From an uncultured Cytophagales bacterium (GTDB lineage Bacteria; Bacteroidota; Bacteroidia; Cytophagales; UBA9547): 39,190 bases of DNA. Where the stretch lies: assembly GCA_945957555.1 (NCBI GenBank), contig CAMFLX010000029.1, positions 1 through 39,190 on the forward strand. The letters are read 5' to 3'. Every line of letters starts with the position of its first letter. The first letter of the stretch is position 1. Positions 1 through 39,190 of the stretch are shown here, piece after piece. Both the position numbers and the translations under genes were made by a program. The notes below the pieces were generated by a model. That model saw only the letters and a program-made list of their open reading frames with translations. It had not been told where the DNA came from and searched no databases.

Positions 1-371
1 CTGCCCCAGTGACTGACTTCATTAATGTTTGCTATGAGTACAGAATGGACTTAAATCAAGTACTCCCTATCTTCTCTTAATGGCAACCCCATAAAATGTA
101 ATTTTAGTTATTAATATTTAAAATTATGTTATACAAAAATATTATGATCCCTATTAGCACAGAATCAACGAAAAGCTATTAGACTAATTATCAACACCTA
201 TCAAATATACAAAAAACCCATATTCACTTTACCAGTGCAATCTGCTTTATTTACGCAATCGTTCCCTAAGGAAACATAGTGTGCTTTATACATATATATT
301 CATCACAAATCAGACCCAACTGTTTTTATGATTTCCAAATTCGACCACATTGAATCATAATTATTCTTATA
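1..371. other. AT-rich leader region without a convincing complete gene
   Basis: No complete gene is visible here. One frame is open from base 3 to a TAA at 78-80 and reads APVTDFINVCYEYRMDLNQV followed by LPIFS. It could be the last 25 residues of a gene entering from the left, but it is too short to identify. The rest is AT-rich and presumably carries the promoter of the membrane protein gene that follows. No clear TAnnTTTG element or tRNA was found. Confidence 0.4.
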
Positions 372-395
372 TTGTCTGCCAAAAAATTACTCACT

Positions 396-974
396 ATGGA
401 CGAAATACTTGACCCTACAGAGGATAAACGCCGCTTTCTTTCTTCGGATAGGATATGGTTGTATCACAAAAACTTAATCCCATTGCTCGTCCTCGCACTG
501 TTTGCATTGATTACAGCTTTCAAACTTCTCATCGGTGACAACTACATCATTTCCTATTATCATATTACAGGCTTTGCTCTACTCACTACCAGCTTGGTCA
601 GTTATTTTAAATTCCGCAAATACTTCAAGTTTGTAGTCATTGTTTTCGTGGGCTTGGGCTTGTTTCATATTGCTAATGTGAATCTGAGTACCATCGAATC
701 CAGCCTCTTCGGCGTGAGCTTCCAACCCTTGTTTTTTTTAGTTGCGCTTTACTACTATGCGATGAATTTCAAGGCCATCAACGACCGCATCATGCCACAG
801 GGCGACCGTGTAGATCCTGAAACGGCCAAGCTTAAGTATTACCAAAGTGAAGTGGAGAAATACAGGAATCAGTTTGCACATTATTCTAAGGAACAGCTTG
901 AGCAGGTGATCCTAAAGGAGACTTCTTTGAAAGCTGCGAAAGAGGCGGCGAGGGGATTGTTGGAGGGAATGTAA
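396..974 (+). CDS. Hypothetical membrane protein with about four TM segments and a charged C-terminal tail
   Basis: I do not recognise the family. The 192-residue product has hydrophobic segments at roughly residues 24-45, 55-75, 80-98 and 106-125. A hydrophilic, probably coiled-coil tail of about 60 residues follows, rich in Lys, Glu and Gln, so it looks like a small inner-membrane protein with a cytoplasmic tail. The frame stays open upstream to a TTG at 372, adding eight residues (MSAKKLLT). The ATG at 396 is preferred because it is a standard start and begins the acidic MDEILDP segment. Neither start has a Shine-Dalgarno sequence, as is usual in this phylum. The structured repeat block follows it. 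No function can be assigned. Confidence 0.6.
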   Translation: MDEILDPTEDKRRFLSSDRIWLYHKNLIPLLVLALFALITAFKLLIGDNYIISYYHITGFALLTTSLVSYFKFRKYFKFVVIVFVGLGLFHIANVNLSTIESSLFGVSFQPLFFLVALYYYAMNFKAINDRIMPQGDRVDPETAKLKYYQSEVEKYRNQFAHYSKEQLEQVILKETSLKAAKEAARGLLEGM

Positions 975-999
975 CTAGTCTTTTTTGATTATAAGGGCT

Positions 1000-1290
1000 A
1001 GTTCATGCCAAGGCATGCAGCGTTCTTTACTTTTCTTTGCTTGCCCAAAGAAAAGTAACAAAAGAAAGTGTGGCAGGAAAGACCAAATCTACCTGACCGC
1101 CCACAATACTCGCCCAAAAGCTCTCGCTTTTGTCGTACACAAGACCGCCCCGCTCTGTCCATCGATCTCGCAGTTCCATGCCACACACAAGCTCGCTCAA
1201 AAAACTATTGTTTTTTGCCGTGTGGACTGCCACGCACGTGAGAGTTTTGGCGGATATAAAAGTCGAAATTACACAGCGAATCTAAAGGCA
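1000..1290. repeat. Structured, palindrome-rich intergenic repeat block
   Basis: This block is visibly richer in G and C than its surroundings and is full of short inverted repeats. CATGCC/GGCATG lies at 1004-1017. A perfect 13-bp stem pairs 1027-1039 (TTACTTTTCTTTG) with 1046-1058 around a 6-nt loop. AAAAGC/GCTTTT lies at 1116-1131, and AAAAAAC/GTTTTTT at 1199-1216. Translated, part of it reads SLLFFACPKKSNKRK, a string I recall from many spurious short ORFs in bacterial genomes. It is therefore most likely a dispersed non-coding repeat and not a gene. It lies directly upstream of the Septu-like operon. Confidence 0.55.
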
Positions 1291-1395
1291 GTTTTTTTGA
1301 AGTCGACGTACTAAGGAGAATACAAAATTCCATCTATAAAGTATGACTTGAAAAAGCCCAAAAACTTGACTTACTTTACACAAAGTTCTCAAAGC

Positions 1396-2766
1396 ATGAA
1401 GATTTGTAGCATTCATATCAAAGGTTTCCAACAGTTTGAAGATCTCTATCTTGATTTTACCAACCCTAACGATGGCGAACCAGTGGAGAAGGTGTGTTTT
1501 ATTGGGAGAAATGGTACGGGGAAGTCGACGTTGTTGAGAATTATAGAAGGTATATTAAATGACCTTTCCATTAGTACAAATTATGATTTCATCAAAGTAG
1601 AAATCAAGGACGTGGAACATCACTTTTATTTGATAAATTTTATATTAAAAGAAGGGACAAAATCATTAACACCAAACCGTACATTCTGTGTTTCTAAAGA
1701 AATTGATAATGAAAACAATTGGCTTTCACAGTTATTAGACGAAAATAGAGACATTGATTCGAGATATGATGAATGGAAATCTCTAGTTACGAAATATTCT
1801 CTCAATGAAATTATTCATTTCAAACGTCTACGCGATAACTCAACAGACCTATTAATCCCCTCACCCACTGAAACGGCGTACAATTCATACAGAAAAATAG
1901 AAAAGGTTAAACTAGATGAGGCCCTTGGCCTTTTCAAACTATTTCCGTATTACAACATGGTTTCGGATGACAGTATTGATAACTTCTGGAGAGTGCTTAT
2001 TTACCTGATTAAAAAAAGAGAAAATGATAGGAATGCATTTGAAGACCTTCCGGAAAATCAAAAAAAAACAAAGGAACAGCTCAAAGAAGAATTCAATTCT
2101 AAAAACGAAAAAATATTAGATGGGATTGCAGCTCTTTGGAACAAAATCCTCGACAGGGCCAATCTTGAATTTGATGTAGAAAACGCAAACAACCCCATCC
2201 AACTCAACGACAACCTCCACGCCTACATCCGTCACAAAAAGACAAAAGACGTGATTCACTATAGCCAACTCAGTACAGGGATCCGTAACTTTATTTTCAG
2301 AATTGGTCATATCTACTCGCTGTATTTCAATAGGGAGATCAAGAGAGGTTTTTTGTTGGTCGATGAGCCAGAAAACAGTTTGTTTCCTGATTTCTTGTTT
2401 GAGCTCATGGAGCTTTATGATGAAATCATCAAGGACAAAAACGGGGAGAAGAATACGCAAATGTTCTTTGCTACGCATAGCCCCATAGTAGCGGCACAGT
2501 TTGAACCTTATGAAAGAATCGTACTCGAGTGGGATGATGAGGGGCATGTAACTGCACATAAAGGAAAGTCCCCTGTAGGAGATGATCCCAACGATGTACT
2601 GGTAAATGATTTCCAGCTCGATCATTTGATGGGTGCGGAAGGCCAAAAAATGTGGGAGGAGTATCTAAATCTGAAAAAACAATTAAGACACTCTAGCGAC
2701 CCTGTTCAAAAAAATGATTTACTTTCTAAAATCAACCACATTGGACAAGCCTATAACTTTGAATAA
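1396..2766 (+). CDS. ptuA: Septu-type AAA/ABC-like ATPase (PtuA-like)
   Basis: The 456-residue protein is an SMC/OLD-type ATPase. It opens with MKICSIHIKGFQQFEDL, the usual first strand of this family. A Walker A motif (GRNGTGKST) lies at residues 37-45, a signature-like QLSTG at about 291-295, Walker B (LLVDEPE) with D323/E324, and the switch histidine in ATHSP at H361. The frame extends upstream to a TTG at 1348, but the ATG at 1396 starts exactly at the first conserved strand. The stop is 2 bp before the HNH-like gene, so the two are almost certainly translated together. An ATPase of this size followed by a small HNH protein is the Septu (PtuA-PtuB) arrangement, in which the ATPase is thought to control the nuclease after phage infection. 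The Septu assignment is inferred from architecture and motifs. Confidence 0.8.
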   Translation: MKICSIHIKGFQQFEDLYLDFTNPNDGEPVEKVCFIGRNGTGKSTLLRIIEGILNDLSISTNYDFIKVEIKDVEHHFYLINFILKEGTKSLTPNRTFCVSKEIDNENNWLSQLLDENRDIDSRYDEWKSLVTKYSLNEIIHFKRLRDNSTDLLIPSPTETAYNSYRKIEKVKLDEALGLFKLFPYYNMVSDDSIDNFWRVLIYLIKKRENDRNAFEDLPENQKKTKEQLKEEFNSKNEKILDGIAALWNKILDRANLEFDVENANNPIQLNDNLHAYIRHKKTKDVIHYSQLSTGIRNFIFRIGHIYSLYFNREIKRGFLLVDEPENSLFPDFLFELMELYDEIIKDKNGEKNTQMFFATHSPIVAAQFEPYERIVLEWDDEGHVTAHKGKSPVGDDPNDVLVNDFQLDHLMGAEGQKMWEEYLNLKKQLRHSSDPVQKNDLLSKINHIGQAYNFE

Positions 2767-2768
2767 AT

Positions 2769-3365
2769 ATGAAGTTTTTAGTAAAAAAGTCGGAATCTGA
2801 AGTTTTAAAACAGAATCTGGTATACTCTAATAATACCTTACAAAACAGAAAACTTAAATCTCTTCTCTTGAAAGAGCAAAAAAACTTCTGTGCCTATTCT
2901 GAAAAATACTTCCAAGAATTGGATTCTCCCTGTATAGAACACTTTGATGCATCGCTCAAAAACACTCCACAAGACAATTACTACAACTATTACATAGTTC
3001 TACATAAGATCAATATTCAAAAACTAGATGAAAAGTATAAGGGGGCATCTTTTTTTTCCTCTTTATTTTTTCAAAAACCAAATGGATTTGAGTCTAGAAT
3101 CAAATTTATTGACGGAGTATATGAAGAAATTGATCCTATCGATCAAGAAGCGAAGGAGCTTATTGAATTTCTTGGTTTAAATAAAAAAGAATTATGCGAA
3201 CAAAGGTCAAAACATATCAACAGAATCAAAAATCATTTCCAACTCGCTGAATTCAGCTCTGCAGAACAACAATTAGAGTATTTAAGAAACGACAAAGAAC
3301 AGCTTAGCTTCATCACTGCACTTGAAATTGAGTTAGGATTGGATCTTTCGGAGTTTTATTCATAA
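2769..3365 (+). CDS. ptuB: Septu-type HNH-like nuclease (PtuB-like), reduced-cysteine variant
   Basis: This 198-residue protein has the PtuB-like core near its N-terminus. FCAYSEKY lies at 40-47, IEHF with the putative catalytic H58 at 56-59, and an NYYNYY...HKIN..K segment at 70-85 where HNH proteins usually carry Asn and a second zinc-binding CxxC. Here the first CxxC reads C41-A-Y-S44 and the second reads H79-K-I-N82, so the structural zinc site looks reduced or absent. The remainder is helical with no recognised motif. It starts 2 bp after the ATPase gene and ends 13 bp before a methyltransferase gene. In Septu the partner is the presumed DNA-cleaving effector. Whether this copy is an active nuclease cannot be decided from sequence. 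Confidence 0.7.
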   Translation: MKFLVKKSESEVLKQNLVYSNNTLQNRKLKSLLLKEQKNFCAYSEKYFQELDSPCIEHFDASLKNTPQDNYYNYYIVLHKINIQKLDEKYKGASFFSSLFFQKPNGFESRIKFIDGVYEEIDPIDQEAKELIEFLGLNKKELCEQRSKHINRIKNHFQLAEFSSAEQQLEYLRNDKEQLSFITALEIELGLDLSEFYS

Positions 3366-3378
3366 TACCAAGACACTC

Positions 3379-4062
3379 ATGCAACTCCTTCCAGAAGACA
3401 AATTGATCTGGTCGCCTGTAGTGGCCAACTCCCGAATGAATCGAGAACGAAACGCGAGTGGCATCAACAGCTACGAACAGGAATTTAAGTTTAAACCTGA
3501 GGTATTTTTACAGCAACGGATCGTAGAACAGGGTGCTGCCTCCTGGCTGGATCTTTGTTGTGGTCAAGGTAAAGCGCTTGTACAGGTAGCTGAATCTTTT
3601 TTATCTCAAAACTTGGGGGATCGAATACATCTTGAGGGCGTAGATTTAATAGGTGACTTTGTGAGCAGTTCAACTGATCTTCATTGCTTACACTTTGAGA
3701 TGGGGAATATTGCAGAATTCAAAACTGAAAGACAATATGATCTGATTACTTGTGTACACGGACTACACTATGTTGGCAACAAACTGGAAGCTATAGAAAA
3801 GGCAATGCACTTACTCAAACCCACGGGGCAGTTTTGGGCAAATCTGGACTTAGAGAACATCGTGATCAATCATAACAGCTCTAGTGATTACTTAAAAGAT
3901 ATGTTTCGCCAGAGTGGCTTTGTGTATAATTCCAGAACGAAGATTTTAAAAGGAAGTGGTGCAAACTCCATACATTTTGGTTTAAAATATAAAGGTGCTG
4001 ACGACCAATATGGCCCCAACTATACGGGTCAGCCTTCTGTGTGTTCGTATTATGAAAAATAA
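3379..4062 (+). CDS. Class I SAM-dependent methyltransferase linked to the Septu-like genes
   Basis: The 227-residue product has a Rossmann-type methyltransferase core. Motif I is WLDLCCGQGKAL (residues 56-67, D58/G62/G64 binding S-adenosylmethionine), the acidic post-I strand is LEGVDL, motif II is YDLITCVHGLHYV, and a LLKPTGQFW strand follows. It resembles the Methyltransf_11/25 group, which acts on small molecules or proteins. It lacks the DPPY/NPPY motif of adenine DNA methylases, and no PC motif of cytosine-C5 enzymes was seen, so it is unlikely to be a modification methylase. It starts 13 bp after ptuB on the same strand and is followed by a strong hairpin, so it may be the last gene of that operon. 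A link to defence is inference from position only. Confidence 0.75.
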   Translation: MQLLPEDKLIWSPVVANSRMNRERNASGINSYEQEFKFKPEVFLQQRIVEQGAASWLDLCCGQGKALVQVAESFLSQNLGDRIHLEGVDLIGDFVSSSTDLHCLHFEMGNIAEFKTERQYDLITCVHGLHYVGNKLEAIEKAMHLLKPTGQFWANLDLENIVINHNSSSDYLKDMFRQSGFVYNSRTKILKGSGANSIHFGLKYKGADDQYGPNYTGQPSVCSYYEK

Positions 4063-4071
4063 AACCATTTA

Positions 4072-4108
4072 AACCGCTAAAAGCCCCGAATAGGGGCTTT
4101 TGGCGGTT
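4072..4108. terminator. Bidirectional terminator hairpin between convergent genes
   Basis: Inner arms AAAAGCCCC and GGGGCTTTT surround the loop GAATA (4079-4101). Outer arms AACCGC (4072-4077) and GCGGTT (4103-4108) lengthen the stem. It lies 9 bp after the methyltransferase stop and 24 bp before the end of the convergent LamG gene, so it can serve both. Confidence 0.85.
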
Positions 4109-4132
4109 ATGTCTTATTCTTTTGATTATTCG

Positions 4133-5155
4133 CTACTGCAACACAATCTTGCGTACTTGCAGTGTGTTTCCTTGTGTGTCGTAGAGACGTACGTAGTATA
4201 TACCACTCCCGGTCCAAGCGCTAAGGTCTATTTCAGACTTCGCCTGTATTACCACGTTTTCAAAAACGCTCAAACCTGTACTGTTTACAACTTGTATTTT
4301 ATATCCACTTAATAGTGCGTAATTGCCATAATCGATAGTCAAATGATTATCGGATACTGGATTTGGGTAAATTTTAATATTATTCACATAGCTCAAATTA
4401 TCAATATTAGTTACTACAGTTTTAAGAACAAGCATATCTGTTTCACTAGAAGTTTGACTACAACTGGTTTCATTGTTGAGAGCACTTACCTCATTTGCTG
4501 TTAATGCCCTGTCGTAGATACGTACGTCATCGATAAGTCCATTGAAATTCCTACTGCTATATCCCGCTTCATCATCATTTCCAATTTTAAAATCAGAACC
4601 TACTACTAGAGAAAAACTATCTGAGGTTTGTTTGATTAGAACACCATCTATATATGTTTTGTATACAGAACCGTCATAGGTTAATACAACAAAGTGCCAA
4701 ATGTTATTCACCAGACTTGGAGTTGTGATAATGTGTTGATGAACCAAACCCGTACCTGCATTTAAATTGGTTATTAGTCTAGATTCTTTATCAATGGATA
4801 GCGTATTAGCGTTACAATAGCCTGTCCTAGAGGCTATAACCGTAATAAAATCTTGACTAGAATTACCCAGAGTTTTGATCCATGCGCATAATGACAACCG
4901 ACCTGAAGGTATTGATTTGACTGAGGTATTAATCCAGGAGGTTCCATCAAAAGAGTAAGCTTTATTAGCTGTTCCAAATCTATCTGTAGTCAAGGTTGGG
5001 GAACCAACAAATGTCCCATTCTTCCCATTACCGCTCTCATCCAATGCATTACCATTAAATGGGTAGTACGCCAAAAGGCCATTCATCAAAGTGCTTTGCG
5101 ACATGCCTACTAAAGAGGTCACGTAGAATCCTAAAAAGAGTAGTTTTTTAATCAT
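4133..5155 (-). CDS. Secreted LamG-domain protein with T9SS C-terminal sorting domain
   Basis: A signal peptide (MIKKLLFLGFYVTSLVGMSQ) is followed by a concanavalin-like LamG/Laminin_G_3 domain running from LLAYYPFNGNALDESG (residues 27-42) to LIDDVRIYDRAL (about 207-218). These two motifs are the hallmark ends of that domain, which usually binds carbohydrate or surface ligands. The C-terminal 80 residues start with IKIYPNP (260-266) and end in GIYYVRLYD...VRKIVLQ, a type A T9SS sorting domain. The protein is therefore probably carried across the outer membrane by the T9SS and released or anchored there. An upstream ATG at 5183-5185 would add ten residues; the chosen ATG begins a proper signal peptide. 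The ligand is unknown. It is read as a single gene between two hairpins with identical arms. Confidence 0.85.
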   Translation of the reverse strand: MIKKLLFLGFYVTSLVGMSQSTLMNGLLAYYPFNGNALDESGNGKNGTFVGSPTLTTDRFGTANKAYSFDGTSWINTSVKSIPSGRLSLCAWIKTLGNSSQDFITVIASRTGYCNANTLSIDKESRLITNLNAGTGLVHQHIITTPSLVNNIWHFVVLTYDGSVYKTYIDGVLIKQTSDSFSLVVGSDFKIGNDDEAGYSSRNFNGLIDDVRIYDRALTANEVSALNNETSCSQTSSETDMLVLKTVVTNIDNLSYVNNIKIYPNPVSDNHLTIDYGNYALLSGYKIQVVNSTGLSVFENVVIQAKSEIDLSAWTGSGIYYVRLYDTQGNTLQVRKIVLQ

Positions 5156-5333
5156 TTGTGTAGTTGTTTTAAATGTGATTATCATTATTGAATATTCCCA
5201 AAGCGATAATATACTGAATTAATTAAAGTCTATAGATGATCGGCTTTATGGCTGATTTTCAAATGCTCTGCAAATTAATAAAATTATTTTAACACACCAA
5301 AAGCCCCATGACACCAAAGTTAATAATAACGCC

Positions 5334-5356
5334 AAAAGCCCCTATTCGGGGCTTTT
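5334..5356. terminator. Terminator hairpin with the same arms as the one at 4079-4101
   Basis: AAAAGCCCC (5334-5342) and GGGGCTTTT (5348-5356) flank the loop TATTC. The 23-nt unit is exactly the reverse complement of 4079-4101. It lies about 30 bp past the stop of the minus-strand lipoprotein gene and gives a U-rich end on that strand. An extra copy of the left arm only (CCAAAAGCCCC) lies about 35 bp to its left. Confidence 0.8.
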
Positions 5357-5384
5357 GATGATCTTTACGCATAAATGGTGTGGA

Positions 5385-5780
5385 TTATTCCATTCTGAGT
5401 TCTATTTTGTGTGCGGTGCTGTCGTAGTAGTACATCCAGAGTTCTTTTTCTTTCAGTTTACTGATCGTATATTTCATAGTAGTCACTTTGTCATCAAACT
5501 TCAAGTAGATAATTGCATCATTCTCCAGAAACCTCCATTTGCCCGTAGAATCATTGTTGATGGTAAATTGCCCAGCCTTGGTAAACGTGAACAACTTACC
5601 TATTGCTGCATTTCCTGCATCTTCCTCTGCATTTACATATACCGACTTTACGGTCCAATCATTGGCAACCCTTGATGTTCTTGACCTAAAACTGATCATT
5701 GGCCCTTCTTCGTATTTTCTACATGAAGAAACCAGTGCTAAAACAAGGGTAGAGGCAATGACAAATAGTATTTTTTTCAT
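5385..5780 (-). CDS. Small lipocalin-like lipoprotein
   Basis: The 131-residue product has a lipoprotein signal peptide with lipobox LVSSC (lipidated Cys at residue 20). The mature part contains NDWTVKSVYV, FTFTKAGQFTINND, GKWRFLENDAIIYL and ELWMYYY. This strand pattern fits the lipocalin-like lipoproteins common in Bacteroidota. It is probably anchored in the inner or outer membrane facing the periplasm. The ligand is unknown. It is monocistronic, with a terminator directly downstream and ligA 130 bp away on the same strand. The family assignment rests on strand pattern and length only. Confidence 0.7.
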   Translation of the reverse strand: MKKILFVIASTLVLALVSSCRKYEEGPMISFRSRTSRVANDWTVKSVYVNAEEDAGNAAIGKLFTFTKAGQFTINNDSTGKWRFLENDAIIYLKFDDKVTTMKYTISKLKEKELWMYYYDSTAHKIELRME

Positions 5781-5911
5781 TTGTGTTTGTATTCAAACTG
5801 CAAACTTAAATAAATTTGATCTATTTATGACTATTATATGAAGAGCTTTGTTTCGTATTTGCCTCAACAATTATTTAACATCTCCCTGTATAATGTCATC
5901 GTGAATTTTAC

Positions 5912-7921
5912 CTAAGCAATCATCGCCTCGAAATCAGCCTCTGAGATGATCTTCACGCCCAATTCTTGCGCTTTTTGTAGTTTTGAGGGACCCATACCGT
6001 CTCCTGCCAAGAGATAGTTAAGCTTGCCTGATACAGAAGAGGATACTTTTCCTCCATTGGCAATGATGATGTCTTTGAGCTGGTCTCTTTCGTATTTCGC
6101 AAAAACACCAGAGATCACAAAGCTCGCACCTTGCAACTTATCGGTAAGCACCTTCGCTTCCGAAGCTTGGGCTTCGAAGGTAAGGCCTGCTGCCTGTAAG
6201 GCATCGACTATTTTTAGGCTCTCAGGATCTTTAAAGTACTCCAATACGCTCTGTGCAATGCGCTCCCCGATTTCTGGAACTTTCATGAGCTCCTCAAAGC
6301 TAGCTGCTTTTAGCTTGTCGACCGTCAAAAAATGTTCCACTAGTTTTTCAGCTACGGTTTCGCCCACAAATCGAATCCCCAATGCAAACAACACCTTTTT
6401 AAAAGGCATTTCTTTGGATTTGGCGATACCCTCAATCACGTTTTGTGCTGATTTCTCTTTATAGCCTTCGAGACTAATCACGTCTTCATACTTAAGCGAG
6501 TACAGATCTGCCACGGTACGCACCAGACCTTTGTTATAAAACTGCTCCACCGACTTACCTCCCACACTGTCTATATTAAGCGCATTGCGAGACACAAAGT
6601 GCTCTAACTTACCCAAAATCTGTGGTGGACATGCCTTTTCATTGGGACAGTAGTGTACCGCTTCCCCTTCTCTACGGATCAGTTCCGTGCCACAATCGGG
6701 ACAGTGTGTGATGTATACCACTGCAGGCGCATTGGCTTTTCTTTTGGCAATGTCTACTGCTGTAACTTTGGGAATGATCTCCCCACCTTTTTCTACAAAC
6801 ACATAATCTCCCAAATGTAGCCCCAGTCGCTCTATCTCGTCAGCATTGTGCAGTGAGGCACGTCGCACTTTGGTGCCAGACAACTCTACTTCATCCAACT
6901 CCGCTACTGGCGTTACTGCTCCCGTTCGGCCTACCTGATAAGTGATGGCCTTTAAAAGGGTGGACGCGTTCTCTGGTTTATATTTGAATGCGGTGGCCCA
7001 TCGTGGACTTTTGGCGGTCATACCTAAGAAACGTTGTTCGGCATAGCTGTTAACCTTAATCACAACTCCGTCAGTATCCAAAGGCAAGTCTTTTCGCTTC
7101 AATTCCCAATGTTGGATGTATTTGAGCACGGCATCCATGTCCTTACATTTTTGCCAAGTGGGAGAAATATTGAAACCCCAAGACTTCATCTTCTGTAGTG
7201 CTTCCTCGTGCGACTTTACGTCTAGGTTTTCTCCTAACAAACTATAGAGGTAACAATCTAATCCACGCGCAGCAACCACCTTGCTGTCTTGCATTTTTAT
7301 AGTACCGCTTGCGGAATTTCTCGGATTCGCCAAGCTGGGTTTCCCTTGTTTGATGAGCTCCTCATTGATTTTTTCGAAATTTTTGCGTGGCAAAAACACT
7401 TCGCCCCTCACTTCAAAAGCAGCGGGATAGCCTCCGCTTTTCAGCACTATCGGTATGGTCTTGATGGTTTTCACATTAGTAGTTACGTCATCGCCTTTCT
7501 CGCCATCGCCCCTTGTGATAGCTCTTACCAGTACGCCGTCTTTATATATAAGACTGATGGCCACACCATCAAACTTTTGCTCGCAGATATACTCAAAGGT
7601 ATCGTTGTCTAGGTTCTTTATCACTCTATCATGAAATTCAACAAGCTCTTCTTTATTATAGGTATTACTCAAAGATAACATGGGATATTGATGCAGAACT
7701 GTTTCAAAGTTTTTGGTAATGCCTCCTCCTACTCTCTCTGTTGGACTGTTTGGTTTTTTAAGCTCAGGAAACTGCCTTTCTAAAGTATTCAGTTCTTCGA
7801 GCATTTTGTCAAATTCAAAATCGGACACTTCTATCCTGTTTTCATTGTAATACAAATGATTGTGATAATGAAGCGTCTCTGTGAGAAAATCTATTCTTGC
7901 TTTTGCGGCAGTATTGTCCAT
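5912..7921 (-). CDS. ligA: NAD-dependent DNA ligase LigA
   Basis: LigA seals nicks in duplex DNA using NAD+, joining Okazaki fragments and finishing repair. The 669-residue length is typical. The N-terminal Ia domain carries the YYNEN...SDFEFD NMN-binding region. The adenylation domain has the active lysine K116 in CEQKFDGVAI and the TRGDGEKGDDVT and NPRNSASGT motifs. An OB fold follows, then a zinc finger (HCPDCGTEL...HYCPNEKACPP), helix-hairpin-helix repeats (FALGIRFVGE, VPEIGERIA) and a C-terminal BRCT domain starting around LQGASFVISG. All catalytic motifs look intact. The upstream 400 bp separates it from a plus-strand gene and must contain its promoter; TTAATTTG at about 7974-7981 on the minus strand is only a near match to the -7 consensus. 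Confidence 0.98.
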   Translation of the reverse strand: MDNTAAKARIDFLTETLHYHNHLYYNENRIEVSDFEFDKMLEELNTLERQFPELKKPNSPTERVGGGITKNFETVLHQYPMLSLSNTYNKEELVEFHDRVIKNLDNDTFEYICEQKFDGVAISLIYKDGVLVRAITRGDGEKGDDVTTNVKTIKTIPIVLKSGGYPAAFEVRGEVFLPRKNFEKINEELIKQGKPSLANPRNSASGTIKMQDSKVVAARGLDCYLYSLLGENLDVKSHEEALQKMKSWGFNISPTWQKCKDMDAVLKYIQHWELKRKDLPLDTDGVVIKVNSYAEQRFLGMTAKSPRWATAFKYKPENASTLLKAITYQVGRTGAVTPVAELDEVELSGTKVRRASLHNADEIERLGLHLGDYVFVEKGGEIIPKVTAVDIAKRKANAPAVVYITHCPDCGTELIRREGEAVHYCPNEKACPPQILGKLEHFVSRNALNIDSVGGKSVEQFYNKGLVRTVADLYSLKYEDVISLEGYKEKSAQNVIEGIAKSKEMPFKKVLFALGIRFVGETVAEKLVEHFLTVDKLKAASFEELMKVPEIGERIAQSVLEYFKDPESLKIVDALQAAGLTFEAQASEAKVLTDKLQGASFVISGVFAKYERDQLKDIIIANGGKVSSSVSGKLNYLLAGDGMGPSKLQKAQELGVKIISEADFEAMIA

Positions 7922-8324
7922 GTGTCTATGTTACTATTAGAAGGAATCGTAAGTCAATGTTTTGAATTGTCCAAATTAATGAATTCTATGCAAAACAAAA
8001 AAACTTACTAGGCTCTAATTCTCCTAATTTCGGCATTTATCTTATCTGTGTCTACATTGATATGTTTATAATGCAAGCCTTACACTAGCCCTCTTCTTAT
8101 CAATGCCAGCGTCTAATTTGACAAACAAATAACGATTACGTAGAAAGCTCAAAACTAACCTTTTAAAAAAATTGAATCTTTAAACGAAAATCACTAGATT
8201 TATATGATCAATTTGTTGGGTACTCAATCCATACTCAACAATACTCCAACTAAGCTCTACTCTACGATTTAATTTTCCCAATAACTCGTATAGTAACATT
8301 TGTATAACTTTTAATTTTTCTGAC
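7922..8324. other. Intergenic region between divergent ligA and DinB-fold genes
   Basis: This AT-rich stretch of about 400 bp has no ORF, tRNA or strong hairpin that I can support. It lies between two divergent genes and must hold both promoters. TAACATTTG near 8295 resembles TAnnTTTG but has one extra spacer base. Confidence 0.4.
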
Positions 8325-8852
8325 ATGAGAAAGTCTCAGATTCATCCAATGCCAAAATTCTTCGACAGATACATCAATCTTGTTCAAGAAGAAAACCTTT
8401 TAGTAGCCCTGGAACAGAGCCTCGAAGATTTCGCAGACTATGATTTCGATCTTTTAAGCGAACTTGGCGACAGGACTTATCAAGCCAACAAGTGGACGAT
8501 CAAGGAAATCCTTCAGCACGTGATTGATAATGAAAGGATTCAATCCTATAGGGCCCTGCGATTTGCCAGGCAAGACCATACTTCACTTCCAGGTTATGAC
8601 GAAGACTATCTTGCAAAATATTCTCATGCCAATAAACGTAGTCTGGATAAGATCAAAGAAGAGTTTGCCCTAGTAAGAAGAACAACCATCGCTTTGTTTA
8701 AAAGTTTCGATGAGGAAGCTGTATTGAGTAAAGGCATCTGCTTCAATGTAGAGATTTCTGCACTGGCACTGGGTTTTCAATTGGTTGGGCACCAAATCCA
8801 TCACTTCAAGGTGATAGAGGAGCGCTATCTCCCGCTTTTGACACTGGCTTAA
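8325..8852 (+). CDS. DinB-superfamily (DinB_2) four-helix metal-dependent protein
   Basis: The 175-residue product has the DinB/YfiT pattern. A first helix contains KWTIKEILQHVIDNERI with the metal-ligand candidate H65. A late helix contains GHQIHHFKVIEERY with H156 and H160, completing the usual three-histidine site. Family members include thiol-dependent transferases and many uncharacterised proteins. The substrate cannot be predicted. A second possible start is the ATG at 8349 (MPKFFDRY), which many relatives would resemble more closely; both are without a Shine-Dalgarno. The stop codon overlaps by 3 bp the stop of the convergent J-domain gene. Confidence 0.85.
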   Translation: MRKSQIHPMPKFFDRYINLVQEENLLVALEQSLEDFADYDFDLLSELGDRTYQANKWTIKEILQHVIDNERIQSYRALRFARQDHTSLPGYDEDYLAKYSHANKRSLDKIKEEFALVRRTTIALFKSFDEEAVLSKGICFNVEISALALGFQLVGHQIHHFKVIEERYLPLLTLA

Positions 8853-9802
8853 TCCATAATATTACTGGTCACGTATTTTCGGATGAAAAAAAAGTGCCCA
8901 AAGAAATATGCAAATCCTGCATAGTAAGCATAGGCTCCGTATTGAAATATCAACAAGAGGGCACCAATGGAAAGCAATATTGGCAGAAAAAGTTTCAGAT
9001 TCTTTTTTCTCTTCTTAAAATAGTCCAAATCAACTTCTATGCGCGGACCATGCCCTTCGATGCCTAAACATATTCTCAATAATAGGGTTCGTCGAATGGC
9101 AAATGATGGCATTTTTTCGTAATCAAACTTGATTTCTCGTGTATAATAATAATTCCTATACCGATCCGAGCTCCTTACTTCCTTTACAGAGAAGCTTCCC
9201 CCTGGGTTATCGTCCACACTCATAAAAAAGGCATACATCTTTCTCCTAGGTGCATAAATGATTTTGATGATAAAAGCATGAAACAAAACATTCCGTGTTG
9301 TGAGGTCATACCACAGGACCGCATCGAACAACATAAAAGCAATTACCAAATAAGAAGGCAGAAACAGCATGTACAAATCCAACACTAAAAAACGTGCAAT
9401 AAAAAACGTAACAATCGCTCCCACAAAACCCAAAAGGAAGATTCTGGTAAATGCGAAAAAATCAAAATCACTTGCATCAAAGAAAGACTCCTCATATATA
9501 GGTATATGGTTAGTAGGATCAAAACTCATCTTATCCTTTTTCCGGTAGTTACTACGTCTATATTTTTGTGTATCAGAAGTATCCGATTCGGTGAAAGACT
9601 TATTTTGGTTCAAATACTTGGCTCTTGATTGCGAATCTGTCAAAATCTCATAGGCTCGCTGTATCTCAAGAAACTTGGCGTGTGCTTCAGCACTTGGATT
9701 CATGTCTGGGTGATACAACATGACCAGTTTTCGGTAATTCCGCTTTACCTCGTCATCCGAAGCTCCTGCATTGAGTCCTAATATTGCATATAATTCGTCC
9801 AT
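8849..9802 (-). CDS. Membrane-anchored J-domain (DnaJ-like) protein
   Basis: The first 65 residues form a J domain (MDELYAILGL...KRNYRKLVMLYHPDMNP...YEILTDSQSRAKYLN) with an intact HPD motif at 31-33, which stimulates the ATPase of an Hsp70 such as DnaK. There is no Gly/Phe-rich region or zinc finger, so this is a type III J protein. A polar linker leads to two hydrophobic segments (about 115-165). An intermediate basic domain and a final hydrophobic pair (about 270-310) follow. It probably recruits DnaK to the inner membrane. The client is unknown. The 3' end overlaps the DinB-fold gene tail to tail. Confidence 0.85.
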   Translation of the reverse strand: MDELYAILGLNAGASDDEVKRNYRKLVMLYHPDMNPSAEAHAKFLEIQRAYEILTDSQSRAKYLNQNKSFTESDTSDTQKYRRSNYRKKDKMSFDPTNHIPIYEESFFDASDFDFFAFTRIFLLGFVGAIVTFFIARFLVLDLYMLFLPSYLVIAFMLFDAVLWYDLTTRNVLFHAFIIKIIYAPRRKMYAFFMSVDDNPGGSFSVKEVRSSDRYRNYYYTREIKFDYEKMPSFAIRRTLLLRICLGIEGHGPRIEVDLDYFKKRKKNLKLFLPILLSIGALLLIFQYGAYAYYAGFAYFFGHFFFIRKYVTSNIMD

Positions 9803-9846
9803 CAGTCAGATTAATAAAGTATAAGTATGCATTTTAAATTCATAAA

Positions 9847-9882
9847 AAAGGCACTGCTTTGAACAACCAAAACAGTGCCTTT
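9847..9882 (-). terminator. Rho-independent terminator of the Bax-inhibitor-1 family gene
   Basis: AAAGGCACTG (9847-9856) pairs with CAGTGCCTTT (9873-9882). The run of A at 9844-9849 becomes a U tract on the minus strand, directly after the stem. It lies 20 bp past the stop of the minus-strand gene. Confidence 0.85.
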
Positions 9883-9902
9883 CTTTATGATCTCAACAGA
9901 GA

Positions 9903-10649
9903 TTAGTCTCTGCTATTAAGTTTTGACAAAAGTCTGAGGATCTCAAGGTACAACCAAACCAATGTTACCAATAGGCCGAATGCGCCATACCACTCCATGT
10001 ATTTAGGCGCTCTGCGCTCAGCACCTTGCTCAATAAAATCAAAATCTACTACCAAGTTTAAAGCAGCAATAGCTACTACAAACACTGAAAACAATATACC
10101 AAAGGTACCATTTGAATTGATCAATGGCACTGATACGTTAAACATAGAAAGTACCAATGAAAGTAGGTAAAACAAGGCAATTCCCATGGTAGCAGCTGCG
10201 ATCATGAGCTTGAAATTCTCAGTGACCTTAATGATCCTAAGCTTGTAAATGATCAATAGCGCAACGAATACGCAAATGGTCAACCCTAATGCTTGCCCTA
10301 CGATACCGTTATACATAGAATTATACACCAAAGAGATGAAACCCACCACGCTTCCTTTTAAGATGGCGTAAACTGGCGCCAAGGTACCTGCTAAATTTGG
10401 TTTAAAGGCTAATACAATTGCCACCACAAATGCTCCAATACCACAAATGATAGGTACTGCGAAACCTGTGAGCAAACCACTTGCTATCGCATACCAAGTA
10501 ATGGATGCTGATGAAATCAGGAAAAACAAAAGGATCCCCATTTTATTAACGGTTCCTTGAATAGTCATGCTTTCTGACGTAGAATAGTCTCCAAACCTTG
10601 TAAAGGTATTTTCTGAGAGGGTTGGATTACTTGATTTAAATAGTGCCAT
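9903..10649 (-). CDS. Bax inhibitor-1/YccA family membrane protein
   Basis: The 248-residue polytopic protein has about seven hydrophobic segments from residue 37 onward, after a polar N-terminal region of about 35 residues (SSNPTLSENTFTRF). The conserved C-terminal acidic pattern LNLVVDFDFIEQGAERRAPKYMEWYGAFGLLVTLVWLYLEIL is typical of the bacterial Bax1-I group. Relatives act as pH-sensitive calcium leak channels or modulate membrane proteases such as FtsH. The role in this organism is unknown. It sits 46 bp downstream of the Lrp-type regulator gene on the same strand, and a clear terminator follows it. Confidence 0.93.
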   Translation of the reverse strand: MALFKSSNPTLSENTFTRFGDYSTSESMTIQGTVNKMGILLFFLISSASITWYAIASGLLTGFAVPIICGIGAFVVAIVLAFKPNLAGTLAPVYAILKGSVVGFISLVYNSMYNGIVGQALGLTICVFVALLIIYKLRIIKVTENFKLMIAAATMGIALFYLLSLVLSMFNVSVPLINSNGTFGILFSVFVVAIAALNLVVDFDFIEQGAERRAPKYMEWYGAFGLLVTLVWLYLEILRLLSKLNSRD

Positions 10650-10695
10650 GTGTTATTTGTTTTATGAAATTAATGATAAATATATGAATTAATGA

Positions 10696-11166
10696 TCAAA
10701 TCAAAATGGGAAGTACCTTAGAATGTTTGTAAGTATTCAAGTTTACCATGGAGCGCATGTTACCAATCTCTTCTATTTGACTTAAGGTGTTTAAGATCAG
10801 AGTTTGATAACTAGGGATGTCTTTGGTAAGGATTTTCAAGAGGAAGTCCCCCTGACCAGTGATGTGATGACACTCTATGACCTCTGGAATGAGTTTGATC
10901 TTTTCCACGAAGGAATTGATTTGATTCATCTTATGGCTGGAGAGTGTTACCAAAACAAAGATACTTACCCCTATGCCTATTTTCTCTTTGTTAAGTTCAG
11001 CGTGATAGCTCTGGATGATTCCATTTTGCTCCAGCTTCTTTACCCTCTCTAAGGTAGGTGCTGGCGACAAACCGATATCCTTGGCCAACTGAGCATTGGT
11101 GATATTACCGTCCTGTTGCAGTTTTTGAAGAATCTTACGATCTATCGGATCTAATTTTATGGCCAT
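10696..11166 (-). CDS. Lrp/AsnC family transcriptional regulator
   Basis: The 156-residue protein has the two-part family layout. A winged helix-turn-helix occupies about residues 5-55 (LDPIDRKILQKLQQDG, then ITNAQLAKDIGLSPAPTLERVKKL). A C-terminal RAM ligand-binding domain carries the GQGDFLLKI motif at 104-112. Such proteins form octamers and sense amino acids. It lies 30 bp after gmk and 46 bp before the Bax-inhibitor gene, all on the minus strand, so the three may be one transcript. The effector and targets are not visible. The residue series matches the Lrp consensus with no truncation. Confidence 0.95.
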   Translation of the reverse strand: MAIKLDPIDRKILQKLQQDGNITNAQLAKDIGLSPAPTLERVKKLEQNGIIQSYHAELNKEKIGIGVSIFVLVTLSSHKMNQINSFVEKIKLIPEVIECHHITGQGDFLLKILTKDIPSYQTLILNTLSQIEEIGNMRSMVNLNTYKHSKVLPILI

Positions 11167-11196
11167 CTGGAATTTATTATGCTAAATTTAGAGTAA

Positions 11197-11775
11197 TTAA
11201 TCGGCATTTAGAAACCTCATTACGATATTTTCTACTTCAACAAGCGCTTTTGCAAGATCTTCGTTTACTACCACTATATCAAATTTATCTTGAAAACTCA
11301 ATTCAAACTGAGCCTTAAAAAGTCTTTTCTTCAAGCTTTCCTCAGATTCGGTACCACGAGAGCGTAGACGTTCCTCCAGAATGTCAAGTGAAGGTATCTT
11401 GACAAAAATGGATAAGGCTTTATCTCCAAAATATTTTTTAAGGTTAATACCTCCTTTTACATCCACATCAAAGACAATGGCCTTATCGTTATCCCAAAGT
11501 CTTTGTACTTCAGCCTTGAGTGTTCCATAATACCCACCAGGATAGACTTCCTCCCACTCTATGAACTCCTGATTTTCAATCTTTTTCGTAAATTCATCGA
11601 TTCCTAAGAAATAATAGTCTTTTCCATTTTCTTCCCTGCCCCCCCGTTTTTCGCGAGTACATGCAGAAATAGAAAAACCGACTTTAGATGGAAAATGCGA
11701 CAGCAAATGCTGGGCAATGGTTGTTTTGCCAGATCCTGAAGGAGCAGAAAAAATAATTGCTTTGCCTTGTTTCAC
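11197..11775 (-). CDS. gmk: Guanylate kinase
   Basis: Gmk phosphorylates GMP to GDP with ATP in purine nucleotide synthesis. The 192-residue length is normal. The P-loop APSGSGKTT lies at residues 11-19. The GMP-binding region contains [20 protein letters not shown] and [30 protein letters not shown] and the lid arginines in [17 protein letters not shown] are all present. On the minus strand a TATATTTG element lies at 11807-11814, fitting the Bacteroidota -7 box and giving a 5' leader of about 25 nt. The gene begins the gmk-lrp-BI-1 run. Confidence 0.97.
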
Positions 11776-11806
11776 TTGAAATATTTTTGCAAAAATAGTT
11801 AAATTT

Positions 11807-11814
11807 CAAATATA
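11807..11814 (-). promoter_or_regulatory. Candidate -7 element (TAnnTTTG) for gmk
   Basis: The minus strand reads TATATTTG here, a perfect match to the TAnnTTTG element used by the primary sigma factor of Bacteroidota. It lies 32 bp upstream of the gmk start codon. A second match, TATTTTTG, overlaps 11790-11797, closer to the start. No clear -33 TTG at the ideal distance was found, so the call is moderate. Confidence 0.45.
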
Positions 11815-12046
11815 TACTCAATTTCTTGTCAGATCAGTGGTCAGTATTTAGTTGTCAGTACTCAGATTACAGATTACGCGACAAGTTCTTACCAACTTGA
11901 TGCTTTGATTCGTAAGCAACTTTAGGTTTTGTCCTGAAGAACGTAATACACAAGCTACATTATACTTTTAATTTCAGCCAAAATATACTTTTTTTGTTAT
12001 TACGAATATTGTTAACACAGTACAAGTTAACCCATCAAACAGATAA

Positions 12047-13486
12047 ATGGCACGAATCAAGATTAAAGAACTTTTAAAATCCACCGCATACGGCTCAGAA
12101 GTGACCGTAAAGGGATGGGTGCGCACCAAACGAGAAAACAAAGCAGTCGCTTTTATTGCTTTAAATGATGGCTCGATCATAACAAATATACAAATTGTAG
12201 TGGATGTCCCTAGTTTCGATGAGGACACTATTAAACTAGTAACTACGGGAGCATGTATTGCCGTTACTGGCACCCTTATTCAGTCTCAGGGCAAAGGACA
12301 GACAGTGGAAATACAGGCAAAGAACATTAACATACTAGGTGTTTCAGATCCTGAAAAATATCCTTTGCAGCCCAAGGAGCATTCTTTGGAGTTCCTAAGA
12401 GAGATCGCTCACTTACGTATGCGCACCAATACTTTCAGCGCAATCATGCGTATGCGCCATGCCATGGCTTTTGCAGTACATAAGTTTTTTAATGACCGAG
12501 GCTTCGTATACCTACATACGCCTATCATTACAGGTTCTGATGCTGAGGGTGCAGGCGAGATGTTCCGTGTAACTACGCTCGACCCGATCAAACCTCCACT
12601 CACTGAGGATGGAAAGGTGGATTACAAGCAAGATTTCTTTGGACGTGAGTCAAACCTTACGGTATCTGGTCAACTTGAGGGAGAGCTTGGGGCTACTGCT
12701 TTAGGGGAAATCTATACTTTCGGCCCTACCTTCCGTGCTGAAAACTCCAACACGACCCGACACTTGGCGGAGTTTTGGATGATAGAGCCAGAGGTTGCTT
12801 TCAATGAATTGGAAGACAACATGCAACTTGCTGAGGATTTTCTTAAATACTTGGTAAATTACGCGCTAGAGCACTGCAAGGAAGACTTGGAGTTCCTAGA
12901 TGCACGCTTCAAAAAAGAAGAAGAAAAGAAACCCCAAGCGGAACGTGCCGAACTTGGGCATTTGGAGAAGCTGCAGTTTGTAGTGGGGCATCCTTTTGAA
13001 AAAGTTACTTATACTGATGCTATAGCTATCCTTAAAGACAGCAAGCCTTTCAAAAAAGGGCAATTCAAGTATCCGGTTGATTGGGGGATCGATCTCCAGT
13101 CGGAGCATGAGCGCTTTTTAGTAGAAAAACATTTCAAGAAACCTGTGATCCTAACGGACTATCCTAAGCAGATCAAAGCTTTTTATATGAAGCAAAGTGA
13201 AGATGGTAAAACCGTAAGAGCCATGGACGTATTGTTTCCGGGGATAGGTGAGATCATAGGTGGTTCACAAAGAGAGGATGTTTTGGACAAGCTCGTTTCT
13301 CGTGCCGCTGAAGTAGGTATCGACGAGAAACACCTCTGGTGGTACTTAGACACACGTCGCTTTGGCAACTGTCCGCATGCAGGTTTCGGCCTTGGCTTTG
13401 AGCGTCTAATGCTTTTTGTGACTGGCATGAGCAATATACGTGATGTAATTCCGTTTCCGCGAACACCACAGAGTGCAGAATTCTAA
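12047..13486 (+). CDS. asnS: Asparaginyl-tRNA synthetase
   Basis: AsnRS charges tRNA-Asn with asparagine. The 479-residue product has an N-terminal OB-fold anticodon-binding domain ([26 protein letters not shown]). The class II catalytic core shows motif 2 as [21 protein letters not shown] and motif 3 as [15 protein letters not shown] followed by [11 protein letters not shown]. The [11 protein letters not shown] and PFPRTP forms and the overall length distinguish AsnRS from the AspRS of bacterial type, which carries an extra GAD domain. No truncation is seen. It is monocistronic with its own terminator. Confidence 0.97.
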
Positions 13487-13492
13487 GAATAA

Positions 13493-13522
13493 AACAAAAA
13501 CCTCCAATTGGAGGTTTTTGTT
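13493..13522. terminator. Perfect palindromic terminator after asnS
   Basis: A perfect inverted repeat with half-sites AACAAAAACCTCC and GGAGGTTTTTGTT around AATT starts 6 bp after the asnS stop. The T run on the right arm makes it work for the plus strand. Confidence 0.85.
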
Positions 13523-13694
13523 ATGCCTTTTGGGTAGAATAGCGTCACTTGTGAGGATTTCTATAATGGAGACATTTTTCGTTTGTGATAAACTACCATT
13601 GAAATACTGATAAGTTAACGACATCAAAAGAAGTTCCATATTCGCTACCATAAACTAAAACATAAAGTGTTAAATGCTCCCCATGCGTTTAAGA

Positions 13695-13740
13695 CATTGT
13701 GTTTTAATCCCAACAGGCTTTAATCTCATAAAACACAATG
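13695..13740. promoter_or_regulatory. 12-bp perfect inverted repeat upstream of the giant gene
   Basis: CATTGTGTTTTA (13695-13706) is exactly inverted as TAAAACACAATG (13729-13740) with a 22-bp spacer. It lies about 50 bp upstream of the putative -7 box of the giant surface-protein gene. It may be a regulator-binding site or an RNA hairpin. There is no T tract after it and it is far from the asnS stop, so it is unlikely to be a terminator. Confidence 0.4.
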
Positions 13741-13790
13741 GAACAGCGAAGTAAATGCCTACAACATTAGAGCTCATAATTCTTTTTTTG

Positions 13791-13798
13791 TATATTTG
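13791..13798 (+). promoter_or_regulatory. Candidate -7 element (TAnnTTTG) for the giant surface-protein gene
   Basis: TATATTTG matches the Bacteroidota -7 consensus exactly, 64 bp upstream of the ATG at 13863, and is preceded by an AT-rich stretch. A convincing -33 TTG is not evident. Confidence 0.5.
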
Positions 13799-13862
13799 CG
13801 TGATTATTAACAAAATATAACACGCAATATTAGTAGGACAGTATTACCAAAAAAGCTATTTC

Positions 13863-16800
13863 ATGAAAAAAGTATGTAAAACCCTGTTATCATTATGGTT
13901 CGTAGTGACCTGTTTCAACCACAGTTTTGCCCAGACCCCTACACTTTGGGGTACTAGTATCCAAGGAGGTATTGGCTCTGGCAATATCTTCTCGCACAAC
14001 ATTGGCACCAACGTAACCAATAATAGAACTAATTTTAAAAATTCAGAAACGCCAACTGCACGTCTTATTCTGAGCAAGGACCAAACTTGCATGTACGGAA
14101 TGACCTATTCCGGTGGCAATGGATTTGGTACGATTTTCAAATATGATCTGAATACGCGATTAGTAAACACTCTGTATGCCTTTAAAGGTGCTGCTTCTGG
14201 AGATGGTGCTAATCCCTTTGGCTCTGTGATCGAGGGCAGTGATGGCGCACTTTATGGTATGACCTACACAGGAGGTAAAAATGGATTTGGTATTGTTTTC
14301 AGATGGTTCAAGGGTAGCTATACAATTTTACATGATTTCAAAGGGGGAGCTGATGGTGCAAGTCCATATGGTTCACTCATAGAGATCAATGGAATCTTGT
14401 ATGGCATGACTTACGCAGGGGGCGATCCTGCTGGCGGAACCGTTGGAGTTGGGACAATTTTTGCATTGGCTATAGATGGATCTTCTTACAAAACATTTCA
14501 ATTCCCTACTGATGGCAGTAAAGGTCAGAACCCCTACGGAAGCCTAGTTGCAGGAGCAGACAACACCGTGTTGTATGGTATGACTTATTCTGGTTCTTCC
14601 AAAGTCGGACCGTCAGGGGTATTATTTACTTTTTCCACCAAAAGCCTTACTATAACAAGTTTACTACACGGCTTTGCTGGTGGCACCACAGATGGAGCTA
14701 ATCCATACGGAGACGTATTGTTCCTTTCGAGCAGCAATACTCTGCTTGGACTTACAAGTAGAGGGGGAGCCTCTAATTATGGAACCATATTTTCGTATGA
14801 TTTGACTAAAGGAAGCTATACCTTACGCTATAGTTTCAACAACAATGTAGGTGGGTATTCCCCTTATGGAACTCTTATGTGTCCTACAGCTGACAACACT
14901 TTTTATTACGGAACTACTACTTTTGGTGGTAGCGAAAGTGCAGGAACTCTTTTTAAGTGGAATCCAAGTAAAGGATATGTAACATTGACTAACTTCAATG
15001 GCACAAATGCAAAATACACCTATTTCACCAATCTATTAGAATATGTAGAACCGCTATGCAAGGGAATGTCGGTCCCCTCCACACCTACATCAATGAAGAC
15101 CTGTTATGGAACAGCCCTTACACTCGAAGCTAAAACCACCGCTACAGGAGCCAGCTTACTTTGGTATGGTACTGATACAACCAATATTGCTACACTCACT
15201 CCCAACATAGTGAGGGATACAACTTCTCCAGGGCTATATTACTATTATGTTTCACAAATCATGAATGGCTGCGAGAGCAAAAAAGTGGCTATACCAGTAT
15301 ATGTATATGGGCTCCCTGCTTTGCCAAATGTAACCACCCCAGTATATTACTGCCAAGGAGCTACAACCAGTCCATTGGTGGCAACATCCAATATAAAAGG
15401 CGGAGGAACGCTTAATTGGTATGGTATTAATGCTAATGGAGGCACCGCAAGCAACACTGCAACAATACCTTCATCTAGCACTTCTGGAACTACAAATTAT
15501 TACGTTTCACAAACCAACACGAGCACTGGCTGCGAAGGACCAAGAGCTAGCATAGCAGTTAATATTTATGCACTGCCAACTGCTCCAGGAGTTTCATCAG
15601 TAGGCTATTGTCTTAATGGAGCAGCAACAGTCCTAACTGCGGTACCTTCCACTTATACCATCCCGACGACAGGGGGACAATACCCATATACACTTAACTG
15701 GTATGGCACCAATGCTACTGGTGGCACCGCAAGTACTGCGGCACCAACTCCAAGCACCAGCACTGCTGGTACTACCACCTACTACGTATCACAGACGCAT
15801 CCCATCACAGGCTGTGAGGGACCTAGAGCTGCGCTAGTAGTAACTGTATTTCCTCTACCTGCAGCACCGACTGTTACAAGCCCAGTTTCTGCCTGTTTGG
15901 GAGGCACTGCACCAACACTAACAGCTACAGGAACATCGCTAAAATGGTACACCAGCTTAACAGGCACAGGAACCACTACACCACCGGTACCGTCCACAAA
16001 GACAGTAGGCACTACAACTTATTACGTTTCACAAACCGATGTCAATGGCTGTGAGGGTCCAAAAGCCAGTATTTCATTTGTTGTAAATGCAATACCAGCT
16101 GCGCCTGTATTTAGTCCACCAAGTGCTTCTATTTGTCAATTCAGTAAATCACCAGACCTCAACACATTCATTAAAAATTATAGTGGCACCCTTTATTGGT
16201 ATAACATTGCCACAGGAGGGAAGCCCCTTACCGGCACTCCTAAAATTGACTCATCAATAGTAACTACCACCACTTATTATCTTTCAAATGCCGTAAATGG
16301 TTGTGAAAGTTCAAGATCGTCTGTATCGGTAACGGTGAACATTACCCCACCAAACCCTGTAGCCCCAACCATTAAACCTGTATGTGCCGGCTCTAGTGAT
16401 ACGCTACGCAGTACAGATAAACCAGTGGGGTTGTTTTGGTGGTATGCCAGCCCAACCGGAGGCACTCCTAACTATAACCCATATTATACATCATTTAGTG
16501 CAAGCACTACCTATTATATCATGGACAGTACGAGTCTGGGCTGTAAGTCTGCTAGGGTTGCTGTTCCTATCCCGATAACTACACCAGCCACACCTTCCGT
16601 GAGCATAACCGCTTCTTCTACAAATGTGTGCGCTGGAACTTCTGTTACTTTTACTGCCGTGCCCGTAAATGGCGGCACATCTCCATACTACGCATGGTAT
16701 CTTAATGGCACACAAATCACATCCACGATTACTGGGACATTCACAACTACCCTCAGTAGCAATGCTACGGTATACGTTGTGATGACTTCTAATGCAAACT

Positions 16801-19800
16801 GTATTGCCCCTAAAACGGCAACATCTACAACCACATCGGTTACGGTAAACAGCTTACTCACCCCAGCCGTGAGTTTGACTTCGACCGCAACAACTATTTG
16901 TGCTGGAACATCCGTAACTTTTACGGCCACACCAACCAATGGGGGCTCGAGTCCGATTTATCAATGGCGTATTAATGGCATCAATGTTGGAGTCGCAAGC
17001 AGTACCAATACCTTCACCAGCACTACCTTGGCAAATAACGATGTAATTTCGGTATTAATGACTTCCAATGCGACCTGCGTTACCTCATCAACAGCTACTT
17101 CAGCAAGCAACATAACGATGAAAGTGAATCCTGTGGTGACACCTTCGGTTACATTGTCTTCAACTCAAACCACAATATGTGCTGGGAACACCGCCACTGT
17201 TACAGCTACAGCGACTAATGGAGGCACTGCTCCTCTTTATCAATGGAGAGTCAATGGTATCAATGTTGGGACCAACTCTGGGGTTAACACTTTTACAAGC
17301 ACGACTCTGGCAAATGGCGATGCTGTATCGGTAATTTTGACATCAAATGCTACATGCGCTACTCCGACTACAACCATCTCTAGTTCAAACATTACATTTA
17401 CGGTAAATCCAAAACTGAGTCCGAGTGTCATCGTCTCTACACCTGCGACTACAGTATGTCCTGGTTCCTCTGTGACTTTCACTGCAACACCCACGAACGG
17501 TGGCACGACACCTTCTTATCAATGGTACCTGAACAGCATACCAGTGACGGCGACCACAGGAAGTGTGTATACTACTATAGTGAGCGGAGGGGCTAGTGTA
17601 TATGCCATACTAACTTCTAATGCCACATGTTTGAGTAGCACTACAGCAACTTCCAATACTACTACGGTAACTACTGGCTCGAATCTAGTACCTACCATAT
17701 CAATATCTACACCTGCGACAACAGTATGTGCTGGCAACGCCACTACATTTACAGCTAGTGTGGCTAATGGGGGCAGTGCGCCATCCTTCCAGTGGAAAGT
17801 CAATGGAACAAATGTTGGGACGGGTGGCAATAGTTTTACAAGCACAACACTCCTTACAAACGATAAAGTATCTGCTGTCCTTACATCTAATGAAACCTGT
17901 GTTACGACAGCTACTGCAACTTCTAATGTCATTACAATGACCGTTAATAATTCACCCAACATAAGCAGCAGCGTTACCGCGACTAGCCCTGTATGTGATG
18001 GTACTGCAAGTATTGTAACTATCAATGCAGCCAGCGGGGTTACCTATATGCTCAAAGACCAGAACGGCAACAATCTGGGATCTGGCATAGCTACTGGCAA
18101 TGGCGATTTTAACATTAATACCATTAACCTTTTGGCACCTTCCATGCCAGTAAAGGATACCATAAACATAACAGCTTCCATCCCAGGATGTAATATTGTA
18201 AATCTAAACACGAAACCTGTTGTTGTGGTAAATCCAGCGCAAGCAGCTGGCGCTACAGTAACAGCTACATCACCCATCTGTTCTGGATCACCAAGTATCA
18301 TTTCTATAGCTGCGACCCCCGGAATAACTTATACAGTTAGAGACCAAAACAATACCGTCATCGGAAGTGCGCTTGCTAATGCAAGTGGGATTCTCAACAT
18401 AACAACTGGTACATTAAATGCATCTATAGGACCGACGATATACACCTTGACAGTTACAGCTTCGATAGCAGGATGTAACAATGTTGTATTAACTACAAAA
18501 CCTACAGTACAAGTAAATCCGCTCCAAACAGCAACTGCAACTGTTACAGCGAGTTCTCCTATATGTTCTGGAAATACAAGCATAATAACTGTAGCCGCCA
18601 TCAATGGCATTACCTACACTGTAAAGGATCAAGTTAATAATATTTTAGGGACAGCAACTGCCACCAGTACTGGCAATTTGAATATCAATACAAGCATATT
18701 GACAGCTTCTGGAGCTGTAATCAAAGACACATTAAACATCACGGCGAGTATTGTGGGCTGTAACAATGTACCACTTACTACGAAACCAATTGTCACTATT
18801 AATCCCGTACAAAACGCAGCCACTTCTGTAGTAGCCACTTCTCCAATATGTAGCGGCAGTTCAAGCGTAGTCACAATTGCTGCAACAAGTGGCATCACAT
18901 ACACTGTCAGAGATCAGAGCAATGCGATATTGGGGACAGCTACTGCAACAGCCAATGGAAACATCAATATTACTACCAGTGCTTTATCGGCTCTAACTGC
19001 CCCCACCGTGTATACGCTGAAGATCACCGCTTCCGCCGCTGGTTGCAGTGACGTCATTTTAACGAATACGCCAAATGTCATGGTAAATCCACTACAAAAC
19101 CCTTCCGCATCTGTAACGGCAATTTCACCTGTGTGCCTCAACAGCAGCAGTACGGTAACTATTGCTGCTACTAACGGAATCTCTTATACAGTAAGAGACC
19201 AAAGCAACACAATACTGGGTACAAAAACAGCAACAGCTACGGGCAATCTTGCCATCACAACTTCGGCACTAACCAGTACAAGTCCTTACACGCTAAGCAT
19301 AATGGCTTCAATACCTGGCTGTGCTAATGTTGCCTTGACCACAACACCAGTAGTAACCACCAATGCCAGCATTGTACCATCTGTAGCAATTACTACCCCT
19401 ACTACTACAATTTGCGCAGGAGCCTTGGCAACATTTACGGCAAATCCTACCAATGGGGGTACGACTCCTGGATATCAATGGAGGATCAATGGGGCAAATG
19501 TGGTGGGGGCCACTGGCAGTACTTTTTCTAGTAGTACGCTTACCAACAATGATGCAATATCCGTCGTAATGACCTCAGTAGCTGCTTGTGCATCACCGGC
19601 CACAGCAACATCAACAAATGTTACCGTAGTGGTTAATAACACGATTACTCCATCTGTTAATATTACCAGTAGTGCATCTGGAGCAATCTGTTCTGGCACT
19701 TCTGTAACATTCACAGCGACAACCACCAATGGTGGTACCGCCCCAGGGATTCAATGGTTCATTAACAATACTCCATCAGGAACCAACAGCGCTGTATTTA

Positions 19801-22800
19801 CCACCACCGCTCTCAAAAACAGTGATACAGTTTCTGCGGTTTTAACTTCAAACGCCAATTGTCTCGGTACCGGCACCGCAAAATCGAATAAAATTGTCAC
19901 TGCTGTAAATCCGAATTCAACTCCGACTTTAATCATTACCACACCATATCCAACTATTTGCGCTGGCACTAATGTCACTTTTACTGCGACTTATACTAAC
20001 GGTGGCAATAACCCTAGCATACAATGGAAAGTGAATGGCACTAATACTGGCATTGCCTCTTCTTCCAATACTTTCTCGAGTTCTAGTTTTGTAAATGGGG
20101 ATGTGGTATCTGCTGTTCTAACATCAAATGCAAGCTGTCTTACAAGTACAACTGTAAATTCATCGTATACCATAACGATGACTGTAAACCCCAATTTAAC
20201 ACCAACAGTAGGAATAACTACCGCATCAACAAGTATTTGTAAAGGTACGGACGCTGCATTTACAGCAACAGCTATAAACGCAGGATCATCACCAACTTAC
20301 CTTTGGAAAATAAATGGCAGCAATAAAGGCACCTATACAAGTTCGAACACATTCAGCAGCAATGCACTAGCAAACAACGATATCGTATCGGTACTCGTCA
20401 AATCTAATGCTACTTGTATCGCTATAGACTCTGCGCTCTCTAATGGAATACCAATTTCAATAAATACTGCTCCAAACATATCAACACCACCAACAGCGTT
20501 AACCGCCTGTGAAGGAAGTACAGCCACCTTCTCGGTTGTCGCCAATGGTGCAGGACTGAGTTACCAATGGAAGGAAAACGGAAAAGATATTGCAGGCGCC
20601 AATAGCTCTAGTTTCAAAATCAATGCAGTAGCAAGCTCTCAAGACAACAACTTATATAGTGTATCTATCAGTGGAACATGTGCCCCAAGTGTAGTAAGTA
20701 ATGCCGCACTCCTTACTGTAAAAACCTTACCCAAGATCTTGACACACCCCTTGGACAATACCACATGTACAGGAGGAAGTGTAAACTTGAGCATTGCCGC
20801 AACAGGAACGGGAATCTCGTATCAGTGGCAAGAAAATGGCGTAAACATTAATGATGGCGGTCTTTATTCTGGCACACAAAACGATACGCTGACTTTAACA
20901 GGCGTAAATAGCGCTCAAAACAATAAAAAATATACAGCTATCATCAGTAATGGTTGTACACCTAATGCGCTGAGCAATCCAGCAACACTTACTGTTGGAA
21001 CAAATGTGATCTCATCCATCAGCATTACCGCTTCTGACACGGTGGTCTGCAAAGGAACTATGGTAACGTTTAAAGCCAACTCTTCTAATGGAGGCTCAAA
21101 TCCAAGCTTCCAATGGCTTCGCAACAATACCGCAATCGCAGATGCGACCAGTTCTACATTTACGTCTGACTCATTAAGCAATGCCGATCTGATATCTTGC
21201 CAGATGACATCCAGCAACTCCTGTGTAACGACCAAAACAGTAAGCTCCAAGGCCATATTCATGGATATCAACAGTACCCTACCTACGATCACCAGTATCA
21301 TTAATGGCAATATCTGCAATACTGGAAAAGCAAATATTTCAGCAATACCTTCCGCAGGTATTATCAAATGGTTCAATACAAGCACTGGCGGTCTGGCTTT
21401 AGATACAGGGCAAACATTTACCACCCCAGTCATCTCAAGCAATGCTCTCTACTATGCAGAAGCTGAAAATAAAGGTTGCATCTCTCAGTCCAGAACTCCT
21501 GTAAAAGCCAATGTAAGCACGCAAGCAGTGGTATCAGCTGGAGCGGACCAAACCGTATGTGAATCCTCCAAAACCATATCACTAGTAGGGACATCAAATA
21601 CAGGTGCTGTACTGTGGACAGGTACAGGTGCAGGCTCTATCAACAAAACAGATTCCCTTTCTGCTTCTTATAACATATTAGCCACAGATGTCACTGCTGG
21701 AAAAATCACATTCATTGCAACTTCTGACAAAAACGGATCTTGCTTGCCAGTATCAGATACGATTATTGTCAAAATCGCTTCAGCAGGCTCAGGTGTAGGA
21801 TACATAGTGCCACTTGACTCCGCGATCATTGCAAATATGATTATCAACAACTTCCCAAGCACGCAAACAGTGTATAAAAGCAATGACCCAAGCACCTGGA
21901 AGGGAATAAAAACGGCATGTGGACATGTTACAGAAATCAGATTGCCTAACAAAAACTTAAACGGCACTCTTTCTGAACTAGAAAACTTATCACAATTGGA
22001 GGCACTAGATCTGTCAAGTAACTCATTAGATTCTATTGAAACAGATTTAAGCACGATTTCAAATACGATCAAGACATTAAATCTGTCTAAAAACACAATC
22101 CAATACAAAAGAAGCATTGTTTTTGATAGTTACAGCGACCTTGATTCTGTAAACTTCTCATATAATGCTTTCGCAGATAGTCTCTACTTTATCCATGACG
22201 CCCCATTCTATTTGGATTTGAGTCACAATGCGATTCTACACTTTGGAGTTTCAAAAAATGGCGCAAAGGATCTTAAAACAAAGTTCCTGAATCTTTCAGC
22301 CAATCAACTAAACACTTCAAAAATCTCCAACATTGATAGCTTAATACATTTGAAACATTTAGATATTTCTTTCAACCAGTTCAAAGATTCCTTACCGAAT
22401 TTGGGAACTCTGGTCGAATTGCAATACCTAAACGCGTCAAACAATAATTTAAGCAATAGTATCCCAAATTTAGCCGTGATGACTAATCTAGATAGTCTCT
22501 ACTTGGCCCATAACTCATTAAACGCTGGATTTGCAAATTTAAAATCCAACGCTGGCCTTGTTGCTGTTGACTTAGGAAACAATAAGTTTAAAGGCGATCC
22601 CTCGGTAGACTTAAGCGCTTTAAGTCAACTTCAATACTTTGCCATCGATTCAAACAATGTAGATGGTACAGAAAAGAATTCAGGCGTTACAAGTCTACCA
22701 GTACTTCCTCTAAATAAAGGTTTAAAACTGCTAGTACAGGACAATCACTTAGATTTTATCGATCTGGAGCCTTATGCTACTTTATTCAATAAAGTAAGTG

Positions 22801-23897
22801 CTTCCTACGCCCCACAGTATGATAGTATTGATAAGCATTACACCATAAGACCTGCTGAAGGCAGTTTCTTGAGTATGACGACCACACTCACCGGTAACAA
22901 CACTCAATACCAATGGCAAAAATACAGTACGGCATCACAAACGTATGAAAATCTAAATATACAAAGTGCCACAGAGCAAACGTTTAAGAAACTTTTTGCA
23001 AATTCGGATACTGGAAAATATAGCGTAGTTGTCAGCAACACCGATTTCCCTGGTTTAAAATTCTACAGAAGACCTGTCTCTGTAGAGGCTTGCGATTTCT
23101 CATACAATACAAATTTCTTTGTAAAAAAACCTGCGCTTGACAAATGCTTTGGTATTGACACTCTCTTCGTTCAGTTTACAACAAAAGATAATAAGCCTGT
23201 AACTGATTTTTCAAACATTTGGTACTTTAACGACAGGAATGTAATCAGTGAATATCGAAAATCAATTCCTATTCATGTTAGTGGTATATATTCATTCTTG
23301 GCATTCGACTCTACAACAGGATGTTCGATCTTTTCTAAAGACACCATAATGGTCAAAACTACCAGCAAGATAAATCCTGCACTTGAAATTAAATTTAACA
23401 GTCAAGATTCATCTGTTTTTATCACTAATATCTCAACTGACTTTCAAGGATCAGCATTACAGTGGCTCATTAACGGGCTTCCTATTGCCAATGCAACAGG
23501 TAAAAGTCTAAGAATCTACTACAATGGCACCTATCAGCTCTTGTCTATCAAAACAGACAGCTGCTCTGCCATTTCAGAACCACTAAGAATCACCGCTTTC
23601 GGCAAAACTTTTGAGAGAAAAGACCATGCATTCAATACTCAAGGTCAAGTGATCTTAAGCCAAGACCAAGAACTGAATGTGTTCCCAAGCCCAGCTCAAA
23701 ACGAATTCAATATTGAAGGCACACAATCAGGCAGTATGATCCACATTACAAATCCTCAGGGTGTTCTCGTCTCGTCTATTACAGCTACGTCCAAAACGGC
23801 AACCATAGATGCTAGTGACTTCCCTTCAGGACTCTACACGATTCAGGTAACAACAGATGATGTGCCGAGATTCCTTAAAATTATGATTGTGAAATAA
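13863..23897 (+). CDS. Giant secreted mosaic protein: kelch-like, Ig-like, LRR and T9SS sorting domains
   Basis: This 3344-residue protein is assembled from repeats. After a signal peptide ending SFAQ come six copies of an LYGMTYSGG...GTIF motif (about 78-385, TIGR03803-like). Then come six Ig_7/CHU_C-type modules with WYG...GGT and TTYYVSQT...GCE (about 399-905). Next are five modules with TICAGTSVTFTA...YQW...SNATC (909-1365), and five of another type with SPICSG...TYTVRDQ...GC (1366-1836). Four more of the earlier type follow (1837-2203), then two I-set-like domains (2204-2381), one further Ig-like module, two CHU-type modules, and an LRR block (about 2686-2960). More beta domains lead to a T9SS tail starting LNVFPSPA (3271-3344). 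Most modules carry a cysteine pair, presumably a disulfide. It is probably exported by the T9SS and acts as an adhesin or surface binder; the ligand is unknown. Confidence 0.9.
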   Translation: MKKVCKTLLSLWFVVTCFNHSFAQTPTLWGTSIQGGIGSGNIFSHNIGTNVTNNRTNFKNSETPTARLILSKDQTCMYGMTYSGGNGFGTIFKYDLNTRLVNTLYAFKGAASGDGANPFGSVIEGSDGALYGMTYTGGKNGFGIVFRWFKGSYTILHDFKGGADGASPYGSLIEINGILYGMTYAGGDPAGGTVGVGTIFALAIDGSSYKTFQFPTDGSKGQNPYGSLVAGADNTVLYGMTYSGSSKVGPSGVLFTFSTKSLTITSLLHGFAGGTTDGANPYGDVLFLSSSNTLLGLTSRGGASNYGTIFSYDLTKGSYTLRYSFNNNVGGYSPYGTLMCPTADNTFYYGTTTFGGSESAGTLFKWNPSKGYVTLTNFNGTNAKYTYFTNLLEYVEPLCKGMSVPSTPTSMKTCYGTALTLEAKTTATGASLLWYGTDTTNIATLTPNIVRDTTSPGLYYYYVSQIMNGCESKKVAIPVYVYGLPALPNVTTPVYYCQGATTSPLVATSNIKGGGTLNWYGINANGGTASNTATIPSSSTSGTTNYYVSQTNTSTGCEGPRASIAVNIYALPTAPGVSSVGYCLNGAATVLTAVPSTYTIPTTGGQYPYTLNWYGTNATGGTASTAAPTPSTSTAGTTTYYVSQTHPITGCEGPRAALVVTVFPLPAAPTVTSPVSACLGGTAPTLTATGTSLKWYTSLTGTGTTTPPVPSTKTVGTTTYYVSQTDVNGCEGPKASISFVVNAIPAAPVFSPPSASICQFSKSPDLNTFIKNYSGTLYWYNIATGGKPLTGTPKIDSSIVTTTTYYLSNAVNGCESSRSSVSVTVNITPPNPVAPTIKPVCAGSSDTLRSTDKPVGLFWWYASPTGGTPNYNPYYTSFSASTTYYIMDSTSLGCKSARVAVPIPITTPATPSVSITASSTNVCAGTSVTFTAVPVNGGTSPYYAWYLNGTQITSTITGTFTTTLSSNATVYVVMTSNANCIAPKTATSTTTSVTVNSLLTPAVSLTSTATTICAGTSVTFTATPTNGGSSPIYQWRINGINVGVASSTNTFTSTTLANNDVISVLMTSNATCVTSSTATSASNITMKVNPVVTPSVTLSSTQTTICAGNTATVTATATNGGTAPLYQWRVNGINVGTNSGVNTFTSTTLANGDAVSVILTSNATCATPTTTISSSNITFTVNPKLSPSVIVSTPATTVCPGSSVTFTATPTNGGTTPSYQWYLNSIPVTATTGSVYTTIVSGGASVYAILTSNATCLSSTTATSNTTTVTTGSNLVPTISISTPATTVCAGNATTFTASVANGGSAPSFQWKVNGTNVGTGGNSFTSTTLLTNDKVSAVLTSNETCVTTATATSNVITMTVNNSPNISSSVTATSPVCDGTASIVTINAASGVTYMLKDQNGNNLGSGIATGNGDFNINTINLLAPSMPVKDTINITASIPGCNIVNLNTKPVVVVNPAQAAGATVTATSPICSGSPSIISIAATPGITYTVRDQNNTVIGSALANASGILNITTGTLNASIGPTIYTLTVTASIAGCNNVVLTTKPTVQVNPLQTATATVTASSPICSGNTSIITVAAINGITYTVKDQVNNILGTATATSTGNLNINTSILTASGAVIKDTLNITASIVGCNNVPLTTKPIVTINPVQNAATSVVATSPICSGSSSVVTIAATSGITYTVRDQSNAILGTATATANGNINITTSALSALTAPTVYTLKITASAAGCSDVILTNTPNVMVNPLQNPSASVTAISPVCLNSSSTVTIAATNGISYTVRDQSNTILGTKTATATGNLAITTSALTSTSPYTLSIMASIPGCANVALTTTPVVTTNASIVPSVAITTPTTTICAGALATFTANPTNGGTTPGYQWRINGANVVGATGSTFSSSTLTNNDAISVVMTSVAACASPATATSTNVTVVVNNTITPSVNITSSASGAICSGTSVTFTATTTNGGTAPGIQWFINNTPSGTNSAVFTTTALKNSDTVSAVLTSNANCLGTGTAKSNKIVTAVNPNSTPTLIITTPYPTICAGTNVTFTATYTNGGNNPSIQWKVNGTNTGIASSSNTFSSSSFVNGDVVSAVLTSNASCLTSTTVNSSYTITMTVNPNLTPTVGITTASTSICKGTDAAFTATAINAGSSPTYLWKINGSNKGTYTSSNTFSSNALANNDIVSVLVKSNATCIAIDSALSNGIPISINTAPNISTPPTALTACEGSTATFSVVANGAGLSYQWKENGKDIAGANSSSFKINAVASSQDNNLYSVSISGTCAPSVVSNAALLTVKTLPKILTHPLDNTTCTGGSVNLSIAATGTGISYQWQENGVNINDGGLYSGTQNDTLTLTGVNSAQNNKKYTAIISNGCTPNALSNPATLTVGTNVISSISITASDTVVCKGTMVTFKANSSNGGSNPSFQWLRNNTAIADATSSTFTSDSLSNADLISCQMTSSNSCVTTKTVSSKAIFMDINSTLPTITSIINGNICNTGKANISAIPSAGIIKWFNTSTGGLALDTGQTFTTPVISSNALYYAEAENKGCISQSRTPVKANVSTQAVVSAGADQTVCESSKTISLVGTSNTGAVLWTGTGAGSINKTDSLSASYNILATDVTAGKITFIATSDKNGSCLPVSDTIIVKIASAGSGVGYIVPLDSAIIANMIINNFPSTQTVYKSNDPSTWKGIKTACGHVTEIRLPNKNLNGTLSELENLSQLEALDLSSNSLDSIETDLSTISNTIKTLNLSKNTIQYKRSIVFDSYSDLDSVNFSYNAFADSLYFIHDAPFYLDLSHNAILHFGVSKNGAKDLKTKFLNLSANQLNTSKISNIDSLIHLKHLDISFNQFKDSLPNLGTLVELQYLNASNNNLSNSIPNLAVMTNLDSLYLAHNSLNAGFANLKSNAGLVAVDLGNNKFKGDPSVDLSALSQLQYFAIDSNNVDGTEKNSGVTSLPVLPLNKGLKLLVQDNHLDFIDLEPYATLFNKVSASYAPQYDSIDKHYTIRPAEGSFLSMTTTLTGNNTQYQWQKYSTASQTYENLNIQSATEQTFKKLFANSDTGKYSVVVSNTDFPGLKFYRRPVSVEACDFSYNTNFFVKKPALDKCFGIDTLFVQFTTKDNKPVTDFSNIWYFNDRNVISEYRKSIPIHVSGIYSFLAFDSTTGCSIFSKDTIMVKTTSKINPALEIKFNSQDSSVFITNISTDFQGSALQWLINGLPIANATGKSLRIYYNGTYQLLSIKTDSCSAISEPLRITAFGKTFERKDHAFNTQGQVILSQDQELNVFPSPAQNEFNIEGTQSGSMIHITNPQGVLVSSITATSKTATIDASDFPSGLYTIQVTTDDVPRFLKIMIVK

Positions 23898-23917
23898 ATC
23901 ATCAAATTTTCAATAAT

Positions 23918-23954
23918 GAAAAGGGACAACATACTTATATTGTTGTCCCTTTTC
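23918..23954 (+). terminator. Strong terminator after the giant gene
   Basis: A perfect 14-bp stem pairs GAAAAGGGACAACA (23918-23931) with TGTTGTCCCTTTTC (23941-23954) around a 9-nt loop, 20 bp after the stop. It implies that the following two genes have their own promoter. Confidence 0.88.
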
Positions 23955-24048
23955 ATTTCCAAACAATCCAACCCATTAACAAACCTCAGAACTTAACCTT
24001 TTGCATTACTCCTCGTAAAAGAAAATGATTTTTTAAAATTAATTTTTC

Positions 24049-24996
24049 ATGAGAAACAATATACTTTTGGTCCTCGCGACCCTATTATCCACAGTTGTTT
24101 ACAGTCAAAAAAAAGTAGCATCACTTCCCTCTTATGATAATCTTATCAAAGGTAGCAAGCCTGTTGTTGAAAAGTTGGCAAATGGCTCCATTAACTGGAC
24201 TCAGCAGTTTATAGAAGCCAAAGGACAATCCGTAATAGATACGGTGCGTTTCAAAAACAAAGCCCAAGCTAAGGCGATGGCAACAAGAGGTGCTATAGTA
24301 GAGGCTCAGAGAAATCTGTTAGAGATCATTAAAGGTGTAAATATCGTAGGAGAAACTACGGTTGAAGACATGATCACAACTAGTGATAAAATCCAAAGCA
24401 GAGTTGAAGGTGTTGTGAAAGGTGCTACACAAGTAGGTGATGCAACCGTAAAAGATGGACTAGTGCAAGTAACTATGCACATAGCACTATACAGTGCTGA
24501 CGGCCTTGCTCCTGTTGTAGCAGACTCTATGGAGAAAATAATTGCAAGAGAAACCAAAAGCGCAACCCCAACAACTACAACTACAGAAAGCTCAACCACT
24601 AGCGTAGATTCCACAAAAAAAACCACACCTCCCGTGGCGAATACCTCCACCACTGGTACAGGAAGCGATGCAGAGATGAAGCCTCTCGTGTTTAATCTTA
24701 ACGGAAAAAAAATAGATCCTTCTCTTTTCCCTGTTATAACTGACTCTACTGGCAATCTGGTATTGGACTTATCTAAGTTTTACGACCCTAAAAAAGGAAA
24801 ATTCCCTCAATATCTACAATTGGGCAAAGACATTGCCAAAGCGGCTAACTTCAAAAAAGGTGTAGAAGTTATTGATATCATCCAAAACTCCAACGGAAAG
24901 TTCGTAGTGAGTGATAAGATTAAGAAGAAAATCAATTGGGACAAAATCGCAACAGCTGCTAAAAAAATAGGCAAATTTGCAATGCTATTCTTATAA
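24049..24996 (+). CDS. Periplasmic LPP20-like domain protein with Ser/Thr-rich linker
   Basis: The 315-residue protein has a signal peptide (MRNNILLVLATLLSTVVYSQ) without a lipobox. Residues about 55-150 (FKNKAQAKAMATRGAIVEAQ...GVNIVGETTVEDM...VQVTMHIAL) follow the LPP20/FlgT_N pattern. That pattern is an Ala-rich helix, a Gly-Val turn, a T-V-E segment, and a closing beta hairpin with DGLVQV. A low-complexity Thr/Ser linker follows at about 172-205. A C-terminal domain includes NGKKIDPSLFPVITD and a basic end. The function is unknown. It starts a pair with the next gene, 23 bp away, whose N-terminal domain has the same pattern. The family assignment is from motif pattern, not a search. Confidence 0.65.
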   Translation: MRNNILLVLATLLSTVVYSQKKVASLPSYDNLIKGSKPVVEKLANGSINWTQQFIEAKGQSVIDTVRFKNKAQAKAMATRGAIVEAQRNLLEIIKGVNIVGETTVEDMITTSDKIQSRVEGVVKGATQVGDATVKDGLVQVTMHIALYSADGLAPVVADSMEKIIARETKSATPTTTTTESSTTSVDSTKKTTPPVANTSTTGTGSDAEMKPLVFNLNGKKIDPSLFPVITDSTGNLVLDLSKFYDPKKGKFPQYLQLGKDIAKAANFKKGVEVIDIIQNSNGKFVVSDKIKKKINWDKIATAAKKIGKFAMLFL

Positions 24997-25019
24997 GCCA
25001 TTCCATCTCTTATTTCATT

Positions 25020-26987
25020 ATGAAGAAACTTTTTACATTATTACTCCTCAGCTTTGCTATGCTGGCGAGCAATGCGCAAGAAATCAAAACAGTTGAGGCC
25101 AAAGGCCTAGGTGTTGGAAGAAATGATGCGCTTCAGGATGCGCTCAGAAATGCAGTATCGCAAGCTGTCGGGGTGGCTCTTTCGTCTCAAACTTCCGTCG
25201 AAAACTTTATGGTCATCAGCGATGCAATTGCGACCAATACTCAAGGCTATATCAAATCCTACACAATTGTTAGTGAAAAGCAAAATGGAGAGAACTATGA
25301 AGTTGCCGTAAAAGCAGACGTAACCACCACCCCACTTAAAGCAGACTTCAACCTGCTGGCAAAAGGAGTTGGCGGTGTTCGTTTCTTGGCCATGTACGAT
25401 TTAAGGAGTATTAATAACTCCGAAAAAAGTGATTATGACTTTGTATTGGACCAAATCAATAAATATTTCGCCTCTAAAAAATACAGATACATTGACAGAA
25501 CACGATTTGCCTCACTACAAAGAGAAACTTTGTTAATGCTGGGTGATCAAGACACCTCTGGAGTATCTTATGCACAGCAACTAGCACTGCTTGCGGACGC
25601 TCAATTTCTCATATTGATCAAAAATATCCGTAAAGAAACGATCAGTGAGCAGTTTGATACCAGAATTAAAAGTCGCGTCATCGTGGATGCCATTACTCTG
25701 GACAACTGCACAGGAGAAGGCTTAGGCTCTATAAGCTTACAAGGTAATTGGCAAGAGGGTAATAACAATGTAAACCAACCTGGCATTGCCTCTGCCCTTC
25801 AAAGTGACATGGATTCGCTTCTCAACACCTTTAGTGCCTATATTGGAGGGTGGATAAACAACGGGACGCCTTTTGAAATTAGGTTTTACAGTAGCGGTAC
25901 TTATAGAGATTTGAGAGACTTGCGTACAAAACTCAAACAAGACCCTGCTTTTGGAGGAGATTTGGAGATCGTATCGGCAAGTGAATTCACAAAAATCAAC
26001 TGTACTTACAAAAAGAAAGCCGATGAAATGGCAGACAAGATATTGGACTATGCAGACCAAGTCCCTACCTTAAAAGACAAAAAACTAGATGTAAAGCTCA
26101 TTTATGGTCGACAAATTTCTTTCGCTCCTCAAGGTACTGAAATCAAGAAAACAAAAGTAGCTACTGTACTCAAAGAGCATGATGCCAAAAGCCAGCCGAC
26201 AACAGAACAGAAAGAAAAACCAAAGGAAGAAACAACACAAACCTCTACCTCGACAACTTCTAACTCAGATGAAAAAAAGCTACAAGGAGGCTTTACAATC
26301 TTTACTGAAGCTGGAGAGAAGTTTTGGCTTATCGTGAATGGAAGTAAAATCAATGAGAACCCTGCTGCTAAAGTTGTTTTAGATAAATGTAACGAAGATG
26401 GGGCCAAAGTAAAAATCCTCTTTGCTGACAGCAAACTGAAACCCATTGACGACAAACTCACGGTATTCAGCTTTATGACAGGTGAAGTGTACAAAAACAC
26501 TTATGTTATTAAAAAGAAAAAGGATAAATATTCGATCAAAATGGTTACAACAACAGTCATTGGTCGCAGATTTAAAGATGAGAACAACAATGGTAAAAAT
26601 GACTATATAGAAGAGGAAGAGAACTTTAAAGCTGGGACAAAAACCAATACTACGTCCTCGGAAAATTCAACTACGATCCAAACTCTAAATTGCACCACTA
26701 CAATGCCTGATGCAGATTTTCAAGAAGCCTTGGCTCAACTAAAGTCTGCATCAATGGACCGAAGCTTTACAAAAGTTGCCTGTAACATCATGAACAATAA
26801 CTGCGTGAGCCTAAATCAGGCAAAAAACATAATAGCCTGTGCATCATTTGACGACGACAAATTACAGTTGGCCCAAATAGTATACACCAATTGTACCGAA
26901 AAGAACAAGTACTATCTATTGAATGACCAATTTACATTTCCTTCGACCAAGGAAAAATTCAATAGCTTTTTATTAAGTAAAAAGTAG
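25020..26987 (+). CDS. Periplasmic FlgT_N/LPP20-like protein with CsgG/FlgT-like middle region
   Basis: The 655-residue protein has a signal peptide ending LASNAQ. Residues 20-115 form an LPP20/FlgT_N-like domain (VEAKGLGVGRNDALQDALRN, QAVGVALSSQTSVENF, ENYEVAVKADV). The next 250 residues (VRFLAMYDLRS, YIDRTRFASLQRETL, LLADAQFLILIKNI) resemble the middle domain of FlgT and the nucleotide-like fold of CsgG-type proteins. A Lys/Thr/Gln-rich linker at about 380-415 leads to a DUF-like tail; FKDENNNGKNDYIEEEE could bind calcium. A C-terminal part (about 560-655) resembles a DUF4476-like helical domain (LKSASMDRSFTKVA...LNQAKNIIACASFDDDKLQLAQI...YTNCTEKNKYY). It lies 23 bp after the preceding gene and ends at a strong terminator. 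The role is unknown. Confidence 0.65.
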   Translation: MKKLFTLLLLSFAMLASNAQEIKTVEAKGLGVGRNDALQDALRNAVSQAVGVALSSQTSVENFMVISDAIATNTQGYIKSYTIVSEKQNGENYEVAVKADVTTTPLKADFNLLAKGVGGVRFLAMYDLRSINNSEKSDYDFVLDQINKYFASKKYRYIDRTRFASLQRETLLMLGDQDTSGVSYAQQLALLADAQFLILIKNIRKETISEQFDTRIKSRVIVDAITLDNCTGEGLGSISLQGNWQEGNNNVNQPGIASALQSDMDSLLNTFSAYIGGWINNGTPFEIRFYSSGTYRDLRDLRTKLKQDPAFGGDLEIVSASEFTKINCTYKKKADEMADKILDYADQVPTLKDKKLDVKLIYGRQISFAPQGTEIKKTKVATVLKEHDAKSQPTTEQKEKPKEETTQTSTSTTSNSDEKKLQGGFTIFTEAGEKFWLIVNGSKINENPAAKVVLDKCNEDGAKVKILFADSKLKPIDDKLTVFSFMTGEVYKNTYVIKKKKDKYSIKMVTTTVIGRRFKDENNNGKNDYIEEEENFKAGTKTNTTSSENSTTIQTLNCTTTMPDADFQEALAQLKSASMDRSFTKVACNIMNNNCVSLNQAKNIIACASFDDDKLQLAQIVYTNCTEKNKYYLLNDQFTFPSTKEKFNSFLLSKK

Positions 26988-27004
26988 CCTCAAACCCCTA
27001 TTCG

Positions 27005-27031
27005 AAAAGCCCCAGAGTTTGGGGCTTTTTT
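27005..27031 (+). terminator. Terminator of the LPP20/FlgT-like gene pair
   Basis: AAAAGCCCC (27005-27013) pairs with GGGGCTTTT (27021-27029), followed by further T. It lies 18 bp after the stop. The arms match those at 4079 and 5334. Confidence 0.88.
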
Positions 27032-27155
27032 GTTTTTAATATCTACGTATTCCCAATACCTATAAGCATTAAGCAGTATTCAGAATTCCTTCAGAATTGA
27101 CTTCGTACATTTACAAAAGTTATTTTAGTAATCAACAGTATAGATTTCCAAAGCA

Positions 27156-27248
27156 ATGAAAAGAAACAATAAAATCATCACTTTAGTATTGGAATATGGA
27201 GTTGCTATCCTTTTGTTTTCCGTTTGTTTGATCCAGATTTTGAGATAA
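27156..27248 (+). CDS. Candidate 30-residue single-pass membrane peptide
   Basis: An ATG at 27156 opens a 30-codon frame ending TAA at 27246. It has a basic N-terminus (MKRNNKIITL) and one hydrophobic stretch (VLEYGVAILLFSVCLIQIL) ending in Arg. This is a good profile for a small inner-membrane protein. It lies alone in a 560-bp gap, 125 bp after a terminator and about 300 bp before an LRR gene. TACATTTA, close to the -7 consensus, lies about 45 bp upstream. Nothing homologous is recognised. It could be a chance ORF in AT-rich DNA. Confidence 0.35.
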   Translation: MKRNNKIITLVLEYGVAILLFSVCLIQILR

Positions 27249-27548
27249 ATCTATTTTCCATCTCAATACTTCCATATTATCTCTTTCCTGTATTATGTAA
27301 CAAATTTTCATGGCAGCACTGATTTAATTACAAAAGAGTACACATCCATACTATTAATTACAACCTGTACACATTAGAATATATTTATTTTTGTAAACTT
27401 ACCAGCGACTGTTTCCGTATCAAATCTTCAAACTATAAGATGCTATTGGGTCATGAGCTTTTCATGAAAGGTTGGATCATAGTTAAAAAAATGTTTGGTT
27501 TATGGCAACATTTATCTCCACATTTAACGTAAAACTCTAAATAACATT
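27249..27548. promoter_or_regulatory. Long leader region of the LRR/T9SS gene with a candidate -7 element
   Basis: These 300 bp are AT-rich with no convincing gene. TATTTTTG at 27386-27393 matches TAnnTTTG and would leave a 5' leader of about 145 nt before the ATG at 27549. No hairpin of note was found in the leader. Confidence 0.4.
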
Positions 27549-28655
27549 ATGAAAAGAATCATTTACATATTTCTGGGTGCGTTTTGTATGATGGTCAGCC
27601 TACAGGCGCAGACGGTAAATATTCCTGACAATAATTTTTTGACCGCATTGCGAGACGCATTAGTTGATGCTAATAACGATGGACTCATCCAAATCTCTGA
27701 AGCCAAACAAGTCACTACTCTCGATATAGACAATAAAGACATATCAGATTTGAGCGGTATTGAGGTTTTCACCAACCTTACTCGATTAAATTGTTCCTCC
27801 AACCAGCTCAGCACTGTTAACATCAGCAAAAATAAGGCATTAGAATACCTTGATTGTAGTTTTAATGCATTAGAGACCTTAGACATTACACAAAACATTT
27901 CATTGACATATTTAGATTGTGGCATCAATGCATTGAAAACCTTAGATTTGAGCCAAAATACGAGTCTTAAAGAACTGTATATATTCTATAACGATTTCAG
28001 CACTATAGACATTAGTAAAAATATTGCACTACAAACATTCAAATGCGATCAAAACAAGATTGCTTCTTTGGATTTGAGCAAAAACATAGCATTACTCTAT
28101 GTGTCTTGTCCTTATAATATAATTGGAGGCCTCGATGTTACCATGAACAAGTCTTTGATATCGCTAGAATGCTACTCTAACCAAATCTCCCAACTTGATG
28201 TAACTCAAAACACAGTACTCAACTTTCTATTATGCCAATCCAACCAATTGTCCAGTTTAAATGTAACCCAGAATTTGGCATTAAAATCATTGATTTGTAA
28301 TTCTAATACCGATCTAAAGACAATATGCGTATATGAAGTTGACAGCGTCATCAACAATAGCCAATTCAAAAAAGATCCTTTAGCGGTATGGTCCGACACT
28401 TGTAAGATTCAAACGTCTATCACAGAAAATGAATATACCCAAAACAAAACCACCGTATATCCCAATCCGACTGAAGGCTTGATTTATTTAGGTGATGAAG
28501 CCATATCTGCAACCCTATACAATAATCTAGGACATGAGATTATGAGCTCAACTCATCAAACTCTGGATTTAAGTACCCAAACTGAAGGCATTTACATAAT
28601 TAGAGTTTTGTATAAAAATCAAAAATACTTGACTCACAAAATCACTAGGAATTAA
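27549..28655 (+). CDS. Secreted leucine-rich repeat protein with T9SS sorting domain
   Basis: A signal peptide (MKRIIYIFLGAFCMMVSLQAQ) precedes an N-terminal cap (VNIPDNNFLTALRDALVDAN...ISEAKQVTTLDI). About nine LRR units of 21 residues follow, of the form LxxLDCSxNxLxxLDIxxN (roughly residues 72-260). Several units carry Cys at the same position (LNCSSN, LDCSFN, LDCGIN), which is the bacterial internalin-like/BspA-like type with a stacked Cys ladder. The last 75 residues begin TTVYPNPTEGLI and end GIYIIRVLYKNQKYLTHKITRN, a type A T9SS sorting domain. It is probably a surface-exposed binding protein. No partner is encoded adjacent to it on the same strand. Confidence 0.88.
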   Translation: MKRIIYIFLGAFCMMVSLQAQTVNIPDNNFLTALRDALVDANNDGLIQISEAKQVTTLDIDNKDISDLSGIEVFTNLTRLNCSSNQLSTVNISKNKALEYLDCSFNALETLDITQNISLTYLDCGINALKTLDLSQNTSLKELYIFYNDFSTIDISKNIALQTFKCDQNKIASLDLSKNIALLYVSCPYNIIGGLDVTMNKSLISLECYSNQISQLDVTQNTVLNFLLCQSNQLSSLNVTQNLALKSLICNSNTDLKTICVYEVDSVINNSQFKKDPLAVWSDTCKIQTSITENEYTQNKTTVYPNPTEGLIYLGDEAISATLYNNLGHEIMSSTHQTLDLSTQTEGIYIIRVLYKNQKYLTHKITRN

Positions 28656-28934
28656 GTAGGCACAACTCTAAGTTTATTACAGACACCTGTATCTACATTA
28701 TTCACTTCTTGGTATTAGAACAACATCGACCAACCATCTTACACGAGACACCGTATTGATGTAGCCACCTCAATTAACCTTCGCAAAAACATTTTGTATC
28801 CACTCAGGCAACCGATATACATAAATTCAAGTCATGTAAGTATAGCGCTTCTTTCCAAGAAGAAGGGTTTTTCATGGTATTACGGTAAAATTCAGGCATC
28901 GTCAATTAGACGATGCTTGTTTGTTTGCTACCAA
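28656..28934. other. Intergenic region with a hairpin after the LRR gene
   Basis: No gene is supported. One hairpin pairs GCATCGTC (28896-28903) with GACGATGC (28909-28916) and is followed by a T-rich run (TTGTTTGTTTG). It could terminate plus-strand transcription, although it lies 240 bp after the LRR gene stop. The rest shows no feature. Confidence 0.45.
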
Positions 28935-28970
28935 CAAGAAGAGACTACCCTTGCGAGTAGTCTCTTCTTG
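28935..28970. terminator. Terminator between convergent LRR and TSP3 genes
   Basis: A perfect 14-bp stem pairs CAAGAAGAGACTAC (28935-28948) with GTAGTCTCTTCTTG (28957-28970) around an 8-nt loop. It lies 25 bp past the stop of the minus-strand TSP3 gene. Confidence 0.8.
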
Positions 28971-28995
28971 TATTTTGAACAGATAGATAGCCGAA

Positions 28996-29856
28996 TTACT
29001 TAACCAACAATTTCATTACTTTATTGTTTACTAACAACTGATATACACCTGCATCTAAAGATGAAATATCCAATTGGTTTGCAATCAAGTCACCAGCATT
29101 AACCAATACACCTTGTGTATTAAAAATTTTATAAGCACCAGAAGCTGTAACATATACAGTGCCTGTTGCTGGTTGCGGATACAAAGTCAATTCTTCAGTC
29201 AAAACTTGGCCACTGCTCAGGCTTGTAACCACATCGTCTCCGGCATCGTTAGGATCTGTTTCTCCAGAATCAATTTTCCCATTACCATTCTTATCTTCCT
29301 TTCCATCTGACAGACCACCTTTGTCCGTATCAGCAATCAATGGGTTTGTTTGAGTAAGCGTATCCATATCATAGCCAGGAACCCCTACTTCTACTCCGTC
29401 ATTTACACCATCAGCATCGGTATCTGGATCTTTGGGATTAGTACCCAATTCCACTTCTCCAATATCAGGAATACCATCATTATCCGTATCCAACAAACCT
29501 ACTCCACCTGGTTCTCTCAAAACCAAAGGTGTTGTACTCGCTGGCAAGGTTATTGGATTTGTAGAGGTCATATTGATTTTCAATGTACCATAACCTGAAG
29601 TAGTTGGAGAATACGAAATCGAAGTACCAGCCGCTAATGGTAAAGAGGTTGGAAATCCTTCAATCGCCAAAAGTATTGTTATACTCGTAGCATTAGTTAC
29701 AGTTACCGAATCGTTCACAGCTACTGTTACATCTGTTTGATCAAATGTTGCCACTGCTGGAGCACCTACTGGCTTAATACTCACCTTGTGATTCAATGCA
29801 AATGAGCTGAAGCCTAAGCCCATTGCCACACATAAAAATTGTAATTTTTTTACCAT
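28996..29856 (-). CDS. Secreted TSP type 3 calcium-binding repeat protein with T9SS sorting domain
   Basis: Starting from MVKKLQFLCVAMGLGFSSFA, a signal peptide leads to a beta-rich domain (about 25-115). A thrombospondin type 3/EF-hand-like calcium-binding stretch follows, with DTDNDGIPDIGE, TNPKDPDTDADGVNDGVE, DTDKGGLSDGKED and KNGNGKIDSGETDPND. The aspartates at alternating positions are the calcium ligands. A C-terminal domain starting LTLYPQPATGTVYV and ending GVYQLLVNNKVMKLLVK is a T9SS type A sorting signal. An upstream ATG at 29887-29889 would add eleven residues before the signal peptide and is less likely. Such proteins are commonly displayed at the cell surface as rigid calcium-stabilised stalks. 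The ligand is unknown. Confidence 0.85.
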   Translation of the reverse strand: MVKKLQFLCVAMGLGFSSFALNHKVSIKPVGAPAVATFDQTDVTVAVNDSVTVTNATSITILLAIEGFPTSLPLAAGTSISYSPTTSGYGTLKINMTSTNPITLPASTTPLVLREPGGVGLLDTDNDGIPDIGEVELGTNPKDPDTDADGVNDGVEVGVPGYDMDTLTQTNPLIADTDKGGLSDGKEDKNGNGKIDSGETDPNDAGDDVVTSLSSGQVLTEELTLYPQPATGTVYVTASGAYKIFNTQGVLVNAGDLIANQLDISSLDAGVYQLLVNNKVMKLLVK

Positions 29857-30368
29857 ACGTAATTGCTTTAATAATATTGAACAATCCATAAATGTAAATA
29901 TTATTTGATCAAAACAAAAAAACTATTCTACAGGGAAACGAGCTCGCTCCGGCTCAAGCCCTAAGCCTAAGAAAGCGTTTATACACCGAACCCATTTGGG
30001 CAAAACGTAAACAGGGATCCATATAAGTATCTACAATCAAACAGTGATTCTGTACATCTTGGCGATCTTAAACATTTTTTATTTAAAAACTCATTGATCG
30101 GAATGAAATCATTTGAATGCAAAAATCCTAATAGAAATTTGTTGATATACTGAAACAATTTCAGAGCAGTAAACTTTTTGAGAATCCTTATTTTAAAGCT
30201 GTTGAAATATTAGTGTAATTATGTCTAATCAAAACCTGCAATTCCATACCCCATATACTCTACGCCTGCTAATGATGTATAGCAGGTCTTTTATAAAGCA
30301 TCAGAATGTCCCTGCTAGCCTGGCGGATATGTATATTTGATTTTCAATAAGCTATTTATGAAAAAACA
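29857..30368. other. Intergenic region with a G+C-rich patch and a weak hairpin
   Basis: No gene is supported; the longest ATG-started frame I checked is 16 codons. A patch at about 29934-30010 is clearly richer in G and C than the rest and holds small inverted repeats (CCCATTTGGG near 29987). A hairpin pairs CCTGCT (30265-30270) with AGCAGG (30281-30286), followed by TCTTTTATAA, so it could terminate a short plus-strand RNA. No RNA family is recognised. Confidence 0.35.
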
Positions 30369-30403
30369 AAAAGGAGGCTGATTTTTGGGGACAGCCTCCT
30401 TTT
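30369..30403 (-). terminator. Terminator of the lipoprotein gene at 30421-31335
   Basis: AAAAGGAGGCTG (30369-30380) pairs with CAGCCTCCTTTT (30392-30403). The A run at 30361-30372 supplies a U tract on the minus strand. It lies 18 bp past the stop. Confidence 0.85.
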
Positions 30404-30420
30404 ATGGAATTTTGCAATTA

Positions 30421-31335
30421 TTAATACTGAGTTGCCACTTTATAGTTTACTGATGCCACAGTAAACGCACCAAAGCCCATATAGGATAAAGCATACTTTC
30501 CGTCTTCTGTTTTCCAAGCAATAATTGTATAAGGGTCAGTAATCTCTCCATTGGAAGCACCCGTCTCTACCCCTGCATCTTTAGCATATTTTACGATATC
30601 GGCACCAGTAGCTTTTTTATAATCGTCAGATGTCAATTTAGTAACTGCAAATTTAGTAACTTTTACCTTGGACCACGTTTTTATAAAAGGATATAAGGCT
30701 TGTGCCTTAGCATCGGTAGGAGAACAAATATATTTCCTACCGTTATCATAAACATAAGCAATATCTATATCTGTCGAATAGTTATTTGCCACAGTTTCAT
30801 AATAACCCTTTCTTTTGCTTAATGAAAAAAAGTTTACTGCTGGATATGGCTCATGTATATTCGAGGTATCGTCCATTGTTATATAACTTGAATATGTAGT
30901 GGAACCTATAGGATCATCAATAGTAACCTTAATACTTTTTTCAGTTATTTTATCATCAGCACCTTTTACTGTAAATTTATAAACAACACTATCTGCTCCG
31001 CCAATTTGTACAACCTTAATTGAATCAAGAATTTTCTGATCATAAAAACCCGGATACAGTGAAAAATCATCCATATACATAAAACCAAAGGATTGTTCCT
31101 TTCCATTGGCATAAACCGACGCAGACTTAAGACTCACTCCATTTTTTTCCATCTTGAATACAATGTAGTACTTGCCAGACTGGCTAATATCAATTGTTGT
31201 ATCTGCTGTAATTCTATTGGATCCTTTTTCGAATGTTAAATTAGGACCAGAAGACGATGGTGATGGATCAGAAGATGATTTCTTGCAAGAAAACAAAGAC
31301 AAAGAAATAATCAAGAACAAGGAGAACTTTTGCAT
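30421..31335 (-). CDS. Uncharacterised lipoprotein
   Basis: The 304-residue product has a lipoprotein signal ending LFSC (Cys17) followed by KK and a Ser/Pro linker (SSSDPSPSSSGP). It is therefore exported and lipidated, with lysines after the Cys common in Bacteroidota lipoproteins. The mature part reads as two beta-rich regions: FEKGSNRITADTTIDISQSGKYYIVFKMEK...YKFTVKG, and a second half with NFFSLSKRKGYYETVANNYSTDIDIAYVYDN. The second half resembles domains found in Bacteroidota surface lipoproteins. No enzyme motif is seen. It is monocistronic and flanked by its own terminator and a T9SS substrate gene. I cannot assign a function. Confidence 0.75.
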   Translation of the reverse strand: MQKFSLFLIISLSLFSCKKSSSDPSPSSSGPNLTFEKGSNRITADTTIDISQSGKYYIVFKMEKNGVSLKSASVYANGKEQSFGFMYMDDFSLYPGFYDQKILDSIKVVQIGGADSVVYKFTVKGADDKITEKSIKVTIDDPIGSTTYSSYITMDDTSNIHEPYPAVNFFSLSKRKGYYETVANNYSTDIDIAYVYDNGRKYICSPTDAKAQALYPFIKTWSKVKVTKFAVTKLTSDDYKKATGADIVKYAKDAGVETGASNGEITDPYTIIAWKTEDGKYALSYMGFGAFTVASVNYKVATQY

Positions 31336-31523
31336 AAAGAATCAAATTAAATTATTTAAAAATTGACGCAAGATAAGAACTCTTAGGAATTCTTACAAAG
31401 AAAATTAGCTTTAAAAAGCCAAATTAATTATGAATCAACAAAGCCTCTATTTAATCGAACTATCCCCTAAAACCAAATTAAAAATCCCATGAAACGAATA
31501 AAAAGAGGCTCACTTTTTCGCTC

Positions 31524-32735
31524 TTATTCCTCAAAAGCCTTATGCATCTTTTCTCGGTCAAAGGCTGCCTCATTATTTGCTATCCAGATTGTGGCTACGC
31601 CATTACCGATAAAATTGGTTATAGATCTTGCCTCTGACATGAAACGATCTACACCTAACAACAAGGCAAGCCCTTCTATTGGGATGACTTTAATGGCCGT
31701 AAGCGTAGATGCCAAAACCACAAAGCCACTGCCTGTCACCCCTGCTGCCCCTTTGGAGGTAACCATAAGGATTCCAATGATCGTGAACATCTGCTCTAGA
31801 CTCAAGGTGACCTGATATACTTGTGATAGAAAAAGTGTGGCCATGGAAAGGTAGATTGTAGTGCCATCCAAATTAAATGAATAGCCTGAAGGTACCACTA
31901 AGCCGACTACAGGTTTCGCACAGCCCATACGCTCCAGCTTCTCCATTAGTGAAGGTAGCGCCGCCTCGGAAGACGAGGTCCCCAATACTACCAAAAGTTC
32001 TGCTTTGATATACTTGAGAAAAGACCATAAGCTTACTTTATAGTATCGCATGATCAAATATAAAATCCCGAATATAAATATCGCCATAGTGGCATACACA
32101 CTGAACATGAGCTTCATGAGAGGCAATAAAGTGTCTACACCATATTTACCGATGGTAAAAGCCATACCCCCAAAGGCTCCCAGTGGTGCAAAGATCATAA
32201 CCCAATGCAGGGCTTTAAAAACATATTTAGAAATCCTGCTGAGAAAGTCTATGACCTGCTGTTTCTTAGAATAATAATTCAGTCCAACGCCCAACAAGAT
32301 CGCGAGTATTAATACTTGAATGGTGATATTGTCTTTAAAAAACGTCCACCAACTAAATACTTCGGCTCTTTTTTGGTATTGTGATACATCGCCACCTGCT
32401 ACTGAATTTACAGAGACGCCAACTCCTGGCTGAAAAAGATACGAGACCGCTATACCGATCAAAAGTGCGACGGTGGTTACGATCTCAAAATAAAGGATTG
32501 ATTTTGCACCAACCTTCCCCACCTTTTTTAAGTCGCCCATATTGCTGATGCCCACGGTAATTGTTAAAAAAATAATGGGAGCTATGAACAGTTTGACGAC
32601 CGAGATAAAGGCTTTGCCCAAACCTTCCATTTTCACGGCCGTATCTGGTGCAAAATGTCCCAACAATACGCCCGCAACAATGGCCGTAAGTACCCAAAAA
32701 GTAAGATTCTTGAAAAGCTTGATTACCGATTTCAT
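31524..32735 (-). CDS. dctA: C4-dicarboxylate:cation symporter, DctA type (DAACS family)
   Basis: The 403-residue transporter imports C4-dicarboxylates (succinate, fumarate, malate) with cations across the inner membrane. It has eight hydrophobic helices and two re-entrant regions. The diagnostic motifs are the serine-rich GTSSSE at 252-257, NLDGTTIY at 288-295 and DRFMSEAR at 363-370, followed by NFIGNGVATI. The arginine in MSEAR is used by dicarboxylate rather than glutamate carriers, which favours DctA. The start codon overlaps the stop of the upstream GNAT gene in an ATGA (32732-32735), so the pair is translationally coupled. Why an acetyltransferase is coupled to a transporter is unknown. 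Confidence 0.9.
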   Translation of the reverse strand: MKSVIKLFKNLTFWVLTAIVAGVLLGHFAPDTAVKMEGLGKAFISVVKLFIAPIIFLTITVGISNMGDLKKVGKVGAKSILYFEIVTTVALLIGIAVSYLFQPGVGVSVNSVAGGDVSQYQKRAEVFSWWTFFKDNITIQVLILAILLGVGLNYYSKKQQVIDFLSRISKYVFKALHWVMIFAPLGAFGGMAFTIGKYGVDTLLPLMKLMFSVYATMAIFIFGILYLIMRYYKVSLWSFLKYIKAELLVVLGTSSSEAALPSLMEKLERMGCAKPVVGLVVPSGYSFNLDGTTIYLSMATLFLSQVYQVTLSLEQMFTIIGILMVTSKGAAGVTGSGFVVLASTLTAIKVIPIEGLALLLGVDRFMSEARSITNFIGNGVATIWIANNEAAFDREKMHKAFEE

Positions 32736-33217
32736 CCTAATTTCTTTTGTAAAAAGAGCGCATGGCCCATACTGTCTTCTAATTGATAATTATCGAACCC
32801 AAAGTCAATATATACTTTCTGAGCCCTCGTATTGCCCTGCAATACTTCAAGTGTTAGCTTACAGCAGTCTCTTTCTTTGGCAATGGCTTCTACCTTGTCC
32901 AACATCAGCTTGGCAATACCTTGGCCTCGGTAGTCGCTGCGCACTACAAAATCATGAATATTCAATAGAGGCTTTGCATAAAACGTGGAGAAGCCTTCAA
33001 AACTAATGGCCAAACCTATCGCTATCTCTTCATGATATGCCAACACGATTACAGCATCTGTCCTTTTTTGCAAACGGCTGATCAAATGTTCCTGTACATA
33101 AGGCGACAACTCTTCTCCTCCTCCCATAATATCGGTAGCATAATGATTGAGGAGAGACATCAAATCGCTTGTCTCTTTTTCGGTATTGAGTGCTGAATGA
33201 ATGACTTTAAAGCTCAT
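32732..33217 (-). CDS. GNAT family N-acetyltransferase coupled to dctA
   Basis: The 161-residue protein has the GNAT acetyl-CoA-binding core. Strand beta-4 NIHDFVV leads into motif A, RSDYRGQGIAKLMLDKVEAIAK, with the RGQGIA pyrophosphate loop at 97-102. LTLEVLQGNTRAQKVYIDFGFDNYQLEDSM matches motif B. The substrate is not predictable. It is the first gene of a two-gene unit with dctA. Upstream lie 165 bp with no gene. Confidence 0.9.
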   Translation of the reverse strand: MSFKVIHSALNTEKETSDLMSLLNHYATDIMGGGEELSPYVQEHLISRLQKRTDAVIVLAYHEEIAIGLAISFEGFSTFYAKPLLNIHDFVVRSDYRGQGIAKLMLDKVEAIAKERDCCKLTLEVLQGNTRAQKVYIDFGFDNYQLEDSMGHALFLQKKLG

Positions 33218-33342
33218 AGGTATATCTGTTTATAGCTAATAAAATATAAAATTAGGAGATTTATTTAGTTTATAGTAGAAGTTGAGAGTTTTCAGTAGAC
33301 AGTTATTGGTATGCAATCAATGCGAGAACCCTCTCGATCGAC

Positions 33343-33376
33343 GCAAGAAGTCATAAAAAGTTTTCTGACTTCTTGC
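33343..33376. terminator. Hairpin downstream of the LysR-GNAT operon
   Basis: GCAAGAAGTCA (33343-33353) pairs with TGACTTCTTGC (33366-33376), 8 bp past the stop of the minus-strand GNAT gene. There is no clear U tract on that strand after it, so it is a weaker terminator or an RNA-stability hairpin. A second small hairpin (CGAGA/TCTCG) lies at 33323-33336. Confidence 0.5.
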
Positions 33377-33383
33377 ATCAGCA

Positions 33384-33833
33384 TTACAAATCCATAAAGA
33401 ATCTCAGTTTTTCTTTGCCTGTGGCACCGATGCGATAGTAGAACTTAATGGCTCCTTCGTTACATATTGGGGTTTGCCATTGTATATTCACGCAAGCTCT
33501 CTCTCTGGCGATTGCTTTAAGTTTATCTGTGATGATCGCTCCTATACCTAAACTTCTGATGTTTGGCTCCAAGTACAAGCAGTCCATATGTAAAAATGGA
33601 CGAGCATCCCAAGTAGAAAAGTCAAGGGTATAACTGACATAACCCTGCGGCTCGTCACCAAGTGCTACGACCAAACAATAAAGTGATGGCTTCTCTGAAA
33701 AAAGGGCCTTGCTCAGTAACAGTTCCTTACCTTCGGCATCGTATGGATGCTGTTCATGTGCTGCGTGCTTTTGGCACAGTTCCACTAGTCTTGGCAAATC
33801 CTTTTCTTCACAGGGCCTGATCAGGTATTCCAT
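33384..33833 (-). CDS. GNAT family N-acetyltransferase downstream of a LysR gene
   Basis: The 149-residue product has a GNAT fold of a different subfamily from the one upstream of dctA. A strand HMDCLYLEP leads into RSLGIGAIITDKL (residues 93-105, acetyl-CoA loop R-S-L-G-I-G). NEGAIKFYYRIGATGKEKLRFF closes the domain. It starts 13 bp inside the 3' end of the LysR gene, so the two are expressed together. The substrate is unknown. No duplication or truncation is seen. Confidence 0.87.
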   Translation of the reverse strand: MEYLIRPCEEKDLPRLVELCQKHAAHEQHPYDAEGKELLLSKALFSEKPSLYCLVVALGDEPQGYVSYTLDFSTWDARPFLHMDCLYLEPNIRSLGIGAIITDKLKAIARERACVNIQWQTPICNEGAIKFYYRIGATGKEKLRFFMDL

Positions 33834-34720
33834 TGGAGATTGATTTCCGTTTGTAAAAACGATATAAAGTGTTGGAAATATTCAGGATAGGTTTTGTGGT
33901 TCATGGTAGCAATGTAATGCTTTCTCTTCAAGCCATTTTTACCAATCTTCACCGCCCTGATGCTGTTGTTTTTCAAATAAGGCTGTAGTGACCATTTTGC
34001 CATGGACATTACACCCATGTTGGCCTTCACCATCTCCAAGGAAGCTTCTGTAAGCGGCAAAGGCGTTATTTTCTTAGGGCTTACTTTGGCGGGAGCCAAG
34101 AGAAATTGATGCACTGTAACAGTCTCCAAAGGCAAGGAGTGGATGATGAGATGCTCATTCACAAAGTCTTCTGCAACCACATATTTCTTATGCGCCCATG
34201 GATGGTCTTCGGATACGACCATGAGCATCTCGTCTTGAAAGAGCTCTTCGTACTTTATGTTGTCATCTTTAACAAGGTCACTCACGATGGCAATATCCAA
34301 TACATTAGCCAAGAGTTTTTGCAGAGGGTAATGCGTGGCTTCCATTACGATTTTCAATTCGATATTAGGATACAAAAGCTGAAATTGTTTCAAAACTGCG
34401 GGCAGCCAATGATAACTCGAATAGCACTCAGTACTGATTCTAATCTCCCCTACTTCGCCGAATACCATTTGTTTGATTTCCTTCTCGGTCTCGGAGAGTT
34501 TGGCCAAGATTTCGTTGGCAGTTGCATAGAGCTTCTCCCCGGCTTTGGTCAGAATCAGTTTTTTGTTGACTCGCAGGAAAATCTTAGTGCCGATTTGGTA
34601 TTCGGCTTCCTTAAGCTGGTGACTGAGTGCAGACTGTGTTAAATGTAAGGTATCTATGGCTTTGGTAATGCTGCCTTCTTCAACAATGGCCTTGATCAAT
34701 CGCAAATGTCTTATCTCCAT
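33821..34720 (-). CDS. LysR family transcriptional regulator
   Basis: The 299-residue regulator has the N-terminal LysR winged helix-turn-helix (MEIRHLRLIKAIVEEGSITKAIDTLHLTQSALSHQLKEAE). A linker helix and a periplasmic-binding-protein-like effector domain follow (GEIRISTECYSSYHWLPAVL...LDIAIVSD...HPWAHKKYV). The SALSHQLKEAE recognition helix and the ECYSSYHWLP segment look like the MetR-type subgroup, which responds to sulfur-metabolism signals. The subgroup is an inference. The gene overlaps the following GNAT gene by 13 bp and faces the divergent rhodanese gene across 148 bp, the usual place for a LysR-controlled promoter. Confidence 0.92.
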   Translation of the reverse strand: MEIRHLRLIKAIVEEGSITKAIDTLHLTQSALSHQLKEAEYQIGTKIFLRVNKKLILTKAGEKLYATANEILAKLSETEKEIKQMVFGEVGEIRISTECYSSYHWLPAVLKQFQLLYPNIELKIVMEATHYPLQKLLANVLDIAIVSDLVKDDNIKYEELFQDEMLMVVSEDHPWAHKKYVVAEDFVNEHLIIHSLPLETVTVHQFLLAPAKVSPKKITPLPLTEASLEMVKANMGVMSMAKWSLQPYLKNNSIRAVKIGKNGLKRKHYIATMNHKTYPEYFQHFISFLQTEINLQWNT

Positions 34721-34868
34721 TTATCAAACAATTATTCACAAAGAAACGAAATTGCACGTTCAGATTTGCATGAAAATAAACCATGTATATAATGAATTCT
34801 TTTCGTTTTTATGGTAAAGAAGGCTATACTAGTTTTGTGACATCAACAAATCAAAAACGTCATTGCGT
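34721..34868. promoter_or_regulatory. Divergent promoter region between LysR and rhodanese genes
   Basis: The 148-bp region separates the lysR and rhodanese starts. It is AT-rich, with ACCATGTATATAATGAATTC in the middle. LysR regulators usually bind T-N11-A sites between such genes, but no single palindrome stands out strongly enough to call the operator. Confidence 0.4.
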
Positions 34869-35264
34869 ATGGAAGCACAAATGAAACATTACCAAAACAA
34901 ACTGGCCTTTGAAATGGATCCTTCTGACTTGTTTGAGGCTTTGAACCAAGGTGAAAAGGTGATGCCTCTCGATGCCAGAAGGCTACAGGGATTTGAAATA
35001 GAGCACATACCCAATGCCTTACATATCCCTCATAGGGAGATGTGTGCAGAAAGCACAAAACATTTGGATAGAGAGGTCTTGTATGTGGTGTATTGCGATG
35101 GGATCGGCTGCAATGCCTCTACTAAAGGCGCCTTGAATATGACCAAACTGGGCTTTAAGGTGAAGGAACTTATAGGTGGGCTAGAATGGTGGAAGCTCGA
35201 TGGCTATGCTACCGAAGGTACTAAGTCAAGCCCAGAAGGATTGAAAGTACAATGCGCTTGCTAG
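34869..35264 (+). CDS. Rhodanese-like sulfurtransferase
   Basis: The 131-residue protein is a single-domain rhodanese. VMPLDARRLQGFEIEHIPNALHIPH matches the conserved start of the domain. The catalytic loop is YCDGIGCNAST (C76, with a second Cys at C81), replacing the usual CxxGxR and fitting the subgroup found next to LysR and GNAT genes in many bacteria. It transfers sulfane sulfur or serves as a sulfur-sensing protein; the acceptor is unknown. A TTG at 34863 would add two residues; the ATG at 34869 is preferred. A Cys-Ala-Cys sequence ends the protein. It is divergent from lysR. Confidence 0.85.
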   Translation: MEAQMKHYQNKLAFEMDPSDLFEALNQGEKVMPLDARRLQGFEIEHIPNALHIPHREMCAESTKHLDREVLYVVYCDGIGCNASTKGALNMTKLGFKVKELIGGLEWWKLDGYATEGTKSSPEGLKVQCAC

Positions 35265-35338
35265 TTTCCCAGCTGTGCTGGAGTTTTGAATTATAAGTGT
35301 TGAATTTTGAATTGGATAACCTTGCCAAAGTTTAAAAC

Positions 35339-35397
35339 TTTAATTGTCATGGGTTTCAACCCGTGGATCAAAACAAAAATTCAAATTGGCTTTAGCC
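35339..35397. repeat. Dispersed palindromic repeat, copy A
   Basis: The element contains the palindromic core CATGGGTTTCAACCCGTG at 35348-35365, then CAAAAATTCAAATTGGCTTTAGC. A second copy lies at 37425-37478 in the same orientation. Both copies are preceded by a ...CCAAAG...AAACTT-like sequence. The pair brackets the glycoside hydrolase gene. Confidence 0.7.
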
Positions 35398-35463
35398 GAA
35401 AAGCAAGCCTTAAGTTAGTAGAGGATACTTTAGGCTTGGCTAAGAACTAGAAACAGGTTATAA

Positions 35464-35602
35464 GTCCCATAGGGACGACCGATATTTAGGGCGGAACTTT
35501 AGTCCTGTTGAACATATAGGCACCCATTTTCATGATTATTGATGAGGACAAGGCCCCATGGGTTGAAACCCATAGCTGTTATTTCGACCGTCCCTACGGG
35601 AC
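35464..35602. repeat. Composite palindromic repeat: two inverted GTCCC..GGGAC elements
   Basis: GTCCCATAGGGAC (35464-35476) and GTCCCTACGGGAC (35590-35602) are near-identical palindromes with similar flanks (GACCGATAT against its inverse). They form an inverted pair about 113 bp apart. Between them is a third element, CATGGGTTGAAACCCATA (35557-35574), the inverse of copy A's core. These look like REP/MITE-type intergenic repeats. Short open frames at about 35530-35740 come from this sequence and are not genes. Confidence 0.65.
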
Positions 35603-35680
35603 TAACATCATACACACGCATCATCATCAAAACAATCCCATTCTTATATGGATCGCTGGAAACATCCGAGCAGTCAACAA

Positions 35681-37258
35681 TTATTCCTTCACAATCATCT
35701 CACTCCAAGTACCAAGATGCAGTCTGTAAACACCTTTAGAAAGTGTACTTAGGTCCAGCTGACCATCACTATTAGGCTGTACCTGCAAAGGCATGCGCCC
35801 TGTAAGATCCCATATTTGCACTGGTTGCCCTATATCCTGTGGATACTTGAGATATAAGATATCTTTAAAAGGTTTCGGATAAGAGCTATAGGTATTTTCT
35901 AGACCATCGACCGCCTCAAGGCCACTCGTGAGAGCTTCTTGGAGATCCAATACATAAACCTCCCCATCTTTAAAATTGGCGATCACAAAAGAAATACTAT
36001 CGCCCACTACAGCGACATTGCCGCTATCTACTGCAATAGGGCTCCGCAAAGGACTGTTTTGGTCAACCAATGTGCCTTTGGGGATCTGAGAAAGCTTATA
36101 CCCCAACTTAGTGCCACTCGTATAGGGATAGTTTTTTATTTTCAAAGTTACAGTAGCGATTTCCTTACCTGCATCCTGTGGATAAATCAGCGCGCCATTA
36201 CCTGCGGAGAAGTAACGTCCCAACAATACGCGCATTTCTTTCAAGGCATCGTTCTTACTCGCTAATGCAATGCTTTTGGCAGTATTACTCTGTGCAAATA
36301 TTTTCTTACCGTCGAGCATTTCGGCATAACTCCTATATACCCAATATACAGGTAAGGTAGTGGTTTCGTCATAAGACAATAAACCATTCAATCCATAGTC
36401 GCACCCAGACCATGTGTGGCCACCATCATTGTGATTGCCCCAACAGGCGGTATTGGCCCACGATATATTAGACTTCTCCAGCTGATACAACCAAGCCAAC
36501 CTAAATGCGGGTACTTGGTGTGTGGCCGAAGGAGAATACTCGTTGATATGGATCTGCAAATCGCCCCAAGTTGGATGCTGTGCTATTCTGTTTTTAAAAT
36601 CGGCAATATGAACCGCCATGCTATCGGGCAACCCAAACTCATGCCACGAAATAGCATGCAACTTTACACTCTGTGCTGCTAGAAGATCCAATAAATTGCT
36701 AAATCCAGGACCATCATAGTAGTTCAAACTAGGGCCGACCATCTTTAATGACTTATCTATATTCATCAAGATATTATGCGTTCTTACAAAACACTCTATG
36801 AGTTGTAACGAGGTCCCCGACCAATAGTAGGAGTTATCTGGTTCGTTCCAAACGTCCCAAGTTGTGGGTGCAATATTATTGAGCAAAGTGGCTTTTACAA
36901 GTGTATCTACATATTTTTCGTATTCAGCCCAGTTGAGCCAAGGCTTTGCGTTGGCATAGCCACCTTTGTATTGTGCATAAAAATCGCTGATCACCAAACT
37001 TGTGTTGATGCCTAAACTATCTGCAAAGACTTGGGTATTGTTCCAGTTGGCATTTCTCCAAAACTTGGGCTTGAGCGCCTTTAGATTGGTCATTCCTTGG
37101 GGACTTCTCTGGAGGGCGGTTTTACCATGTATAAAACCAGTATAGTTATTGAAGGCACCCGAATCTAAAGTGGCGTCGATCCGAATCTGTTCTTGGGCTT
37201 GCAAGGTATACCCCATTAATAGAACTACAAAAAGCATAAAAGCTGTACAATTGCGCAT
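35681..37258 (-). CDS. Secreted GH-A clan glycoside hydrolase with T9SS sorting domain
   Basis: The 525-residue protein starts with a signal peptide (MRNCTAFMLFVVLLMGYTLQAQ). A TIM-barrel-type catalytic domain shows the clan GH-A pair: WDVWNEPDNSYYW with the acid/base Glu at 139, and QIHINEYSPSA with the nucleophile Glu at 240, about 100 residues apart as in GH39-like and related families. A following beta-rich region is typical of GH39-like and GH30-like enzymes. The last 70 residues (YPKPFKDILYLKYPQ...GVYRLHLGTWSEMIVKE) are a T9SS sorting domain, so it acts outside the cell or on its surface. The polysaccharide substrate is unknown, and no SusCD pair or other carbohydrate genes lie beside it. 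The gene is bracketed by dispersed repeats. An upstream ATG at 37265-37267 would add three residues. Confidence 0.83.
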   Translation of the reverse strand: MRNCTAFMLFVVLLMGYTLQAQEQIRIDATLDSGAFNNYTGFIHGKTALQRSPQGMTNLKALKPKFWRNANWNNTQVFADSLGINTSLVISDFYAQYKGGYANAKPWLNWAEYEKYVDTLVKATLLNNIAPTTWDVWNEPDNSYYWSGTSLQLIECFVRTHNILMNIDKSLKMVGPSLNYYDGPGFSNLLDLLAAQSVKLHAISWHEFGLPDSMAVHIADFKNRIAQHPTWGDLQIHINEYSPSATHQVPAFRLAWLYQLEKSNISWANTACWGNHNDGGHTWSGCDYGLNGLLSYDETTTLPVYWVYRSYAEMLDGKKIFAQSNTAKSIALASKNDALKEMRVLLGRYFSAGNGALIYPQDAGKEIATVTLKIKNYPYTSGTKLGYKLSQIPKGTLVDQNSPLRSPIAVDSGNVAVVGDSISFVIANFKDGEVYVLDLQEALTSGLEAVDGLENTYSSYPKPFKDILYLKYPQDIGQPVQIWDLTGRMPLQVQPNSDGQLDLSTLSKGVYRLHLGTWSEMIVKE

Positions 37259-37424
37259 GGCTATCATTTATATTATCAAGGCTAAATTACTAAATCAAAT
37301 TAAAATTTTAAGCATTAAGCGTGAGGACTTATGAAGGGTTTTGGATGTTGGGCGGGGAACCTTTGCCAAAGATCAAACCTTGAGTTCCTTTAGCGGGCAC
37401 AGCCCTAACATGATCGAACAGCAG

Positions 37425-37478
37425 TTTCAATTGCCACGGGTTTCAACCCGTGACACAAAAATCCAAATTAGCTTTAGC
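37425..37478. repeat. Dispersed palindromic repeat, copy B
   Basis: The core CACGGGTTTCAACCCGTG (37435-37452) is followed by ACAAAAATCCAAATTAGC, close to copy A at 35339-35397 and in the same orientation. Upstream flanks also share a ...CCAAAG...AAACCTT segment. Confidence 0.7.
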
Positions 37479-37534
37479 ATTAACTAATCCTCAGTTCGTC
37501 GCGCTTAAACTGAGAATAGGTGGTTTGAACGATT

Positions 37535-38179
37535 TCATGTCCATTTTTTGAGTTTTGGGTGATTTTTATTGTGCTCTAACAATTCCAGTATCTCCTTTTT
37601 CATTAGTCCAACGATACTCTTTCCCAATAAAAAAACAGAAGTGGAGCCTAATTCTGGATGAGTATAATCAGTTCCCTTAAATTTTTTTTCAGAATTGTCA
37701 TTTGCATTTATGATTAAATGTTGATGAATGTTTGAATCAAAACCTCCAGAAACTTTTTTATTAATATATTCTTTCCAATTTTCGGGAGGTGGTGCTGCTT
37801 CGATATTGAAGAAATGGAAGTAGAGCCAAACCTCAAAAGAGGGGTTGCTGACTACAACATTAAATCGTTTCCGTCCACATTCAGTTAAGAAATCATGTAA
37901 CACCCATCTATCAGTGTCGACAACAAACCATACTTCGTCAATCTTCTCTTTTTTCCTTTCCCTTAAAACCTCTATCGCTTGACTAAGGATTCTAATTGGA
38001 GCAGACTGACTTTCATTTGGAGGAAACACTTCGATTTTCAGTCGAGATGATTTGGCCTCAAAGAATTCGAAATAATCTTTTTCCCTATTCTTGCCCTCAC
38101 AAAATACGAAGATCAACTTTGCATCTCTATGAGGAAGAAAATCTTTATATTTTATTCCAATTTTATTAGGGTCCAGCAT
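37535..38179 (-). CDS. rloB: RloB-like TOPRIM-type protein of an RloA/RloB (AbiL-like) defence pair
   Basis: The 214-residue protein carries the RloB pattern. LIFVFCEGKNREKDYFEFF (residues 22-40) holds the conserved first Glu of a TOPRIM-like fold. VWFVVDTDRW (83-92) has the paired Asp D88/D90, and SNPSFEVWLYFHF (111-123) is the family signature. TOPRIM folds bind divalent metal and cut or manipulate nucleic acid, so this is the presumed effector. It starts 5 bp after the ATPase gene on the same strand. RloA and RloB were first noted as genes linked to type I restriction loci, and the lactococcal abortive-infection system AbiL has the same ATPase plus RloB pairing. The direct role in defence is inferred from family and arrangement. 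Confidence 0.85.
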   Translation of the reverse strand: MLDPNKIGIKYKDFLPHRDAKLIFVFCEGKNREKDYFEFFEAKSSRLKIEVFPPNESQSAPIRILSQAIEVLRERKKEKIDEVWFVVDTDRWVLHDFLTECGRKRFNVVVSNPSFEVWLYFHFFNIEAAPPPENWKEYINKKVSGGFDSNIHQHLIINANDNSEKKFKGTDYTHPELGSTSVFLLGKSIVGLMKKEILELLEHNKNHPKLKKWT

Positions 38180-38184
38180 ACTTA

Positions 38185-39190
38185 TTAGTTTAAAAGAGTT
38201 TTTATATCGCCCAAAAAAGGAATGGCGCCATATCTTCCTTGTAAATATCCAGATTGTATATCCTTTGTATGATGAATTGGATATGAGCTTAATGGATAGA
38301 TTTCGGTAGAGTAATCATCCTTCTTTTCCGCAAACCAAATTTCGTCTTCCCTAAAAAGTTTTAGGTCTAGCAGATTTGATTCATGCGTAGTGAAGATCAA
38401 TTGTCCTCCAATTCCGTTGGTTTCAGAAAAGTATTTTAAGATATTTTTAATCATAACTGGATGGAGACTACGCTCTATTTCATCGATGATTATTACTTTT
38501 TCAGTTTCCATCATACTCAAAAACATGGGAGCAAGTTCTATCAATCGTTTGCTACCATCGGACAGCTCCTCTATTTTAAAATATTCAACTATATTTAATT
38601 TGTTAGTTTGTGTAATAGAGACTTGCCCTTCATAATACTTATTATGGACGATATCCTTAATAATCTTATCCTGTTCACTGGTTTGAACAACCGAAAATTT
38701 ACCCTCAGTGTTATTGATAATCTTATCAAAAATATCTTTCGGAAGCTGGCTTTTAAGATTCTCCGCTGATATTTCATTATTTATAAAATTAACATTTGAA
38801 ATTCCAAGGTTGAAACTTTCTATGAGTGAAACCATTTTTTTTTCAAAAAGCAAGTCATCGTTAGAATCTTTCATCGCGATCTTCCTCAAGTGAAAACCCG
38901 TAAAGTCAGGTTTTGATGAAGGGAATAATACAATTACATGAGAATCGAACCACTCAAATACCTTTTTGAGTGGTTTTGCAAATTCATCATTTCCTTTATA
39001 ATCCTGTCCATTTCCAATAAAATACAAGAAAGAGATTTCGTCTCTCAAGATCGCACTGAAAAATTCTGCCTGATCTTTATATTGATCATCAAGGAAAGAG
39101 ACTTTGCTCTTTTTTGCCCCTTTTTTCCTCAAAAATAGGTTAAGATAATTTTCATTCACTTTTTGAAAAAGACCTTCCTCTATGATCTGG
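38185..39190 (-). CDS. rloA: RloA-type AAA/ABC-like ATPase, 5' end cut off by the window
   Basis: The reading frame has no stop between its first visible GTG (39157-39159, read as MNENYLNLFL) and the window edge. The last 10 codons read QIIEEGLFQK, so it clearly continues leftward in the protein. The visible 335 residues contain the C-terminal half of an OLD/AAA_15-type ATPase. These are a signature-like LSDGSKRLIEL, Walker B VIIIDEIERSLHP, and the TTHESNLLDLKLF switch, ending in GRYGAIPFLGD. No Walker A is present, which must lie upstream of the window. RloA is thought to control its RloB partner, whose gene starts 5 bp after this stop. Confidence 0.85.
   Translation of the reverse strand, partial: QIIEEGLFQKVNENYLNLFLRKKGAKKSKVSFLDDQYKDQAEFFSAILRDEISFLYFIGNGQDYKGNDEFAKPLKKVFEWFDSHVIVLFPSSKPDFTGFHLRKIAMKDSNDDLLFEKKMVSLIESFNLGISNVNFINNEISAENLKSQLPKDIFDKIINNTEGKFSVVQTSEQDKIIKDIVHNKYYEGQVSITQTNKLNIVEYFKIEELSDGSKRLIELAPMFLSMMETEKVIIIDEIERSLHPVMIKNILKYFSETNGIGGQLIFTTHESNLLDLKLFREDEIWFAEKKDDYSTEIYPLSSYPIHHTKDIQSGYLQGRYGAIPFLGDIKTLLN

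Follow-up and report, generated by a model that had tools for sequence, protein, structure and literature searches.

A giant modular protein from an uncultured Cytophagales bacterium: a probable T9SS-exported binding protein with old Ig-like modules in shared blocks

We consider it quite likely that the gene at positions 13863-23897 (+) of the window, the whole 39,190-nt stretch of DNA analyzed from an uncultured Cytophagales bacterium, encodes a T9SS-exported binding protein with a stalk and a head, that this gene shares blocks with other genes, and that its modules have diverged in place. As originally predicted, the gene encodes 3344 residues and contains a leucine-rich repeat (LRR) block (21780-22790) and a T9SS tail. 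It is a single intact ORF, with an ATG start and without internal stop.

Architecture of the giant protein

The domain string begins with a signal-peptide-like start and a GloVer head, followed by six Ig_7 modules, five family A modules, five family B modules, four more modules of family A, two I-set/Ig_3 modules and the last family A module, A10. After A10 come another Ig_7 module, an unassigned Cys-paired module, the LRR block, a weakly Ig-like region and the type A tail. The features are listed below.

13493-13522, +: terminator-like hairpin 3' of asnS (13-pair stem; consensus scan)
13863-23897, +: whole protein, 3344-aa ORF (ORF and translation)
13863-13931, +: putative signal peptide, residues 1-23 (MKKVCKTLLSLWFVVTCFNHSFA), read by eye from the sequence
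13932-15059, +: head of six GloVer (TIGR03803) repeats, probable beta-propeller (TIGR03803 profile; low-confidence model)
15060-16586, +: Ig_7 modules S1-S6 (PF19081; Cys pairs; GhpA match, E 2.1e-75)
16587-17951, +: family A Ig-like modules A1-A5 (Cys pairs; T4 Hoc match, E 5.9e-8)
17952-19370, +: family B modules B1-B5, predicted beta-sandwich (model pLDDT 88; Ig-like folds in PDB)
19371-20465, +: family A modules A6-A9 (Cys pairs)
20466-21005, +: two I-set/Ig_3 modules (Pfam Ig_3 and I-set; matches to phage Ig-like proteins)
21006-21272, +: family A module A10 (groups in the tree with modules of other genes of its own genome)
21273-21515, +: Ig_7 module S7 (PF19081, E 1.1e-18)
21516-21779, +: Cys-paired module, no family above the curated cut-off (Cys pair; profile search)
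21780-22790, +: leucine-rich repeat block (PF13855, E 3.2e-10, and others)
22791-23670, +: region between the LRRs and the tail (weak Ig-like signals only; shared, with the LRRs, with gene C110)
23679-23888, +: T9SS type A sorting domain (TIGR04183/PF18962; profile matches, residues 3273-3342)

A Cys pair was found at matching places in every A, B and Ig_7 module, and the I-set/Ig_3 modules are Cys-paired too. The predicted block string of five A, five B, four A, two I-set and one A module was recovered exactly, at the predicted positions and with a Cys pair in each module. The earlier module list, sound in these blocks, had missed eight modules, namely the six Ig_7 modules at 15060-16586 and the two modules at 21273-21779. 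PF19081 (Ig_7) matched the whole protein with 245.6 bits in 13 stretches; when single modules were searched, S3 and S7 scored over the cut-off and A2 and B4 below it. Family A matched the Ig-like protein Hoc of phage T4 (E 5.9e-8), and the I-set/Ig_3 modules also matched phage Ig-like proteins. For the LRRs, the models XopAC and XopAE were set aside because their matches were far below the cut-off.

Family B received no Pfam assignment above the cut-off. A model built from the alignment of the five copies in the window was a confident beta-sandwich (pLDDT 88.2), which resembled Ig-like domains in the PDB, including domains of biofilm-associated proteins, with Z values of 8-9 over 80-90 residues. 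Several GhpA domains were among the matches (Z 8.0-8.5, 18-25% identity). As middling Z values are common for the Ig-like fold, we claim the fold class only, and family B is predicted to be an Ig-like beta-sandwich. Merging A and B into a single sequence family was rejected, since profile comparison gave a probability of 2.3%.

The head had been described as kelch-like. No Pfam family matched it at E 1, and hence there was no kelch profile match; the repeats instead belong to GloVer, with TIGR03803 matching in six stretches (E 2.7e-43; 145.5 bits against a curated cut-off of 44). The kelch family is thus ruled out, while the fold class implied by the name is retained: beta-propellers ranked on top among the Foldseek matches of a low-confidence model from the single sequence (pLDDT 54.5, pTM 0.60), suggesting that the GloVer head probably folds as a beta-propeller. 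Two other proteins of the same genome, C21 and C274, likewise combine GloVer repeats with a C-terminal sorting tail; however, they are only about 850-930 aa long and lack the A/B string.

Age of the modules and blocks shared with other genes

The modules were predicted to be alike in protein and divergent at synonymous sites, and this is what we observed. On average, the A modules share 47% aa identity (pS 0.76, pN 0.36), and the B modules share 55% (pS 0.81, pN 0.32). At sites with the same residue, codons differed in 0.632 of cases in family A, against 0.665 after synonymous codons were shuffled within the module family (z -3.1), and in 0.695 of cases in family B, against 0.670 (1.4 sd above the null). 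The B modules are fully saturated and without DNA memory, and the A modules keep a slight residue of likeness. Module DNA is thus far from nearly identical. Recent amplification or gene conversion was rejected, since codon identity equals or nearly equals that after shuffling; two genes with younger duplicates (L014 and L029) do retain memory in the same test. There was also no sign of active synonymous diversification against recombination, as the B modules exceed the null by only 1.4 sd. The module alignment proposed earlier put dN/dS between modules well below 1 (dN about 0.3-0.5, dS above about 1-2), a value that is only bounded because synonymous sites are saturated or nearly so. These results support an old, protein-constrained module amplification, as judged from codon comparisons.

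Error in assembling the repeats had been named as a possible objection. The longest exact direct repeat in the giant gene is 19 nt, no more than expected by chance (14-22 nt in the synonymous-shuffle null), and a collapsed repeat is therefore unlikely and excluded as far as sequence can tell.

The amplification was originally placed within this gene. Codon saturation agrees with its proposed age, but in-gene amplification is not the whole history, as blocks are shared with other genes. One of them, C7 (L011, 3149 aa), carries a string of two B, four A and seven B modules, followed by more distant B-like modules. It is collinear with the giant gene over a stretch of A2-A5 plus B (62% identity over the best stretch), and in both genes an A block is followed by B; C7 differs from the giant gene in its head and in its type B (TIGR04131/CHU_C) tail, and it lacks an LRR match. 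When the four A modules of C7 were compared with the ten of the giant gene, the collinear pairing with A2-A5 ranked first of 5040 after double-centering and second before it, and other consecutive A runs reached at most 14, against 132 for A2-A5. In the simplest reading, the A string would predate the sharing of the block between the two genes. The relative order of events is thus readable here, the A block having apparently been a string before it was shared. No positional pairing was found between the B modules of the two genes, which fits either independent expansion or an erased signal; the module tree, made from 90-column alignments and with most forks left open, does not decide. Although pS among them is 0.67-0.73, modules B6-B8 of C7 (locus L011, C7:12500-27000) show 83-87% likeness at the protein level, indicating strong protein constraint without DNA homogenization.

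A second gene, C110 (L012, 2138 aa), shares the LRR block, the post-LRR region and the type A tail with the giant protein at 41% identity; it differs in being mostly LRR, without an A or B module string. In addition, the tree places A10 with modules from two of the genome's other genes (support 97/87). Because the A block recurs in C7, the LRR block plus tail in C110, and kin of A10 in two genes, the giant gene is a mosaic whose units recur in other places of the same genome, a feature recognized here for the first time. The genome also holds a still larger relative, a 7024-aa open frame with an A-type module at C12:22666-22917.

Outside this genome, A-type strings occur commonly across the order. 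Close B modules were absent from the overlapping samples searched (390 genomes of the order and 395 of the phylum), where a single distant match (E 5e-13) came from a genome of the same family. Close B modules may thus be limited to two genes of this genome, although this restriction may reflect sampling, with close relatives perhaps unsampled, because the search samples included no other genome of the genus. No full-length orthologue of the giant gene was found among the relatives searched. A conserved position next to asnS was rejected, since in eight relatives the sequence flanking asnS, covered for at most about 1.5 kb, gave no match to the head or to the LRR-tail part. Two genomes from another genus of the family, which represent sister species, keep a related six-module A array 1:1 in order. 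Each of the six modules most resembles its positional partner (diagonal values 0.42-0.71); identity reaches 65% across 1184 residues, and synonymous sites are nearly saturated. Among the available tests of stability this one is the best, although it concerns a related gene and not the giant gene itself. Together, the 1:1 array and the prior A string argue that strings of this kind are not variable repeats but static components in a toolkit that is shuffled.

Export and proposed function

The giant gene lies behind asnS and is probably its own transcription unit, since a terminator-like hairpin follows asnS. The two genes downstream (24049-26987) give weak LPP20 signals, the second also with FlgT_N and DUF4476, and they may be co-transcribed with the giant gene, the gap being about 150 nt. 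Elsewhere in the window (37535-39159, -), an AbiLii/RloB-like protein stands beside an AbiLi-like AAA ATPase (PADLOC E 8.9e-22 and 1.2e-46), probably an AbiL-type anti-phage pair.

The N-terminus (residues 1-23) resembles a signal peptide on reading by eye. The tail (residues 3273-3342) matched TIGR04183 with 29.4 bits (cut-off 23) and PF18962 with 34.9 bits (cut-off 27), and the genome encodes the T9SS translocon protein SprA (2245 bits). By homology, these matches identify the giant protein as predicted type A cargo of the T9SS that this genome encodes. The same genome has at least 150 type A tails over all contigs (150 matches scored), a very large T9SS cargo set. The protein may be located at the surface, although in gliding bacteria type A cargo can either stay on the cell or leave it (PMC5445135).

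With its putative signal peptide and type A C-terminal domain, the protein would be exported through the type IX secretion system (T9SS) to the cell surface or the medium. About 25 Cys-paired Ig-like or beta-sandwich modules would form a long, disulfide-stabilized stalk, with the GloVer beta-propeller at its N-terminal end held at a distance from the cell and the LRR block adjoining the tail; we infer the geometry and orientation of this stalk from the module order. At about 4 nm per module, a monomeric stalk would measure roughly 100 nm. A polysaccharide or a cell-surface ligand could then be bound by the propeller, by the LRRs or by exposed faces of the modules, and the protein would act in attachment. 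We infer ligand binding, anchoring and a role in adhesion. The gene itself would have grown by old module duplication and by multi-module blocks shared with other genes of the genome, and each module would since have diverged where it stands, with selection maintaining the Ig core (Cys pair, Trp, Gly).

We regard it as rather unlikely that the giant protein is instead a released, soluble polymer-binding scaffold, whose tail is cleaved and whose propeller and Ig modules bind plant or microbial polysaccharide near secreted hydrolases. Type A cargo frequently leaves the cell instead of being displayed, which speaks for such a scaffold and against display. The very many type A cargos of the genome also speak for it, among them the protein at 4133-5185 (-) of the window, which has a laminin-G/ConA-like domain and a T9SS type A tail. 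However, profile searches of the giant protein gave no carbohydrate-binding or catalytic family. A long LRR-bearing stalk would also be more useful on an attached protein, which counts against a released scaffold. The stalk-and-head protein remains our preferred reading.

Comparison with known giant T9SS proteins

Among solved structures, GhpA, the grappling-hook protein of Aureispira sp. CCB-QB1 (PDB 9flp and others), comes closest to the Ig_7 block by a wide margin (E 2.1e-75). It is likewise a giant T9SS-secreted protein of the Bacteroidota with long Ig_7-like strings, and the grappling hooks have been described as heptameric, built from a T9SS-secreted protein (PMC11205867). This likeness, together with the several GhpA domains among the fold-space neighbors of the B modules, would be expected if the stalk oligomerized into hook-like fibers that hold other bacteria. 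The two proteins nevertheless differ in several respects. The GhpA chain has 5898 residues against 3344 here, and GhpA has no match to the GloVer head. The giant protein ends in a type A tail, whereas the C-terminal kind of GhpA is found in C7, whose type B tail matches GhpA residues 5789-5885. Moreover, Ig_7-like modules are widespread in relatives, and likeness need not mean shared function. A capture device like GhpA is thus very unlikely, and one could speak of a hook role only loosely, in that modules are shared. We consider equally improbable the broader proposal that family B represents an Ig-like subfamily specific to its lineage and that the giant protein and C7 form a GhpA-like multi-subunit capture fiber, with heads and tails exchanged by block shuffling; if true, such a fiber would occur in a genus not known for it.

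The gliding adhesins SprB and RemA of Flavobacterium johnsoniae are similar to the giant protein in being large, modular and T9SS-exported, features that would suit an adhesin of the SprB type moving on a track. This role is disfavored because SprB is a type B substrate anchored and carried by SprF (PMC12635249), whereas the giant protein has a type A tail and no match to the type B sorting domain TIGR04131. The two downstream neighbors are not SprF-like either, matching LPP20, FlgT_N and DUF4476 models instead, and we give such a role hardly any credence. Taken together, the giant protein, read as a stalk-and-head binding protein, would be a well-preserved but ordinary example of the known giant adhesin-like kind, with no new mechanism.

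Follow-up and report, generated by a model that had tools for sequence, protein, structure and literature searches.

Proteins of the FlgP and FlgT kind have been studied as flagellar add-ons, and the phylum Bacteroidota is mostly without flagella. What, then, is a FlgP/FlgT-like pair of genes doing in an uncultured member of the Cytophagales? The pair lies in a stretch of 39,190 nucleotides (contig CAMFLX010000029.1; the window), in which an earlier note had described two tandem exported proteins. Both ORFs, here called p1 and p2, were found as described, on the + strand and separated by 23 bases; NCBIfam provided no name for either of them. Signal peptides and lipoboxes were assessed by eye together with a simple pattern. 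The layout of the unit and its borders is as follows:

23915..23957, + strand: hairpin with a 17-bp stem in the gap between a giant gene and p1 (-24.2 kcal/mol, z -7.4, T-poor tail)
24049..24996, + strand: p1, 315 amino acids, exported LPP20/FlgP-like protein
25020..26987, + strand: p2, 655 amino acids, exported and FlgT-like, with a p3 (DUF4476) unit fused to it
27004..27030, + strand: clear intrinsic terminator 3' of p2 (z -4.1)

The hairpin upstream of p1 is probably a terminator or boundary between the giant gene and p1. A terminator had been claimed at this place before; the stem bears this out and the T tail, which is poor, does not. With this hairpin before them and the intrinsic terminator after them, p1 and p2 look like one transcription unit, apart from the giant gene. 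An Rfam search of the window gave no match. The giant gene (13863-23897) is a 3344-amino acid ORF made of many similar repeats and, since no matching ORF was present in the regions of the five relatives of the unit that were compared, it seems not to belong to the unit. By eye, its end resembles a T9SS sorting tail. Pfam Por_Secre_tail was found on three proteins of the window (4133-5185, 27549-28655 and 28996-29889; LamG, LRR and TSP3 types), which suggests that the host organism probably has T9SS cargo.

Three regions were distinguished in p1:

amino acids 53-147 (approximately): LPP20 (SHS2-type) domain
amino acids 160-205 (approximately): low-complexity linker
amino acids 208-315: conserved C-terminal domain, resembling D2 of Tp0624

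Pfam LPP20 matched p1 at E 0.0032 (18.3 bits, under the cut-off of 25.9). Against the PDB chains, phmmer revealed a flagellar-motor scaffold chain of Campylobacter jejuni (9hmf, E 7.2e-8), which is labelled 'Lipoprotein, putative' and which we take to be FlgP, as well as the FlgP-type lipoprotein chains 9yfg, 9yec, 9yds and 8z5n at 1e-4 to 0.01. A 10-row p1 profile matched 9hmf at E 3.5e-13 (2.2e-13 with a 36-row profile), and its five PDB matches at E<=1 were these same FlgP-type chains, two of them labelled FlgP and the others just 'Lipoprotein'. Judged by sequence, the LPP20 domain of p1 is closest to flagellar FlgP, the protein of the Campylobacter basal disk and the Vibrio LPHT ring. The likeness extends to residues 96-130, which align without gaps to chain 9hmf across the hairpin insert segment of FlgP. 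According to the structural report, the rings each contain a continuous sheet formed by this hairpin, which is unique to FlgP among the proteins compared there, FlgT included (PMC12222027). The structural model of p1 is poor (pLDDT 56, with the hairpin region under 50); its only Foldseek match at E<=0.001 was the C. jejuni motor chain 9hmf_A (1.3e-4).

LPP20/SHS2 domains also occur in proteins that are not known as FlgP-type rings, such as Lpp20 and dodecin, and the C-terminal domain of p1 had no sequence relative in the PDB (best E 0.17). The best VIA match of the low-confidence p1 model was Treponema Tp0624 over D1-D2 (Z 7.0, 187 residues, model residues 44-315), with which p1 shares a two-domain layout while lacking the OmpA-like third domain. 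The Tp0624 study reports that nearly 50 proteins from various bacteria, with no known function, combine D1 with D2 (PMC5104382). On this basis p1 and p2 could be non-polymerising periplasmic structural or stress proteins of the Tp0624 D1-D2 type, steadying the envelope as small complexes. We regard this as unlikely, since Z-scores as high as 7.0 also turn up for models that match nothing clearly and the LPP20 sequence of p1 is nearest to the FlgP-type chains.

The N-terminal domains of p1 and p2 are related to one another, with a BLASTP E of 7e-5 and hhalign E-values, applicable to this one pair only, of 3.5e-9 and, with deeper alignments, 2.6e-8. The p2 profile also picked up p1 in the adjoining ORF in all 10 genomes of the same order that contain full-length p2. 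Distances among the p1 and p2 proteins are correlated (r 0.75, n=36; 0 of 1000 shuffles as high), as are those among p2 and p3 (r 0.72), both of which would also be expected from shared species descent. On p2, Pfam FlgT_N cleared its cut-off of 28.8 bits, scoring 30.3 (E 6e-7), and it matched 28 of 39 p2 members at E<=0.01. The LPP20/FlgT_N pattern that the earlier note had proposed for the two N-terminal domains is borne out.

The domain list given there for p2 was incomplete, the ferredoxin-like third domain and the C-terminal DUF4476 unit being absent from it:

25077..25343, + strand: N-domain of p2 (amino acids 20-108), FlgT_N/LPP20
25344..25862, + strand: middle domain of p2 (amino acids 109-281), FlgT_M/CsgG/PelC/TolB_N-like fold, DUF6175-like in some relatives
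25863..26120, + strand: third domain of p2 (amino acids 282-367), ferredoxin-like in the model
26265..26984, + strand: fused p3, with an N-domain (about amino acids 420-510) and DUF4476 (562-651)

The CsgG/FlgT-like nature of the middle domain finds its support in structural matches to FlgT, CsgG and PelC, and not in Pfam, where CsgG, FlgT_M and FlgT_C all failed to match p2 at E<=1. The model of residues 1-415 is of moderate quality (pLDDT 66, with the hairpin region under 50); a mixed p2/p3 alignment (A2) with misplaced p3 rows was excluded from folding. For this p2 model Foldseek ranked FlgT first (3w1e, E 1.2e-8), with an LPHT-ring chain in second place (8z5n_0, 1.4e-7). FlgT 3w1e, from the Vibrio H-ring, was aligned to residues 23-277 (Z 9.1, 206 residues), so that the order of a FlgT_N and then a CsgG/TolB_N-like domain is kept; the rmsd of 9.8 indicates that the N and middle domains are packed differently in the p2 model, and over the whole model the TM-scores against FlgT are low (0.24-0.28). 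Residues 277-363 of the model aligned to ribosomal S6 permutants, which are ferredoxin-like (Z 8.1-8.4).

Taken alone, the modelled middle domain aligned just as well to PelC (Z 9.7), CsgG (9.3), LptE (8.9) and TolB (8.3) as to FlgT (9.1), and it appears to share its fold with the PelC/CsgG/LpoB superfamily of outer-membrane lipoproteins. In CsgG and PelC this kind of domain forms rings. Perhaps the middle domain is the active part of an accessory protein of this superfamily, which gates an outer-membrane exporter or activates a peptidoglycan synthase, the LPP20 domains merely binding partners and no FlgP-style disk being made. Such an accessory would sit well with the presence of a separate small gene in place of DUF4476 in 4 of 40 loci (see below) and with the Pfam DUF6175 matches of six of the 39 p2 members (best E 4.2e-7). 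DUF6175 is a candidate parent of the p2 middle domain, but hmmsearch with a profile of this domain found no DUF6175 protein, and hhalign between the two was weak (E 4e-4 and 3e-3). We consider this a possible but rather doubtful explanation, because FlgT alone among the listed structural matches covers both the N and the middle domain of p2, and because no exporter or synthase gene recurs near the p2 loci. In addition, p2 differs from PelC, CsgG and LpoB in that an LPP20 domain precedes the shared fold and a lipobox-like motif is rare (2 of 39 members).

The match of Pfam DUF4476 (PF14771) to residues 562-651 of p2 is strong, at 61.2 bits against a cut-off of 22.5 (E 1.1e-16). In the relatives, p3 is a separate gene just downstream of p2 with its own signal peptide. 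At the 40 loci, no ORF that matched the p2 profile also matched that of p3; the fusion is therefore found only in the window, where the signal peptide of p3 has been dropped. A second DUF4476-type stretch is located elsewhere in the genome of the window (G000:C180:8293-8568, L002), in a 506-amino acid frame.

A search with the single p2 sequence returned DUF4476-region matches plus a few short ones outside the family; among plasmids it found nothing, and among genome contigs no confirmed relative. It was a profile scan of the genome contigs that brought out relatives: 40 loci carry p2, nearly all of them titled Bacteroidota (Flavobacteriales, Bacteroidales, Cytophagaceae, Sphingobacteriales and others, and one as 'uncultured bacterium' only). 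p1 adjoins p2 in 37 loci, upstream in 35 and downstream in two (L100 and L107); it is missing from L099 and L114, while L112 starts at p2. A third exported gene follows p2 in 36 loci and is of the DUF4476 type in 32 and a small gene in four; two of the remaining loci end at this point (L097, L100) and two are without either type (L122, L127). No other ORF family was common to at least 4 of the 40 loci, and by this measure no link to T9SS or gliding genes was seen. The p2 alignment (A5) comprised 38 of the 40 loci plus the window, and the p1 alignment (A6) 35 of the 37 p1 proteins plus the window, L100 and L117 having been left out of both; in several A5 rows the start is an in-frame codon downstream of that of the longest ORF. 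Within the same order the p2 profile matched 12 of 390 genomes, full-length in 10, and in an even sample of the phylum full-length p2 was present in one of 395 genomes, the window's own. The p1/p2 unit is, then, wide but sparse and patchy across the phylum.

The small third gene encodes 175-183 amino acids (L126 2439-2990, L129 9374-9901, L130 6211-6738 and L133 9363-9890), with a lipobox-like Cys in three of the four. It was considered as a relative of FlgO and rejected, there being no Pfam FlgO match at E<=1; the PDB yielded nothing below E 0.06 and hhalign against the p2 middle domain nothing.

Searches for two flagellar markers, FlhA (PF00771; export gate) and FlgI (PF02119; P-ring), with controls positive in 4 and 3 of 14, gave no match in the 10 genomes tested that carry the unit. 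Since these include the genome of the window, the claim that flagellar genes are absent is upheld for these two markers. Neither p1 nor p2 is a true FlgP or FlgT: their C-terminal domains are different, p1 has no lipobox, and there is no flagellum. In p1, a lipobox-like motif was seen in the first 45 residues of 0 of 36 rows; an extra conserved C-terminal domain is present, and the gene lies beside a FlgT-like gene and a DUF4476 gene. Compared with FlgT, p2 has a third domain that looks ferredoxin-like and a fused DUF4476, and Pfam gave no FlgT_M or FlgT_C match. Some FlgP proteins of Helicobacter are also without a lipoprotein signal, according to one study (PMC11756786).

The FlgT_N and FlgP similarities and the patchy distribution could also be explained if p1 and p2 were left over from a flagellar system since lost, or were a mobile piece of one. 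This is very improbable, given that loci from several orders of Bacteroidota have kept the ORFs intact and that neither marker occurs in the 10 genomes tested that carry the unit; moreover, the extra domain of p1 and the third gene are not known to be part of flagellar FlgOPT.

The reading that we favour, with moderate confidence, is a conserved FlgP/FlgT-like periplasmic complex of the Bacteroidota, probably ring- or disk-forming, that is used outside flagella. The earlier suggestion of another envelope machine fares well insofar as a non-flagellar envelope role fits an operon conserved phylum-wide; that this amounts to a machine is presumed. p1 and p2(-p3) would be the window's version of an operon for a periplasmic complex on the outer-membrane side, built on the principle of the FlgP/FlgT rings without a flagellum. 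From their signal peptides, both proteins are predicted to be exported by Sec. As p1 appears to keep, in its LPP20/SHS2-type domain, the segment matching the ring-forming hairpin of FlgP, we infer that p1 subunits probably pack next to one another, making a ring or disk. p2 may dock through its own LPP20/FlgT_N domain, adding a ring domain of the CsgG/PelC/FlgT_M type, and the DUF4476 part would be a third subunit completing the complex at the inner face of the outer membrane, as its fusion to p2 and the gene order suggest. Most likely the assembly would brace the outer membrane or surround an outer-membrane exporter as a collar in the periplasm. More tentatively, the three-gene operon might supply flagellum-free Bacteroidota with a periplasmic ring or disk of the FlgP/FlgT type, a non-flagellar envelope machine, maybe of the kind from which the flagellar rings were drawn.

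Literature searches found no published description of the p1/p2 operon; co-occurrence of LPP20 with Flavobacterium proved irrelevant, LPP20 being there the name of a Legionella gene. If the proposal is true, a FlgP-like/FlgT-like pair kept side by side in flagellum-free organisms of several Bacteroidota orders would mean that parts of this kind have uses in envelope structures other than the flagellum. The operon is small and testable, with isolate hosts among the records, by title Adhaeribacter soli and Flavobacterium aurantiibacter.

Further FlgT_N/LPP20-like proteins, grouped as family f4, are encoded at L065 4791-9268 and L066 2493-5893; a shared KLDDFGRI-type gene lies beside them, and the L066 protein is near a DUF6175 gene. 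The L065 and L066 genes are a second, related non-flagellar cassette. The DUF6175 cassettes of Bacteroidota resemble p2 in that some p2 middle domains match DUF6175, and differ from it in consisting of separate genes, the FlgT_N-like and DUF6175 genes of L066 being close neighbours. In a member of the window's own family whose genome is without the p1/p2 unit, L087 6369-8388 carries DUF6175 together with two small putative lipoproteins.
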